DNA from: an uncultured Ruminococcus sp.
Lineage (GTDB): Bacteria; Bacillota; Clostridia; Monoglobales; Monoglobaceae
Assembly (NCBI GenBank): GCA_902791425.1
Contig: CADAVS010000005.1
Coordinates: forward strand, 1 to 36,436
Reading direction: 5' to 3'
Length of the DNA stretch: 36,436 bases
The notes beneath the pieces are model-generated. The model searched no databases. It had not been told where the DNA came from and saw nothing but the letters and a program-made list of their open reading frames with translations. The first letter of the stretch is position 1; each line of letters opens with the position of its first letter. Made by a program: the position numbers and the translations under genes. Shown here piece by piece: positions 1-36,436 of this stretch.

Positions 1-900
1 ACCACGTTTACCTTCAATAGATGTAAGAAGTGCAGTTTCCTCACCGCATACGAAAGCACCTGCACCGAGGCGAAGCTCTAAGTCGAATGAGAAGTCTGTA
101 CCGAATATATTGTTACCCAGCAAGCCATATTCCTTTGCCTGCTTGATAGCTATGTTAAGTCTTTCTACTGCGATAGGATACTCAGCACGAATATAAATAA
201 AGCCCTGATTTGCTCCTACTGCATAAGCGGCAATAGCCATTGCCTCAATAACGCTGTGAGGGTCGCCCTCCAGCACACTTCTGTCCATAAATGCACCCGG
301 GTCACCTTCGTCGGCGTTACACGCAACATACTTTTGGTCGCCCTCTGCCTTTGCGGTGAAGTCCCACTTCATACCTGTCGGGAAGCCTGCACCGCCGCGG
401 CCTCTGAGGCCTGATGCCTTAATTGTTTCTATGACCTGTTCGGGTGTCATTTCGGTAAGAACCTTACCAAGTGCCTTATATCCGTCAAATGCGATATACT
501 CGTCTATATTTTCAGGGTCGATAACACCGCAGTTACGGAGGGCAACTCTCTTTTGTTTCTTATAGAAATTAACCTCATTCAGGCTCTTAATCTCTTCGTT
601 CTCTGTGACTGTTTCATCATAGAGAAGTCTTTTTACTATACGTCCCTTTAACAGATGCTCTTCTACGATTTCGTCAACATCGTCAACGGTTACCTTGCTG
701 TAAAAAGCACCTTCGGGATAAACTACCATAATTGGTCCCAGTGCACAAAGACCAAAACAGCCTGTCTGCACAACTTTTACTTCCTTATCAAGACCTTCGT
801 CCTTGATTTTAGCCTCCATCTTTGCGGCAATCTGATCGCTTTTTGAAGACGTACAACCTGTACCGCCGCAAATGAGGACGTGACTTCTGGCTATATCCAT
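1..900 (-). CDS. hndC: NAD(P)-linked [FeFe] hydrogenase flavoprotein subunit HndC (NuoF-like), 5' part only
   Basis: The NuoF-like diaphorase subunit passes electrons between NAD(P)H and the Fe-S chain of a cytoplasmic [FeFe] hydrogenase complex. The 300 visible codons run from the ATG at 900 to the window edge, about half of the usual ~600-residue protein. The N-terminus is a thioredoxin-like [2Fe-2S] domain with C11, C16, C48 and C52. The FMN-binding segment GLRGRGGAGFPTGMKW lies near residues 164-179, and the NuoF motif GAGAFVCGEETALL is just before the window edge. An AAAGGA ribosome binding site precedes the ATG. It follows hndA, an ATPase gene and hndB in one operon; the catalytic subunit (hndD) would be expected beyond the edge. 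Family assignment is secure; NAD versus NADP preference, or electron bifurcation with ferredoxin, cannot be decided from sequence. Confidence 0.93.
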   Translation of the reverse strand, partial: MDIARSHVLICGGTGCTSSKSDQIAAKMEAKIKDEGLDKEVKVVQTGCFGLCALGPIMVVYPEGAFYSKVTVDDVDEIVEEHLLKGRIVKRLLYDETVTENEEIKSLNEVNFYKKQKRVALRNCGVIDPENIDEYIAFDGYKALGKVLTEMTPEQVIETIKASGLRGRGGAGFPTGMKWDFTAKAEGDQKYVACNADEGDPGAFMDRSVLEGDPHSVIEAMAIAAYAVGANQGFIYIRAEYPIAVERLNIAIKQAKEYGLLGNNIFGTDFSFDLELRLGAGAFVCGEETALLTSIEGKRG

Positions 901-935
901 TTAATATCAATTCCTTTCTGTTATATCACCCTAAT

Positions 936-1313
936 CTATTCGTTAGCACCTATTGTATATTCAGCAACAACCTTATCATTTACAATATGTTCGGCAACAA
1001 CCTTTGCCGCCTTATCCGCCGTCATTTTAACGTATGTAACCTTTTCCTCGCCCGGCTTATAAACCTCAACGATAGGCTCAAGACGGCACATACCGATACA
1101 TCCTGTCTGTGCAATGGTTACATTTGCAAGCTTACGCTTTGCAACCTCTTCCATAAACGCATTCATAACAGGACGTGCACCTGCGGCAATACCGCAAGTA
1201 GCCATACCGACAACTATACGAATTTCGTCTTCGCCCTCTTTTCTGAGAGTAACCTTTTCAAGCATTTGATTTCTTATTGCTTCAAGATCTGCTAAGCTTT
1301 TCATATCTTTCAA
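936..1313 (-). CDS. hndB: Thioredoxin-like [2Fe-2S] ferredoxin subunit HndB
   Basis: A 125-residue thioredoxin-fold ferredoxin of the type encoded between hndA and hndC in NADP-reducing hydrogenase operons. Visible cysteines are C40 (MATCGIAAGA), C72 and C76 (TGCIGMC). The second cysteine of the usual CX4C pair is absent: the equivalent place is Gly/Ala, and there are no other cysteines. The [2Fe-2S] cluster therefore either uses another ligand or is not bound. The gene lies 33 nt after the ATPase gene and 35 nt before hndC, in the same direction. The length fits the family. Its exact role in the complex is not known to me; an electron-transfer or assembly role is inferred from synteny. Confidence 0.88.
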   Translation of the reverse strand: MKDMKSLADLEAIRNQMLEKVTLRKEGEDEIRIVVGMATCGIAAGARPVMNAFMEEVAKRKLANVTIAQTGCIGMCRLEPIVEVYKPGEEKVTYVKMTADKAAKVVAEHIVNDKVVAEYTIGANE

Positions 1314-1346
1314 ACTCCTTTCGCTGTTTTATTTAAAATAGGTAAA

Positions 1347-1889
1347 TTATGAATAAAGTTCCGACTCATTTTCTTTCAGAAAATCACTCAGCCACAGAAT
1401 AACCTCAGGCTGTGTCAGCGACACACCTCCGAGAATTTCTTTTATCTCACGTGTGTCAAACTTAAATTCCTTGCCGTCTACCTTGTGGGAAAATAAAAAA
1501 TCCACATTTTCATACGAAGTGATAACCCCAAGCATTGTTTCGGCAACATTCCCAAGAGGCTGCCTGTCAATGTGACTGTAACCGAAATACGCTGTAATTT
1601 CGGTACCAACCCCCTCCTTTGAGGTCAGTTCGATTTTTCCGCCCGTGTTCTCAGCAGCATTTTTAAGAAGGGGTATTCCCATACCGACCTTTCTCGTTGT
1701 TCTGCCGGTAACAAAGGGGTCTATAACAGCCTTTGCCATTTCCTCCGACATTCCCTTGCCGTTGTCCTTGACAGAAAACATCAAAACATCTTTTTTTATA
1801 TCCTCCACTATGTCGAGCTGAACAAGGTCAGCCCCTGCGACAATGGAATTTTGCATAATATCAAGAATATGTAACGATAACTCTTTCAT
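1347..1889 (-). CDS. Orphan histidine-kinase-type ATPase (HATPase_c) in hydrogenase operon
   Basis: A 180-residue soluble protein with a GHKL/HATPase_c ATP-binding fold. The N-box is LDIMQNSI near residues 9-16, G1 is DNGKGM near 42-47, and a G2-like VGMGIPLLKNAAENTGG follows. There is no HisKA dimerisation/phosphoacceptor domain, no sensor domain and no membrane segment, so it is not a complete two-component kinase. The C-terminal ~80 residues carry no motif I recognise. It starts 2 nt after the hndA stop and sits between hndA and hndB, so it is almost certainly co-translated with the hydrogenase subunits. Such ATPases recur in clostridial hydrogenase operons; the function is unknown to me, with phosphorylation-linked control of the complex or its expression as a guess. 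Confidence 0.85.
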   Translation of the reverse strand: MKELSLHILDIMQNSIVAGADLVQLDIVEDIKKDVLMFSVKDNGKGMSEEMAKAVIDPFVTGRTTRKVGMGIPLLKNAAENTGGKIELTSKEGVGTEITAYFGYSHIDRQPLGNVAETMLGVITSYENVDFLFSHKVDGKEFKFDTREIKEILGGVSLTQPEVILWLSDFLKENESELYS

Positions 1890-1891
1890 TA

Positions 1892-2380
1892 TTATTCATA
1901 CTTTTTAAGTATGCCTTCAATCTCGTCTACTGTAAGTCTGCCGTAAACTTCATCATTGATTGTCATAACGGGTGCCAATCCGCAAGCACCGATACAACGT
2001 GTTGCATCAATAGAGAACTTTCCGTCAGGTGTACATTCGCCGACATCAATTCCAAGAATTTCCTTAACCTTTTCAAGAATATCGCCCGAACCTTTAACAT
2101 AGCACGCAGTTCCCAGGCACACACCTATTTGATACTTGCCCTTGGGGTTAAGAGAGAACTGAGCATAAAAGGTAACAATACCATATATCTCTGCCAAAGG
2201 AACGTTAAGACCCTCTGAGATCATTTCCTGCACCTCAACGGGAAGGTAACCGTAAATGTTCTGAGCTTCGTGAAGAACAGGAATTGTCGCCCCTTTCATT
2301 CCCTTGTGCTTTTCGATTACAGCCTTGAGTGCAGCTTCCTGCTCAGGTGTTCCGTTAAACGGAATCGTGTTTTGACTCAT
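1892..2380 (-). CDS. hndA: NAD(P)-linked hydrogenase [2Fe-2S] subunit HndA (NuoE-like)
   Basis: The NuoE/24-kDa-type subunit carries a [2Fe-2S] cluster and relays electrons between the NuoF-like flavoprotein and the hydrogenase subunit. The protein has 162 residues, typical of the family. The N-terminal helical region is followed by the thioredoxin-fold cluster site with C88, C93, C129 and C133, the canonical CX4C...CX3C pattern (VCLGTACY and CIGACGLAPV). The ATG at 2380 has an ideal ACAGGAGG site upstream. It is the first gene of the hydrogenase structural set, 187 nt downstream of the PHP gene, and is followed after 2 nt by the HATPase gene. Assignment is secure; co-factor preference is not visible. 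Confidence 0.94.
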   Translation of the reverse strand: MSQNTIPFNGTPEQEAALKAVIEKHKGMKGATIPVLHEAQNIYGYLPVEVQEMISEGLNVPLAEIYGIVTFYAQFSLNPKGKYQIGVCLGTACYVKGSGDILEKVKEILGIDVGECTPDGKFSIDATRCIGACGLAPVMTINDEVYGRLTVDEIEGILKKYE

Positions 2381-2567
2381 TTTTTCAAACCTCCTGTAAA
2401 TATTGAAATCAATACCGCCTCGCCTAATACAAGCAGTATATAATTTTCTGTTTTTATTATTAAATCTTAAAACATAAAAAGAGCAGATATATCCTAAACA
2501 AATATAAATTCCTTATATCCGCCACGATATATCTCTTACCTATTATACTATATGTTAATTCAAAAAT
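2381..2567 (-). promoter_or_regulatory. Leader of the hnd genes with hairpin and T-tract
   Basis: This AT-rich gap separates the sensory cluster from hndA. On the minus strand it holds a TATAAT-like box (plus 2542-2547, just after the PHP stop) without a convincing -35. It also holds an inverted repeat pairing AGATATATC (plus 2485-2493) with GATATATCT (2526-2534), with a second hairpin inside (2502-2507 with 2513-2518). In the transcribed direction the outer hairpin is closely followed by CTCTTTTTATG, so it resembles an attenuator or weak terminator. No Rex-type TTGTTAA palindrome was found. The regulatory reading is inference. Confidence 0.4.
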
Positions 2568-3281
2568 CTATAAATTTCTAATTTTTTTGCCCGACAATTT
2601 CGATAAAATTTCATCAATATTTTTGTCGGAAATATCCAAATCATATGTTTTTTCAGAGATATCCCACAGATAATGAGCATCAGAGCTTGTTACTATATCA
2701 TAATCAGAATATTCAGGCTCCATTTTCGCACGATTTTTTGCCGTAATCTCAACTGTGGTAAAATTCAAATCAGGCGGAATAAAACCTAAGTTTGACAGCA
2801 CACTGTAGCTTGACCTGTCAATATGGGCAGGATATACAACTCCTCCCAAGTCTTTAACATTATTTACAACCGAATATATGTCAAGTCCTGTTGCCGTCAC
2901 CAACAGATTAGGCTCCTCGCCGATAATTTCATCATTCTCGTCCATATAATATTGATTTCCAAATATATCAATCTTATTTTCCACAGGAATACTATTCTTG
3001 CGTATTATCCGCTCCATTTCTTCGGCGGACTCTATATCAGGGAAGAGGCTCACCATATGAACCTCCTCCGCCGTTTCTATTTCCATACCCGGTATTACGA
3101 TAATCTTATTATCTGCAACCTTCATAGCCGCCCTGACATTACCGCAGGCATTGTGGTCGGTTATGGCAATTACATCAAGTCCTTTTAATATTGACATATT
3201 GACAATATTATTCGGCGTCATATCATTATCACCGCAGGGCGACAATGCCGAATGTATGTGCAAATCATAATAAATTTTCAT
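2568..3281 (-). CDS. PHP-domain phosphoesterase
   Basis: A 237-residue PHP (polymerase and histidinol phosphatase) domain protein, a metal-dependent phosphoesterase fold. Metal ligands are visible in order: H8 and H10 (DLHIHS), D42-H43 (ITDHNACG), E67 (MEIET), H75, the YPAHIDRS motif and a C-terminal SSDAHYL motif. It covers a single domain with no polymerase or nuclease partner. The ATG overlaps the stop of the upstream DRTGG gene by 4 nt (ATGA), so the two are translationally coupled. The substrate is unknown. Its position at the end of a putative H2-sensing cluster suggests it hydrolyses a nucleotide or phospho-ester signal, but that is inference. Confidence 0.88.
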   Translation of the reverse strand: MKIYYDLHIHSALSPCGDNDMTPNNIVNMSILKGLDVIAITDHNACGNVRAAMKVADNKIIVIPGMEIETAEEVHMVSLFPDIESAEEMERIIRKNSIPVENKIDIFGNQYYMDENDEIIGEEPNLLVTATGLDIYSVVNNVKDLGGVVYPAHIDRSSYSVLSNLGFIPPDLNFTTVEITAKNRAKMEPEYSDYDIVTSSDAHYLWDISEKTYDLDISDKNIDEILSKLSGKKIRNL

Positions 3282-3610
3282 ATTCCCGACTCCGCAAGTC
3301 CTTTTGCAATTTCATAGGCAGACATCTCGGTTGAAAATATGGTTATTCCCTCCGCCTCCGCCTTTTTGGCTGTGTTCTCGTCAGGCTCAAAACCGTCGGC
3401 TATAATAACACAAGCAGCATCGCCAAGGGAAGCTACCGCAGCAATATTTATGTTTGTTTGAATGGTAATCCACACTGTTCCCTCTTTAACTCTCGCCATT
3501 GCAAGACTCAACAAATCTCCTATGTAACATCCTGTCACTTCGTTTTCGTATCCGCCTTCACCTGTTGCACTTACAAGCTGCAATTTATCAGCAAGCTCTC
3601 TAACATTCAT
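3278..3610 (-). CDS. Stand-alone DRTGG-domain protein (second copy)
   Basis: A 110-residue protein that is essentially one DRTGG domain, the module otherwise found next to CBS domains, in phosphotransacetylases and in HPr-kinase-related proteins. It starts MNVRELADKLQL and keeps the alternating beta/alpha pattern with the late segment IADGFEPDENTAKKAEAEGITIFSTEMSAYEIAKGL, the part most alike to the first copy at 5528-5890 (there RGKVPSQEIIDFAKARGMIIMTTELAMY). No catalytic domain is attached. It lies 18 nt after the hydrogenase-like gene and overlaps the PHP gene by 4 nt. A ligand-binding or protein-interaction role in the cluster is inferred; the ligand is unknown. Confidence 0.83.
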   Translation of the reverse strand: MNVRELADKLQLVSATGEGGYENEVTGCYIGDLLSLAMARVKEGTVWITIQTNINIAAVASLGDAACVIIADGFEPDENTAKKAEAEGITIFSTEMSAYEIAKGLAESGI

Positions 3611-3628
3611 ACCGATACACTCCCATTT

Positions 3629-4900
3629 TTAATTTTCACTATTATTTTCACGCATAAGTCTGCTGTATTTCTCACGTAGCTTAAATATACAATCGTCTTC
3701 GCTGGCATAACCTCTGACGATATCCTCAGCCAAGGTCCGACAGCTTGGCGAACCGCAGGAGCCGCAATCCAACCCCGGCAACTTATCAACTATTTCTTCT
3801 ATTCTTATTGCCATCTGCATTGCAACATTAATGTCATCATTCAACTTCATAACAGGGCTGTACGCAGGCGGTCCGTCCCACATTCTCTCAACACAGTTGT
3901 CTACGCCTCCTGCTTCATCAGGCATCTTCTTGCAAATTCTCTCAATTCTCGCTCTTGCAACAAAGCTGTTTTCTGCCGTCAACGGTCCTCCCACACAGCC
4001 GCCGGGGCACGCCAAAGCCTCTACATAATCTGTGTTCGGCAGTTTGCCGTCCTCGATATCCTCAAGCAGTTTTATTACATTGTGTATTCCGTCAACCGCA
4101 ACACATCTCGGTGCCTCTGTGGCTTGTGCTTCTCCTCCGCTGGTCGCCCACAAGGTACCTACACTTCCCGCGTGGGAAATATCTTTGACCTCATTGATTA
4201 TACTAATTTTTTGGGCAAGCTTTAAATATGTATCCTTTATGGAAATTACACCGTCAACATTGGATTTTTTAACAATTCTCTCGTCCTTAACAGCCGTCGC
4301 CTTTGCGGCACAAGGACTGATAAAGAAAATTCCTATTTCCTCAGGCTTTAATCCCGTTTTATTAACTGCCTCAATCCTTGCCGCCTCAGCAGAAACCTCC
4401 ATAGGTGACTTGAGTGGAATTATATTCTGAATTAAGTCGGGAAAACGCACCGCAATCAGCTTGCAAACAGCAGGGCAAGCCGACGAAATCGCAGGTTTTT
4501 GCAGTTTGTTCTCCTTCAGCAGCTCTCTCGTCTTTCGGGATATTTCCTGTGCACCCACAGCAACCTCAAAAACGTCATCAAAGCCTATATCCGTCAACGC
4601 CGTCAATATAGTGTTGCAATCCTCCGCCTTAGTAAACTGTCCTAAAAACGCAGGTGCAACCAATGCTATTTTATACTTAAATTTATCAAGTATATCAAAT
4701 TTATCCGTGGCCGCCTTTTTTGCGTGATACGGGCAAACACGAATACACTCTCCGCAATCAATACAGCGTTCCTTTAAAATTTTAGCCTTTCCCTGCTGTA
4801 TACGTATTGCATAAGTCGGGCACTGTTTAAGACAATTTGTGCAGCCCTTGCACAAATCCCTTTCAAGCATAACCGAATGCCAATATTTTTCATTCGCCAC
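3629..4900 (-). CDS. Putative sensory [FeFe] hydrogenase (HydS-like, group C/D type)
   Basis: A 423-residue iron-hydrogenase-fold protein. The N-terminus has two [4Fe-4S] ferredoxin motifs (C17, C20, C23, C27 and C46, C49, C52, C56). The H-cluster domain shows L1 SSACPAV with ligand C142, L2 SPCAAK with C197, and L3 ALACPGGC with C298 and C302. Catalytic hydrogenases have Cys-Cys in L1; here the proton-transfer position is A141, as reported for sensory enzymes. A C-terminal four-cysteine FeS domain follows (C379, C382, C387, C404), and no PAS domain is present. The GTG start at 4900 has an AGGAGGGG site. Neighbours are DRTGG, HATPase and PHP genes, not maturases. H2 or redox sensing is inferred from these features. 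Confidence 0.88.
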   Translation of the reverse strand: MANEKYWHSVMLERDLCKGCTNCLKQCPTYAIRIQQGKAKILKERCIDCGECIRVCPYHAKKAATDKFDILDKFKYKIALVAPAFLGQFTKAEDCNTILTALTDIGFDDVFEVAVGAQEISRKTRELLKENKLQKPAISSACPAVCKLIAVRFPDLIQNIIPLKSPMEVSAEAARIEAVNKTGLKPEEIGIFFISPCAAKATAVKDERIVKKSNVDGVISIKDTYLKLAQKISIINEVKDISHAGSVGTLWATSGGEAQATEAPRCVAVDGIHNVIKLLEDIEDGKLPNTDYVEALACPGGCVGGPLTAENSFVARARIERICKKMPDEAGGVDNCVERMWDGPPAYSPVMKLNDDINVAMQMAIRIEEIVDKLPGLDCGSCGSPSCRTLAEDIVRGYASEDDCIFKLREKYSRLMRENNSEN

Positions 4901-4984
4901 TTGGTACCCCTCCTGTCAATATTACATATTTTTATTGTTTACAAAACGTGAAACCTCCATAACAGTATAGCACATAATACCAAA

Positions 4985-5062
4985 CCGAAATAATTTTATT
5001 GAATAATTGCCCTTCGCCCATACAGTTGCCAAGCCCAACTGCATTGATAAAAATTATTTCGG
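4985..5062. repeat. 78-bp inverted-ended repeat, copy 1
   Basis: A small repeat in the 209-nt gap between the RsbW-like gene and the hydrogenase-like gene. The ends are a 13-bp inverted repeat, CCGAAATAATTTT (4985-4997) and its complement (5050-5062). Inside is a hairpin CAGTTG-CCAAGCC-CAACTG. The reverse complement matches copy 2 at 6075-6158 over its whole length, including the identical hairpin and the AT-rich ends. The rest of the gap (4901-4984, 5063-5109) shows only the ribosome binding site of the hydrogenase gene and no clear promoter. Confidence 0.75.
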
Positions 5063-5109
5063 ATTTTGCAGAACATTCTCCACAGCTCACAATCGCCTAA
5101 TATTATACT

Positions 5110-5535
5110 CTATTTCACGTTAATAACCAAATCTATGGTCGTTCCCTCACCTATAACCGTGTCTATCTTCATACTGTCAGAGTTGCTTTTAATATTGGGC
5201 AAGCCCATTCCTGCACCAAATCCCAACTCACGTATCTCGTTGGATGCAGTTGAATACCCCTCTTGCATAGCCTTTTCAATATCGGGTATTCCGGGTCCCT
5301 TGTCCGCAAATACAATATGAATTTTCTCAGGCGTAATCTCAACATCTATATAGCCGCCGTCTGCGTGTATAACCATATTAATCTCCGCCTCATACATAGC
5401 AATCGCAACTCTGCGGATTACCTCAGGAGGAAGTCCCAACTGACGCAGACGCTTTTTGACATTTGCCGAGGTAGCACCTGCCAAGGTAAAATCCTGACCG
5501 TCTACATCATAGTGAAGTTTAATTGTATCAGCCAA
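5110..5535 (-). CDS. RsbW/RsbT-like serine-kinase-type ATPase
   Basis: A 141-residue single-domain GHKL ATPase like anti-sigma factor kinases. The N-box is YEAEINMVIHA, G1 is DKGPGI and the lid/G2 region GFGAGMGLPNIKSN; no other domain is attached. I chose the TTG at 5535 (protein begins MADTIKLHYD) because AAAGGCGG lies about 10 nt upstream. A longer reading back to 5604 would run far into the DRTGG gene in another frame. The chosen start overlaps the upstream stop by 8 nt. In this cluster it may phosphorylate or partner-switch with another protein, but no anti-anti-sigma (STAS) or sigma gene is nearby, so the target is unknown. Confidence 0.87.
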   Translation of the reverse strand: MADTIKLHYDVDGQDFTLAGATSANVKKRLRQLGLPPEVIRRVAIAMYEAEINMVIHADGGYIDVEITPEKIHIVFADKGPGIPDIEKAMQEGYSTASNEIRELGFGAGMGLPNIKSNSDSMKIDTVIGEGTTIDLVINVK

Positions 5536-5890
5536 GCTTAACCGCCGCCTTTCTGCTTTGCAAGCCGTTTGAATATAACAATCCGCACGACACATACATA
5601 GCAAGCTCGGTTGTCATTATAATCATACCACGTGCTTTTGCAAAATCAATAATTTCCTGACTTGGCACCTTTCCTCTGACAAAGACCACCGCCTCAATGT
5701 CCATCATTTCAGCAGTTCTCAAAACCTGTAAATTCTGCAATCCCGTCAGCAACAACGCACGTTCCTTTACAAAAGCGAGAACATCGCTCATCAAATCGCT
5801 TCCACAGGCTTCATTTACCTCTACATCAAGCATATCTTCACCGGCATATACTTCCGCATTCAACAGTTCCTTAACCTCCGAAAGTTTCAC
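5528..5890 (-). CDS. Stand-alone DRTGG-domain protein (first gene of sensory cluster)
   Basis: A roughly 120-residue protein made of a single DRTGG domain (KLSEVKELLNAEVYAG at the N-terminus, later VVFVRGKVPSQEIIDFAK and MIIMTTELAMY). I chose the GTG at 5890 (MKLSEVKELL) because GAAAGG sits about 9 nt upstream; the ATG at 5899 directly abuts that site. It is the first gene after the promoter at 5935-5963 and overlaps the ATPase gene by 8 nt. It is a distant paralogue of the protein at 3278-3610. DRTGG domains are regulatory modules of unknown ligand; what it senses is not visible. Confidence 0.85.
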   Translation of the reverse strand: MKLSEVKELLNAEVYAGEDMLDVEVNEACGSDLMSDVLAFVKERALLLTGLQNLQVLRTAEMMDIEAVVFVRGKVPSQEIIDFAKARGMIIMTTELAMYVSCGLLYSNGLQSRKAAVKLG

Positions 5891-5934
5891 AAAAATCATC
5901 CTTTCACTTGTCGCTTTTTTATTTTATTAACCTT

Positions 5935-5963
5935 AGAATATCACACAATTTAATAATTTGCAA
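5935..5963 (-). promoter_or_regulatory. Promoter of the DRTGG-ATPase-hydrogenase cluster
   Basis: On the minus strand TTGCAA (plus 5958-5963) and TATTCT (5935-5940) are separated by exactly 17 nt, about 45 nt upstream of the GTG start at 5890. It is the only good sigma-A-type pair seen upstream of the cluster. It stands back-to-back with the csaB promoter at 5992-6020. Confidence 0.6.
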
Positions 5964-5991
5964 CAAAAATATTAGTTTTTTATTTATTTTC

Positions 5992-6020
5992 TTGACAGTT
6001 TTTCACAAGTAGGGTAAAAT
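5992..6020 (+). promoter_or_regulatory. Promoter of the glycosyltransferase/CsaB fusion gene
   Basis: TTGACA (5992-5997), a 17-nt spacer and TAAAAT (6015-6020) make a near-consensus sigma-A promoter. The predicted leader to the ATG at 6284 is about 257 nt and contains repeat copy 2. The rest of the gap 5891-6283 has no gene or other feature I can support. Confidence 0.7.
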
Positions 6021-6074
6021 ACATAATAATATAGTGTAACTATAGACGTTTGTAAATTCGGAAAGCTCTCTGTA

Positions 6075-6158
6075 AAATTCAAAATAATTTTTCATCGCAG
6101 TTGGGCTTGGCAACTGTTTGAGCTTCGGGCAACTATTAAATAAAATTATTTTGAATTT
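6075..6158. repeat. 84-bp inverted-ended repeat, copy 2
   Basis: The ends are a perfect 17-bp inverted repeat, AAATTCAAAATAATTTT (6075-6091) and its complement (6142-6158). Inside, GCAGTTGGGCTTGGCAACTG forms the same 6-bp hairpin with 7-nt loop as copy 1 in opposite orientation. The terminal arms differ from copy 1 on both sides in matching fashion (CCGAAAT versus TCAAAAT), so pairing is kept. It lies in the leader of the csaB-fusion gene. It may be a MITE-like element or a structured RNA. Confidence 0.75.
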
Positions 6159-6283
6159 GTAGTATGTACAATCCTTTTATGAAATTTCACGTTTTACAAA
6201 CAGCTAAATATAACATAGCCCTGCGGATAAGAGAAAACCAATTATTATTTGTGCCGATGCAGGGCGGCGGAACGGAGATTACT

Positions 6284-8575
6284 ATGCGGGTTTTAATGAC
6301 GACAATGCAGCTTGATATAGGCGGTGCAGAAACACATATAATTGAACTGTCAAAGGCTTTGAAAAAACGTGGTATTGACATTACTGTTGCCTCAAACGGC
6401 GGTGCGTATGAAAAAGAGCTTAAAGACGCCGGTATTCCCCACGTAAAAATTCCTTTTCACAGCAAAAATCCTATTGCTATGCTTAAGGCATATAAGCTTT
6501 TAAAACAGCTTATCTTTAAAGAAAGATTTGATATAGTCCACGCCCACGCAAGAATCCCTGCCTTTTTGTGTTCTGTCTTACACAAGCGGTATCACTTCCG
6601 CTTTGTCACGACAGCACATTGGGTATTTACAACACGTTTTCCCTATAATCTGCTCACAAATTGGGGTGAGCGTTCTCTTGCAGTCAGTGACGATATAAAA
6701 TCATATCTTATTGATAACTATGGAATTAAACCCGAGAATATTCGTGTAACCATAAACGGTATTGATTTGGAAAAATTTTCGTCCGACACAGATTACTCAG
6801 ATGTCGCATCTGAATTTTCATTGGAGGAAAACAAAAGACGTATTGTTTACGTAAGCCGAATGGACGAGGACAGAAGCCTTGCCGCACACAAGCTTATTGA
6901 GGCAAGTGAAGCACTTGTCAAAGAATTTGATAATTTGGAAATAGTTATTGTCGGTGGCGGCAACGATTATCAAAATATAAAGGCTGAGGCAGACGCAATA
7001 AACCAAAAATTAAGCAAACGCCTTATCATAACAACAGACAGCAGAACCGACATTAACAAATTCACCGCCTCAGGTGAAATTTTTGTTGGTGTCAGCAGAG
7101 CCGCACTCGAAGCAATGGCGTGCAAAAAACCGTCTATTATTGCCGGCAACGAAGGTTATATCGGTATTTTTGACCAAGATAAATTACAAATCTCCTATGA
7201 TACCAACTTCTGTTGCAGAGGTTGCGAGCAGACAACAACCGAAAAGCTGACTGATGATATCCGCAGACTTTTAAACGCACCGAGAGAAGAGCTTGAAAGG
7301 CTCGGAAAGTTCTCACACGATATTGTGGCGGAGCATTATTCTATGAAAACAATGGCAGATGATGCAATAAAGATGTATATATCTGTTATCAAAAACAGCT
7401 TGATTAATGAAGTTTCCGAGGAGGAGTTTGCCTCCATAGATAATTATCTCATTCCAAACCCCTTAAGAGACAGGAGTGCGGATTCTGACGTTATTATCTC
7501 AGGTTATTACGGCTTTGGCAATAGCGGTGACGACTCTATCTTATACGCCATAGTACACGAGCTTAAGACATTGCGGCCCGACATCAGGATTGTCGCTCTG
7601 TCAAACACTCCGAAAAAGACCGCTGAAATATACGGCATAAAATCAATCAGCAGAGTCAACTTTTTGAGTATACTGTATCATATGCGTTGTACAAAATTAT
7701 TAATCAGCGGCGGCGGAAGTCTGATACAAAACGTCACATCAAACAAATCTTTGGCGTATTACCTTTTTATAATAAACACAGCAATCAGACTGAAGAAAAA
7801 GGTTATGCTGTACGCAAACGGCATAGGGCCTTTGGACAATGACGTAAATTCCAACGCAATATACAAGGTGTTGAATAATGTCGATTTGATAACTCTGCGT
7901 GAGCCTTCATCACTTGAGGAACTGAAACGCTTTAATATAACAAAGCCCGTCATAGAGGTTACGGCAGACCCTGCATTTAACTTGTTCCCTGCGGACGACA
8001 GTGAGGTTAATGAGTTATTGAACCATTCGGGCTTGCCCGAAAACACCAAATATTGCGTTATGGCAATGCGTCCCTGGAAAACAATGCCCTCTGATTTTTC
8101 AAAACAAATTTCACAGGTGTGCGACTATATTAAAGAAAAATATAATACAGAAACTGTTTTTATTAAAATGCAGCCTACACGCGACGGTAAAGTTACTGAT
8201 GAAATCGCACATAATACAAAGGCAAAATCATATGTTATAAATGATAATCTGTCCTCTGCACAGGCATTGGGAATAATAAAAAATGCCGAATTTGTGATAG
8301 GTATGCGGCTCCATACACTTATATATGCCGCCAAATGCGAAACCCCTGTTATCGGATTGGTATACGACCCTAAAATCACATCTATTATGAAGTATATGAA
8401 TCAACATTATCGTGTTCCCATAGAGGACCCAAACCCTCTCACCCTTTGCAGATATATAGATGAAATTATCGAAAATCGTAGTTCAATTTCATTATCATTG
8501 CACGACATATCAAATACGTTTTCCGAAAAAGCGTTGGATAACGCAAGGCTTGCACTTAACTTAATCAAAGACTAA
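6284..8575 (+). CDS. csaB: Glycosyltransferase family 4 / polysaccharide pyruvyl transferase CsaB fusion
   Basis: A two-domain cell-envelope enzyme. Residues about 1-375 are a GT-B glycosyltransferase (GT4-like) starting MRVLMTTMQLDIGGAETH, with EAMACKKPSIIAGNEG in the sugar-nucleotide site. Residues about 400-763 are a polysaccharide pyruvyl transferase (SGYYGFGNSGDDSILYAI at its start, GMRLHTLIYAAKCETPVIG near the end). CsaB ketal-pyruvylates secondary cell-wall polymer, which SLH-domain proteins bind. The ATG at 6284 has ACGGAG upstream; the frame stays open back to 6164, but those codons look unlike the family N-terminus. The gene stands alone between its own promoter and a terminator. 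Donor and acceptor sugars are not visible. Confidence 0.88.
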   Translation: MRVLMTTMQLDIGGAETHIIELSKALKKRGIDITVASNGGAYEKELKDAGIPHVKIPFHSKNPIAMLKAYKLLKQLIFKERFDIVHAHARIPAFLCSVLHKRYHFRFVTTAHWVFTTRFPYNLLTNWGERSLAVSDDIKSYLIDNYGIKPENIRVTINGIDLEKFSSDTDYSDVASEFSLEENKRRIVYVSRMDEDRSLAAHKLIEASEALVKEFDNLEIVIVGGGNDYQNIKAEADAINQKLSKRLIITTDSRTDINKFTASGEIFVGVSRAALEAMACKKPSIIAGNEGYIGIFDQDKLQISYDTNFCCRGCEQTTTEKLTDDIRRLLNAPREELERLGKFSHDIVAEHYSMKTMADDAIKMYISVIKNSLINEVSEEEFASIDNYLIPNPLRDRSADSDVIISGYYGFGNSGDDSILYAIVHELKTLRPDIRIVALSNTPKKTAEIYGIKSISRVNFLSILYHMRCTKLLISGGGSLIQNVTSNKSLAYYLFIINTAIRLKKKVMLYANGIGPLDNDVNSNAIYKVLNNVDLITLREPSSLEELKRFNITKPVIEVTADPAFNLFPADDSEVNELLNHSGLPENTKYCVMAMRPWKTMPSDFSKQISQVCDYIKEKYNTETVFIKMQPTRDGKVTDEIAHNTKAKSYVINDNLSSAQALGIIKNAEFVIGMRLHTLIYAAKCETPVIGLVYDPKITSIMKYMNQHYRVPIEDPNPLTLCRYIDEIIENRSSISLSLHDISNTFSEKALDNARLALNLIKD

Positions 8576-8605
8576 AACAGGAGCGGTATAAAAACCGCTC
8601 CTGTT
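8576..8605 (+). terminator. Terminator after the csaB fusion
   Basis: AACAGGAGCGGT (8576-8587), a 6-nt loop and ACCGCTCCTGTT (8594-8605) form a perfect 12-bp stem followed by CTTCTGTTTATT. It also lies 11 nt past the stop of the convergent DUF6062-like gene, so it probably works in both directions. Confidence 0.85.
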
Positions 8606-8615
8606 CTTCTGTTTA

Positions 8616-9332
8616 TTATTCCAATACAGTTGATGAAATTTTCAAAATGGCACGCTCCAGAGAGTCCTTTGAATTTTTCCAGGGTTCGTTCTTAAAACGA
8701 TAGTCAAACTTTTGAATAAACCAATCAAGCTCCTCACCTATTCTTGACAGATTTTGTTTTTGGATTGAAACCACAACCCGTGCAAATTCCTGAAAGTCCG
8801 TATTGTTCATTCTTTTTCGTGCCTCGGTTATCAGCATAGAAAAATGCTCCAGACAAAAGCCTTTGCTGTTTCTCACTTTGGAACGGAAGTCCTCCTCCCT
8901 TTTCCACAGATAAAAAAATGTTTCTATGTAGCTGTTCATTCTGTTTTCCATACGCTTGCAGGCATAGCAGTCACTTGACAATGTTTCATAATAGTCGGAA
9001 AGAGGCGTGTTTAACTCCTTTTTAAATAAACCTTTTTTCTCAGACAACTCATTTTTTAAAACATCATCTAAATCCTTATTGATTTTTTTCAGATGTGTGC
9101 TTACCATCAAGGCAACGCCGAGCCTGTTCTGAGCCTTGTACATCTTGTCATAATGATATTTGCAAAAACCGTGCTTGTCGGTTTCCGCTCTTACGTCCTC
9201 CTCCATATATGACGGACCTAAGACATAATCCAATATTTCCTTATCCAGCTTTTTTGCAAGCTCGCAAAAGGCACACTCTCCCTCCTTTTCAAAAGCTTCA
9301 TTTACGGGTATTGTGTATATTTTCTCTTTCAT
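8616..9332 (-). CDS. DUF6062-like protein with two CxxC...CxxH motifs
   Basis: A 238-residue soluble, largely helical protein of a family of unknown function seen in Clostridia (DUF6062, from memory). It has two similar cysteine/histidine sets: C20-C23 with C57-H60 (ECAFCELA, GFCKYHYDKM) and C122-C125 with C160-H163 (DCYACKRM, GFCLEHFSML). This internal duplication suggests two metal sites, zinc or Fe-S. I chose the ATG at 9332 (MKEKIYTIPV) because GGAG lies 6 nt upstream; the extension to 9374 adds unlikely residues. It lies about 80 nt downstream of nth and may be co-transcribed with it. Function unknown. Confidence 0.82.
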   Translation of the reverse strand: MKEKIYTIPVNEAFEKEGECAFCELAKKLDKEILDYVLGPSYMEEDVRAETDKHGFCKYHYDKMYKAQNRLGVALMVSTHLKKINKDLDDVLKNELSEKKGLFKKELNTPLSDYYETLSSDCYACKRMENRMNSYIETFFYLWKREEDFRSKVRNSKGFCLEHFSMLITEARKRMNNTDFQEFARVVVSIQKQNLSRIGEELDWFIQKFDYRFKNEPWKNSKDSLERAILKISSTVLE

Positions 9333-9409
9333 AATAATCTCCATAATATTCATTCCGCCGCCCTGTGTCATCACAAACAGTAATTAAACATCTCTTATAT
9401 CTCCGTCTA

Positions 9410-10054
9410 TCAAACGTTTTTCTTAGGGCAAAGATGGGCAATCGGACATATGTCACACTTTGGCGAACGCGCATCACAATATTCTCTGCCGTGATATACC
9501 AGGCAATGACAGAACTGTGCCCAAATTTCTTCGGGCAATATCTTCTGAAGGTCAAGCTCAATTTTATACGGGTCCTTTTCCTTGGTAAAACCCATTCTGT
9601 TTGACAGTCGTGTGGCGTGTGTATCCACCACAACCCCCGGTATTCCGAAAAAATCACCAAGCACAAGATTTGCCGTCTTTCTGCCTACCCCCGGGAGACT
9701 CAGTAATTCCTCCATAGTGTTCGGAACCTCGCCGTTATACTTATCTATCAGCATACGGCAACAGCCTATTATGTTTTTTGCCTTATTCCGAAAAAAACCT
9801 GTGGAGCGAATATCCTCACGCAGTTCAAGCTCATCTGCGTTGGCAAAAGCATATACATCAGGATATTTCTTAAAAAGTAACGGTGTAACCATATTGACAC
9901 GTGCATCAGTACACTGTGCCGCAAGCTGTGTCGCAATCAAAAGCTGCAATGCATTATCATAGTCCAAGGTGCAATCCGCATCTTCATACACATTACAAAA
10001 TATTTCATAAATCTCGGCGGCTCTTTTGCGTTTTGAATCAAGACTTTCTCTCAT
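9410..10054 (-). CDS. nth: Endonuclease III (DNA glycosylase/AP lyase)
   Basis: Removes oxidised pyrimidines and cleaves AP sites in base-excision repair. At 214 residues it has the family's usual length. The helix-hairpin-helix LPGVGRKTANLVL carries catalytic K126, and D144 is in the VVDTHATRL motif. The C-terminal [4Fe-4S] loop has C193, C200, C203 and C209 in the standard CX6CX2CX5C spacing. The ATG at 10054 follows GGGGGAAG. It is divergent from glyA and probably read from the promoter at 10123-10151. Confidence 0.96.
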   Translation of the reverse strand: MRESLDSKRKRAAEIYEIFCNVYEDADCTLDYDNALQLLIATQLAAQCTDARVNMVTPLLFKKYPDVYAFANADELELREDIRSTGFFRNKAKNIIGCCRMLIDKYNGEVPNTMEELLSLPGVGRKTANLVLGDFFGIPGVVVDTHATRLSNRMGFTKEKDPYKIELDLQKILPEEIWAQFCHCLVYHGREYCDARSPKCDICPIAHLCPKKNV

Positions 10055-10101
10055 CAGACTTCCCCCTAATATACTAAATTTGAATGTAATACAAATTTTA
10101 C

Positions 10102-10130
10102 TTGCAAATTGATATATGTAATATTATAAT
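10102..10130 (+). promoter_or_regulatory. glyA promoter
   Basis: TTGCAA (10102-10107), 17 nt, TATAAT (10125-10130). The -10 box overlaps that of the divergent nth promoter. A small hairpin GCAAAC-ACAA-GTTTGC occurs at 10168-10183 in the glyA leader; no riboswitch is recognisable in this short leader. Confidence 0.7.
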
Positions 10131-10151
10131 ATATTATAGAGAAAATTGCAA
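10123..10151 (-). promoter_or_regulatory. nth promoter, overlapping the glyA -10
   Basis: On the minus strand TTGCAA (plus 10146-10151), 17 nt and TATAAT (10123-10128). Its -10 shares four base pairs with the glyA -10, so two polymerases cannot open both promoters at once. Confidence 0.6.
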
Positions 10152-10202
10152 TATAATCTTATACCGCAAACACAAGTTTGCAAAGAGAAAGGATGATTTG
10201 AA

Positions 10203-11441
10203 ATGTTTGAAATCGAGAATGTTAAAAGAACCGATCCTGAGGTAGCGGAGGCTATCTTAAACGAAATTGGCAGACAGCGTGGTAAAATCGAGCTTATTGC
10301 TTCAGAAAACTTTGTAAGCCCTGCCGTAATGGAGGCTATGGGTTCACCACTTACAAATAAATATGCAGAGGGTTATCCCGGCAAGCGTTACTATGGCGGG
10401 TGTGAATATGTTGATGTTGTGGAGGACCTTGCAAGAGAGAGGGCAAAGGAATTATTCGGTGCAGAATTTGCCAATGTTCAGCCCCACTCGGGTGCATCTG
10501 CAAACCTTGCTGTATTCTTTGCTGCAATGGAGCCGGGCGACACATACCTCGGTATGAATTTGGCACACGGCGGACACTTAAGCCACGGTTCGCCTGTTAA
10601 TATCTCAGGTAAGTATTTCAATGTTGTACCATACGGCGTTGATGATGTAACCCACCGCATAGACTATGATGCACTCAGAAAGCTGGCACACGAGAACAAG
10701 CCTAAATTGATTTTGGCAGGTGCAAGTGCATATGCACGTGAAATTGACTTTGCAAAATTCCGCGAAATCGCTGACGAGGTTGGTGCATACCTTATGGTAG
10801 ATATGGCACACATTGCAGGTCTTGTTGCCGCAGGCTTGCATCCAAATCCTGTTCCCTATGCCGATTTTGTTACCACTACAACTCACAAGACTCTGCGTGG
10901 ACCGAGAGGCGGACTTATCCTTTGCAAAGAGAAGTATGGTGCTATGATTAACAAGGCAATCTTCCCGGGAATACAGGGCGGTCCTTTGATGCACGTTATC
11001 GCAGGTAAAGCCGTTTGCTTAAAGGAGGCACTCTCACCTGAGTTCAAAGCATATCAGACACAGGTTAAAAAGAATGCCGCAGTCCTCGCCGACGCACTTA
11101 TGGCTAACGGAATAGATATCGTATCAGGCGGCACTGATAACCACCTTATGCTCGTCAGCCTTATCAAGCAGGGCAAGACAGGTAAAGAGGTTGAGCATAA
11201 TCTTGACGAGGTTGGAATTACCTGTAACAAGAACACAATACCAAATGACCCGCAAAGTCCGTTTGTTACAAGCGGTATCAGACTTGGTTCTCCCGCTGTT
11301 ACAAGCAGAGGCTTTAAAGAAGACGATATGAAAGAGGTTGCTGAACTTATCACTATGATAATTAATGACTTTGAAGGCAACAAGGCTGAAGTCGCAAGCA
11401 GAGTTCAGGCTCTCTGTGCAAAGCATCCGCTTTATGAGTAA
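10203..11441 (+). CDS. glyA: Serine hydroxymethyltransferase
   Basis: PLP enzyme converting serine and tetrahydrofolate to glycine and 5,10-methylene-THF, the main cytosolic source of C1 units. The 412-residue length is normal. The PLP lysine is K229 in [14 protein letters not shown]; the N-terminal [12 protein letters not shown] and [11 protein letters not shown] segments are typical. The ATG follows GAAAGGATG with a spacing of a few nt. Its end overlaps rarA. C1 units made here can feed metF and metH encoded 4 kb away on the other strand. Confidence 0.97.
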
Positions 11442-12708
11442 GCCGCTTGCCGACAGAATACGTCCTACAAGCCTTGATGACGTAGCAGGGCAAAAGCACA
11501 TATTGGGCAAAGGTCGTATACTGAGGAATATAATAGAGAGCGGAAATATCCCTTGTATGATATTTTACGGCCCTTCGGGAACGGGCAAAACAACGGTTGC
11601 CAATATCGCCGCTAAAATTTCTAAAAGACCTTTGTATAAGCTGAACGCCACAAATGCGTCAATTGCCGATATAAAGGCTATTGTAAAGGAAAGCGACGGC
11701 TTGTTCGGACAGGAAGGCGTATTGCTGTACCTTGACGAAATACAGAATTTCAACAAAAAGCAACAGCAATCTCTGCTTGAATATACCGAAAACGGCAAGA
11801 TAACTCTAATCGCAAGCACAACGGAAAATCCATATTTTTATATCTACAATGCGATTTTAAGCAGAAGTACGGTATTTGAGTTCAGACCTCTTAAATCCGA
11901 AGATATAAAACAGGTGCTCAGCAGAGCTTTATCTATACTGCAAAAGGAAGATTTCAGCAATGAAAGCTTAGTTGCAGACGATACATTTTTGACGCAGTTG
12001 GCTGAAAAATCAGGCGGCGATGTCAGAAAGGCATTGAACTCCCTTGAGCTTGCCGTGTGTTACACCTCACCCGACAAAGACGGGAAAATTCTGCTCACAG
12101 AAGAAACAGCAGAGCAATGCACACAGAAAAAGGTTTTTCAGTATGACAAGCAGGGTGACAGCCATTATGATATATTAAGTGCCTTTCAAAAGTCAATCAG
12201 AGGCAGTGACGCCGATGCGGCGGTCCACTATCTTGCACGCCTTGTTCTGGCTGACGATTTGCAATCCATATGCAGACGGTTGATGGTAATCGCCTGCGAG
12301 GATATAGGGCTTGCATATCCAAGTGCAATAACAATCGTAAAATCCTGTGTTGACAGTGCTTTGATGCTGGGCTTCCCCGAGGCGAGAATACCTCTTGCTC
12401 ACGCAACAGTTCTGCTTGCCACCGCACCGAAATCAAATTCGGCATATATGGCAATAAATAACGCTATTTATGATATTGAGCATACCGATACGGGAACCAT
12501 ACCAAGACAGTTGCAAAACAAGCACTATGACGGTGAGGGCGACTTGCCGAAAGGTCAGAACTATCTTTATCCCCACGATTATCCCAATGATTATGTCAAG
12601 CAACAGTATTTGCCCGACAAGATTAAGGACAAGGTTTATTACGTTCCGGGCAGCAACAAAACCGAACAAAGTGCAAAGGAATATTGGGATAAAATAAAGA
12701 AGAAATAA
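11434..12708 (+). CDS. rarA: Replication-associated recombination protein A (RarA/MgsA AAA+ ATPase)
   Basis: AAA+ clamp-loader-like ATPase acting at stalled replication forks. It has 424 residues from the ATG at 11434: [20 protein letters not shown] is the standard N-terminus. Walker A GPSGTGKT is at 46-53 and Walker B YLDEIQ at 99-104. The C-terminal part ([38 protein letters not shown]) is characteristic of RarA rather than RuvB or DnaX. The start overlaps glyA by 8 nt (ATGAGTAA), so translation is probably coupled. The longer reading from 11365 would lie inside glyA and was rejected. Confidence 0.94.
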
Positions 12709-12712
12709 TAAC

Positions 12713-12748
12713 GAAAGAGGCACGGCGAATATTCGCCGTGCCTCTTTC
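12713..12748. terminator. Bidirectional terminator between rarA and metH
   Basis: A perfect 36-bp palindrome: GAAAGAGGCACGGCGAAT followed directly by its reverse complement. It is GC-rich, placed 5 nt past the rarA stop and about 80 nt past the convergent metH stop. The end is AGAGG/CCTCTTTC, giving a short T-tract in both directions. Confidence 0.9.
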
Positions 12749-12828
12749 TGCCACATAATCATAATAACCAATTAAATATAGTTCACGAAATCAACGTACA
12801 ATGTTTTTCCTTTGGCAAAAACACATTA

Positions 12829-15240
12829 TCAGTTATTAAATTGTTCTGCGTATCTTACGGTTTCCATTGCATCTTTAGCATATTTGTCCGCTCCGATTCG
12901 CTTTGCATAGTCGGCGTTTAACACCGCTCCTCCTACCACCACCTTACAATTTGGAGCTTTTATTTTCAACTGTTTTATGGTTTCCTCCATTGCGGGAACA
13001 GTAGTGGTCATAAGTGCACTCAATCCGCACAAGGGTGCGTTTTCGCTTACAACGGCTTCGCATATCTTTTCCGGCGGTACGTCTTTGCCTAAGTCCGTCA
13101 CATCAAAGCCGTAATTTTCCAGCAAAACCTTTACTATATTTTTCCCTATATCGTGGATGTCGCCTTGGACAGTCGCAATAACAAATTTTGATTTTTTCTC
13201 TTGGGTATTTCCCGAAGAGATTATCTTTTCTTTTACTTTTTCAAAGGCTTTCTTTGCCGCCTCAGCGCTCATCAAAAGCTGAGGCAGATAAACCGTCTTA
13301 TCTTCAAACCCTTTACCCACAATATCCAATGCAGGTACAATCTCACCATTTACAACTTCAAGAAGCTCAGCGTTCTCCAACATCTTTTCACATATAACCG
13401 CCGCTTGCTCTTTAAGTCCTTTTACTATTGCATTCTGCAAAGCAGAATTGATATTTTCCTCTTTTAAGTCCTCTGCTTTTACAACCTCAGCCGTTGTCGC
13501 CTTAGTCTGCAAGGGCAAGGTCTGAGCAAATTCAATATACTTCTCGCAGTTTTTATCCATATTGTGTAGCAGCATAAATGAATAGTAGACCTTCAGCATC
13601 TCTGTGGAGTACGGATTAATTATTGCCGCAGACAATCCGTTTTCCAATGCAAGGGCAAAAAATGCTGAATTGATAACCTCACGCTGAGGCAACCCAAAAG
13701 AGATATTGGAAACACCTAAAATGGTATTTATCCCCTTTTCAAATCTGATTTCACGCAGAGCCTTAAGTGTTGCTTCAGGAGCCTTTGCATCTGCACTCAC
13801 CGACATACATAAGGTATCGAAAACAATATCTTTTTCTGAAACGCCATATTCCTTTGCAGTATCTAAAATCTTTTCAGCAATGGCTATACGTCCTTCGGCG
13901 GTTTCAGGTATTCCGCTTTCATCAAGGGTGAGAGCCACAACAACACCGCCGTACTTTTTAACGAGAGGGAAAACCGCTCTCATACTCTCCTCTTTACCGC
14001 TCAGCGAATTTATCATTGCTTTGCCGTTGTATATTCTGAGAGCCTTTTCCATTGCATTTATATCTGCTGTATCAATCTGCAGGGGCAAATCAATTATGGC
14101 TTGAAGCTCATATACAGTATTTTCAAGAATACTTGCCTCGTCTATGCCGGGAAGCCCCACATTGACATCTAATATATCAACGCCTTTTTCTTGTTGTGAC
14201 AAGCCTTCGTTTAAGATATAATCCATATCGCCATCTGTCAACGCCTGCTTGAAACGCTTTTTGCCCGTAGGGTTTATACGCTCCCCAATTAAAACAGGCT
14301 GATTGCCAATCTCAACACAATGTGTATATGACGATACAACTGTTCTCTTTTTTTCTCGGTGACGCGGTAATGGTATATTTGCCGTAGCCGCAACAGTTTT
14401 TTCTATATACTCGGGGTTAGTTCCGCAACAGCCGCCCAGAATACTTGCGCCCGTTTTTGCCATCTCAATCATTTGCTGAGCAAATTCATCTGCCATAACA
14501 CCAAAGCGTGTAACTCCGCCCTCGTTTATGGGCAGTCCTGCATTCGGCTTTGCAAATACAGGCACAGAAGAATATTCAATAAGTTCAGCCACAACTCCGA
14601 TTAACTGATTAGGTCCCAACGAACAATTGGCACCGATAGCATCAACCCCAAGACCTTCAAGCATAGCTGCCATAGCGGCAGGCGACGCACCCGTCATAAG
14701 CTTGCCGTCCTCGCTGTATGCATTCGATGCAAATATCGGCAAATCAGAATTTTCTTTTGCCGCAATCACAGCCGCTTTTGTTTCATAGCTGTCGTTCATT
14801 GTTTCTATTAAAATCAAATCCACACCGCAAGCCGCACCTATGCGTATAGTTTCGGCAAAGACCTCTATCGCCTTTTCAAATTCAAAGTCACCATAGGGCT
14901 TTAACAGCTTTCCCATAGGTCCAACATCAAGGGCAATATACTTGTTTTCTGTTTCCCGCGATAACTCTCTTGCTTTTTTTGCATTGGAAACAGCCGCCGA
15001 GATTATCTCTTTAAGCTCATCCTTATCATAGGATAATATGTTTGCTCCAAAAGTGTTTGTACAAACGATATTACTCCCTGCATCATAATAGCTTTTGTGG
15101 ATATCTACAATTCTGTCGCTATGAGTAATATTCCACCGCTCAGGAAGCTCCCCGGGCTTAAGTCCCATATTCTGAAGCATTGTTCCCATACTTCCGTCTA
15201 AATATATACGTTTGTTCTTTATATCCTCTCTGATGCTCAT
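12829..15240 (-). CDS. metH: B12-dependent methionine synthase, short form without reactivation domain
   Basis: Transfers the methyl group of 5-methyl-THF to homocysteine via cobalamin. The 803 residues contain, in order, a homocysteine/zinc domain (GSMGTMLQ; zinc ligands in GANCSLGPN and GGCCGTNPE), a pterin-binding domain (IGERINPTGKKRFK; LDVNVGLPG), and the B12 cap and B12-binding domains with DIHDIG at residues 694-699, where H696 is the cobalt ligand. E. coli MetH is about 1227 residues; the C-terminal AdoMet reactivation domain is missing here and is encoded by the preceding gene. The start at 15240 overlaps that gene by 4 nt. The gene is intact, not truncated by mutation. Confidence 0.95.
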   Translation of the reverse strand: MSIREDIKNKRIYLDGSMGTMLQNMGLKPGELPERWNITHSDRIVDIHKSYYDAGSNIVCTNTFGANILSYDKDELKEIISAAVSNAKKARELSRETENKYIALDVGPMGKLLKPYGDFEFEKAIEVFAETIRIGAACGVDLILIETMNDSYETKAAVIAAKENSDLPIFASNAYSEDGKLMTGASPAAMAAMLEGLGVDAIGANCSLGPNQLIGVVAELIEYSSVPVFAKPNAGLPINEGGVTRFGVMADEFAQQMIEMAKTGASILGGCCGTNPEYIEKTVAATANIPLPRHREKKRTVVSSYTHCVEIGNQPVLIGERINPTGKKRFKQALTDGDMDYILNEGLSQQEKGVDILDVNVGLPGIDEASILENTVYELQAIIDLPLQIDTADINAMEKALRIYNGKAMINSLSGKEESMRAVFPLVKKYGGVVVALTLDESGIPETAEGRIAIAEKILDTAKEYGVSEKDIVFDTLCMSVSADAKAPEATLKALREIRFEKGINTILGVSNISFGLPQREVINSAFFALALENGLSAAIINPYSTEMLKVYYSFMLLHNMDKNCEKYIEFAQTLPLQTKATTAEVVKAEDLKEENINSALQNAIVKGLKEQAAVICEKMLENAELLEVVNGEIVPALDIVGKGFEDKTVYLPQLLMSAEAAKKAFEKVKEKIISSGNTQEKKSKFVIATVQGDIHDIGKNIVKVLLENYGFDVTDLGKDVPPEKICEAVVSENAPLCGLSALMTTTVPAMEETIKQLKIKAPNCKVVVGGAVLNADYAKRIGADKYAKDAMETVRYAEQFNN

Positions 15241-15902
15241 AGCTTTTCCTTTCTGAAACTACAATCTTTGTTCTCGCAGCTTGCACATCCAAAGTCAGAT
15301 GTGCAAAGTGTGCTTGATATGCCGACTATTGCCGTAACGGACTTTGACGGTGACATAAGCAGGCTTTCGTTTAAAGTCACGCCTATCTTTCTGCCGCAAT
15401 CGAGGGCACGCATAATATCCCTTTGCAATTCTATGGACAAATCGCCGTATCCCGCACTGAATCTTGGTCGCAAGAACAACCCTTTTTCTCTCTTTTCCGA
15501 CTTTAGCTTGTTACAAAAGGCATCACACAATGCCTCTATTCTCTCGGCACCTATTGCCTGCATAAAAACAGCCTTCGACAAATCTGTTCTGCTGTACTTC
15601 TGAATTATTCTGTCTATCTCAATTCCTATGGTTGCGGCAAAAACCACAACGCTTTCACAGCCTTTTAAGTTTTTTGCAAGGGCTGAGCTTTCCACCTCAG
15701 CAAATGACAAGTCTATCAGAGTTCCCTTTATCCGAACAGGGAACTCCCCATAGCATACTCTGCCTTTAAGCTTGCCATTACACTCGGCTATACATTCGTC
15801 AACAATTCCGTCAAGGGACACATCCTGTTTCTTTGCCCCTGAGTATCTTAAAATTTCGCCCTTGTCATAGCTTGGCAGTTCAAAAAATTCTGTATAAATC
15901 AT
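15237..15902 (-). CDS. Separate methionine synthase reactivation-domain protein
   Basis: A 221-residue protein of the vitamin B12-dependent methionine synthase activation domain family, expected to bind AdoMet and re-methylate inactive cob(II)alamin on MetH. Typical are the segments VVFAATIGIEIDRIIQKYS near the middle and RPRFSAGYGDLSIELQRDI, corresponding to the RxxPGYG-like motif of MetH. A C-terminal SDFGCASCENKDCSFRK cysteine cluster ends the protein. It sits between metF and metH with 4-nt overlaps on both sides, so the three are one translational unit. Clostridia commonly split MetH this way. Confidence 0.9.
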   Translation of the reverse strand: MIYTEFFELPSYDKGEILRYSGAKKQDVSLDGIVDECIAECNGKLKGRVCYGEFPVRIKGTLIDLSFAEVESSALAKNLKGCESVVVFAATIGIEIDRIIQKYSRTDLSKAVFMQAIGAERIEALCDAFCNKLKSEKREKGLFLRPRFSAGYGDLSIELQRDIMRALDCGRKIGVTLNESLLMSPSKSVTAIVGISSTLCTSDFGCASCENKDCSFRKEKL

Positions 15903-16783
15903 ACATCCATACCCAAAATTTCTGACAAATTTTCTTTTATTTTTCTTGCCACATCAGGATTGTTCATTGAATAAACGTGAACGTGAGTAATCCCGTTTGC
16001 ATACAAGTCAATAATCTGATCGGTTGCATATGCAATTCCTGCCTGCTTCATAGCATCAGGCCGTTTGCCAAATGCGTCGAGCAAGCTCATAAACCGCTGA
16101 GGCATAAAGGAGCCTGACAATTTTTTAGCCCTCTCCACCTGCTTTGCATTTGTAATCGGCATAACACCTGCTATAACAGGCACACAAATTCCTGCTTCAC
16201 GAATTTTATATAAGAAATTATATAACAAATTGTTATCAAAAAACATCTGTGTTGTCAAGAAGTCACAACCTGCATCCACCTTTTCTTTAAGGTGCATAAT
16301 ATCCTCTTTCTGATTTTCACTTTCGGGATGAATTTCAGGATAGCAAGCACCGCCAATACAAAAATCACGATTTATACTTTTTATATCGGCAATCAAATCT
16401 GTGGCATAGTGATACGCCCACGCTGAGCGGTCGTCATTGATTTTATCTGCGGGAATATCCCCTCTGAGTGCCATTATATTTTCAACGTCCGCATCTACGA
16501 ACCTTTGTATCATATCCCTTACTGTTTCACGGGTTGAGGATATACAAGTCAAGTGTGCTATAGATGACACACCGTAATTCTCTTTAATTGTCTTTGCCAT
16601 TTCAAGCGTATATTCGCTTGTGCCTCCGCCTGCACCATATGTTACACTCATAAAAGACGGTGAAAGCTTGGCTATTTCCTCTGTTGCGGATTTTACGCTG
16701 TCGTAAGTATTGCTTGTCTTAGGCGGAAACACCTCAAACGACAATGACAGCCTCTTTTCGCTGAGTACCTCTGTAATCTTAAT
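15899..16783 (-). CDS. metF: 5,10-methylenetetrahydrofolate reductase, probable ATT start
   Basis: Reduces 5,10-methylene-THF to 5-methyl-THF for methionine synthesis. The TIM-barrel motifs are SFEVFPPKT (catalytic Glu), VTYGAGGG, ALRGDIP and GITHVHVYSMN. A start at TTG 16744 gives MSFEVFPPKT, which begins inside the first strand. In frame upstream, 13 codons read ITEVLSEKRLS-type family sequence back to an ATT at 16783, just after a TGA. No ATG, GTG or other TTG lies between. GAAGGG precedes the ATT by about 11 nt; AAGAGG precedes the TTG by 6 nt, so TTG remains possible. From ATT the protein has 294 residues. First gene of metF, reactivation gene, metH. Confidence 0.93.
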   Translation of the reverse strand: MKITEVLSEKRLSLSFEVFPPKTSNTYDSVKSATEEIAKLSPSFMSVTYGAGGGTSEYTLEMAKTIKENYGVSSIAHLTCISSTRETVRDMIQRFVDADVENIMALRGDIPADKINDDRSAWAYHYATDLIADIKSINRDFCIGGACYPEIHPESENQKEDIMHLKEKVDAGCDFLTTQMFFDNNLLYNFLYKIREAGICVPVIAGVMPITNAKQVERAKKLSGSFMPQRFMSLLDAFGKRPDAMKQAGIAYATDQIIDLYANGITHVHVYSMNNPDVARKIKENLSEILGMDV

Positions 16784-16804
16784 AACGCATCATTCCCTTC
16801 AACT

Positions 16805-16950
16805 TAGGGTGAAAGTACAAAGCCGAACCTGCCAAAAACAATTAATTTAGGCATCTTTCGGCTTGTCATCTTTGATAGGCGTCAGCCTATCTGCATCCTC
16901 CGCACCAAAATCTGTTCAAAATCACGGTTCGGTTTTATACTTTCACCCTA
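16805..16950 (-). promoter_or_regulatory. 146-nt inverted-ended element filling the metF leader
   Basis: 25-bp arms at 16805-16829 and 16926-16950 are complementary with one mismatch and one G-U pair (outer part TAGGGTGAAAGTA). Inside, 16874-16891 is a 7-bp hairpin with a TGAC-type loop. Read on the minus strand, transcription from the promoter at 16955-16983 would begin at the first bases of the element. The 3' arm ends 15 nt before the GAAGGG of metF, and its CCCT can pair instead with that AGGG. It could be a riboregulator or a MITE flanked by TA. It matches no riboswitch class I can recall (SAM, SAH, THF, cobalamin, T-box). Confidence 0.6.
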
Positions 16951-16954
16951 TATT

Positions 16955-16983
16955 ATGATAACACTCAAAAGCTGATGTGTCAA
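16955..16983 (-). promoter_or_regulatory. Promoter of the metF-metH operon
   Basis: On the minus strand TTGACA (plus 16978-16983), 17 nt, TATCAT (16955-16960). The predicted start is 6-7 nt further, about 16948-16949, at the edge of the 146-nt element. The remaining part of the gap up to 17035 holds nothing else I can support. Confidence 0.7.
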
Positions 16984-17035
16984 TGGTTTATCATTTAAAT
17001 CTACTGTTTTTGTAGGTTTTTTTCAGAAAATATTG

Positions 17036-17064
17036 TTTACTATTATAATTTTTTGTGATATACT
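17036..17064 (+). promoter_or_regulatory. Promoter of the AI-2E family / M16 / lgt genes
   Basis: TTTACT (17036-17041), 17 nt, TATACT (17059-17064), about 50 nt upstream of the TTG start at 17114. The -35 is weak, and other TATA-rich registers exist. Confidence 0.45.
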
Positions 17065-17113
17065 ATATGTTATACTAATGTAATAAAGCACAGGTTTAAA
17101 GGAGCTGGTTGCG

Positions 17114-18250
17114 TTGAAATTTAATGATATAAAAAAGTATTTGGGTATATTTATATTGGCGGTCGCAGTTATAATCGTGTATAAAACCTTTGATAACTTC
17201 GGTTATGTGATCGACTTTATCGCCGAGATTTTTGCCCTTTTGACCCCGTTTTTCATAGGTGCTGCAATTGCCTTTGTGCTTCTTCCTCTGTGCAAAAGTA
17301 TAGAGCATTTGTTAAAAAAGACAAATGTCATTTTTCTCAAAAGGCATCGGCGTGGACTATCTGTTCTTGCCGTGTTTATAATAGTATTTGCGGCAATGGC
17401 TTTAATTATGACAGCAATAATACCTCAGCTTGTTGACAGCATATCAAGGTTTATAGAGCAAGCACCGTCTATGTTTGCATCTCTTACCAAATGGATTGAG
17501 TCATTCAGCTTATTCCCCGATAACTTCAGGCTATCGGATATACTGAGTAACAATATGGCAATTTTAAATAACATTATTGATTCCTTTGAACTCAGGAATA
17601 TGAATAAATATGCAAAGGGTATAATGAATTTCGGAACAACAATGTTTCACGTCTTGCTTGGAATTATTATATCTGTATACATCCTGCTTGACAGAAGTCA
17701 GATAAAGAGGAGTTATATGCGTTTTGCAAGACTTATACTGCCCGATAAATTCAGAAGAGGTATGCATTTTTATTGCAGCTCTGTTGGCGACTTTATAAAC
17801 AGATATATCGGCTGTCAGCTGCTTGATGCCTGCATAGTATTTATACTTTGCTTAATCGCTCTCACAATAATGAGAAATGAATACGCCGCAGTAATTGCAC
17901 TGATGGTGGGAAGCTTTAACCTTATACCGTACTTTGGTGCATTTATTGCGGTATTGATTTCGGCGCTGATAACATTGGTAACAAACGGGTTTATGAGTGC
18001 GGTGATATTAGTTATCGTTCTTGTTGTTCTGCAACAGCTTGACGCCAATATCATACAGCCTCGTCTTGTTGCAAGCCAGCTGTCCATAAAACCTCTTTGG
18101 GTTATTTTCGGTGTTATTTTGGGCGGCGGACTTTTCGGTGTTATCGGAATGTTTATCGGTGTTCCCATTGTGGCACTTCTTAAAAATATTATCTCTGATA
18201 TCATTGAACAAAAAAATATGAATAAATCCTCACAAAGGGATAACAATTAA
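17114..18250 (+). CDS. AI-2E/PerM family membrane transporter
   Basis: A 378-residue integral membrane protein of the AI-2 exporter (AI-2E, YtvI/PerM) family. There is an N-terminal pair of hydrophobic segments (about residues 8-60), a third near 75-100, then a soluble helical stretch about 105-170. A further 4-5 membrane segments end in the family's PYFGAFIAVLISALITL and QPRLVASQLSIKPLWVIFGV regions. The TTG start at 17114 has AAAGGAG 9 nt upstream. The substrate is unknown; the family name does not prove autoinducer-2 export, and some members act as Na+/H+ or other exporters. It probably heads the run of genes to lgt. Confidence 0.9.
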   Translation: MKFNDIKKYLGIFILAVAVIIVYKTFDNFGYVIDFIAEIFALLTPFFIGAAIAFVLLPLCKSIEHLLKKTNVIFLKRHRRGLSVLAVFIIVFAAMALIMTAIIPQLVDSISRFIEQAPSMFASLTKWIESFSLFPDNFRLSDILSNNMAILNNIIDSFELRNMNKYAKGIMNFGTTMFHVLLGIIISVYILLDRSQIKRSYMRFARLILPDKFRRGMHFYCSSVGDFINRYIGCQLLDACIVFILCLIALTIMRNEYAAVIALMVGSFNLIPYFGAFIAVLISALITLVTNGFMSAVILVIVLVVLQQLDANIIQPRLVASQLSIKPLWVIFGVILGGGLFGVIGMFIGVPIVALLKNIISDIIEQKNMNKSSQRDNN

Positions 18251-18275
18251 AAAAACTTGCAAAGGAGTCTTTAGC

Positions 18276-19547
18276 TTGAAGAATATTAATTTAACAAAAG
18301 GTGTCGACATTCACATTATAGACGCACCTAAATTCAAAACCAATCTTTTAAGCGTATACTTGTATATTCCACTTAAAAGAGAAACCATCACAAAGGCGGC
18401 ACTTTTGCCATCGGTGTTAAAGAGAGGCTGTACCGCCTATCCTACACTAAAGGATATATCCCGTCGTCTTGACGATATGTACAGTGCCTCAGCAAGTGCA
18501 GGAGTTCGCACCAAGGGCGATGGTGAGGTATTGTTTTTTACGGCAGAGTATATATCCGATAAATATGTTGGTGAAAATCTGACGATACCTGTCGCGGAAT
18601 TTCTTAAAGAAATTATCTCCTCACCTCTGACTGAAGACGGCGGTTTTAACAAGTCCTACACAGAAAGCGAGAAGGTAAACTTAAGAAACGCAATCCAAAG
18701 TCTTTACAACGACAAAAAGGAATACGCCGAATTCAAATGTCGTGAGGCAATGTTCGGTAAAACCGGTTGCGGAATGTTTGAAGTGGGCTACGAGGAGGAC
18801 TTGGATGAAATTACCCCCCAAAACTTATATGATTTTTATACAGATGTATTAAACACCGCTAAGGTCGACATCTTTGTATCAGGCACCGCAAACGAACAAA
18901 CTATAAATGATATAACAAGGATTTTGGGTTCGTTGTTCAAATCAAGAGATGCAGAGTATATACAGCCCGACATTACAGAATACAAAAGAGATGAAGTACA
19001 AAAAATTACCGAGGACGCAGACGTTGTTCAAAGTAAGCTGTGTATGGGTTTAATCTGCAATGTTGAGCCTACCTCTGATGAATATTATTCGCTTATTCTC
19101 GCCAACAGCATATTTGGCGGAACACCCTTTTCAAAGCTGTTTAACAATGTCCGCGAAAAATTGAGTCTGGCATACTACGCCTTTTCCAGAACGGCTCGTT
19201 TTGACGGCTATATGATGATAAGCTCCGGCATACAGACCGAGAACTACCAAAAAGCATATGATGAGATAATGGTTCAGTTCAACAAAATGATTAACGGAGA
19301 AATTGAGGACAGCGAGATAAATGCGGCAAAAAATTATATGCATAACGCATATACCGCTATGGAGGACAGCCTAAAGCGTATGGAGGACTATTGGCTGAGT
19401 CAGACGATTATGGGAACAAATCAAAATATATCGGATTTGCTAAACGGAATTGGATCTGTAACAAAAGACGATATTATCTCTGTTATGAAAAAAGTCAAAT
19501 TTGACACAATATACTTCTTAAAAGGCAAGGAGGCGGCAAACCTATGA
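18276..19547 (+). CDS. ymfF: M16-family protein, YmfF/YfmF type, no catalytic motif
   Basis: A 423-residue insulinase-fold protein similar to the B. subtilis YmfF (database name YfmF, EF-P 5-aminopentanol modification-associated). The HxxEH zinc motif of M16 peptidases is absent: the corresponding early region reads ALLPSVLKRGCTAYP. It is therefore probably the non-catalytic half of a two-chain M16 protein. The C-terminal half keeps SLAYYAFSR and SGIQTENYQKAYDEI. The TTG start follows AAAGGAG. Its stop overlaps the start of the catalytic partner by 4 nt, supporting a heteromer. A role in EF-P modification is a database association and uncertain. Confidence 0.88.
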   Translation: MKNINLTKGVDIHIIDAPKFKTNLLSVYLYIPLKRETITKAALLPSVLKRGCTAYPTLKDISRRLDDMYSASASAGVRTKGDGEVLFFTAEYISDKYVGENLTIPVAEFLKEIISSPLTEDGGFNKSYTESEKVNLRNAIQSLYNDKKEYAEFKCREAMFGKTGCGMFEVGYEEDLDEITPQNLYDFYTDVLNTAKVDIFVSGTANEQTINDITRILGSLFKSRDAEYIQPDITEYKRDEVQKITEDADVVQSKLCMGLICNVEPTSDEYYSLILANSIFGGTPFSKLFNNVREKLSLAYYAFSRTARFDGYMMISSGIQTENYQKAYDEIMVQFNKMINGEIEDSEINAAKNYMHNAYTAMEDSLKRMEDYWLSQTIMGTNQNISDLLNGIGSVTKDDIISVMKKVKFDTIYFLKGKEAANL

Positions 19548-20842
19548 ATATAATTAAATCAGTTAATTCGGAGCTATGCGAGGAAATGCAGTATGTTGTT
19601 CACAAAAGCGGTCTTAAAGTTTATGTATTTCCCAAAAAAGGTTTTAACAAATATTATGCAATCTACGGCACAGAATATGGCTCTTTAAACAACACCTTTA
19701 CCGTCCCCGGCGAAAAGGAAATGATTACAGTTCCTGACGGAATTGCCCACTATCTTGAACACAAATTATTTGAAGAGGAGGACGGCAGTAACGCCTTTGA
19801 CCGCTTTGCCGATACAGGGGCATCAAGCAATGCCTTTACCTCCTTTGATATGACAGCATATTTGTTTGCGTGTACGGATAAGTTCTACGAAAACCTTGAA
19901 ATACTTTTAGACTTTGTTAACAAGCCCTATTTCACAGACGAGAATGTTGCCAAGGAGCAAGGTATAATCGGTCAGGAAATAAAAATGTATGACGATGAGC
20001 CTGAATGGCGTGTATTCTTCAACACCCTGCGTGCAATGTTCCACGAAAATCCTGTAAAAATTGATATTGCAGGAACAGTTGAGAGTATATCTCATATCAC
20101 GCCCGAGATATTGTATAAATGCTATAACACCTTCTATAACCCGTCAAATATGGTTCTTGTAATGGTGGGTGACATAGATATTAACGAGGCACTTAAATAC
20201 GTTGATAAATATGTTTCAGCCGAAGGCAGTTTAGGCGAAATAAAGCGTTATACGCCAAACGAGCCAAATTCACGTGTGCGGGAGTATATAGAAGAAAGCC
20301 TTACAGTTTCACAGCCTATTTTCAGAATAGGCTTTAAGGACAATCAACCCAATATGAGTGGTGATGAACTGCTCAAAAAAGAGATTGCAACAGAGCTTAT
20401 CCTTGAAGCGCTGTTTGGCAAGAGCAGTGACTTATACCTCGAACTGTACGAAAGCGGATTGATTAACGGCACCTTCGGCACAGAGGCGGATATTCAAAAG
20501 CAATATGGATTTACCCTTCTCGGCGGAGAATCACCAAATCCCAAAAAGGTGTATGAAATAATTAAAGATAAAATCAATTACTATATCGAAAACGGAATCC
20601 CCGAAAGCTCCTTTGAACGTGCAAAGAAGGTTCTTGTTTCACAGGACATTAAATTATTTAATAATCTGGAGGCTATGGGTAACGCATTTATCAGAAGCAT
20701 AATAAACGGTCAGAGCCCCCTCGAATACAGAGAGGTTGTTAAAGCTGTTGCTTACAGCGATGTAATGAACAGATTAAAAACACATTTTGATACTTCAAAC
20801 TGCGTTTTATCCGTTGTGAAGTCGCCAAATACGGAGATTTAA
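19544..20842 (+). CDS. ymfH: M16-family zinc peptidase, YmfH/YfmH type
   Basis: A 432-residue M16 metallopeptidase with the inverted zinc motif H69-Y-L-E72-H73 (GIAHYLEHKLFEEEDG) and the downstream QGIIGQEIKMYDDEPEWR region that supplies the third ligand. The C-terminal half has the paired non-catalytic fold. It begins inside the stop of ymfF (ATGA) and ends 2 nt before lgt. It is likely the active chain of a two-subunit peptidase. The substrate is unknown; similar pairs are annotated as associated with EF-P modification in Bacillus. Confidence 0.92.
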   Translation: MNIIKSVNSELCEEMQYVVHKSGLKVYVFPKKGFNKYYAIYGTEYGSLNNTFTVPGEKEMITVPDGIAHYLEHKLFEEEDGSNAFDRFADTGASSNAFTSFDMTAYLFACTDKFYENLEILLDFVNKPYFTDENVAKEQGIIGQEIKMYDDEPEWRVFFNTLRAMFHENPVKIDIAGTVESISHITPEILYKCYNTFYNPSNMVLVMVGDIDINEALKYVDKYVSAEGSLGEIKRYTPNEPNSRVREYIEESLTVSQPIFRIGFKDNQPNMSGDELLKKEIATELILEALFGKSSDLYLELYESGLINGTFGTEADIQKQYGFTLLGGESPNPKKVYEIIKDKINYYIENGIPESSFERAKKVLVSQDIKLFNNLEAMGNAFIRSIINGQSPLEYREVVKAVAYSDVMNRLKTHFDTSNCVLSVVKSPNTEI

Positions 20843-20844
20843 TT

Positions 20845-21639
20845 ATGAATAACATTATCACCTTTCCAAGCCTTGGTTTAGAGTTTAATATAAATCGGGC
20901 AATGTTTACCATAGGCAATTTCTCTGTCTATTGGTACGGCGTTATAATTTCGTTGGGGCTGATTTTAGCTGTAATATATGGTTATACCGAATGTAAACGC
21001 ATCAATTTTAATACAGATGACTTCTTTAATATGCTGATAATTGCAATTCCTGTTGCCATTGTATGTGCAAGACTGTATTATGTAATTTTCAGTTGGGATT
21101 TGTACAAAGACGATATCACTTCAATAATTGATATTCGCAGTGGCGGACTTGCCATATATGGCGGTATAATAGGTGCCGCTCTCACAGTTATTATCTACTG
21201 TACCAAAAAGAAAATAAAAATTGGTATCGTACTTGATATGTTGTCAGTAGGCTTGTTAATAGGTCAATCTATCGGCAGGTGGGGAAACTTTGTCAACGGC
21301 GAAGCCTTCGGCTCTGCCACCACACTCCCTTGGGCAATGTGCGTTACCTCAAACGGCAGGCAAATTGCAAATATGGTTCACCCGACATTCCTTTATGAAT
21401 CACTATGGAACGCTCTGGGCATAATTGTGCTTTTAGTATACAAAAGATATAAAAAGGCAGATGGAGAGCTGTTCTGTGCATATATGATATGGTATGGTTT
21501 GGGTCGGTCATTTATTGAGGGCTTGCGTGCAGATTCGCTCTTCTTTGGAGCTGTCAGAGTTTCTCAGCTTTTATCGGTATGCATATTAATCACAGGTGTT
21601 ATCATCTTATTCTATCTTAGAAAACGCTCAAAAAAATAA
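20845..21639 (+). CDS. lgt: Prolipoprotein diacylglyceryl transferase
   Basis: Membrane enzyme transferring diacylglycerol from phosphatidylglycerol to the lipobox cysteine of prolipoproteins. 264 residues with seven likely membrane segments. The Lgt signature GRWGNFVNGEAFG starts at residue 144 (R145, N148, N151, E153), with YWYGVIISLG early and IWYGLGRSFIEGLRADSL late. It starts 2 nt after ymfH and is followed by a terminator, so it closes this transcription unit. Confidence 0.97.
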   Translation: MNNIITFPSLGLEFNINRAMFTIGNFSVYWYGVIISLGLILAVIYGYTECKRINFNTDDFFNMLIIAIPVAIVCARLYYVIFSWDLYKDDITSIIDIRSGGLAIYGGIIGAALTVIIYCTKKKIKIGIVLDMLSVGLLIGQSIGRWGNFVNGEAFGSATTLPWAMCVTSNGRQIANMVHPTFLYESLWNALGIIVLLVYKRYKKADGELFCAYMIWYGLGRSFIEGLRADSLFFGAVRVSQLLSVCILITGVIILFYLRKRSKK

Positions 21640-21649
21640 CAACAAAATT

Positions 21650-21670
21650 GGGAATGCGGTGTGCATTCCC
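21650..21670 (+). terminator. Terminator after lgt
   Basis: GGGAATGC (21650-21657), 5-nt loop, GCATTCCC (21663-21670), followed by TTATCTTTTG. It lies 10 nt past the lgt stop. Confidence 0.75.
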
Positions 21671-21770
21671 TTATCTTTTGCATAAAAAACTTATATTAAC
21701 AATATATATTAAAGATGCAAATATATCACCAGAAATGGTTTAAATTTATATTACAAACTTCGTCATTTTA

Positions 21771-21799
21771 TTGCTTTTAAATCTATTTTGTGATAAACT
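21771..21799 (+). promoter_or_regulatory. Promoter of the VanW-family gene
   Basis: TTGCTT (21771-21776), 17 nt, TAAACT (21794-21799), about 40 nt upstream of the start at 21841. Confidence 0.55.
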
Positions 21800-21840
21800 A
21801 AGAACAACTATCTATTTCGGTAACTGAGGTGAATATTAAT

Positions 21841-23373
21841 ATGCCAAGCACTAAAACCGCTCGCGGTTCTGCGTCAAACAACAAAAATAAAAAAGCAGTT
21901 CCAAAGCACGCCCCTCAAAAGCAAAAGGGGCATATGTTACCCGCATTGCTTTGTGTTGCTGCCGTTGTTGTTGCCATTTTTATATTTACCGCAGTTTACG
22001 CAAATAATTATAGTAAAATATATCCAAACACTTATATTTTAGACACCAATGTCAGCGATATGTCAGAGGCAGATTTAAATCAATATCTGTCCGAAACATA
22101 TACGTCAGATAAGGTTAAAGATGCATCAATTTTACTGAATTGTGACGGAACAGACCTTTTGTTAAACGTAAGCTCCCTTAATGTTCAATATGACAATCAG
22201 GCTACTGCCGACAAGGTCATCACCTCAGGCAAGGACAGCAACTTTATATTAAACACTGTTGCCTTTCTGACAAGATTTTTTAAGCCTGCGGTATATGAGC
22301 CTGTAATCTCCTATGACACAAATGTTCTTGCAGACGCCTTTAACAAGGTTACCTCCGAACACGAAACAGAGCCCGTAGGTCACACCTTTATCATAGGCGA
22401 AAACAAAGTTACTGTAATCGGTCCTGTGAACGGACTCAAGGCTGACAGACAAGCCGCAATCAAAGAAGCCGAAAAACAAATTAAAACTATGCTTTTTTCG
22501 AGTATAGATTTGGTTGTGAAATCAACAGAACCGGACCCATTGAATTTTGACGTATTTTACAATTGGCTGACCTCTGATGCAGAAAACTCATATTACGAGA
22601 AAACAGACGGAAAAATCACAGTTCATCCGTCAAAGGCAAGGGTTGAAGTTGACCGCAAGGTTGTAAAAAATGCTTTAGAGGAATTAAAAACCTCGGAAAC
22701 TAACACAATAGATATTGATGCAATAATAACACAGCCCGAAACGACATCTCAACATCTATCTGATATTTTGTACAGCAATCAGCTCAGCACATACAGCACA
22801 AACTTCGGCGGAAGCTCTGCAGCCCGTGCAAACAATGTCAAGCTTGCCGCTTCAAGAATAAACGGAACAGAGTTAATGCCCGACGAAGAATTTTCTTACG
22901 ATAAGACTATTCTGTCCCGAACAAGCAAAAATGGTTATATGGCGGCTCCCGTATACGTTGGCAATAAGGTTGAAAGCGGAATGGGCGGCGGTATATGCCA
23001 GCCATCATCAACCTTATACGTTGCTGCACTTTACGCCAATTTGGAGATTTTGGAGCGTCACAATCATTCGCTTAAGGTGTCCTATTTACCTCCCGGACTT
23101 GACGCAACCATTGCCGAGGGTGTCCTCGATTTGCGATTTAAAAACAGCTCAGCCTATCCAATAAAAATAAACGCATCAGCCGATAACGGCGTTTTGACAT
23201 TTACAATTATGGGCTACAACCCAAACAACGTAAAGGTCGAGATAAACAGAAGCAGTAAAAATGATGTATATTATGTCACAAGGGTAGTATACGAAAACGG
23301 TACGGAAATTAAACGCGAGGCAATGACCTCAAGTAAATATGGCGTTCCTGAAAAGAAAGAAAACGAAAACTAA
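21841..23373 (+). CDS. VanW-family membrane-anchored cell-wall protein
   Basis: A 510-residue protein with a basic N-terminus (residues 1-30), one membrane segment (about 32-54) and a large extracytoplasmic part. The middle has a YoaR-like putative peptidoglycan-binding region. Residues about 330-460 are the VanW domain (SRINGTELMPDEEFSYDK, GGGICQPSSTLYVAALYANL, ERHNHS). A C-terminal beta-rich tail follows (YYVTRVVYENGTEIKRE). I chose the ATG at 21841 since TGAGG lies about 10 nt upstream; the GTG at 21829 overlaps that site. VanW is found near some vancomycin-resistance clusters but has no proven role there, and no van genes are near. Envelope function is inferred. Confidence 0.88.
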   Translation: MPSTKTARGSASNNKNKKAVPKHAPQKQKGHMLPALLCVAAVVVAIFIFTAVYANNYSKIYPNTYILDTNVSDMSEADLNQYLSETYTSDKVKDASILLNCDGTDLLLNVSSLNVQYDNQATADKVITSGKDSNFILNTVAFLTRFFKPAVYEPVISYDTNVLADAFNKVTSEHETEPVGHTFIIGENKVTVIGPVNGLKADRQAAIKEAEKQIKTMLFSSIDLVVKSTEPDPLNFDVFYNWLTSDAENSYYEKTDGKITVHPSKARVEVDRKVVKNALEELKTSETNTIDIDAIITQPETTSQHLSDILYSNQLSTYSTNFGGSSAARANNVKLAASRINGTELMPDEEFSYDKTILSRTSKNGYMAAPVYVGNKVESGMGGGICQPSSTLYVAALYANLEILERHNHSLKVSYLPPGLDATIAEGVLDLRFKNSSAYPIKINASADNGVLTFTIMGYNPNNVKVEINRSSKNDVYYVTRVVYENGTEIKREAMTSSKYGVPEKKENEN

Positions 23374-23407
23374 ATAAGAGTATTAATACTATATTCGGGA
23401 GACGGTT

Positions 23408-23953
23408 ATGAAAAAACATTTAAGTACGCGGACACTTGCATTCACCGCTGTTGCCGCCGCTTTGGCATTTATTTTACAGATGCTCGGAAGTATTGTGGGT
23501 CTTAAGGTAGGGGGCTTTTTGGAAATTGAACTTTCCGATCTGCCGCCTCTTATTGTGGCTTTTGCCTATGGGCCTCTCACCGGTGTGGTGACGGAGCTTA
23601 TAAAAAACCTTTTGCATTGCGGCTTCACCTCAACAGGCTTTGTGGGTGAGCTTGCCAATTTTATCGTAAACGGAATTTTTGTATTTTGTGCCGGAATAAT
23701 CTATAAAAACAACCGCACACACAAAGGTGCATTGATAGGTATGACAGTGGGAATTTTCGCAGCCACAGTCGCAGGTATTTTTACCAATTTGTCCATTTTG
23801 CTTCCCTTATATATGCCTGCCGCAGATTTTAACACAAAGCTCTCTCTTGTGCTTAAACTGATTACACCATTTAATCTGTGCAAGGGAATTGTAATTTCAC
23901 TGTTGACATATGCACTTTATAAGCACTTAAGTCCTCTGCTTAAAAAGAAGTAA
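23408..23953 (+). CDS. ECF transporter S component (RibU-like)
   Basis: A 181-residue, six-segment membrane protein of the energy-coupling factor substrate-binding family. The N-terminus TRTLAFTAVAAALAFILQML is followed by LEIELSDLPPLIVAFAYGPLTGVVTELIKNLLH, close to riboflavin-type S components. The energising EcfA/EcfT genes are not in the window, as expected for group II ECF systems that share one module. There is no FMN riboswitch in the 34-nt gap after the VanW gene, so it is likely co-transcribed with that gene. Substrate (flavin or other vitamin) is a guess from family resemblance. Confidence 0.85.
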   Translation: MKKHLSTRTLAFTAVAAALAFILQMLGSIVGLKVGGFLEIELSDLPPLIVAFAYGPLTGVVTELIKNLLHCGFTSTGFVGELANFIVNGIFVFCAGIIYKNNRTHKGALIGMTVGIFAATVAGIFTNLSILLPLYMPAADFNTKLSLVLKLITPFNLCKGIVISLLTYALYKHLSPLLKKK

Positions 23954-24195
23954 TTGAAGGCTCCCTTGTTTGTATCTGCGGGACGATGTAGGCATCGTCC
24001 CCTACAATGTAATCGGCAGAGATGTTGCGTAATCAAAGGCTCCCTTGTTTGTATTTACGGGACAATGTGGGCATTGTCCCCTACAATGTAATCGGCGGAG
24101 ATGTTGTGTAACCAAAGGCTCCCTTATTTGTATTTACGGGATAATGTGGGCATTGTCCCCTACAATGTAACGGCTGAGGTATTGCGTTGTAGGGG
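23954..24195. repeat. Three tandem 79-bp repeats with covarying hairpins
   Basis: Units begin at GGCTCCCTT (23959, 24038, 24117), exactly 79 nt apart. Each holds a 9-bp stem with 4-nt loop: GGGACGATG/CATCGTCCC (23980-24001), GGGACAATG/CATTGTCCC (24059-24080) and GGGATAATG/CATTGTCCC (24138-24159). The G-C to A-T change between units 1 and 2 is on both arms. Each hairpin is followed by CTACAATGTAA; a terminal TTGTAGGGG (24187-24195) is complementary to CCCCTACAA (24157-24165). The block fills the gap between the convergent ECF and YolD genes. There are no unique spacers, so it is not CRISPR. Confidence 0.88.
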
Positions 24196-24227
24196 CGATT
24201 TATGAGATATCGGTTTACGTCTTATTC

Positions 24228-24647
24228 TCAAATAATTTTTGAAGTATCTAAGTCCGTTATCATTTCGGTAAATACCTCCTTGCCGTCATCAAAAATTAAT
24301 TTCTTTTCCACTTCATTTATTCTTCGTATTATGCCTGTATATGTTTCAATTCTTCCGCCATCCTTGCGGGTATCAGGCACAAAATATGAAACTGTTATCT
24401 CCTTTTGCTTGTGGATATTCTCGCTTATCATTCTAAACTTAACATTCAATATTTCAAGTTCATATTCGCTGAGTTCAGGTTTGCCATCTGTTATACGCGC
24501 CGTTTCCTCTATGGCATCATTGTGTCCCGTCAAGGCGGCAAAGGGTGCAAACTGGGCGGCTCTGTCCGCTACTTTCATTTGCGGATGCTCAGTCGAAATA
24601 TGATGCGGCAAATCAATAATATCGCTGTAATCGTGTAAGTCCGTCAC
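24228..24647 (-). CDS. YolD-like protein
   Basis: A 139-residue YolD-family protein. The N-terminal motif ADRAAQFAPFAALTGHNDAIEE is typical of the clostridial type encoded with a UmuC-like polymerase. The C-terminal half is a small beta-rich domain (RIETYTGIIRRINEVEKKLIFDDGKEV). It overlaps the polymerase gene by 4 nt. YolD proteins have been suggested to be UmuD-like partners of translesion polymerases; no self-cleavage motif is visible here. Confidence 0.85.
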   Translation of the reverse strand: MTDLHDYSDIIDLPHHISTEHPQMKVADRAAQFAPFAALTGHNDAIEETARITDGKPELSEYELEILNVKFRMISENIHKQKEITVSYFVPDTRKDGGRIETYTGIIRRINEVEKKLIFDDGKEVFTEMITDLDTSKII

Positions 24648-26167
24648 GCCTTATGACCTCCTATCTGATTATTTCTCTCCATTGCGGTTGCTCCCTCTTG
24701 AAGATTCATTCCCTTAACAACTGCATTTTTGCCGTATCTCTTTTTTATTTTAACAATTGCCCTCTGAATATTCTTCTCACGCTTGAGATTATTTTCCTCC
24801 CGCTCCTCTTCCTTGCTAAGCTTATCATAATCAGTAAAGAAATCAAGCTGTCTGTATTCTTTTTTGGGCTTAACGTCTTTTTCAAGAATAACATTATTGG
24901 CTGTAATTGTCATCCTTCGCACAAGAAGGTCTTTGTTGACCTTTTCGTCAAAAAGCTCACTTACTGCCTCAGTCAGCTTTTTAGCCGATGAGGTATATCT
25001 TGCAAGGCTTTTTCTGCCTGTGGAATGCTTTGGCACAGCCCTGCCGTAACGGTCAGTTTTCGTCTCTCCTTTGTACTTGGCTCTTATTTTTGAATTTGTC
25101 AGATTTTCTATGTCATATCCCACATTTATTACAATTTGGTTTGTCACAAGATATTTTTCAACCAAGCTCAGTGCCAACAGTTCAGCCATCTCACGAATTA
25201 CCAGCTTGGCTTTTTCAAATTCATATGGTTCTTTCAGAACTTGCCCTGAGCTTATACTGTTGGTTTCAGGCTTGTACGCCTTTACATCTTCTATGGTGCA
25301 AGGCTCCCAACCCCATGCGTGGTCTATTAAAAGCTCGGCATTTACGCCAAACATTTTGTAAAGCAAATCCTCGTTATATATATTATTCTTTTTGCCTACC
25401 GAGCATTTAGCCACATCACCCATAGTGTAGATACCTGCCGCTTCAAGCTTTTTTGCATAGCCCGTTCCGACACGCCAAAAATCTGTTATCGGCTTATGTC
25501 CCCACAGCTTTTGGCGATAACTCATCTCGTCAAGTTCAGCAATTCTGACACCATACTCGTCTGGCTCTGTATGCTTTGCCTCTATATCCATAGCAATCTT
25601 TGCCAAATACATATTTGTGCCTATCCCTGCCGTTGCGGTTATCCCCGTTTCAGACAGAACATCTCTTATTATCATAATCGCTATTTCGCGTGCTGTCTTT
25701 TTATACATCTTTAAATATTTTGTTAAATCTATAAAGACTTCGTCTATGGAATATACGTGAATATCCTCGTGGGCAATATACTTAAGATAAATCTCATATA
25801 TGCGTGTGCTGTACTCCATATAAAAAGCCATTCTCGGCGGTGCAACAATATAATCAAGCTCCAATTCAGGTATGTCCTTCAGCTCTGTACTGTCATACGA
25901 CTTGCCCTTAAAACTTTTGAAATTTATTGCTTTTTTTCGCTTTGAGTTGACTTCCTTTACACGCTGCACTACCTCAAACAATCTTGCCCTGCCCGAAATT
26001 CCGTACGCCTTAAGCGAAGGAGTAACCGCCAAACATATAGTCTTTTCTGTTCTGGAAGAATCAGCAACCACAAGATTTGTAGTAAGAGGGTCCAAGCCTC
26101 TTTCAACGCACTCAACCGAGGCATAAAATGATTTTAAATCAATACACAAATATATTCTGTTTTCCAT
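24644..26167 (-). CDS. Y-family DNA polymerase, UmuC/UvrX type
   Basis: A 507-residue translesion polymerase. Palm-domain metal ligands are D10 (CIDLKSFYASVE, with Y15 as steric-gate region) and D142-E143 (YSIDEVFIDL). The fingers region reads LVVADSSRTEKTICLAVTPSLKAYG. The little-finger part is C-terminal, and a basic tail with KKEYRQLDFFTD, possibly a beta-clamp binding QLDFF motif, is near residue 440. The ATG at 26167 follows TAGGAGGAGG. No CGAACRNRYGTTYG-like LexA box was seen in the short gap to sigK. The YolD gene follows with an overlap. Such pairs occur on chromosomes and on mobile elements. Confidence 0.92.
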   Translation of the reverse strand: MENRIYLCIDLKSFYASVECVERGLDPLTTNLVVADSSRTEKTICLAVTPSLKAYGISGRARLFEVVQRVKEVNSKRKKAINFKSFKGKSYDSTELKDIPELELDYIVAPPRMAFYMEYSTRIYEIYLKYIAHEDIHVYSIDEVFIDLTKYLKMYKKTAREIAIMIIRDVLSETGITATAGIGTNMYLAKIAMDIEAKHTEPDEYGVRIAELDEMSYRQKLWGHKPITDFWRVGTGYAKKLEAAGIYTMGDVAKCSVGKKNNIYNEDLLYKMFGVNAELLIDHAWGWEPCTIEDVKAYKPETNSISSGQVLKEPYEFEKAKLVIREMAELLALSLVEKYLVTNQIVINVGYDIENLTNSKIRAKYKGETKTDRYGRAVPKHSTGRKSLARYTSSAKKLTEAVSELFDEKVNKDLLVRRMTITANNVILEKDVKPKKEYRQLDFFTDYDKLSKEEEREENNLKREKNIQRAIVKIKKRYGKNAVVKGMNLQEGATAMERNNQIGGHKA

Positions 26168-26269
26168 TTTTACGCCTCCTCCTATCTCTTTTATATATTA
26201 GACTTATTGTTATAATAGAACGAAAAATAAAATATAATATACTACTAATATTAAGGAGTGTTATATTAT

Positions 26270-26962
26270 ATGATATTTTCTTTTTTGGAAACAATACTAA
26301 ATTCTGTTACATTGCTTTTATCATATGTATCAAACGGTAATTCTTTTCCTAAGCCGCTGTCTGCAAAAGAAGAGAGGTATTACATAGAAAAATTCAGGCA
26401 GGGCGACAGGCACGCAAGAGAGGTTTTGATAGAACATAATCTAAGATTGGTGGCCCATATTGCAAAAAAATATACGGGGAGCGTGCGTGACGGAGAGGAT
26501 ATTATATCAATAGGCACAATCGGACTTATCAAGGGAATATCCAGCTTTGACCCAAGCAAAGGAACCCGTCTTGCAACATATGCGGCAAGGTGCGTGGAAA
26601 ACGAAATTTTGATGCTTATGCGTTCGAACAAGAAGACTCAGGGCGATGTATCCCTAAACGAAACCATCGGAACTGACAAAGAAGGAAATCAAATTATGCT
26701 GATAGATGTTATGAAAAATGACAGTGCCGACATTTTTGATGAAATCAACTTGGGAATACAAGTCAGGCAGCTGTACCAAAACCTGAAAGACGAACTTGAC
26801 GAACGAGAGCGAAAGGTAATCGTTATGCGTTATGGATTGGCAGACGGCAAGTGCTATACCCAAAACGAGGTCGCCCAACTCTTAAAAATTTCACGTTCTT
26901 ATGTTTCAAGAATTGAAAAAAAGGCCATAGAAAAACTCGGCAAAAATATAAAGGAACAATAA
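26270..26962 (+). CDS. sigK: RNA polymerase sigma factor, SigK-like (late mother-cell sporulation sigma)
   Basis: A 230-residue sigma-70 family factor that closely follows SigK: a short hydrophobic N-terminal pro-like segment (IFSFLETILNSVTLLLSYV), FPKPLSAKEERYY, EHNLRLVAHIAKKY, DGEDIISIGTIGLIKGI, TRLATYAARCVENEILM and the region 4.2 helix-turn-helix NEVAQLLKISRSYVSRIEKKA. I chose the ATG at 26270 since AAGGAG lies about 11 nt upstream; GTG 26258 overlaps that site. The gene is continuous, without a skin-type insertion. No clear sigma-E/K promoter was recognised upstream. SigE is a paralogue, but the N-terminus favours SigK. Confidence 0.88.
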   Translation: MIFSFLETILNSVTLLLSYVSNGNSFPKPLSAKEERYYIEKFRQGDRHAREVLIEHNLRLVAHIAKKYTGSVRDGEDIISIGTIGLIKGISSFDPSKGTRLATYAARCVENEILMLMRSNKKTQGDVSLNETIGTDKEGNQIMLIDVMKNDSADIFDEINLGIQVRQLYQNLKDELDERERKVIVMRYGLADGKCYTQNEVAQLLKISRSYVSRIEKKAIEKLGKNIKEQ

Positions 26963-26983
26963 ACAGATGTAATAATTTTGCGT

Positions 26984-27086
26984 GGCAATCCCTCATTTTG
27001 TGTAAAAATCAAATTAGCTCCAAAATGATTTTTATTATATCACCTTTGATGTCTTATATAGACCTTACACAAAATTCGGGATTGCC
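26984..27086. repeat. 103-bp element with 22-bp inverted ends between sigK and clpX
   Basis: The left end GGCAATCCC...GTGTAA (26984-27005) and the right end (27065-27086) are complementary in 20 of 22 positions, the two mismatches being adjacent. A second inner stem pairs AAAAATCA with TGATTTTT around a loop of about 14 nt. The element fills the convergent gap and ends 6 nt before the clpX stop. It may be a MITE-like insertion that now serves as a terminator. Confidence 0.7.
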
Positions 27087-27091
27087 TCAAA

Positions 27092-28393
27092 TTATCCTAC
27101 ACTTTTATCCTCACCTGATATAAGCTCTGTCTTAGTTGCAGGCTTTTGGGGTGGTTTTTTGTTGGTATTGTATGTTATATTTGGCTTTGAAGTTTTATCT
27201 ACACAGCCTTTATTAACAACAACCTTTTCTATTGTCGGGTCAGACGGAATGTCGTACATTATGTCAAGCATAATATCCTCTAATATAGTACGCAATCCGC
27301 GGGCCCCCGTCTTACGCTTAGCCGCAAGGTGAGCAATCGCGTGTATTGCCTCATCATCAAACTCAAGCTGAACTCCGTCCATATCAAGCATTGCTTTATA
27401 CTGCTTGGTCAATGCGTTTTTCGGCACCGTCAATATAGAGCATAACGCTTCCTCATTTAAAGAATCAAGGGTTGTCACAACAGGCAACCTGCCTATTAAC
27501 TCAGGTATAATACCAAATTTAAGCAAATCCTCAGGCTGTAAAAACTTGAGTATATCACCGCGGTTTTTGTCTTTTTTACTTTCAACCTTTGCACCAAAAC
27601 CGAGAGTCTTTTCGTTTATTCTGCTTTCGATTATTTTGTCTATTCCCTCAAAGGCACCGCCGCAGATAAACAAAATATTTGTTGTATCTATCTGTATAAA
27701 TTCCTGATGGGGATGCTTTCTTCCGCCTGTAGGAGGAACGGAGGCAACAGTTCCTTCAAGGATTTTCAGCAATGTCTGCTGAACGCCCTCACCGCTAACA
27801 TCTCTGGTAATAGACGGGTTTTCGGACTTTCTTGAGATTTTATCAATTTCATCAATGTAGATTATACCTTTTTCGGCAAGCTCAATATCATAATTAGCTG
27901 CCTGAATTAACTTCAAAAGGATATTTTCAACATCTTCTCCCACGTATCCCGCCTCAGTAAGAGAGGTTGCATCTGCAATTACAAATGGTACATTCAGCTT
28001 TTTTGCAAGCATTTGAGCCAAAAACGTCTTACCACAGCCTGTAGGTCCCAACATCAATATGTTGCTCTTTTGCAATTCTATGTCGTCAGGAACAGATTTT
28101 GAGTAAATACGTTTATAATGATTATAAATCGCAACACTCAACGCCTTTTTTGCGGCTTGCTGACCTATGATATACTCGTTCAAAAAAGCGTGTATTTCCG
28201 CAGGCTTTGGCACGTCTTTAAGCGACTCACTATCAAATGCTTTGTAGTCCTCCTTAAAGATTTCGACACACAAATCAACACATTCGTTGCAGATGAAGGC
28301 ACCCGGACCCTCAATTAAACGATTGACCTGCTCTTCCGTTTTGCCGCAGAATGAACAACGGCATACTTTATTTTCGTCAATTTTATTCGGCAT
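27092..28393 (-). CDS. clpX: ClpX, ATP-dependent unfoldase of ClpXP
   Basis: AAA+ unfoldase that feeds substrates to ClpP. The 433 residues have the N-terminal zinc-binding domain (C13, C16, C35, C38), Walker A GPTGCGKT at 116-123, Walker B YIDEID with D181-E182, and the ClpP-docking loop, here LGFGA ([10 protein letters not shown]). The C-terminal tail is Lys/Pro/Thr-rich. The ATG is 10 nt after the clpP stop. The cluster tig, clpP, clpX is one unit. Confidence 0.98.
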
Positions 28394-28403
28394 AGATATT
28401 CCC

Positions 28404-29000
28404 CTATCTGTTGGTTACTATCTTGTCAATAAGACCATATTTAACAGCAGTTTCAGCGTCCATAAAGTTATCACGCTCCGTATCGGCTTTGATAACGTCT
28501 AAAGGCTGACCTGTGTTTTTACTTAAAATATTATTCAAATTATCTTTGATTTTCAACATTCTCTCAACGTGAATTTTCATATCAGTTGCCTGACCTTGCG
28601 TTCCGCCAAGAGGCTGATGAATCATAATTTCACTGTTAGGAAGAGCAAATCTCTTGCCCTTTGCACCTGATGAGAGCAGAAAAGCACCCATAGAAGCCGC
28701 CATACCTACACAAATAGTTGATACATCGGCTTTTGTATACTGCATCGTGTCATAGATTGCCATACCCGCTGTAACAGAGCCGCCGGGACTGTTGATGTAA
28801 AGATTGATGTCCTTATCGGGGTCTTCACTGTCAAGGAAAAGAAGCTGAGCAACAACAAGACTTGCTGTTACATCATTTACCTCGTCTGACAAAAATATAA
28901 TTCTGTCCTTTAATAGACGTGAAAAAATGTCATACGAGCGTTCGCCTCTGCTTGTCTGTTCGATTACATACGGAATCATACTACTTCTAAAATTATCCAT
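28404..29000 (-). CDS. clpP: ClpP protease subunit
   Basis: Serine protease forming the double-heptamer chamber of ClpXP. 198 residues; catalytic triad S103 (GMAASMGAF), H128 (MIHQPLGG) and D173 (ADTERDNFM) at standard spacing. The N-terminus [16 protein letters not shown] is typical and follows a GGAGGACATATTT site. Located between tig and clpX. No CtsR or CIRCE-like operator was seen in the 110-nt gap after tig. Confidence 0.98.
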
Positions 29001-29053
29001 AATAAATATGTCCTCCTTTACAAATTTTTATAATAAATTTTAATATAGTAGAA

Positions 29054-29086
29054 AGGTTGACTTGGATAATATATCCAAATCAACCT
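29054..29086 (-). terminator. Hairpin between tig and clpP
   Basis: A 15-bp stem with one mismatch, AGGTTGACTTGGATA (29054-29068) against 29072-29086, with a 3-nt loop. On the minus strand it lies 24 nt past the tig stop but has only a weak T-tract (CCTTTCTACT). It overlaps the palindrome CTGTATATATACAG (29085-29098). It may be a partial terminator or mRNA-processing hairpin that sets the tig/clpP ratio. Confidence 0.5.
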
Positions 29087-29110
29087 GTATATATACAGTC
29101 TTTTCTGAGA

Positions 29111-30388
29111 TTATTTAAAATCTGCGTTGTCAACAAGGAACTGAATTGTCTTTTGAGCCTTAATTCTCTCTTTAACGTCAACCTCATTTATATACTTTTT
29201 GATGTCCTCAACCTTCATACCGTTCTGCTCAGCCAAGTTGTTGTATTCCTTTTCAACATCAGCATCAGTTGCTTCGATATTTTCAACCTCGCAAACCTTT
29301 TCAAGTATGAGCGATGTCTTAACATTCTTAGTTGCTTCTTCTTTATACTGTTCCTTGAATGTGTCAACGGTAAAGCCTGTGTACTTCATATACTGTTCAA
29401 GGTTCAAGCCCTGATAACGCAACTGCATATCAAAGTCACGAATCATCTTTTCAATCTGAGAATTAATCATAGCCTCAGGAATATCAATTTCTGTATTGTC
29501 ACATACAGCCTTAACTACATTTTCTTCAGTTTCGTGCTTTGCCTTTTCCTTGCCTGCGGCAGAAAGCTTTTCTTTAACGTCTTTCTTTAAATCCTCAAGA
29601 GTGTCAAATTCGCTGACATCTTTTGCAAACTCGTCATCAAGCTCAGGTAATTCCTTAAACTTGATAGCATTAATCTTTACTTTAAATACAGCAGCCTTAC
29701 CCTTGAGGTCTTCAGCGTGATATTCTTCAGGGAATGTAACATTTACTTCAACATCCTCGCCTGTGTTCTTGCCTATAAGCTGGTCCTCAAAGCCGGGGAT
29801 AAACTGTCCTGAACCGATAGTGAGGTCGTAGCCCTCTCCCTTACCGCCTTCAAATGCAACACCATCAACAAAGCCTTCGTAATCAATGTTTGCAATGTCA
29901 TCCTTCTGAACGGCTCTGTCCTCAACAGTAACCATTCTTGAATTTCTTTCACGCATTTTTTCGATTTCTGCGTCAACATCCTTCTTAAGAGTGCGGTGGC
30001 TAACCTTATCAGCCTTTACACCCTTGTAAGTACCAAGCTCAAATTCAGGCTTAACTGTAACCTTTGCTGTAAAAGTAATACCGTTTTCCTTGCTGATTTC
30101 GCCCTTGATATCAATTTCAGGCTGGTCCACAGGGAAGATATTATTTTCTTCAACTGCTTTATCATATGCATCCGGAAGAACAATGTTTATCGCATCTTCA
30201 TAAAAAATTTCAGCACCGTAATATTTTTCAATTATTTTTCTGGGAGCCTTACCCTTACGAAAGCCCTGCACGTTAATTTTGCCCACATTCTTTTTGTAAG
30301 CCTTTTCAATTCCTGTTTCAAATTCCTCAGCCGATACAGAAAACTCAAAACTTACAACATTCTTATCGACTTTTTCTACTGTACTCAT
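29111..30388 (-). CDS. tig: Trigger factor
   Basis: Ribosome-associated chaperone and peptidyl-prolyl isomerase. 425 residues: the ribosome-binding domain with GFRKGKAP at 42-49, a central FKBP-type domain (DIANIDYEGFVDGVAFEGG ... FIPGFEDQLIG ... VTFPEEYHAEDLKGKAAVF) and the long helical C-terminal chaperone domain. First gene before clpP and clpX, read from the promoter at 30448-30475. Confidence 0.98.
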   Translation of the reverse strand: MSTVEKVDKNVVSFEFSVSAEEFETGIEKAYKKNVGKINVQGFRKGKAPRKIIEKYYGAEIFYEDAINIVLPDAYDKAVEENNIFPVDQPEIDIKGEISKENGITFTAKVTVKPEFELGTYKGVKADKVSHRTLKKDVDAEIEKMRERNSRMVTVEDRAVQKDDIANIDYEGFVDGVAFEGGKGEGYDLTIGSGQFIPGFEDQLIGKNTGEDVEVNVTFPEEYHAEDLKGKAAVFKVKINAIKFKELPELDDEFAKDVSEFDTLEDLKKDVKEKLSAAGKEKAKHETEENVVKAVCDNTEIDIPEAMINSQIEKMIRDFDMQLRYQGLNLEQYMKYTGFTVDTFKEQYKEEATKNVKTSLILEKVCEVENIEATDADVEKEYNNLAEQNGMKVEDIKKYINEVDVKERIKAQKTIQFLVDNADFK

Positions 30389-30447
30389 CTAAACATTCCT
30401 CTCTGCTTAAAAAATATATAAACAGCTACTCATAGCATAACGTAATC

Positions 30448-30475
30448 ATTATATCATAAAAATTTCAAAAATCAA
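30448..30475 (-). promoter_or_regulatory. tig-clpP-clpX promoter
   Basis: On the minus strand TTGATT (plus 30470-30475), 16 nt, TATAAT (30448-30453), about 60 nt upstream of the tig ATG. Confidence 0.65.
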
Positions 30476-30507
30476 GTATTTTTAAGATTAATTTTTAATT
30501 TTCAGCA

Positions 30508-31215
30508 TTATGACAGCCTATTAATTAAAATGGGAGTAAAATTTAGGTAATCACACGAAACGAGCCGAAGTTTTATATTATCATATGTTCCCACAGGGGC
30601 GTGGGCGTGGGCTGCGGCGTGCAAATGTCCGAAAACACATTCCGAAACTTTGTACTCCTTCATTATATTCAAGAAGTCGGAATTTATATTGTTTTTATCT
30701 ATTGGCGGATAATGCATTGCAACAATAATTTCATTTGGTTTTAACGCCTTTGCACTCTCAAGAGATAAAATAAGCCGTTGCTTTTCCCTCTCAAATATCT
30801 TTCTGTCATCGTTCTTTGACTCTGCTGAAGGTATTATCCAGCCCCTTGTTCCGCATACGGCTGTGCCGTTGTAGAAATATGCAGAATTTTGCAGAATTTC
30901 AATTGTGTCGAAGCTATTTCTCTCAAGAAAGAGTCGCATTTTATTTTGTGTTGTCCACCAATAATCGTGATTACCCTTTAAAATCAACTTTCTGCCGTTT
31001 AGGCTGTTTATGTATTCAAAGTCGAACACAGCATCATCAATATATGTTGCCCCGGAAATATCACCAGGAATAACCACGATATCCTCATCCGTTATAATAC
31101 TGTTCCACCGAGACTTCATTTTTTCGGTATAGTCCTCCCATTTACTGCCAAATACGTCCATTGGCTTATCACCGCCCAAGGACAGGTGTAAATCGGATAT
31201 TGCAAAGATTGCCAT
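30508..31215 (-). CDS. Calcineurin-like metallophosphoesterase
   Basis: A 235-residue single-domain phosphoesterase with all family metal motifs: SDLHLS (D7, H9), PGDISG, KGNHDYWW, AMHYPP and FGHLHAA. There is no signal peptide or extra domain, so it is cytosolic. It starts 4 nt after argH and is co-transcribed. This type (YkuE/Icc-like, with GNHDYWW) has no assigned substrate that I can support. Confidence 0.9.
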   Translation of the reverse strand: MAIFAISDLHLSLGGDKPMDVFGSKWEDYTEKMKSRWNSIITDEDIVVIPGDISGATYIDDAVFDFEYINSLNGRKLILKGNHDYWWTTQNKMRLFLERNSFDTIEILQNSAYFYNGTAVCGTRGWIIPSAESKNDDRKIFEREKQRLILSLESAKALKPNEIIVAMHYPPIDKNNINSDFLNIMKEYKVSECVFGHLHAAAHAHAPVGTYDNIKLRLVSCDYLNFTPILINRLS

Positions 31216-31219
31216 ACAA

Positions 31220-32587
31220 TCAATCCTTTTTATAGTTATCTATTATTTTCCTCATTGTGTCCATTGCTGGCCCGCCAACGAGTTTTCTCTGATTTACGCA
31301 GGTTTCAAGTGATATTTCTGAATAGATATCCTCGTCTATCAATTCGGAAAAGCCTTTCAGCTCCTCAAGAGAAAGTGCATCTATTACGGTATTCTTTTCG
31401 ATACAGTAAGCAACAAGTCTGCCCACAACAGCGTGAGCATCACGGAAAGGCAAGCCGTGTTTAACCAAATAATCGGCAACGTCTGTGGCATTTGTAAAAC
31501 CGCCCTTTGCACCTTGAAGCATAGCGTCTTTTTTGATTTTCATAGTAGAGAGCATCTTTGAGAACACAGGCAAGCACATCTTTACCGTATCAATTGCATC
31601 AAATATTTGCTCCTTATCCTCCTGCATATCCTTGTTGTAGGCAAGGGGTATTCCCTTCATCATTGTCAAAAGTCCCATAAGCGAGCCGTACACTCTGCCC
31701 GACTTGCCTCTGACAAGCTCTGCCACGTCAGGATTTTTCTTTTGAGGCATAATGCTTGAACCTGTGCTGTATGCGTCGTCTAAATCAATAAAGCCAAATT
31801 CATTGGAGCTCCATAATATTATCTCCTCTGAAAAACGTGAAAGGTGTGTCATTATCATAGACAAGTCAAAGGCGAGTTCACAAACAAAGTCACGGTCTGA
31901 CACGCCGTCAAGGCTGTTAAGTGTAACGCCGTCAAAGCCTAACCTTTCAGCCACAAATTCGCGGTCAAGGGGATATGTTGTACCTGCCAAAGCACCACTG
32001 CCGAGAGGCATAACATTCAGCCTCTTTCTGCAGTCCATTAGCCGACTGCAATCTCTGTTCAGCATCTCATAGTATGCCATAACGTGATGTGCCAGTGTAA
32101 TCGGCTGTGCCTTTTGCAAATGTGTATATCCCGGCATTATAGTATCAAGATTATTCTCTGCAATATCAAGCAAAGTCTTTTTCAGTTCCTCACAGAGAGC
32201 ATATATTTCGTCTATTTGTGCCCGCAAATACATTCTTGTATCAAGAGCCACCTGGTCGTTTCTGCTTCTGCCTGTATGCAAGCGTTTGCCCACATCGCCT
32301 ATCCTTGATATAAGGATAGTTTCTATATTCATATGAATATCCTCAGCATCAATTAAGAACTCCACTTTTCCGTCATCAATATCCTTTTTGATTTCAGTAA
32401 GAGTTTTAACGATTAATTCAGCGTCATTTTTATCTATTATCCCTTGTCTGCCAAGCATCTCAGCGTGAGCCATACTGCCTTCGATATCCTGAACATACAT
32501 ACGGGAGTCAAATCTGATTGACGAGTTAAAATCGTCTACAAGTGTATCGGTTGCCTTTGAAAAGCGACCACCCCAAAGTTTAGCCAT
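31220..32587 (-). CDS. argH: Argininosuccinate lyase
   Basis: Last step of arginine synthesis: splits argininosuccinate to arginine and fumarate. 455 residues from the ATG at 32587 ([14 protein letters not shown]), with AAAGGA upstream; the frame runs open to 32650, but those residues are not family-like. The fumarase/aspartase signature [12 protein letters not shown] is near residue 275, with [12 protein letters not shown] and [10 protein letters not shown] earlier. argG is not adjacent in this window. The promoter at 32622-32650 fits this start. Confidence 0.97.
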
Positions 32588-32621
32588 AATTAAAAATCCT
32601 TTCCTGCAATTATATTTTATA

Positions 32622-32650
32622 ATTCTATCACATTGAGCCAAAACCGTCAA
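32622..32650 (-). promoter_or_regulatory. argH promoter
   Basis: On the minus strand TTGACG (plus 32645-32650), 17 nt, TAGAAT (32622-32627), 35 nt upstream of the argH ATG. This supports the start at 32587, because the longer reading would begin at the -35 box. No clear ArgR box was recognised. Confidence 0.7.
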
Positions 32651-32730
32651 GCCAAAACTAAATCAGGATATCTAAATCAGGATACGATATTTTAAATTTT
32701 CAAATTTTTCAAATTTTTTTTAAAAAAGTG

Positions 32731-32759
32731 TTGACAAACCTAAATAAATATGTTATTAT
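32731..32759 (+). promoter_or_regulatory. tRNA-Tyr promoter
   Basis: Consensus TTGACA (32731-32736), 17 nt, TATTAT (32754-32759), ending 16 nt before the mature tRNA. Confidence 0.8.
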
Positions 32760-32775
32760 ATCAGAGTTGCGAAAC

Positions 32776-32860
32776 GGAGGGGTTCCCGAGTGGCCAAAGG
32801 GGGCAGACTGTAAATCTGTTGCTTCTTGCTTCGATGGTTCGAATCCATCTCCCTCCACCA
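32776..32860 (+). tRNA. tRNA-Tyr (anticodon GTA)
   Basis: 85 nt with encoded CCA. The acceptor stem is GGAGGGG against TCCCTCC with discriminator A. The anticodon arm reads CAGACTGTAAATCTG with GTA in the loop; a long variable arm (TTGCTTCTTGCTTCG region) is typical of bacterial tRNA-Tyr. The T arm is GATGGTTCGAATCCATC. A promoter lies before it and a terminator after it, so it is a single-gene unit. Confidence 0.96.
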
Positions 32861-32863
32861 AAT

Positions 32864-32899
32864 AAGAACCTCAAGGTTGATAGAAGCCTTGAGGTTCTT
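32864..32899 (+). terminator. Terminator after tRNA-Tyr
   Basis: AAGAACCTCAAGG (32864-32876), 10-nt loop, CCTTGAGGTTCTT (32887-32899): perfect 13-bp stem followed by GCTTTATATTT. It starts 3 nt after the tRNA CCA. Confidence 0.85.
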
Positions 32900-33137
32900 G
32901 CTTTATATTTCGGTTTCAAAGAAACCCTTTGCTTATGCAGTTTTTAGAATACTTCGTGTAAAAGTGCTGTTTTATGTAGATAATTTGCGTTCATCCACGG
33001 CACCTTTTTTATGGCTTTTTCAGTCGGAAATATCCGTTATGCCGAAAAAATGAAAACGCAATTTTTAGCCATCTTTATCTGTCATAGCACAGCTTAGAGT
33101 GATTACATCATGTTGTATTAGCATTATGCTTATGTGG
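32900..33137. other. Gene-free interval at the start of the accessory region
   Basis: I see no gene, promoter, RNA or repeat here. Short open frames have no ribosome binding site or family resemblance. No second copy of the tRNA-Tyr 3' end (attachment-site remnant) was found here or further right. Confidence 0.5.
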
Positions 33138-33983
33138 TTAGTGTTGTTGTTTAGCGTACTTGATTGGTGAAATTCCTGTTTTTTTCTTAAAATATCGCGA
33201 AAAATAGTTGCTGTCGACAAAACCACAGGAATGGGCTATTTCAGATATGTCAGTAAAACCCGACTCTATTAGGGATATTGATTTTAGTATCCTCAACTCC
33301 AACATATATCCGTGTAATGATTTGCCGGTGTGTTTTTTGAATTCCGAATTTATATAGTTAGAATGAAAGTGGAATATTTTTGACAACTCCGTATTATTGA
33401 GTTCTTCGCAATAATGATTTTGAACATACTCAATTATATTTTCTACATTTAAACCATCTTTTTTTTGAGTTCGTTTTTCTGATTTTTGTGCCGCTTTAAG
33501 AAGAATAAGCGATAATTCTATCGAAGTATTGAGTCTGTAGAACGGCAGTTTTTTTTCATAGGTATCCATTATTTTGATAAAATGCTGCCGAAGCGAATAA
33601 CAATCGGGAAGAAAACAGTATTTATCAAAGCATGGAGCATCTGAAAATGTTATTCTCTCAAACGGAGTTTTTTTTTTTTTTTTCTTTATGTTTACCGGAG
33701 GTATTGGGGCTTCAAAATTGGAAAATTTTTGAGTGAAATCAAAGTTAATGGCATTGTAAACAGAATTTGCCGGCAAAATACGGTAGTTTTGTCCTGAGTT
33801 GATAAAAAGCAAACTGTAAGCAGGCATAACAAAGGTTTTGTCATTAACCATTATTTTGCCCTCACCGCTTTCAACGAAAAATAGCCGTGCATCTATTGGG
33901 CAACATTCTGAAAATTCCGAATGTTCTTGAATTGTTAAGAATCTCGAAAACCTTACAAATGGGTTAATATCTTTCAGTTCCAT
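33138..33983 (-). CDS. AraC-family transcriptional regulator with in-frame A16 tract
   Basis: A 281-residue regulator: an N-terminal cupin-like sugar-sensing domain (about 1-150) and a C-terminal AraC double helix-turn-helix (about 185-281; NTELSKIFHFHSNYINSEFKKHTG, then TDISEIAHSCGFVDSNYFSRYFKKKTGISP). Six lysines at residues 100-105 come from 16 consecutive A on the coding strand (plus 33668-33683). The frame is open in this sequence. I chose the ATG at 33983 (MELKDINPF) because AAAGGG lies upstream; the frame is open to 34052 inside the SGNH gene. It starts 16 nt after that gene and probably controls it and the divergent isomerase gene. Confidence 0.9.
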   Translation of the reverse strand: MELKDINPFVRFSRFLTIQEHSEFSECCPIDARLFFVESGEGKIMVNDKTFVMPAYSLLFINSGQNYRILPANSVYNAINFDFTQKFSNFEAPIPPVNIKKKKKKTPFERITFSDAPCFDKYCFLPDCYSLRQHFIKIMDTYEKKLPFYRLNTSIELSLILLKAAQKSEKRTQKKDGLNVENIIEYVQNHYCEELNNTELSKIFHFHSNYINSEFKKHTGKSLHGYMLELRILKSISLIESGFTDISEIAHSCGFVDSNYFSRYFKKKTGISPIKYAKQQH

Positions 33984-33999
33984 TACAAGCCCTTTCTTT

Positions 34000-34725
34000 T
34001 CATCTGTTCCACATGGTATCGGAATTGTTATTAAAATCATTCTTTTCATCAATCAATAAGCTAAACAGCTTATCCGCAAACAGCTTGTGCATTTCTCTTG
34101 TCGGATGATTAATGCGGTTTTCCAAAAGCATTGTGGTATCGGTTGTTTTATTTAACTTCTTCCACTCATAATAACAATCACAAACAGATATTCCCATTTC
34201 TTTTGCCAGATTGACGCTGTTTTCCATAAACAAATCCATTTTTCCGGAATTTTGAAATTCGGCTGTTTTTGCGGCATACTCAAGATACTGTTTGTTTGTA
34301 TCAGGTGCAACATAAGTGTTCAGCATATTAGGCGTCATAAAAACAGTATCAATACCTTTTTCGATGCATTTTGTGAAGATTGTATTCAGAGAAGCGATAT
34401 AATCTTCCAAACTGCCGTTAACATCGTTTAAACCGAAACAAACAATAATCAAATCCGGATTGTGAGCTAAAACCTGTTTGTCCAATCGGCATAGGGAGCT
34501 TTTTGCAGATGTTCCGCCGATTCCGGCATTGATTATGTTTACAGGGACGTAATTTCTGACTTCGTTCAGTCGTTTTTTTAGTATATTCCAATATACTGCT
34601 TCATAATCGATTTCACCCGGACCAAACGCACCATGTGTTATACTGTCACCGAAAACGACTATTGTGATTGGACCGTTTTCCATAAGTTGTTCTGTATTCA
34701 TGTTAAGCTTGTCTTTAATTTTCAT
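34000..34725 (-). CDS. SGNH/GDSL-family hydrolase
   Basis: A 241-residue esterase-type hydrolase: block I VVFGDSITHGAFG with nucleophile S28, block II NAGIGGTSAKSS, block III FGLND with N100, and a late NHPTREMH segment carrying the catalytic His. There is no signal peptide, so it acts in the cytosol, perhaps deacylating an imported sugar. GGAG precedes the ATG by 9 nt. It is first in a two-gene unit with the AraC regulator and divergent from the isomerase gene. The substrate is unknown. Confidence 0.9.
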   Translation of the reverse strand: MKIKDKLNMNTEQLMENGPITIVVFGDSITHGAFGPGEIDYEAVYWNILKKRLNEVRNYVPVNIINAGIGGTSAKSSLCRLDKQVLAHNPDLIIVCFGLNDVNGSLEDYIASLNTIFTKCIEKGIDTVFMTPNMLNTYVAPDTNKQYLEYAAKTAEFQNSGKMDLFMENSVNLAKEMGISVCDCYYEWKKLNKTTDTTMLLENRINHPTREMHKLFADKLFSLLIDEKNDFNNNSDTMWNR

Positions 34726-34747
34726 TTAAACCATCTCCGCAACAAAC

Positions 34748-34776
34748 AGTGTACCATATTTAAATACTTGTATCAA
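34748..34776 (-). promoter_or_regulatory. Promoter of the SGNH hydrolase-AraC unit
   Basis: On the minus strand TTGATA (plus 34771-34776), 17 nt, TACACT (34748-34753), 23 nt upstream of the SGNH ATG. Confidence 0.6.
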
Positions 34777-34828
34777 TAATATATTGTACAAATCTTTATT
34801 TTGTGCTAAAACATATTTATTTTGTATA

Positions 34829-34857
34829 TTGATTATAGCATAATTTTTGGTTAAAAT
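34829..34857 (+). promoter_or_regulatory. Promoter of the isomerase-family gene
   Basis: TTGATT (34829-34834), 17 nt, TAAAAT (34852-34857), 37 nt upstream of the ATG at 34895. It is divergent from the SGNH promoter with about 50 nt between the -35 boxes, room for an AraC-type operator. Confidence 0.5.
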
Positions 34858-34894
34858 CAAGATACAATAATAAAGAAAAACGGAGGAATTTTGT

Positions 34895-36340
34895 ATGATT
34901 ACACGCAAAAAAGAACGAACAGCAAACATTGCATTTTTTTCTGTAGTTCATGAGGTGTATTTTGAACAGTTTGAGGGACTTGAAGAATCCTTGAACGGTT
35001 ATCACGCCGATACAGTGAAATTGGTAGAAAACAATGGTGTAAAGGTGTTTGATTATGGTATTATCGGTTCTAACAGTGAAGCATTTGCAACAGCGGAAAA
35101 AATTAACGGCGATAAGATAGATCTTATTATATGTAATATGATTACATACGCTACTTCATCGGTTTTTGCACCTATAGTGCAGAACACAAATGCACCGATT
35201 ATTCTTACGGCGTTACAGCCGCTTATGCATATGGATTACTCAAAAGCCTGCACATTTATGCAGCTTGAGAATGATAATATTTGTTCTGTACCGGAGTTTA
35301 CTGGTGTTGCAATTCGTTTCGGAAAACCTGTAAAAGATGTTATTTTAGGCTGCTTATATAATGACAAGGCTGCAGAAAATGAAATCTCCGAATGGTGTGA
35401 GATTGCAAAGGTTTTACATGATTTAAAGGGAGCAAGACTCGGCCTTATGGGCCATGTTCTTGAGGCGATGTATGATATGCACGCAGACCCTACGGCAGTT
35501 TCTGCGGCATTTGGATTGCATATTCCTATGATTGAAATTGACGATGTTGTAAAGGAATATCAAAAAGTTACAACAGCGGAAATTGAAGCAAAAAAGGCGT
35601 TAATTCTTGAAGAATTTGATACACCTACGCCGATAAGCGACCCTGTGACGATGAAGCTTACTGATGCGGACCTCGAAAAGGCGGCAAAGGGGGCGGCAGC
35701 ACTTGACAGGCTTATTGACACATTCAATCTTGACGGTCTTGCATATTATTATGAAGGTCAAGAGAATACAATACAGCGTGAGGTTGCAACATCGTTTATT
35801 GTGGGTAATTCAATCCTCAATGCACAGGGAATCCCGATGTGTGGTGAATTTGATATTAAAACATTAATTGCAATGCTTATTATGGATAGGCTAAACATAG
35901 GTGGAAGTTTTGCGGAATTTCATCCGTTTGATTTCAGTGAGGACTTTATTCTTGTAGGTCACGATGGCCCGCATCATATCGCAATTGCGGAGGGAAAGCC
36001 TATCTTGAGAAGTCTTACCAAGTTCCATGGCAAGCCGGGAAACGGTGCATCGGTTGAGTTTAAGTTAAAGGAAGGACCGATTACAATGCTGGGCATCACA
36101 CAGACGCATGATGGAAGATTTAAATTTGTAATAGGCGAGGGTTACTCTAAAAAAGGACCTATCCCGCCGACAGGTAATACAAATACAAGAGGATTTTTTG
36201 AGCCTACAACAAAGGAATTTATCAAGAAATGGGTAATGGAAGGTCCGACACACCATTACGCATTGGGAATAGGTCATCATGCAAGTACAATTAAAAAGAT
36301 TGCTGATGTGTTGGGAATAGAAAGTGTAATTGTCAAATAA
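34895..36340 (+). CDS. L-fucose/L-arabinose isomerase-family protein
   Basis: A 481-residue cytosolic sugar isomerase-fold protein related to L-arabinose and L-fucose isomerases. An N-terminal Rossmann-like domain (ANIAFFSVVHEVYFEQFEGL, ICNMITYATSSVFAPI) is followed by ARLGLMGHVLEAMYDMHADPTAV. The active-site region has YYEGQENTIQREVATSFIVG, CGEFDIKTLIAMLIM, HDGPHHIAIAEGKP, and a late His-rich PTHHYALGIGHH that can hold the metal. CGGAGG precedes the ATG. The real substrate cannot be told; neighbours (AraC regulator, SGNH hydrolase) suggest use of an acylated or branched sugar. Confidence 0.88.
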   Translation: MITRKKERTANIAFFSVVHEVYFEQFEGLEESLNGYHADTVKLVENNGVKVFDYGIIGSNSEAFATAEKINGDKIDLIICNMITYATSSVFAPIVQNTNAPIILTALQPLMHMDYSKACTFMQLENDNICSVPEFTGVAIRFGKPVKDVILGCLYNDKAAENEISEWCEIAKVLHDLKGARLGLMGHVLEAMYDMHADPTAVSAAFGLHIPMIEIDDVVKEYQKVTTAEIEAKKALILEEFDTPTPISDPVTMKLTDADLEKAAKGAAALDRLIDTFNLDGLAYYYEGQENTIQREVATSFIVGNSILNAQGIPMCGEFDIKTLIAMLIMDRLNIGGSFAEFHPFDFSEDFILVGHDGPHHIAIAEGKPILRSLTKFHGKPGNGASVEFKLKEGPITMLGITQTHDGRFKFVIGEGYSKKGPIPPTGNTNTRGFFEPTTKEFIKKWVMEGPTHHYALGIGHHASTIKKIADVLGIESVIVK

Positions 36341-36436
36341 GGAGGCATGATAAAAAGATAAGTGGTAGACAATGCGAGAACTCTGAAAATCTGATACAAT
36401 GGAAGTAGCAGAAAGACAGAGTAGATACTAATTCGA
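36341..36436. other. Tail after the isomerase gene, no gene visible
   Basis: An AAGGAGG box (36339-36345) is followed by ATG ATA AAA AGA TAA, only four codons. Further on, short frames such as MEVAERQSRY (from 36399) also stop at once. All three forward frames contain stops, so the next gene either starts beyond the window or has been disrupted at this point. Confidence 0.5.

Follow-up and report, generated by a model that had tools for sequence, protein, structure and literature searches.

Five neighbouring minus-strand genes of an uncultured Ruminococcus sp., a gut bacterium, probably form a switch that responds to H2 or energy status and acts on the node where NADH, ferredoxin and H2 meet; we put the chance of this at about two in three. 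A group D [FeFe]-hydrogenase (HydS) would be the sensor of the switch, an RsbW-like ATPase its transmitter and two DRTGG-domain proteins its receivers, biochemical roles that we infer. The genes lie in a window of 36,436 nt, the whole stretch of DNA that was analysed (contig CADAVS010000005.1), and all coordinates given below are positions in it.

Gene layout and conservation of the module

A preliminary description of the window had placed five minus-strand genes here, and open reading frames and Pfam domain matches agreed that they are real. They encode DRTGG1 (5528–5899), an RsbW/SpoIIAB-like GHKL ATPase, the putative transmitter (5110 to about 5535), HydS (3629–4900), DRTGG2 (3278–3610) and a PHP phosphoesterase (2568–3281). 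The ATPase probably starts at a TTG (5535–5533) that overlaps the stop of DRTGG1; the default call of its reading frame begins at 5604.

The genes had been described as overlapping or closely spaced and as served by one promoter. Overlaps of stop and start were indeed seen, but the ATPase and hydrogenase genes are 209 nt apart, and within this gap lies a copy (4958–5095) of a dispersed repeat of ~95 bp that carries an internal inverted repeat. Some 25 copies occur genome-wide, a second one, inverted, lying upstream of DRTGG1 (6069–6181). The repeat element splits the five-gene set in this genome. The single promoter was not upheld: the repeat interrupts the gap, and the promoter and terminator scans were consensus matching only, so that the 27 promoter-like sites returned against 14 expected in this AT-rich stretch were not counted as evidence. 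The Rfam scan gave tRNA only.

Further along the minus strand follow a NuoE-like subunit of a bifurcating hydrogenase (HndA/HydC, by profile matches; 1892–2380), a second lone HATPase protein that is kept in hnd operons (HATPase2; 1347–1889), a 2Fe-2S thioredoxin-like ferredoxin (HndB-like; 936–1313) and NuoF/HndC (1–900), which is cut at the contig start. The remainder of NuoF/HndC was found with a group A HydA on another contig (C105) of the same genome, which also encodes a complete maturase HydG and a HydF cut at a contig end. The gap between PHP and NuoE is 187 nt here (median, 76 nt; 30 nt or less in only 11 of 73 loci), and because it is wider, the hnd genes may have a promoter of their own.

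Loci were annotated with HMMs built from clean alignments, which told RsbW apart from HATPase2 and DRTGG1 apart from DRTGG2. Among 249 genomes of the phylum, the RsbW orthologue occurred in 98 and the group D hydrogenase in 92, with both present in 91 (Fisher p about 2e-58, not corrected for phylogeny); DRTGG1 had an orthologue in 90. The order DRTGG1-RsbW-HydS-DRTGG2-PHP, for which a synteny search had been proposed, was met in more than 100 loci, reaching Deltaproteobacteria and Halanaerobiales. Over 156 loci, DRTGG1 adjoined RsbW in 131, RsbW adjoined HydS in 138, HydS adjoined DRTGG2 in 132 and DRTGG2 adjoined PHP in 124. Stop/start overlaps are common in the module, the median gap being −4 nt for three of the four junctions. 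Sequence, synteny and fusions show the inheritance of a group D hydrogenase to be all but tied to that of one specific RsbW/SpoIIAB-type ATPase; a PHP protein with intact metal-ligand motifs and two DRTGG proteins nearly always accompany the pair.

Natural fusions also occur, joining DRTGG1 to RsbW in 7 loci, RsbW to HydS in one (L117, 626 aa), HydS to DRTGG2 in two (L118, L119), and PHP to HATPase2 in 5. Several of these come from related families, so the independent fusion events are fewer than the counts. In one locus (L116) the module has decayed together: both DRTGG genes and hnd are kept, RsbW is lost, and HydS and PHP persist as remnants. Neither DRTGG1 nor RsbW is strictly required, since the former is absent from one set of families (e.g. 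L198–L200, L202) and the latter from L028/L032. HydS is absent in at least 6 genomes, in 3 of which the ATPase bears an N-terminal pair of CBS domains; tandem CBS fused to RsbW was found without HydS in L109–L112 and with it in L127. The HydS-less genomes with a CBS-ATPase suggest that the input is swappable.

The module most often neighbours HydABC, and sometimes Rnf or formate dehydrogenase (FDH). At least 14 loci hold the five genes and no hnd gene in the stretch covered, some of these stretches being short. Control of the downstream hnd genes by H2 or redox state had been proposed: the sensory part of that proposal is supported, but hnd as the only target is too narrow, because the module also occurs with Rnf or FDH or alone and, in genomes without HydS, the input can come from CBS domains.

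DRTGG proteins and the PHP phosphoesterase

Both small proteins belong to the DRTGG domain family by domain score and fold. Against Pfam PF07085 (cut-off, 25.2 bits) the stand-alone DRTGG2 (110 aa) scored 30.3 bits, and DRTGG1, also stand-alone (123 aa), scored 24.6 bits, just below the cut-off. Their models were confident (AlphaFold pLDDT of 91.5 for DRTGG1; pLDDT of 97.1 for DRTGG2). Foldseek placed the DRTGG domains of 2ioj and 3l2b/3l31 on top for DRTGG1, followed by the HPr kinase N-domain, and returned 2ioj and 3l2b for DRTGG2; the 2ioj matches had E values of 2e-6 and 3e-5. In an alignment of 30 diverse DRTGG1 orthologues a D35-x-x-S38 motif (5786–5797, minus strand) was invariant. The generic DRTGG structure 2ioj does not show this motif, which is a candidate phospho-acceptor or ligand site; in the model it sits in a predicted loop/helix start, where ligand binding would be equally possible. 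The invariant residues of aligned DRTGG2 are D32, L34, S35 and T49.

The PHP protein has the full motif set (HxH, DH, E, H, H, DxH), and its metal ligands (H8, H10, D42, H43, E67, H75, H153, D201 and H203) were 100% kept in 46 orthologues. Its nearest relatives by profile, nucleoside bisphosphate phosphatase and RNase AM-type PHP proteins, act on nucleotides and not on proteins.

That resemblance favours a nucleotide second-messenger unit, in which DRTGG binds Ap4A, AMP or a related nucleotide, PHP degrades it, and HydS and RsbW only tune PHP. The DRTGG folds, which match Ap4A/AMP-binding CBS-DRTGG regions such as that of the C. perfringens pyrophosphatase, point the same way, as do the CBS domains as alternative input. 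Yet the module comes without a nucleotide synthase, its DRTGG copies carry the D-x-x-S that 2ioj lacks, and PHP is missing from some loci (L016, L023, L025, L197), including modules that are otherwise complete. We regard this reading as rather unlikely.

The hydrogenase and the ATPase

By all published group D signatures, the window hydrogenase (423 aa) is a HydS-type enzyme of group D (M2e), to which the putative sensor TamHydS also belongs. Pfam recognised Fe_hyd_lg_C, an FeS domain and two 4Fe-4S domains, and no PAS domain. The protein runs from two N-terminal [4Fe-4S] sites through the H-domain to a C-terminal Cx2Cx4Cx16C (C379, C382, C387, C404). As had been claimed, the H-cluster ligands C142, C197, C298 and C302 are all present, and they were invariant in 140 relatives. 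Residue 141, in the L1 motif S139-S-A141-C142-P143 (SSACP; 4472–4486, minus strand), is indeed Ala in place of the proton-transfer Cys; the relatives have Ala (98), Ser (35), Thr (5), Asn (1) or His (1), and never Cys. The group D rule is replacement of Cys299 (by Ala) and of Met353 by Ser/Thr (PMC8163306); S195 occupies the Met353 position here, with S, T or A among the relatives. The alternative proton path Glu-Glu-Ser/Thr-Asp, defined in PMC10407848, is kept as well (E257 in 135, E294 in 140 and D270 in 126 of the 140), and the position of S254 is S/T in 86. These signatures, the proton path included, support the sensory-type reading given earlier. In a FastTree tree that took in the A, B and C proteins of this genome but not TamHydS, HydS fell in a separate D clade of 26 (support 0.78), ruling out group B; the missing PAS domain ruled out group C.

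The sensor might instead read the redox state of ferredoxin or NADH and not H2 itself, and the true output at the level of transcription would then be Rex. In 7 loci (L116, L120, L122, L139, L147, L158, L159) Rex lies immediately upstream and is translationally coupled, in others it is nearby, and HydS-less modules exist. A pure ferredoxin sensor, however, would have no need of invariant H-cluster ligands and a kept proton path. The Rex gene of the window genome is on another contig, and a search of the window for the operator TTGTTAAN4TTAACAA gave 5 three-mismatch matches against 6.4 expected, not above chance, and none upstream of the module. We consider this unlikely.

It is less likely still that HydS works as a slow catalyst or as a redox subunit through which electrons enter or leave HydABC, the ATPase, DRTGG and PHP proteins serving in assembly or quality control of the bifurcating complex and not in a signal chain. 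The 4Fe-4S wire at the N-terminus and the alternative proton path are kept, TamHydS does turn over, and module and hnd genes are interleaved in many loci (e.g. L034, L035, L037); but the TamHydS activity is only about 0.1 μmol H2/mg/min (PMC10407848), and this role fits poorly with the loci that hold the five genes without hnd or beside Rnf or FDH.

The ATPase matched Pfam HATPase_c_2, and among solved structures its closest relatives are SpoIIAB anti-sigma F proteins. Across 28 orthologues its kinase motifs (N-box E51/N55, D80-x-G-x-G84 and GFGAGMG) varied little or not at all. Against curated NCBIfam families it scored 51 bits (cut-off 135) for spIIAB, the top match being anti-sigma F, and 22 bits (cut-off 145) for RsbW; orthology to anti-sigma F or B was thereby ruled out. 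The orthologue set is clean, at 162 bits or more, the next matches, SpoIIAB-like proteins of the same genomes, reaching 72 at most. A two-component system was ruled out, as Pfam found no HisKA or receiver domain in the five proteins. Classical transcriptional partner switching, with the ATPase as an anti-sigma factor holding an alternative sigma and DRTGG replacing the STAS antagonist, would suit the SpoIIAB likeness and the intact motifs, but it is very doubtful given the low family scores, the distance from same-genome SpoIIAB-like proteins and the lack of a recurrent STAS or sigma gene in the neighbourhoods read; such partners could lie elsewhere.

Proposed mechanism and comparison with known systems

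TamHydS works slowly, and H2 leaves its C-terminal cluster unreduced (PMC8163306, PMC10407848, PMC13104023), the 2026 study arguing against reduction of that cluster as the signal (PMC13104023); the signal therefore has to reach a partner by contact. In the H2/energy-responsive switch that we favour, HydS would sense H2 or the H2/ferredoxin redox state, turning over slowly via the alternative Glu path and changing its conformation in response to H2; direct contact would carry this change to the RsbW-like ATPase. The ATPase would then phosphorylate the DRTGG proteins, or bind them in an ATP-dependent manner, with the invariant D-x-x-S or its surroundings as the probable site, and the state of DRTGG and ATPase would adjust the activity or expression of HydABC or Rnf. 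PHP may reset the switch, either by dephosphorylating protein or by taking away a nucleotide bound to DRTGG. Where HydS is lacking, CBS domains fused to the ATPase could serve as input for adenylate charge. For these proteins we found no published interaction, kinase activity or response to H2.

A more specific version, which we offer only tentatively and think improbable, is a so far unrecognised family of phospho-switches whose input can be exchanged: a GHKL kinase that forms a separate family would phosphorylate DRTGG at the invariant D-x-x-S, PHP would remove the phosphate, and either a hydrogenase (H2) or tandem CBS (adenylates) would set HydABC, Rnf or FDH, in some genomes with Rex. If true, one module would couple H2, NADH and ATP status. 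Earlier proposals cast group D hydrogenases as H2 sensors but knew of no output, for which the conserved, fused partners are named candidates; because they are now named, H2 sensing in fermenting anaerobes becomes directly testable. H2 control of bifurcating hydrogenase is relevant to fermentation, syntrophy and rumen methane.

The wiring of the sensor had been called poorly understood, sensory hydrogenases as such being known. This holds for the partners, as a DRTGG/ATPase/PHP wiring was not found in the searchable literature, where an earlier mention of DRTGG, e.g. in Calusinska 2010 or Zheng 2014, is possible; but group D itself and a place upstream of HydABC beside a kinase-like gene are already published (Land 2020, PMC8163306; Carere 2012, PMC3561251). 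What is new here is the partner wiring of a group D hydrogenase, not the hydrogenase group or its HydABC context.

TamHydS of Thermoanaerobacter mathranii (Land 2020, PMC8163306; Cabotaje 2023, PMC10407848; Schumann 2026, PMC13104023) has the same domain layout, with the C-terminal Cx2Cx4Cx16C and no PAS. It shares Ala for Cys299, Ser for Met353 and Leu for Met497, its E252, E289, D265 and S249 correspond to E257, E294, D270 and S254 of HydS, and it too lies upstream of a trimeric bifurcating hydrogenase, beside a histidine kinase-like ATPase. According to Schumann 2026 (PMC13104023), there is little knowledge of the complexes in which it functions in its native host. In its papers we found no mention of a DRTGG or PHP partner, whereas the module described here shows a specific set of partners, natural fusions and a swap of the input. 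Group C (M2f) proteins, such as TmHydS and a PAS+SpoIIE gene pair on contig C54 of this genome, have the same sensor fold and also miss the proton-transfer Cys, but carry fused PAS and HK/PP2C/MCP outputs, of which HydS, in its separate clade, has none. The anti-sigma serine kinases RsbW and SpoIIAB have the GHKL fold and complete N, G1 and G2 motifs in common with the ATPase, which differs in falling far below their curated cut-offs and in having DRTGG and not STAS neighbours. The family II pyrophosphatase CBS-DRTGG region (PDB 3l2b, 3l31) and AF1212 (2ioj) share the DRTGG fold, and the HydS-less variants likewise bring CBS and DRTGG together in one system; unlike those structures, the DRTGG proteins of the module stand alone, are paired with a GHKL ATPase and carry D-x-x-S.

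Gene set and the group D hydrogenase

The preliminary description had placed five minus-strand genes at this site, and Pfam and NCBIfam agreed on every one of them: DRTGG1, an RsbW-like GHKL ATPase, a 423-aa [FeFe]-hydrogenase (HydS), DRTGG2 and PHP (2568-5899, minus strand). Beyond PHP come NuoE, another lone HATPase (HATPase2), a 2Fe-2S protein and NuoF, which is cut by the contig start; a different contig of this genome, C105, carries the rest of the hnd operon (NuoF C-terminus and group A HydA). The genes had also been called overlapping or closely spaced. This was retained for DRTGG1 and the ATPase, whose start is probably TTG 5535, overlapping the DRTGG1 stop, but not for the ATPase and HydS, which are 209 nt apart. 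The gap holds one copy of a ~95-bp repeat that itself contains an inverted repeat (29 matches in the genome, ~25 near full length). Since the gap is <50 nt in the nearest relatives (L004 and L005, hydrogenase 97% identical), the repeat is a local insertion. Two mutually inverted copies of this MITE-like element (4958-5095 and 6069-6181) flank the DRTGG1-RsbW pair, the second lying upstream of DRTGG1; two near-full-length copies also sit just downstream of hydA on C105. A divergent 803-aa ORF occupies 6164-8575; its first half is glycosyltransferase-like, and its other half is a different domain, polysaccharide pyruvyl transferase-like as judged by eye.

HydS has Ala in place of the proton-transfer Cys (A141), Ser in place of Met353 (S195) and Leu in place of Met497 (L296). 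Its alternative proton path, E257-E294-S254-D270, has the same spacing as E252-E289-S249-D265 of TamHydS, the putative sensory enzyme of Thermoanaerobacter mathranii. The layout and signature residues given for group D (M2e) in PMC8163306 (Land et al.) and PMC10407848 (Cabotaje et al.) were all matched. Comparison with 140 relatives bore out the loss of the Cys with retention of the H-cluster ligands: residue 141 was Cys in none, while the ligands and E294 were invariant. In a tree built without TamHydS, HydS formed a clade apart from the group A, group B and PAS-bearing group C proteins also encoded by this genome. Because layout, residues and separate clade agree, membership of group D is well supported at the sequence level. 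The genome can probably assemble H-clusters, as it has a complete HydG and a HydF truncated by a contig end.

The PAS-bearing group C gene adjoins a SpoIIE-type phosphatase gene, followed by an apparent group B hydrogenase N-terminus (L063, contig C54, 3-3404). The genome thus pairs group C with group B, and group D with group A. The kinase of the group D side and the phosphatase of the group C side could share one substrate.

Conservation, fusions and losses

A genome scan across species, in which loci were picked by hydrogenase, yielded 55 relatives. The five-gene order, for which a synteny check had been proposed, was complete in 42 of them, and contig ends cut many of the remainder. Because the hydrogenase had served to choose these loci, co-occurrence was also tested independently in 249 genomes of the phylum, sampled from >100 families and counted irrespective of kinship. 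An ATPase orthologue (>=162 bits; next match 72) was present in 98, a group D hydrogenase in 92, and both in 91. Over 156 loci (clean profiles), adjacency was observed for DRTGG1-RsbW in 131, RsbW-HydS in 138, HydS-DRTGG2 in 132 and DRTGG2-PHP in 124; at three of these four junctions the genes usually overlap, start to stop.

Fusions were found for DRTGG1 with the ATPase (L120, L121, L122, L139, L147, L158, L159), the ATPase with HydS (L117), HydS with DRTGG2 (L118, L119) and PHP with the second HATPase (L146, L151, L166, L169, L194). This chain of fusions between neighbouring genes, several from related families, indicates that the encoded proteins are probably direct partners.

Seven genomes had the ATPase without a group D hydrogenase; discounting G236, whose ATPase lies at a contig end, six remain (G009, G036, G090, G117, G150, G159). 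In three of these (loci L109/L110, L111, L112) the ATPase bears an N-terminal tandem CBS pair, a form that occurred together with HydS once (L127). CBS appears at two places on the ATPase tree, the second weakly supported. L116 (5165-6493) keeps DRTGG1, DRTGG2 and hnd but has lost RsbW; two remnants are left of HydS and a fragment of PHP, a co-decay of sensor, kinase and PHP. The HydS-less CBS-ATPases and the L116 pattern suggest that HydS and CBS serve as alternative inputs to an ATPase/DRTGG core.

In L150, RsbW-HydS is directly followed by a hydrogenase with a fused methyl-accepting chemotaxis domain (6611-8524), and L176 has a similar ORF. These genomes carry their two DRTGG genes as a pair on another contig (G126 C36, G182 C58, G156 C188).

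Neighbouring enzymes

Control of the downstream hnd genes had been proposed. Of the 144 loci with a hydrogenase, 101 did contain NuoF of HydABC, in some cases divergently placed, but hnd is not the sole context. RnfC lies next to the module in L048, L127, L190 and HydS-less L110, and in deltaproteobacterial L055 the module is accompanied by NuoEF with a molybdopterin/FDH-type subunit. In seven loci Rex and the first module gene overlap by 4 nt; HydS-less L113 has Rex nearby, along with a multihaem cytochrome and NfnAB-like genes. Judged from gene neighbourhoods, what these contexts share is the NADH/ferredoxin/H2 node. In L123 and L124, DRTGG2 stands alone before NuoE-HATPase2-Fdx-NuoF, with no DRTGG1, RsbW or HydS, which suggests HydABC as the target of DRTGG2, perhaps jointly with HATPase2.

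Proposed signalling and known systems

The RsbW-like ATPase retains its GHKL kinase motifs, and the PHP metal site is complete. The confidently predicted models of DRTGG1 (pLDDT 91.5) and DRTGG2 (pLDDT 97.1) resemble DRTGG domains that adjoin Ap4A/AMP-binding CBS domains, and the N-domain of HPr kinase. Both share an invariant D-x-x-S at a helix start following a strand, a position that would fit either a phosphoserine or a ligand; the solved DRTGG structure 2ioj (AF1212) lacks this motif.

In the most economical model, HydS would sense and signal to the RsbW-like kinase, which would act, presumably by phosphorylation, on DRTGG1/2 as receivers; PHP would erase the signal, and the target enzymes would be affected. 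Synteny, co-loss and fusion all speak for the link between sensor and ATPase. H2 leaves the C-terminal cluster of TamHydS unreduced (PMC13104023); the signal is therefore more likely conformational by analogy, and the model fits this finding.

In the searchable literature, DRTGG and hydrogenase were co-mentioned in one paper, which uses each word once; the DRTGG-domain papers retrieved deal with pyrophosphatases, phosphotransacetylase and Ap4A. RsbW was unmentioned in the top matches for RsbW with hydrogenase terms. Earlier work had already placed sensory group D hydrogenases upstream of HydABC and beside a kinase-like gene (Land 2020, PMC8163306; Carere 2012, PMC3561251). As far as could be checked, the near-obligate ATPase partner, the DRTGG pair, the fusions, the CBS swap and the Rnf, FDH and Rex contexts are new.
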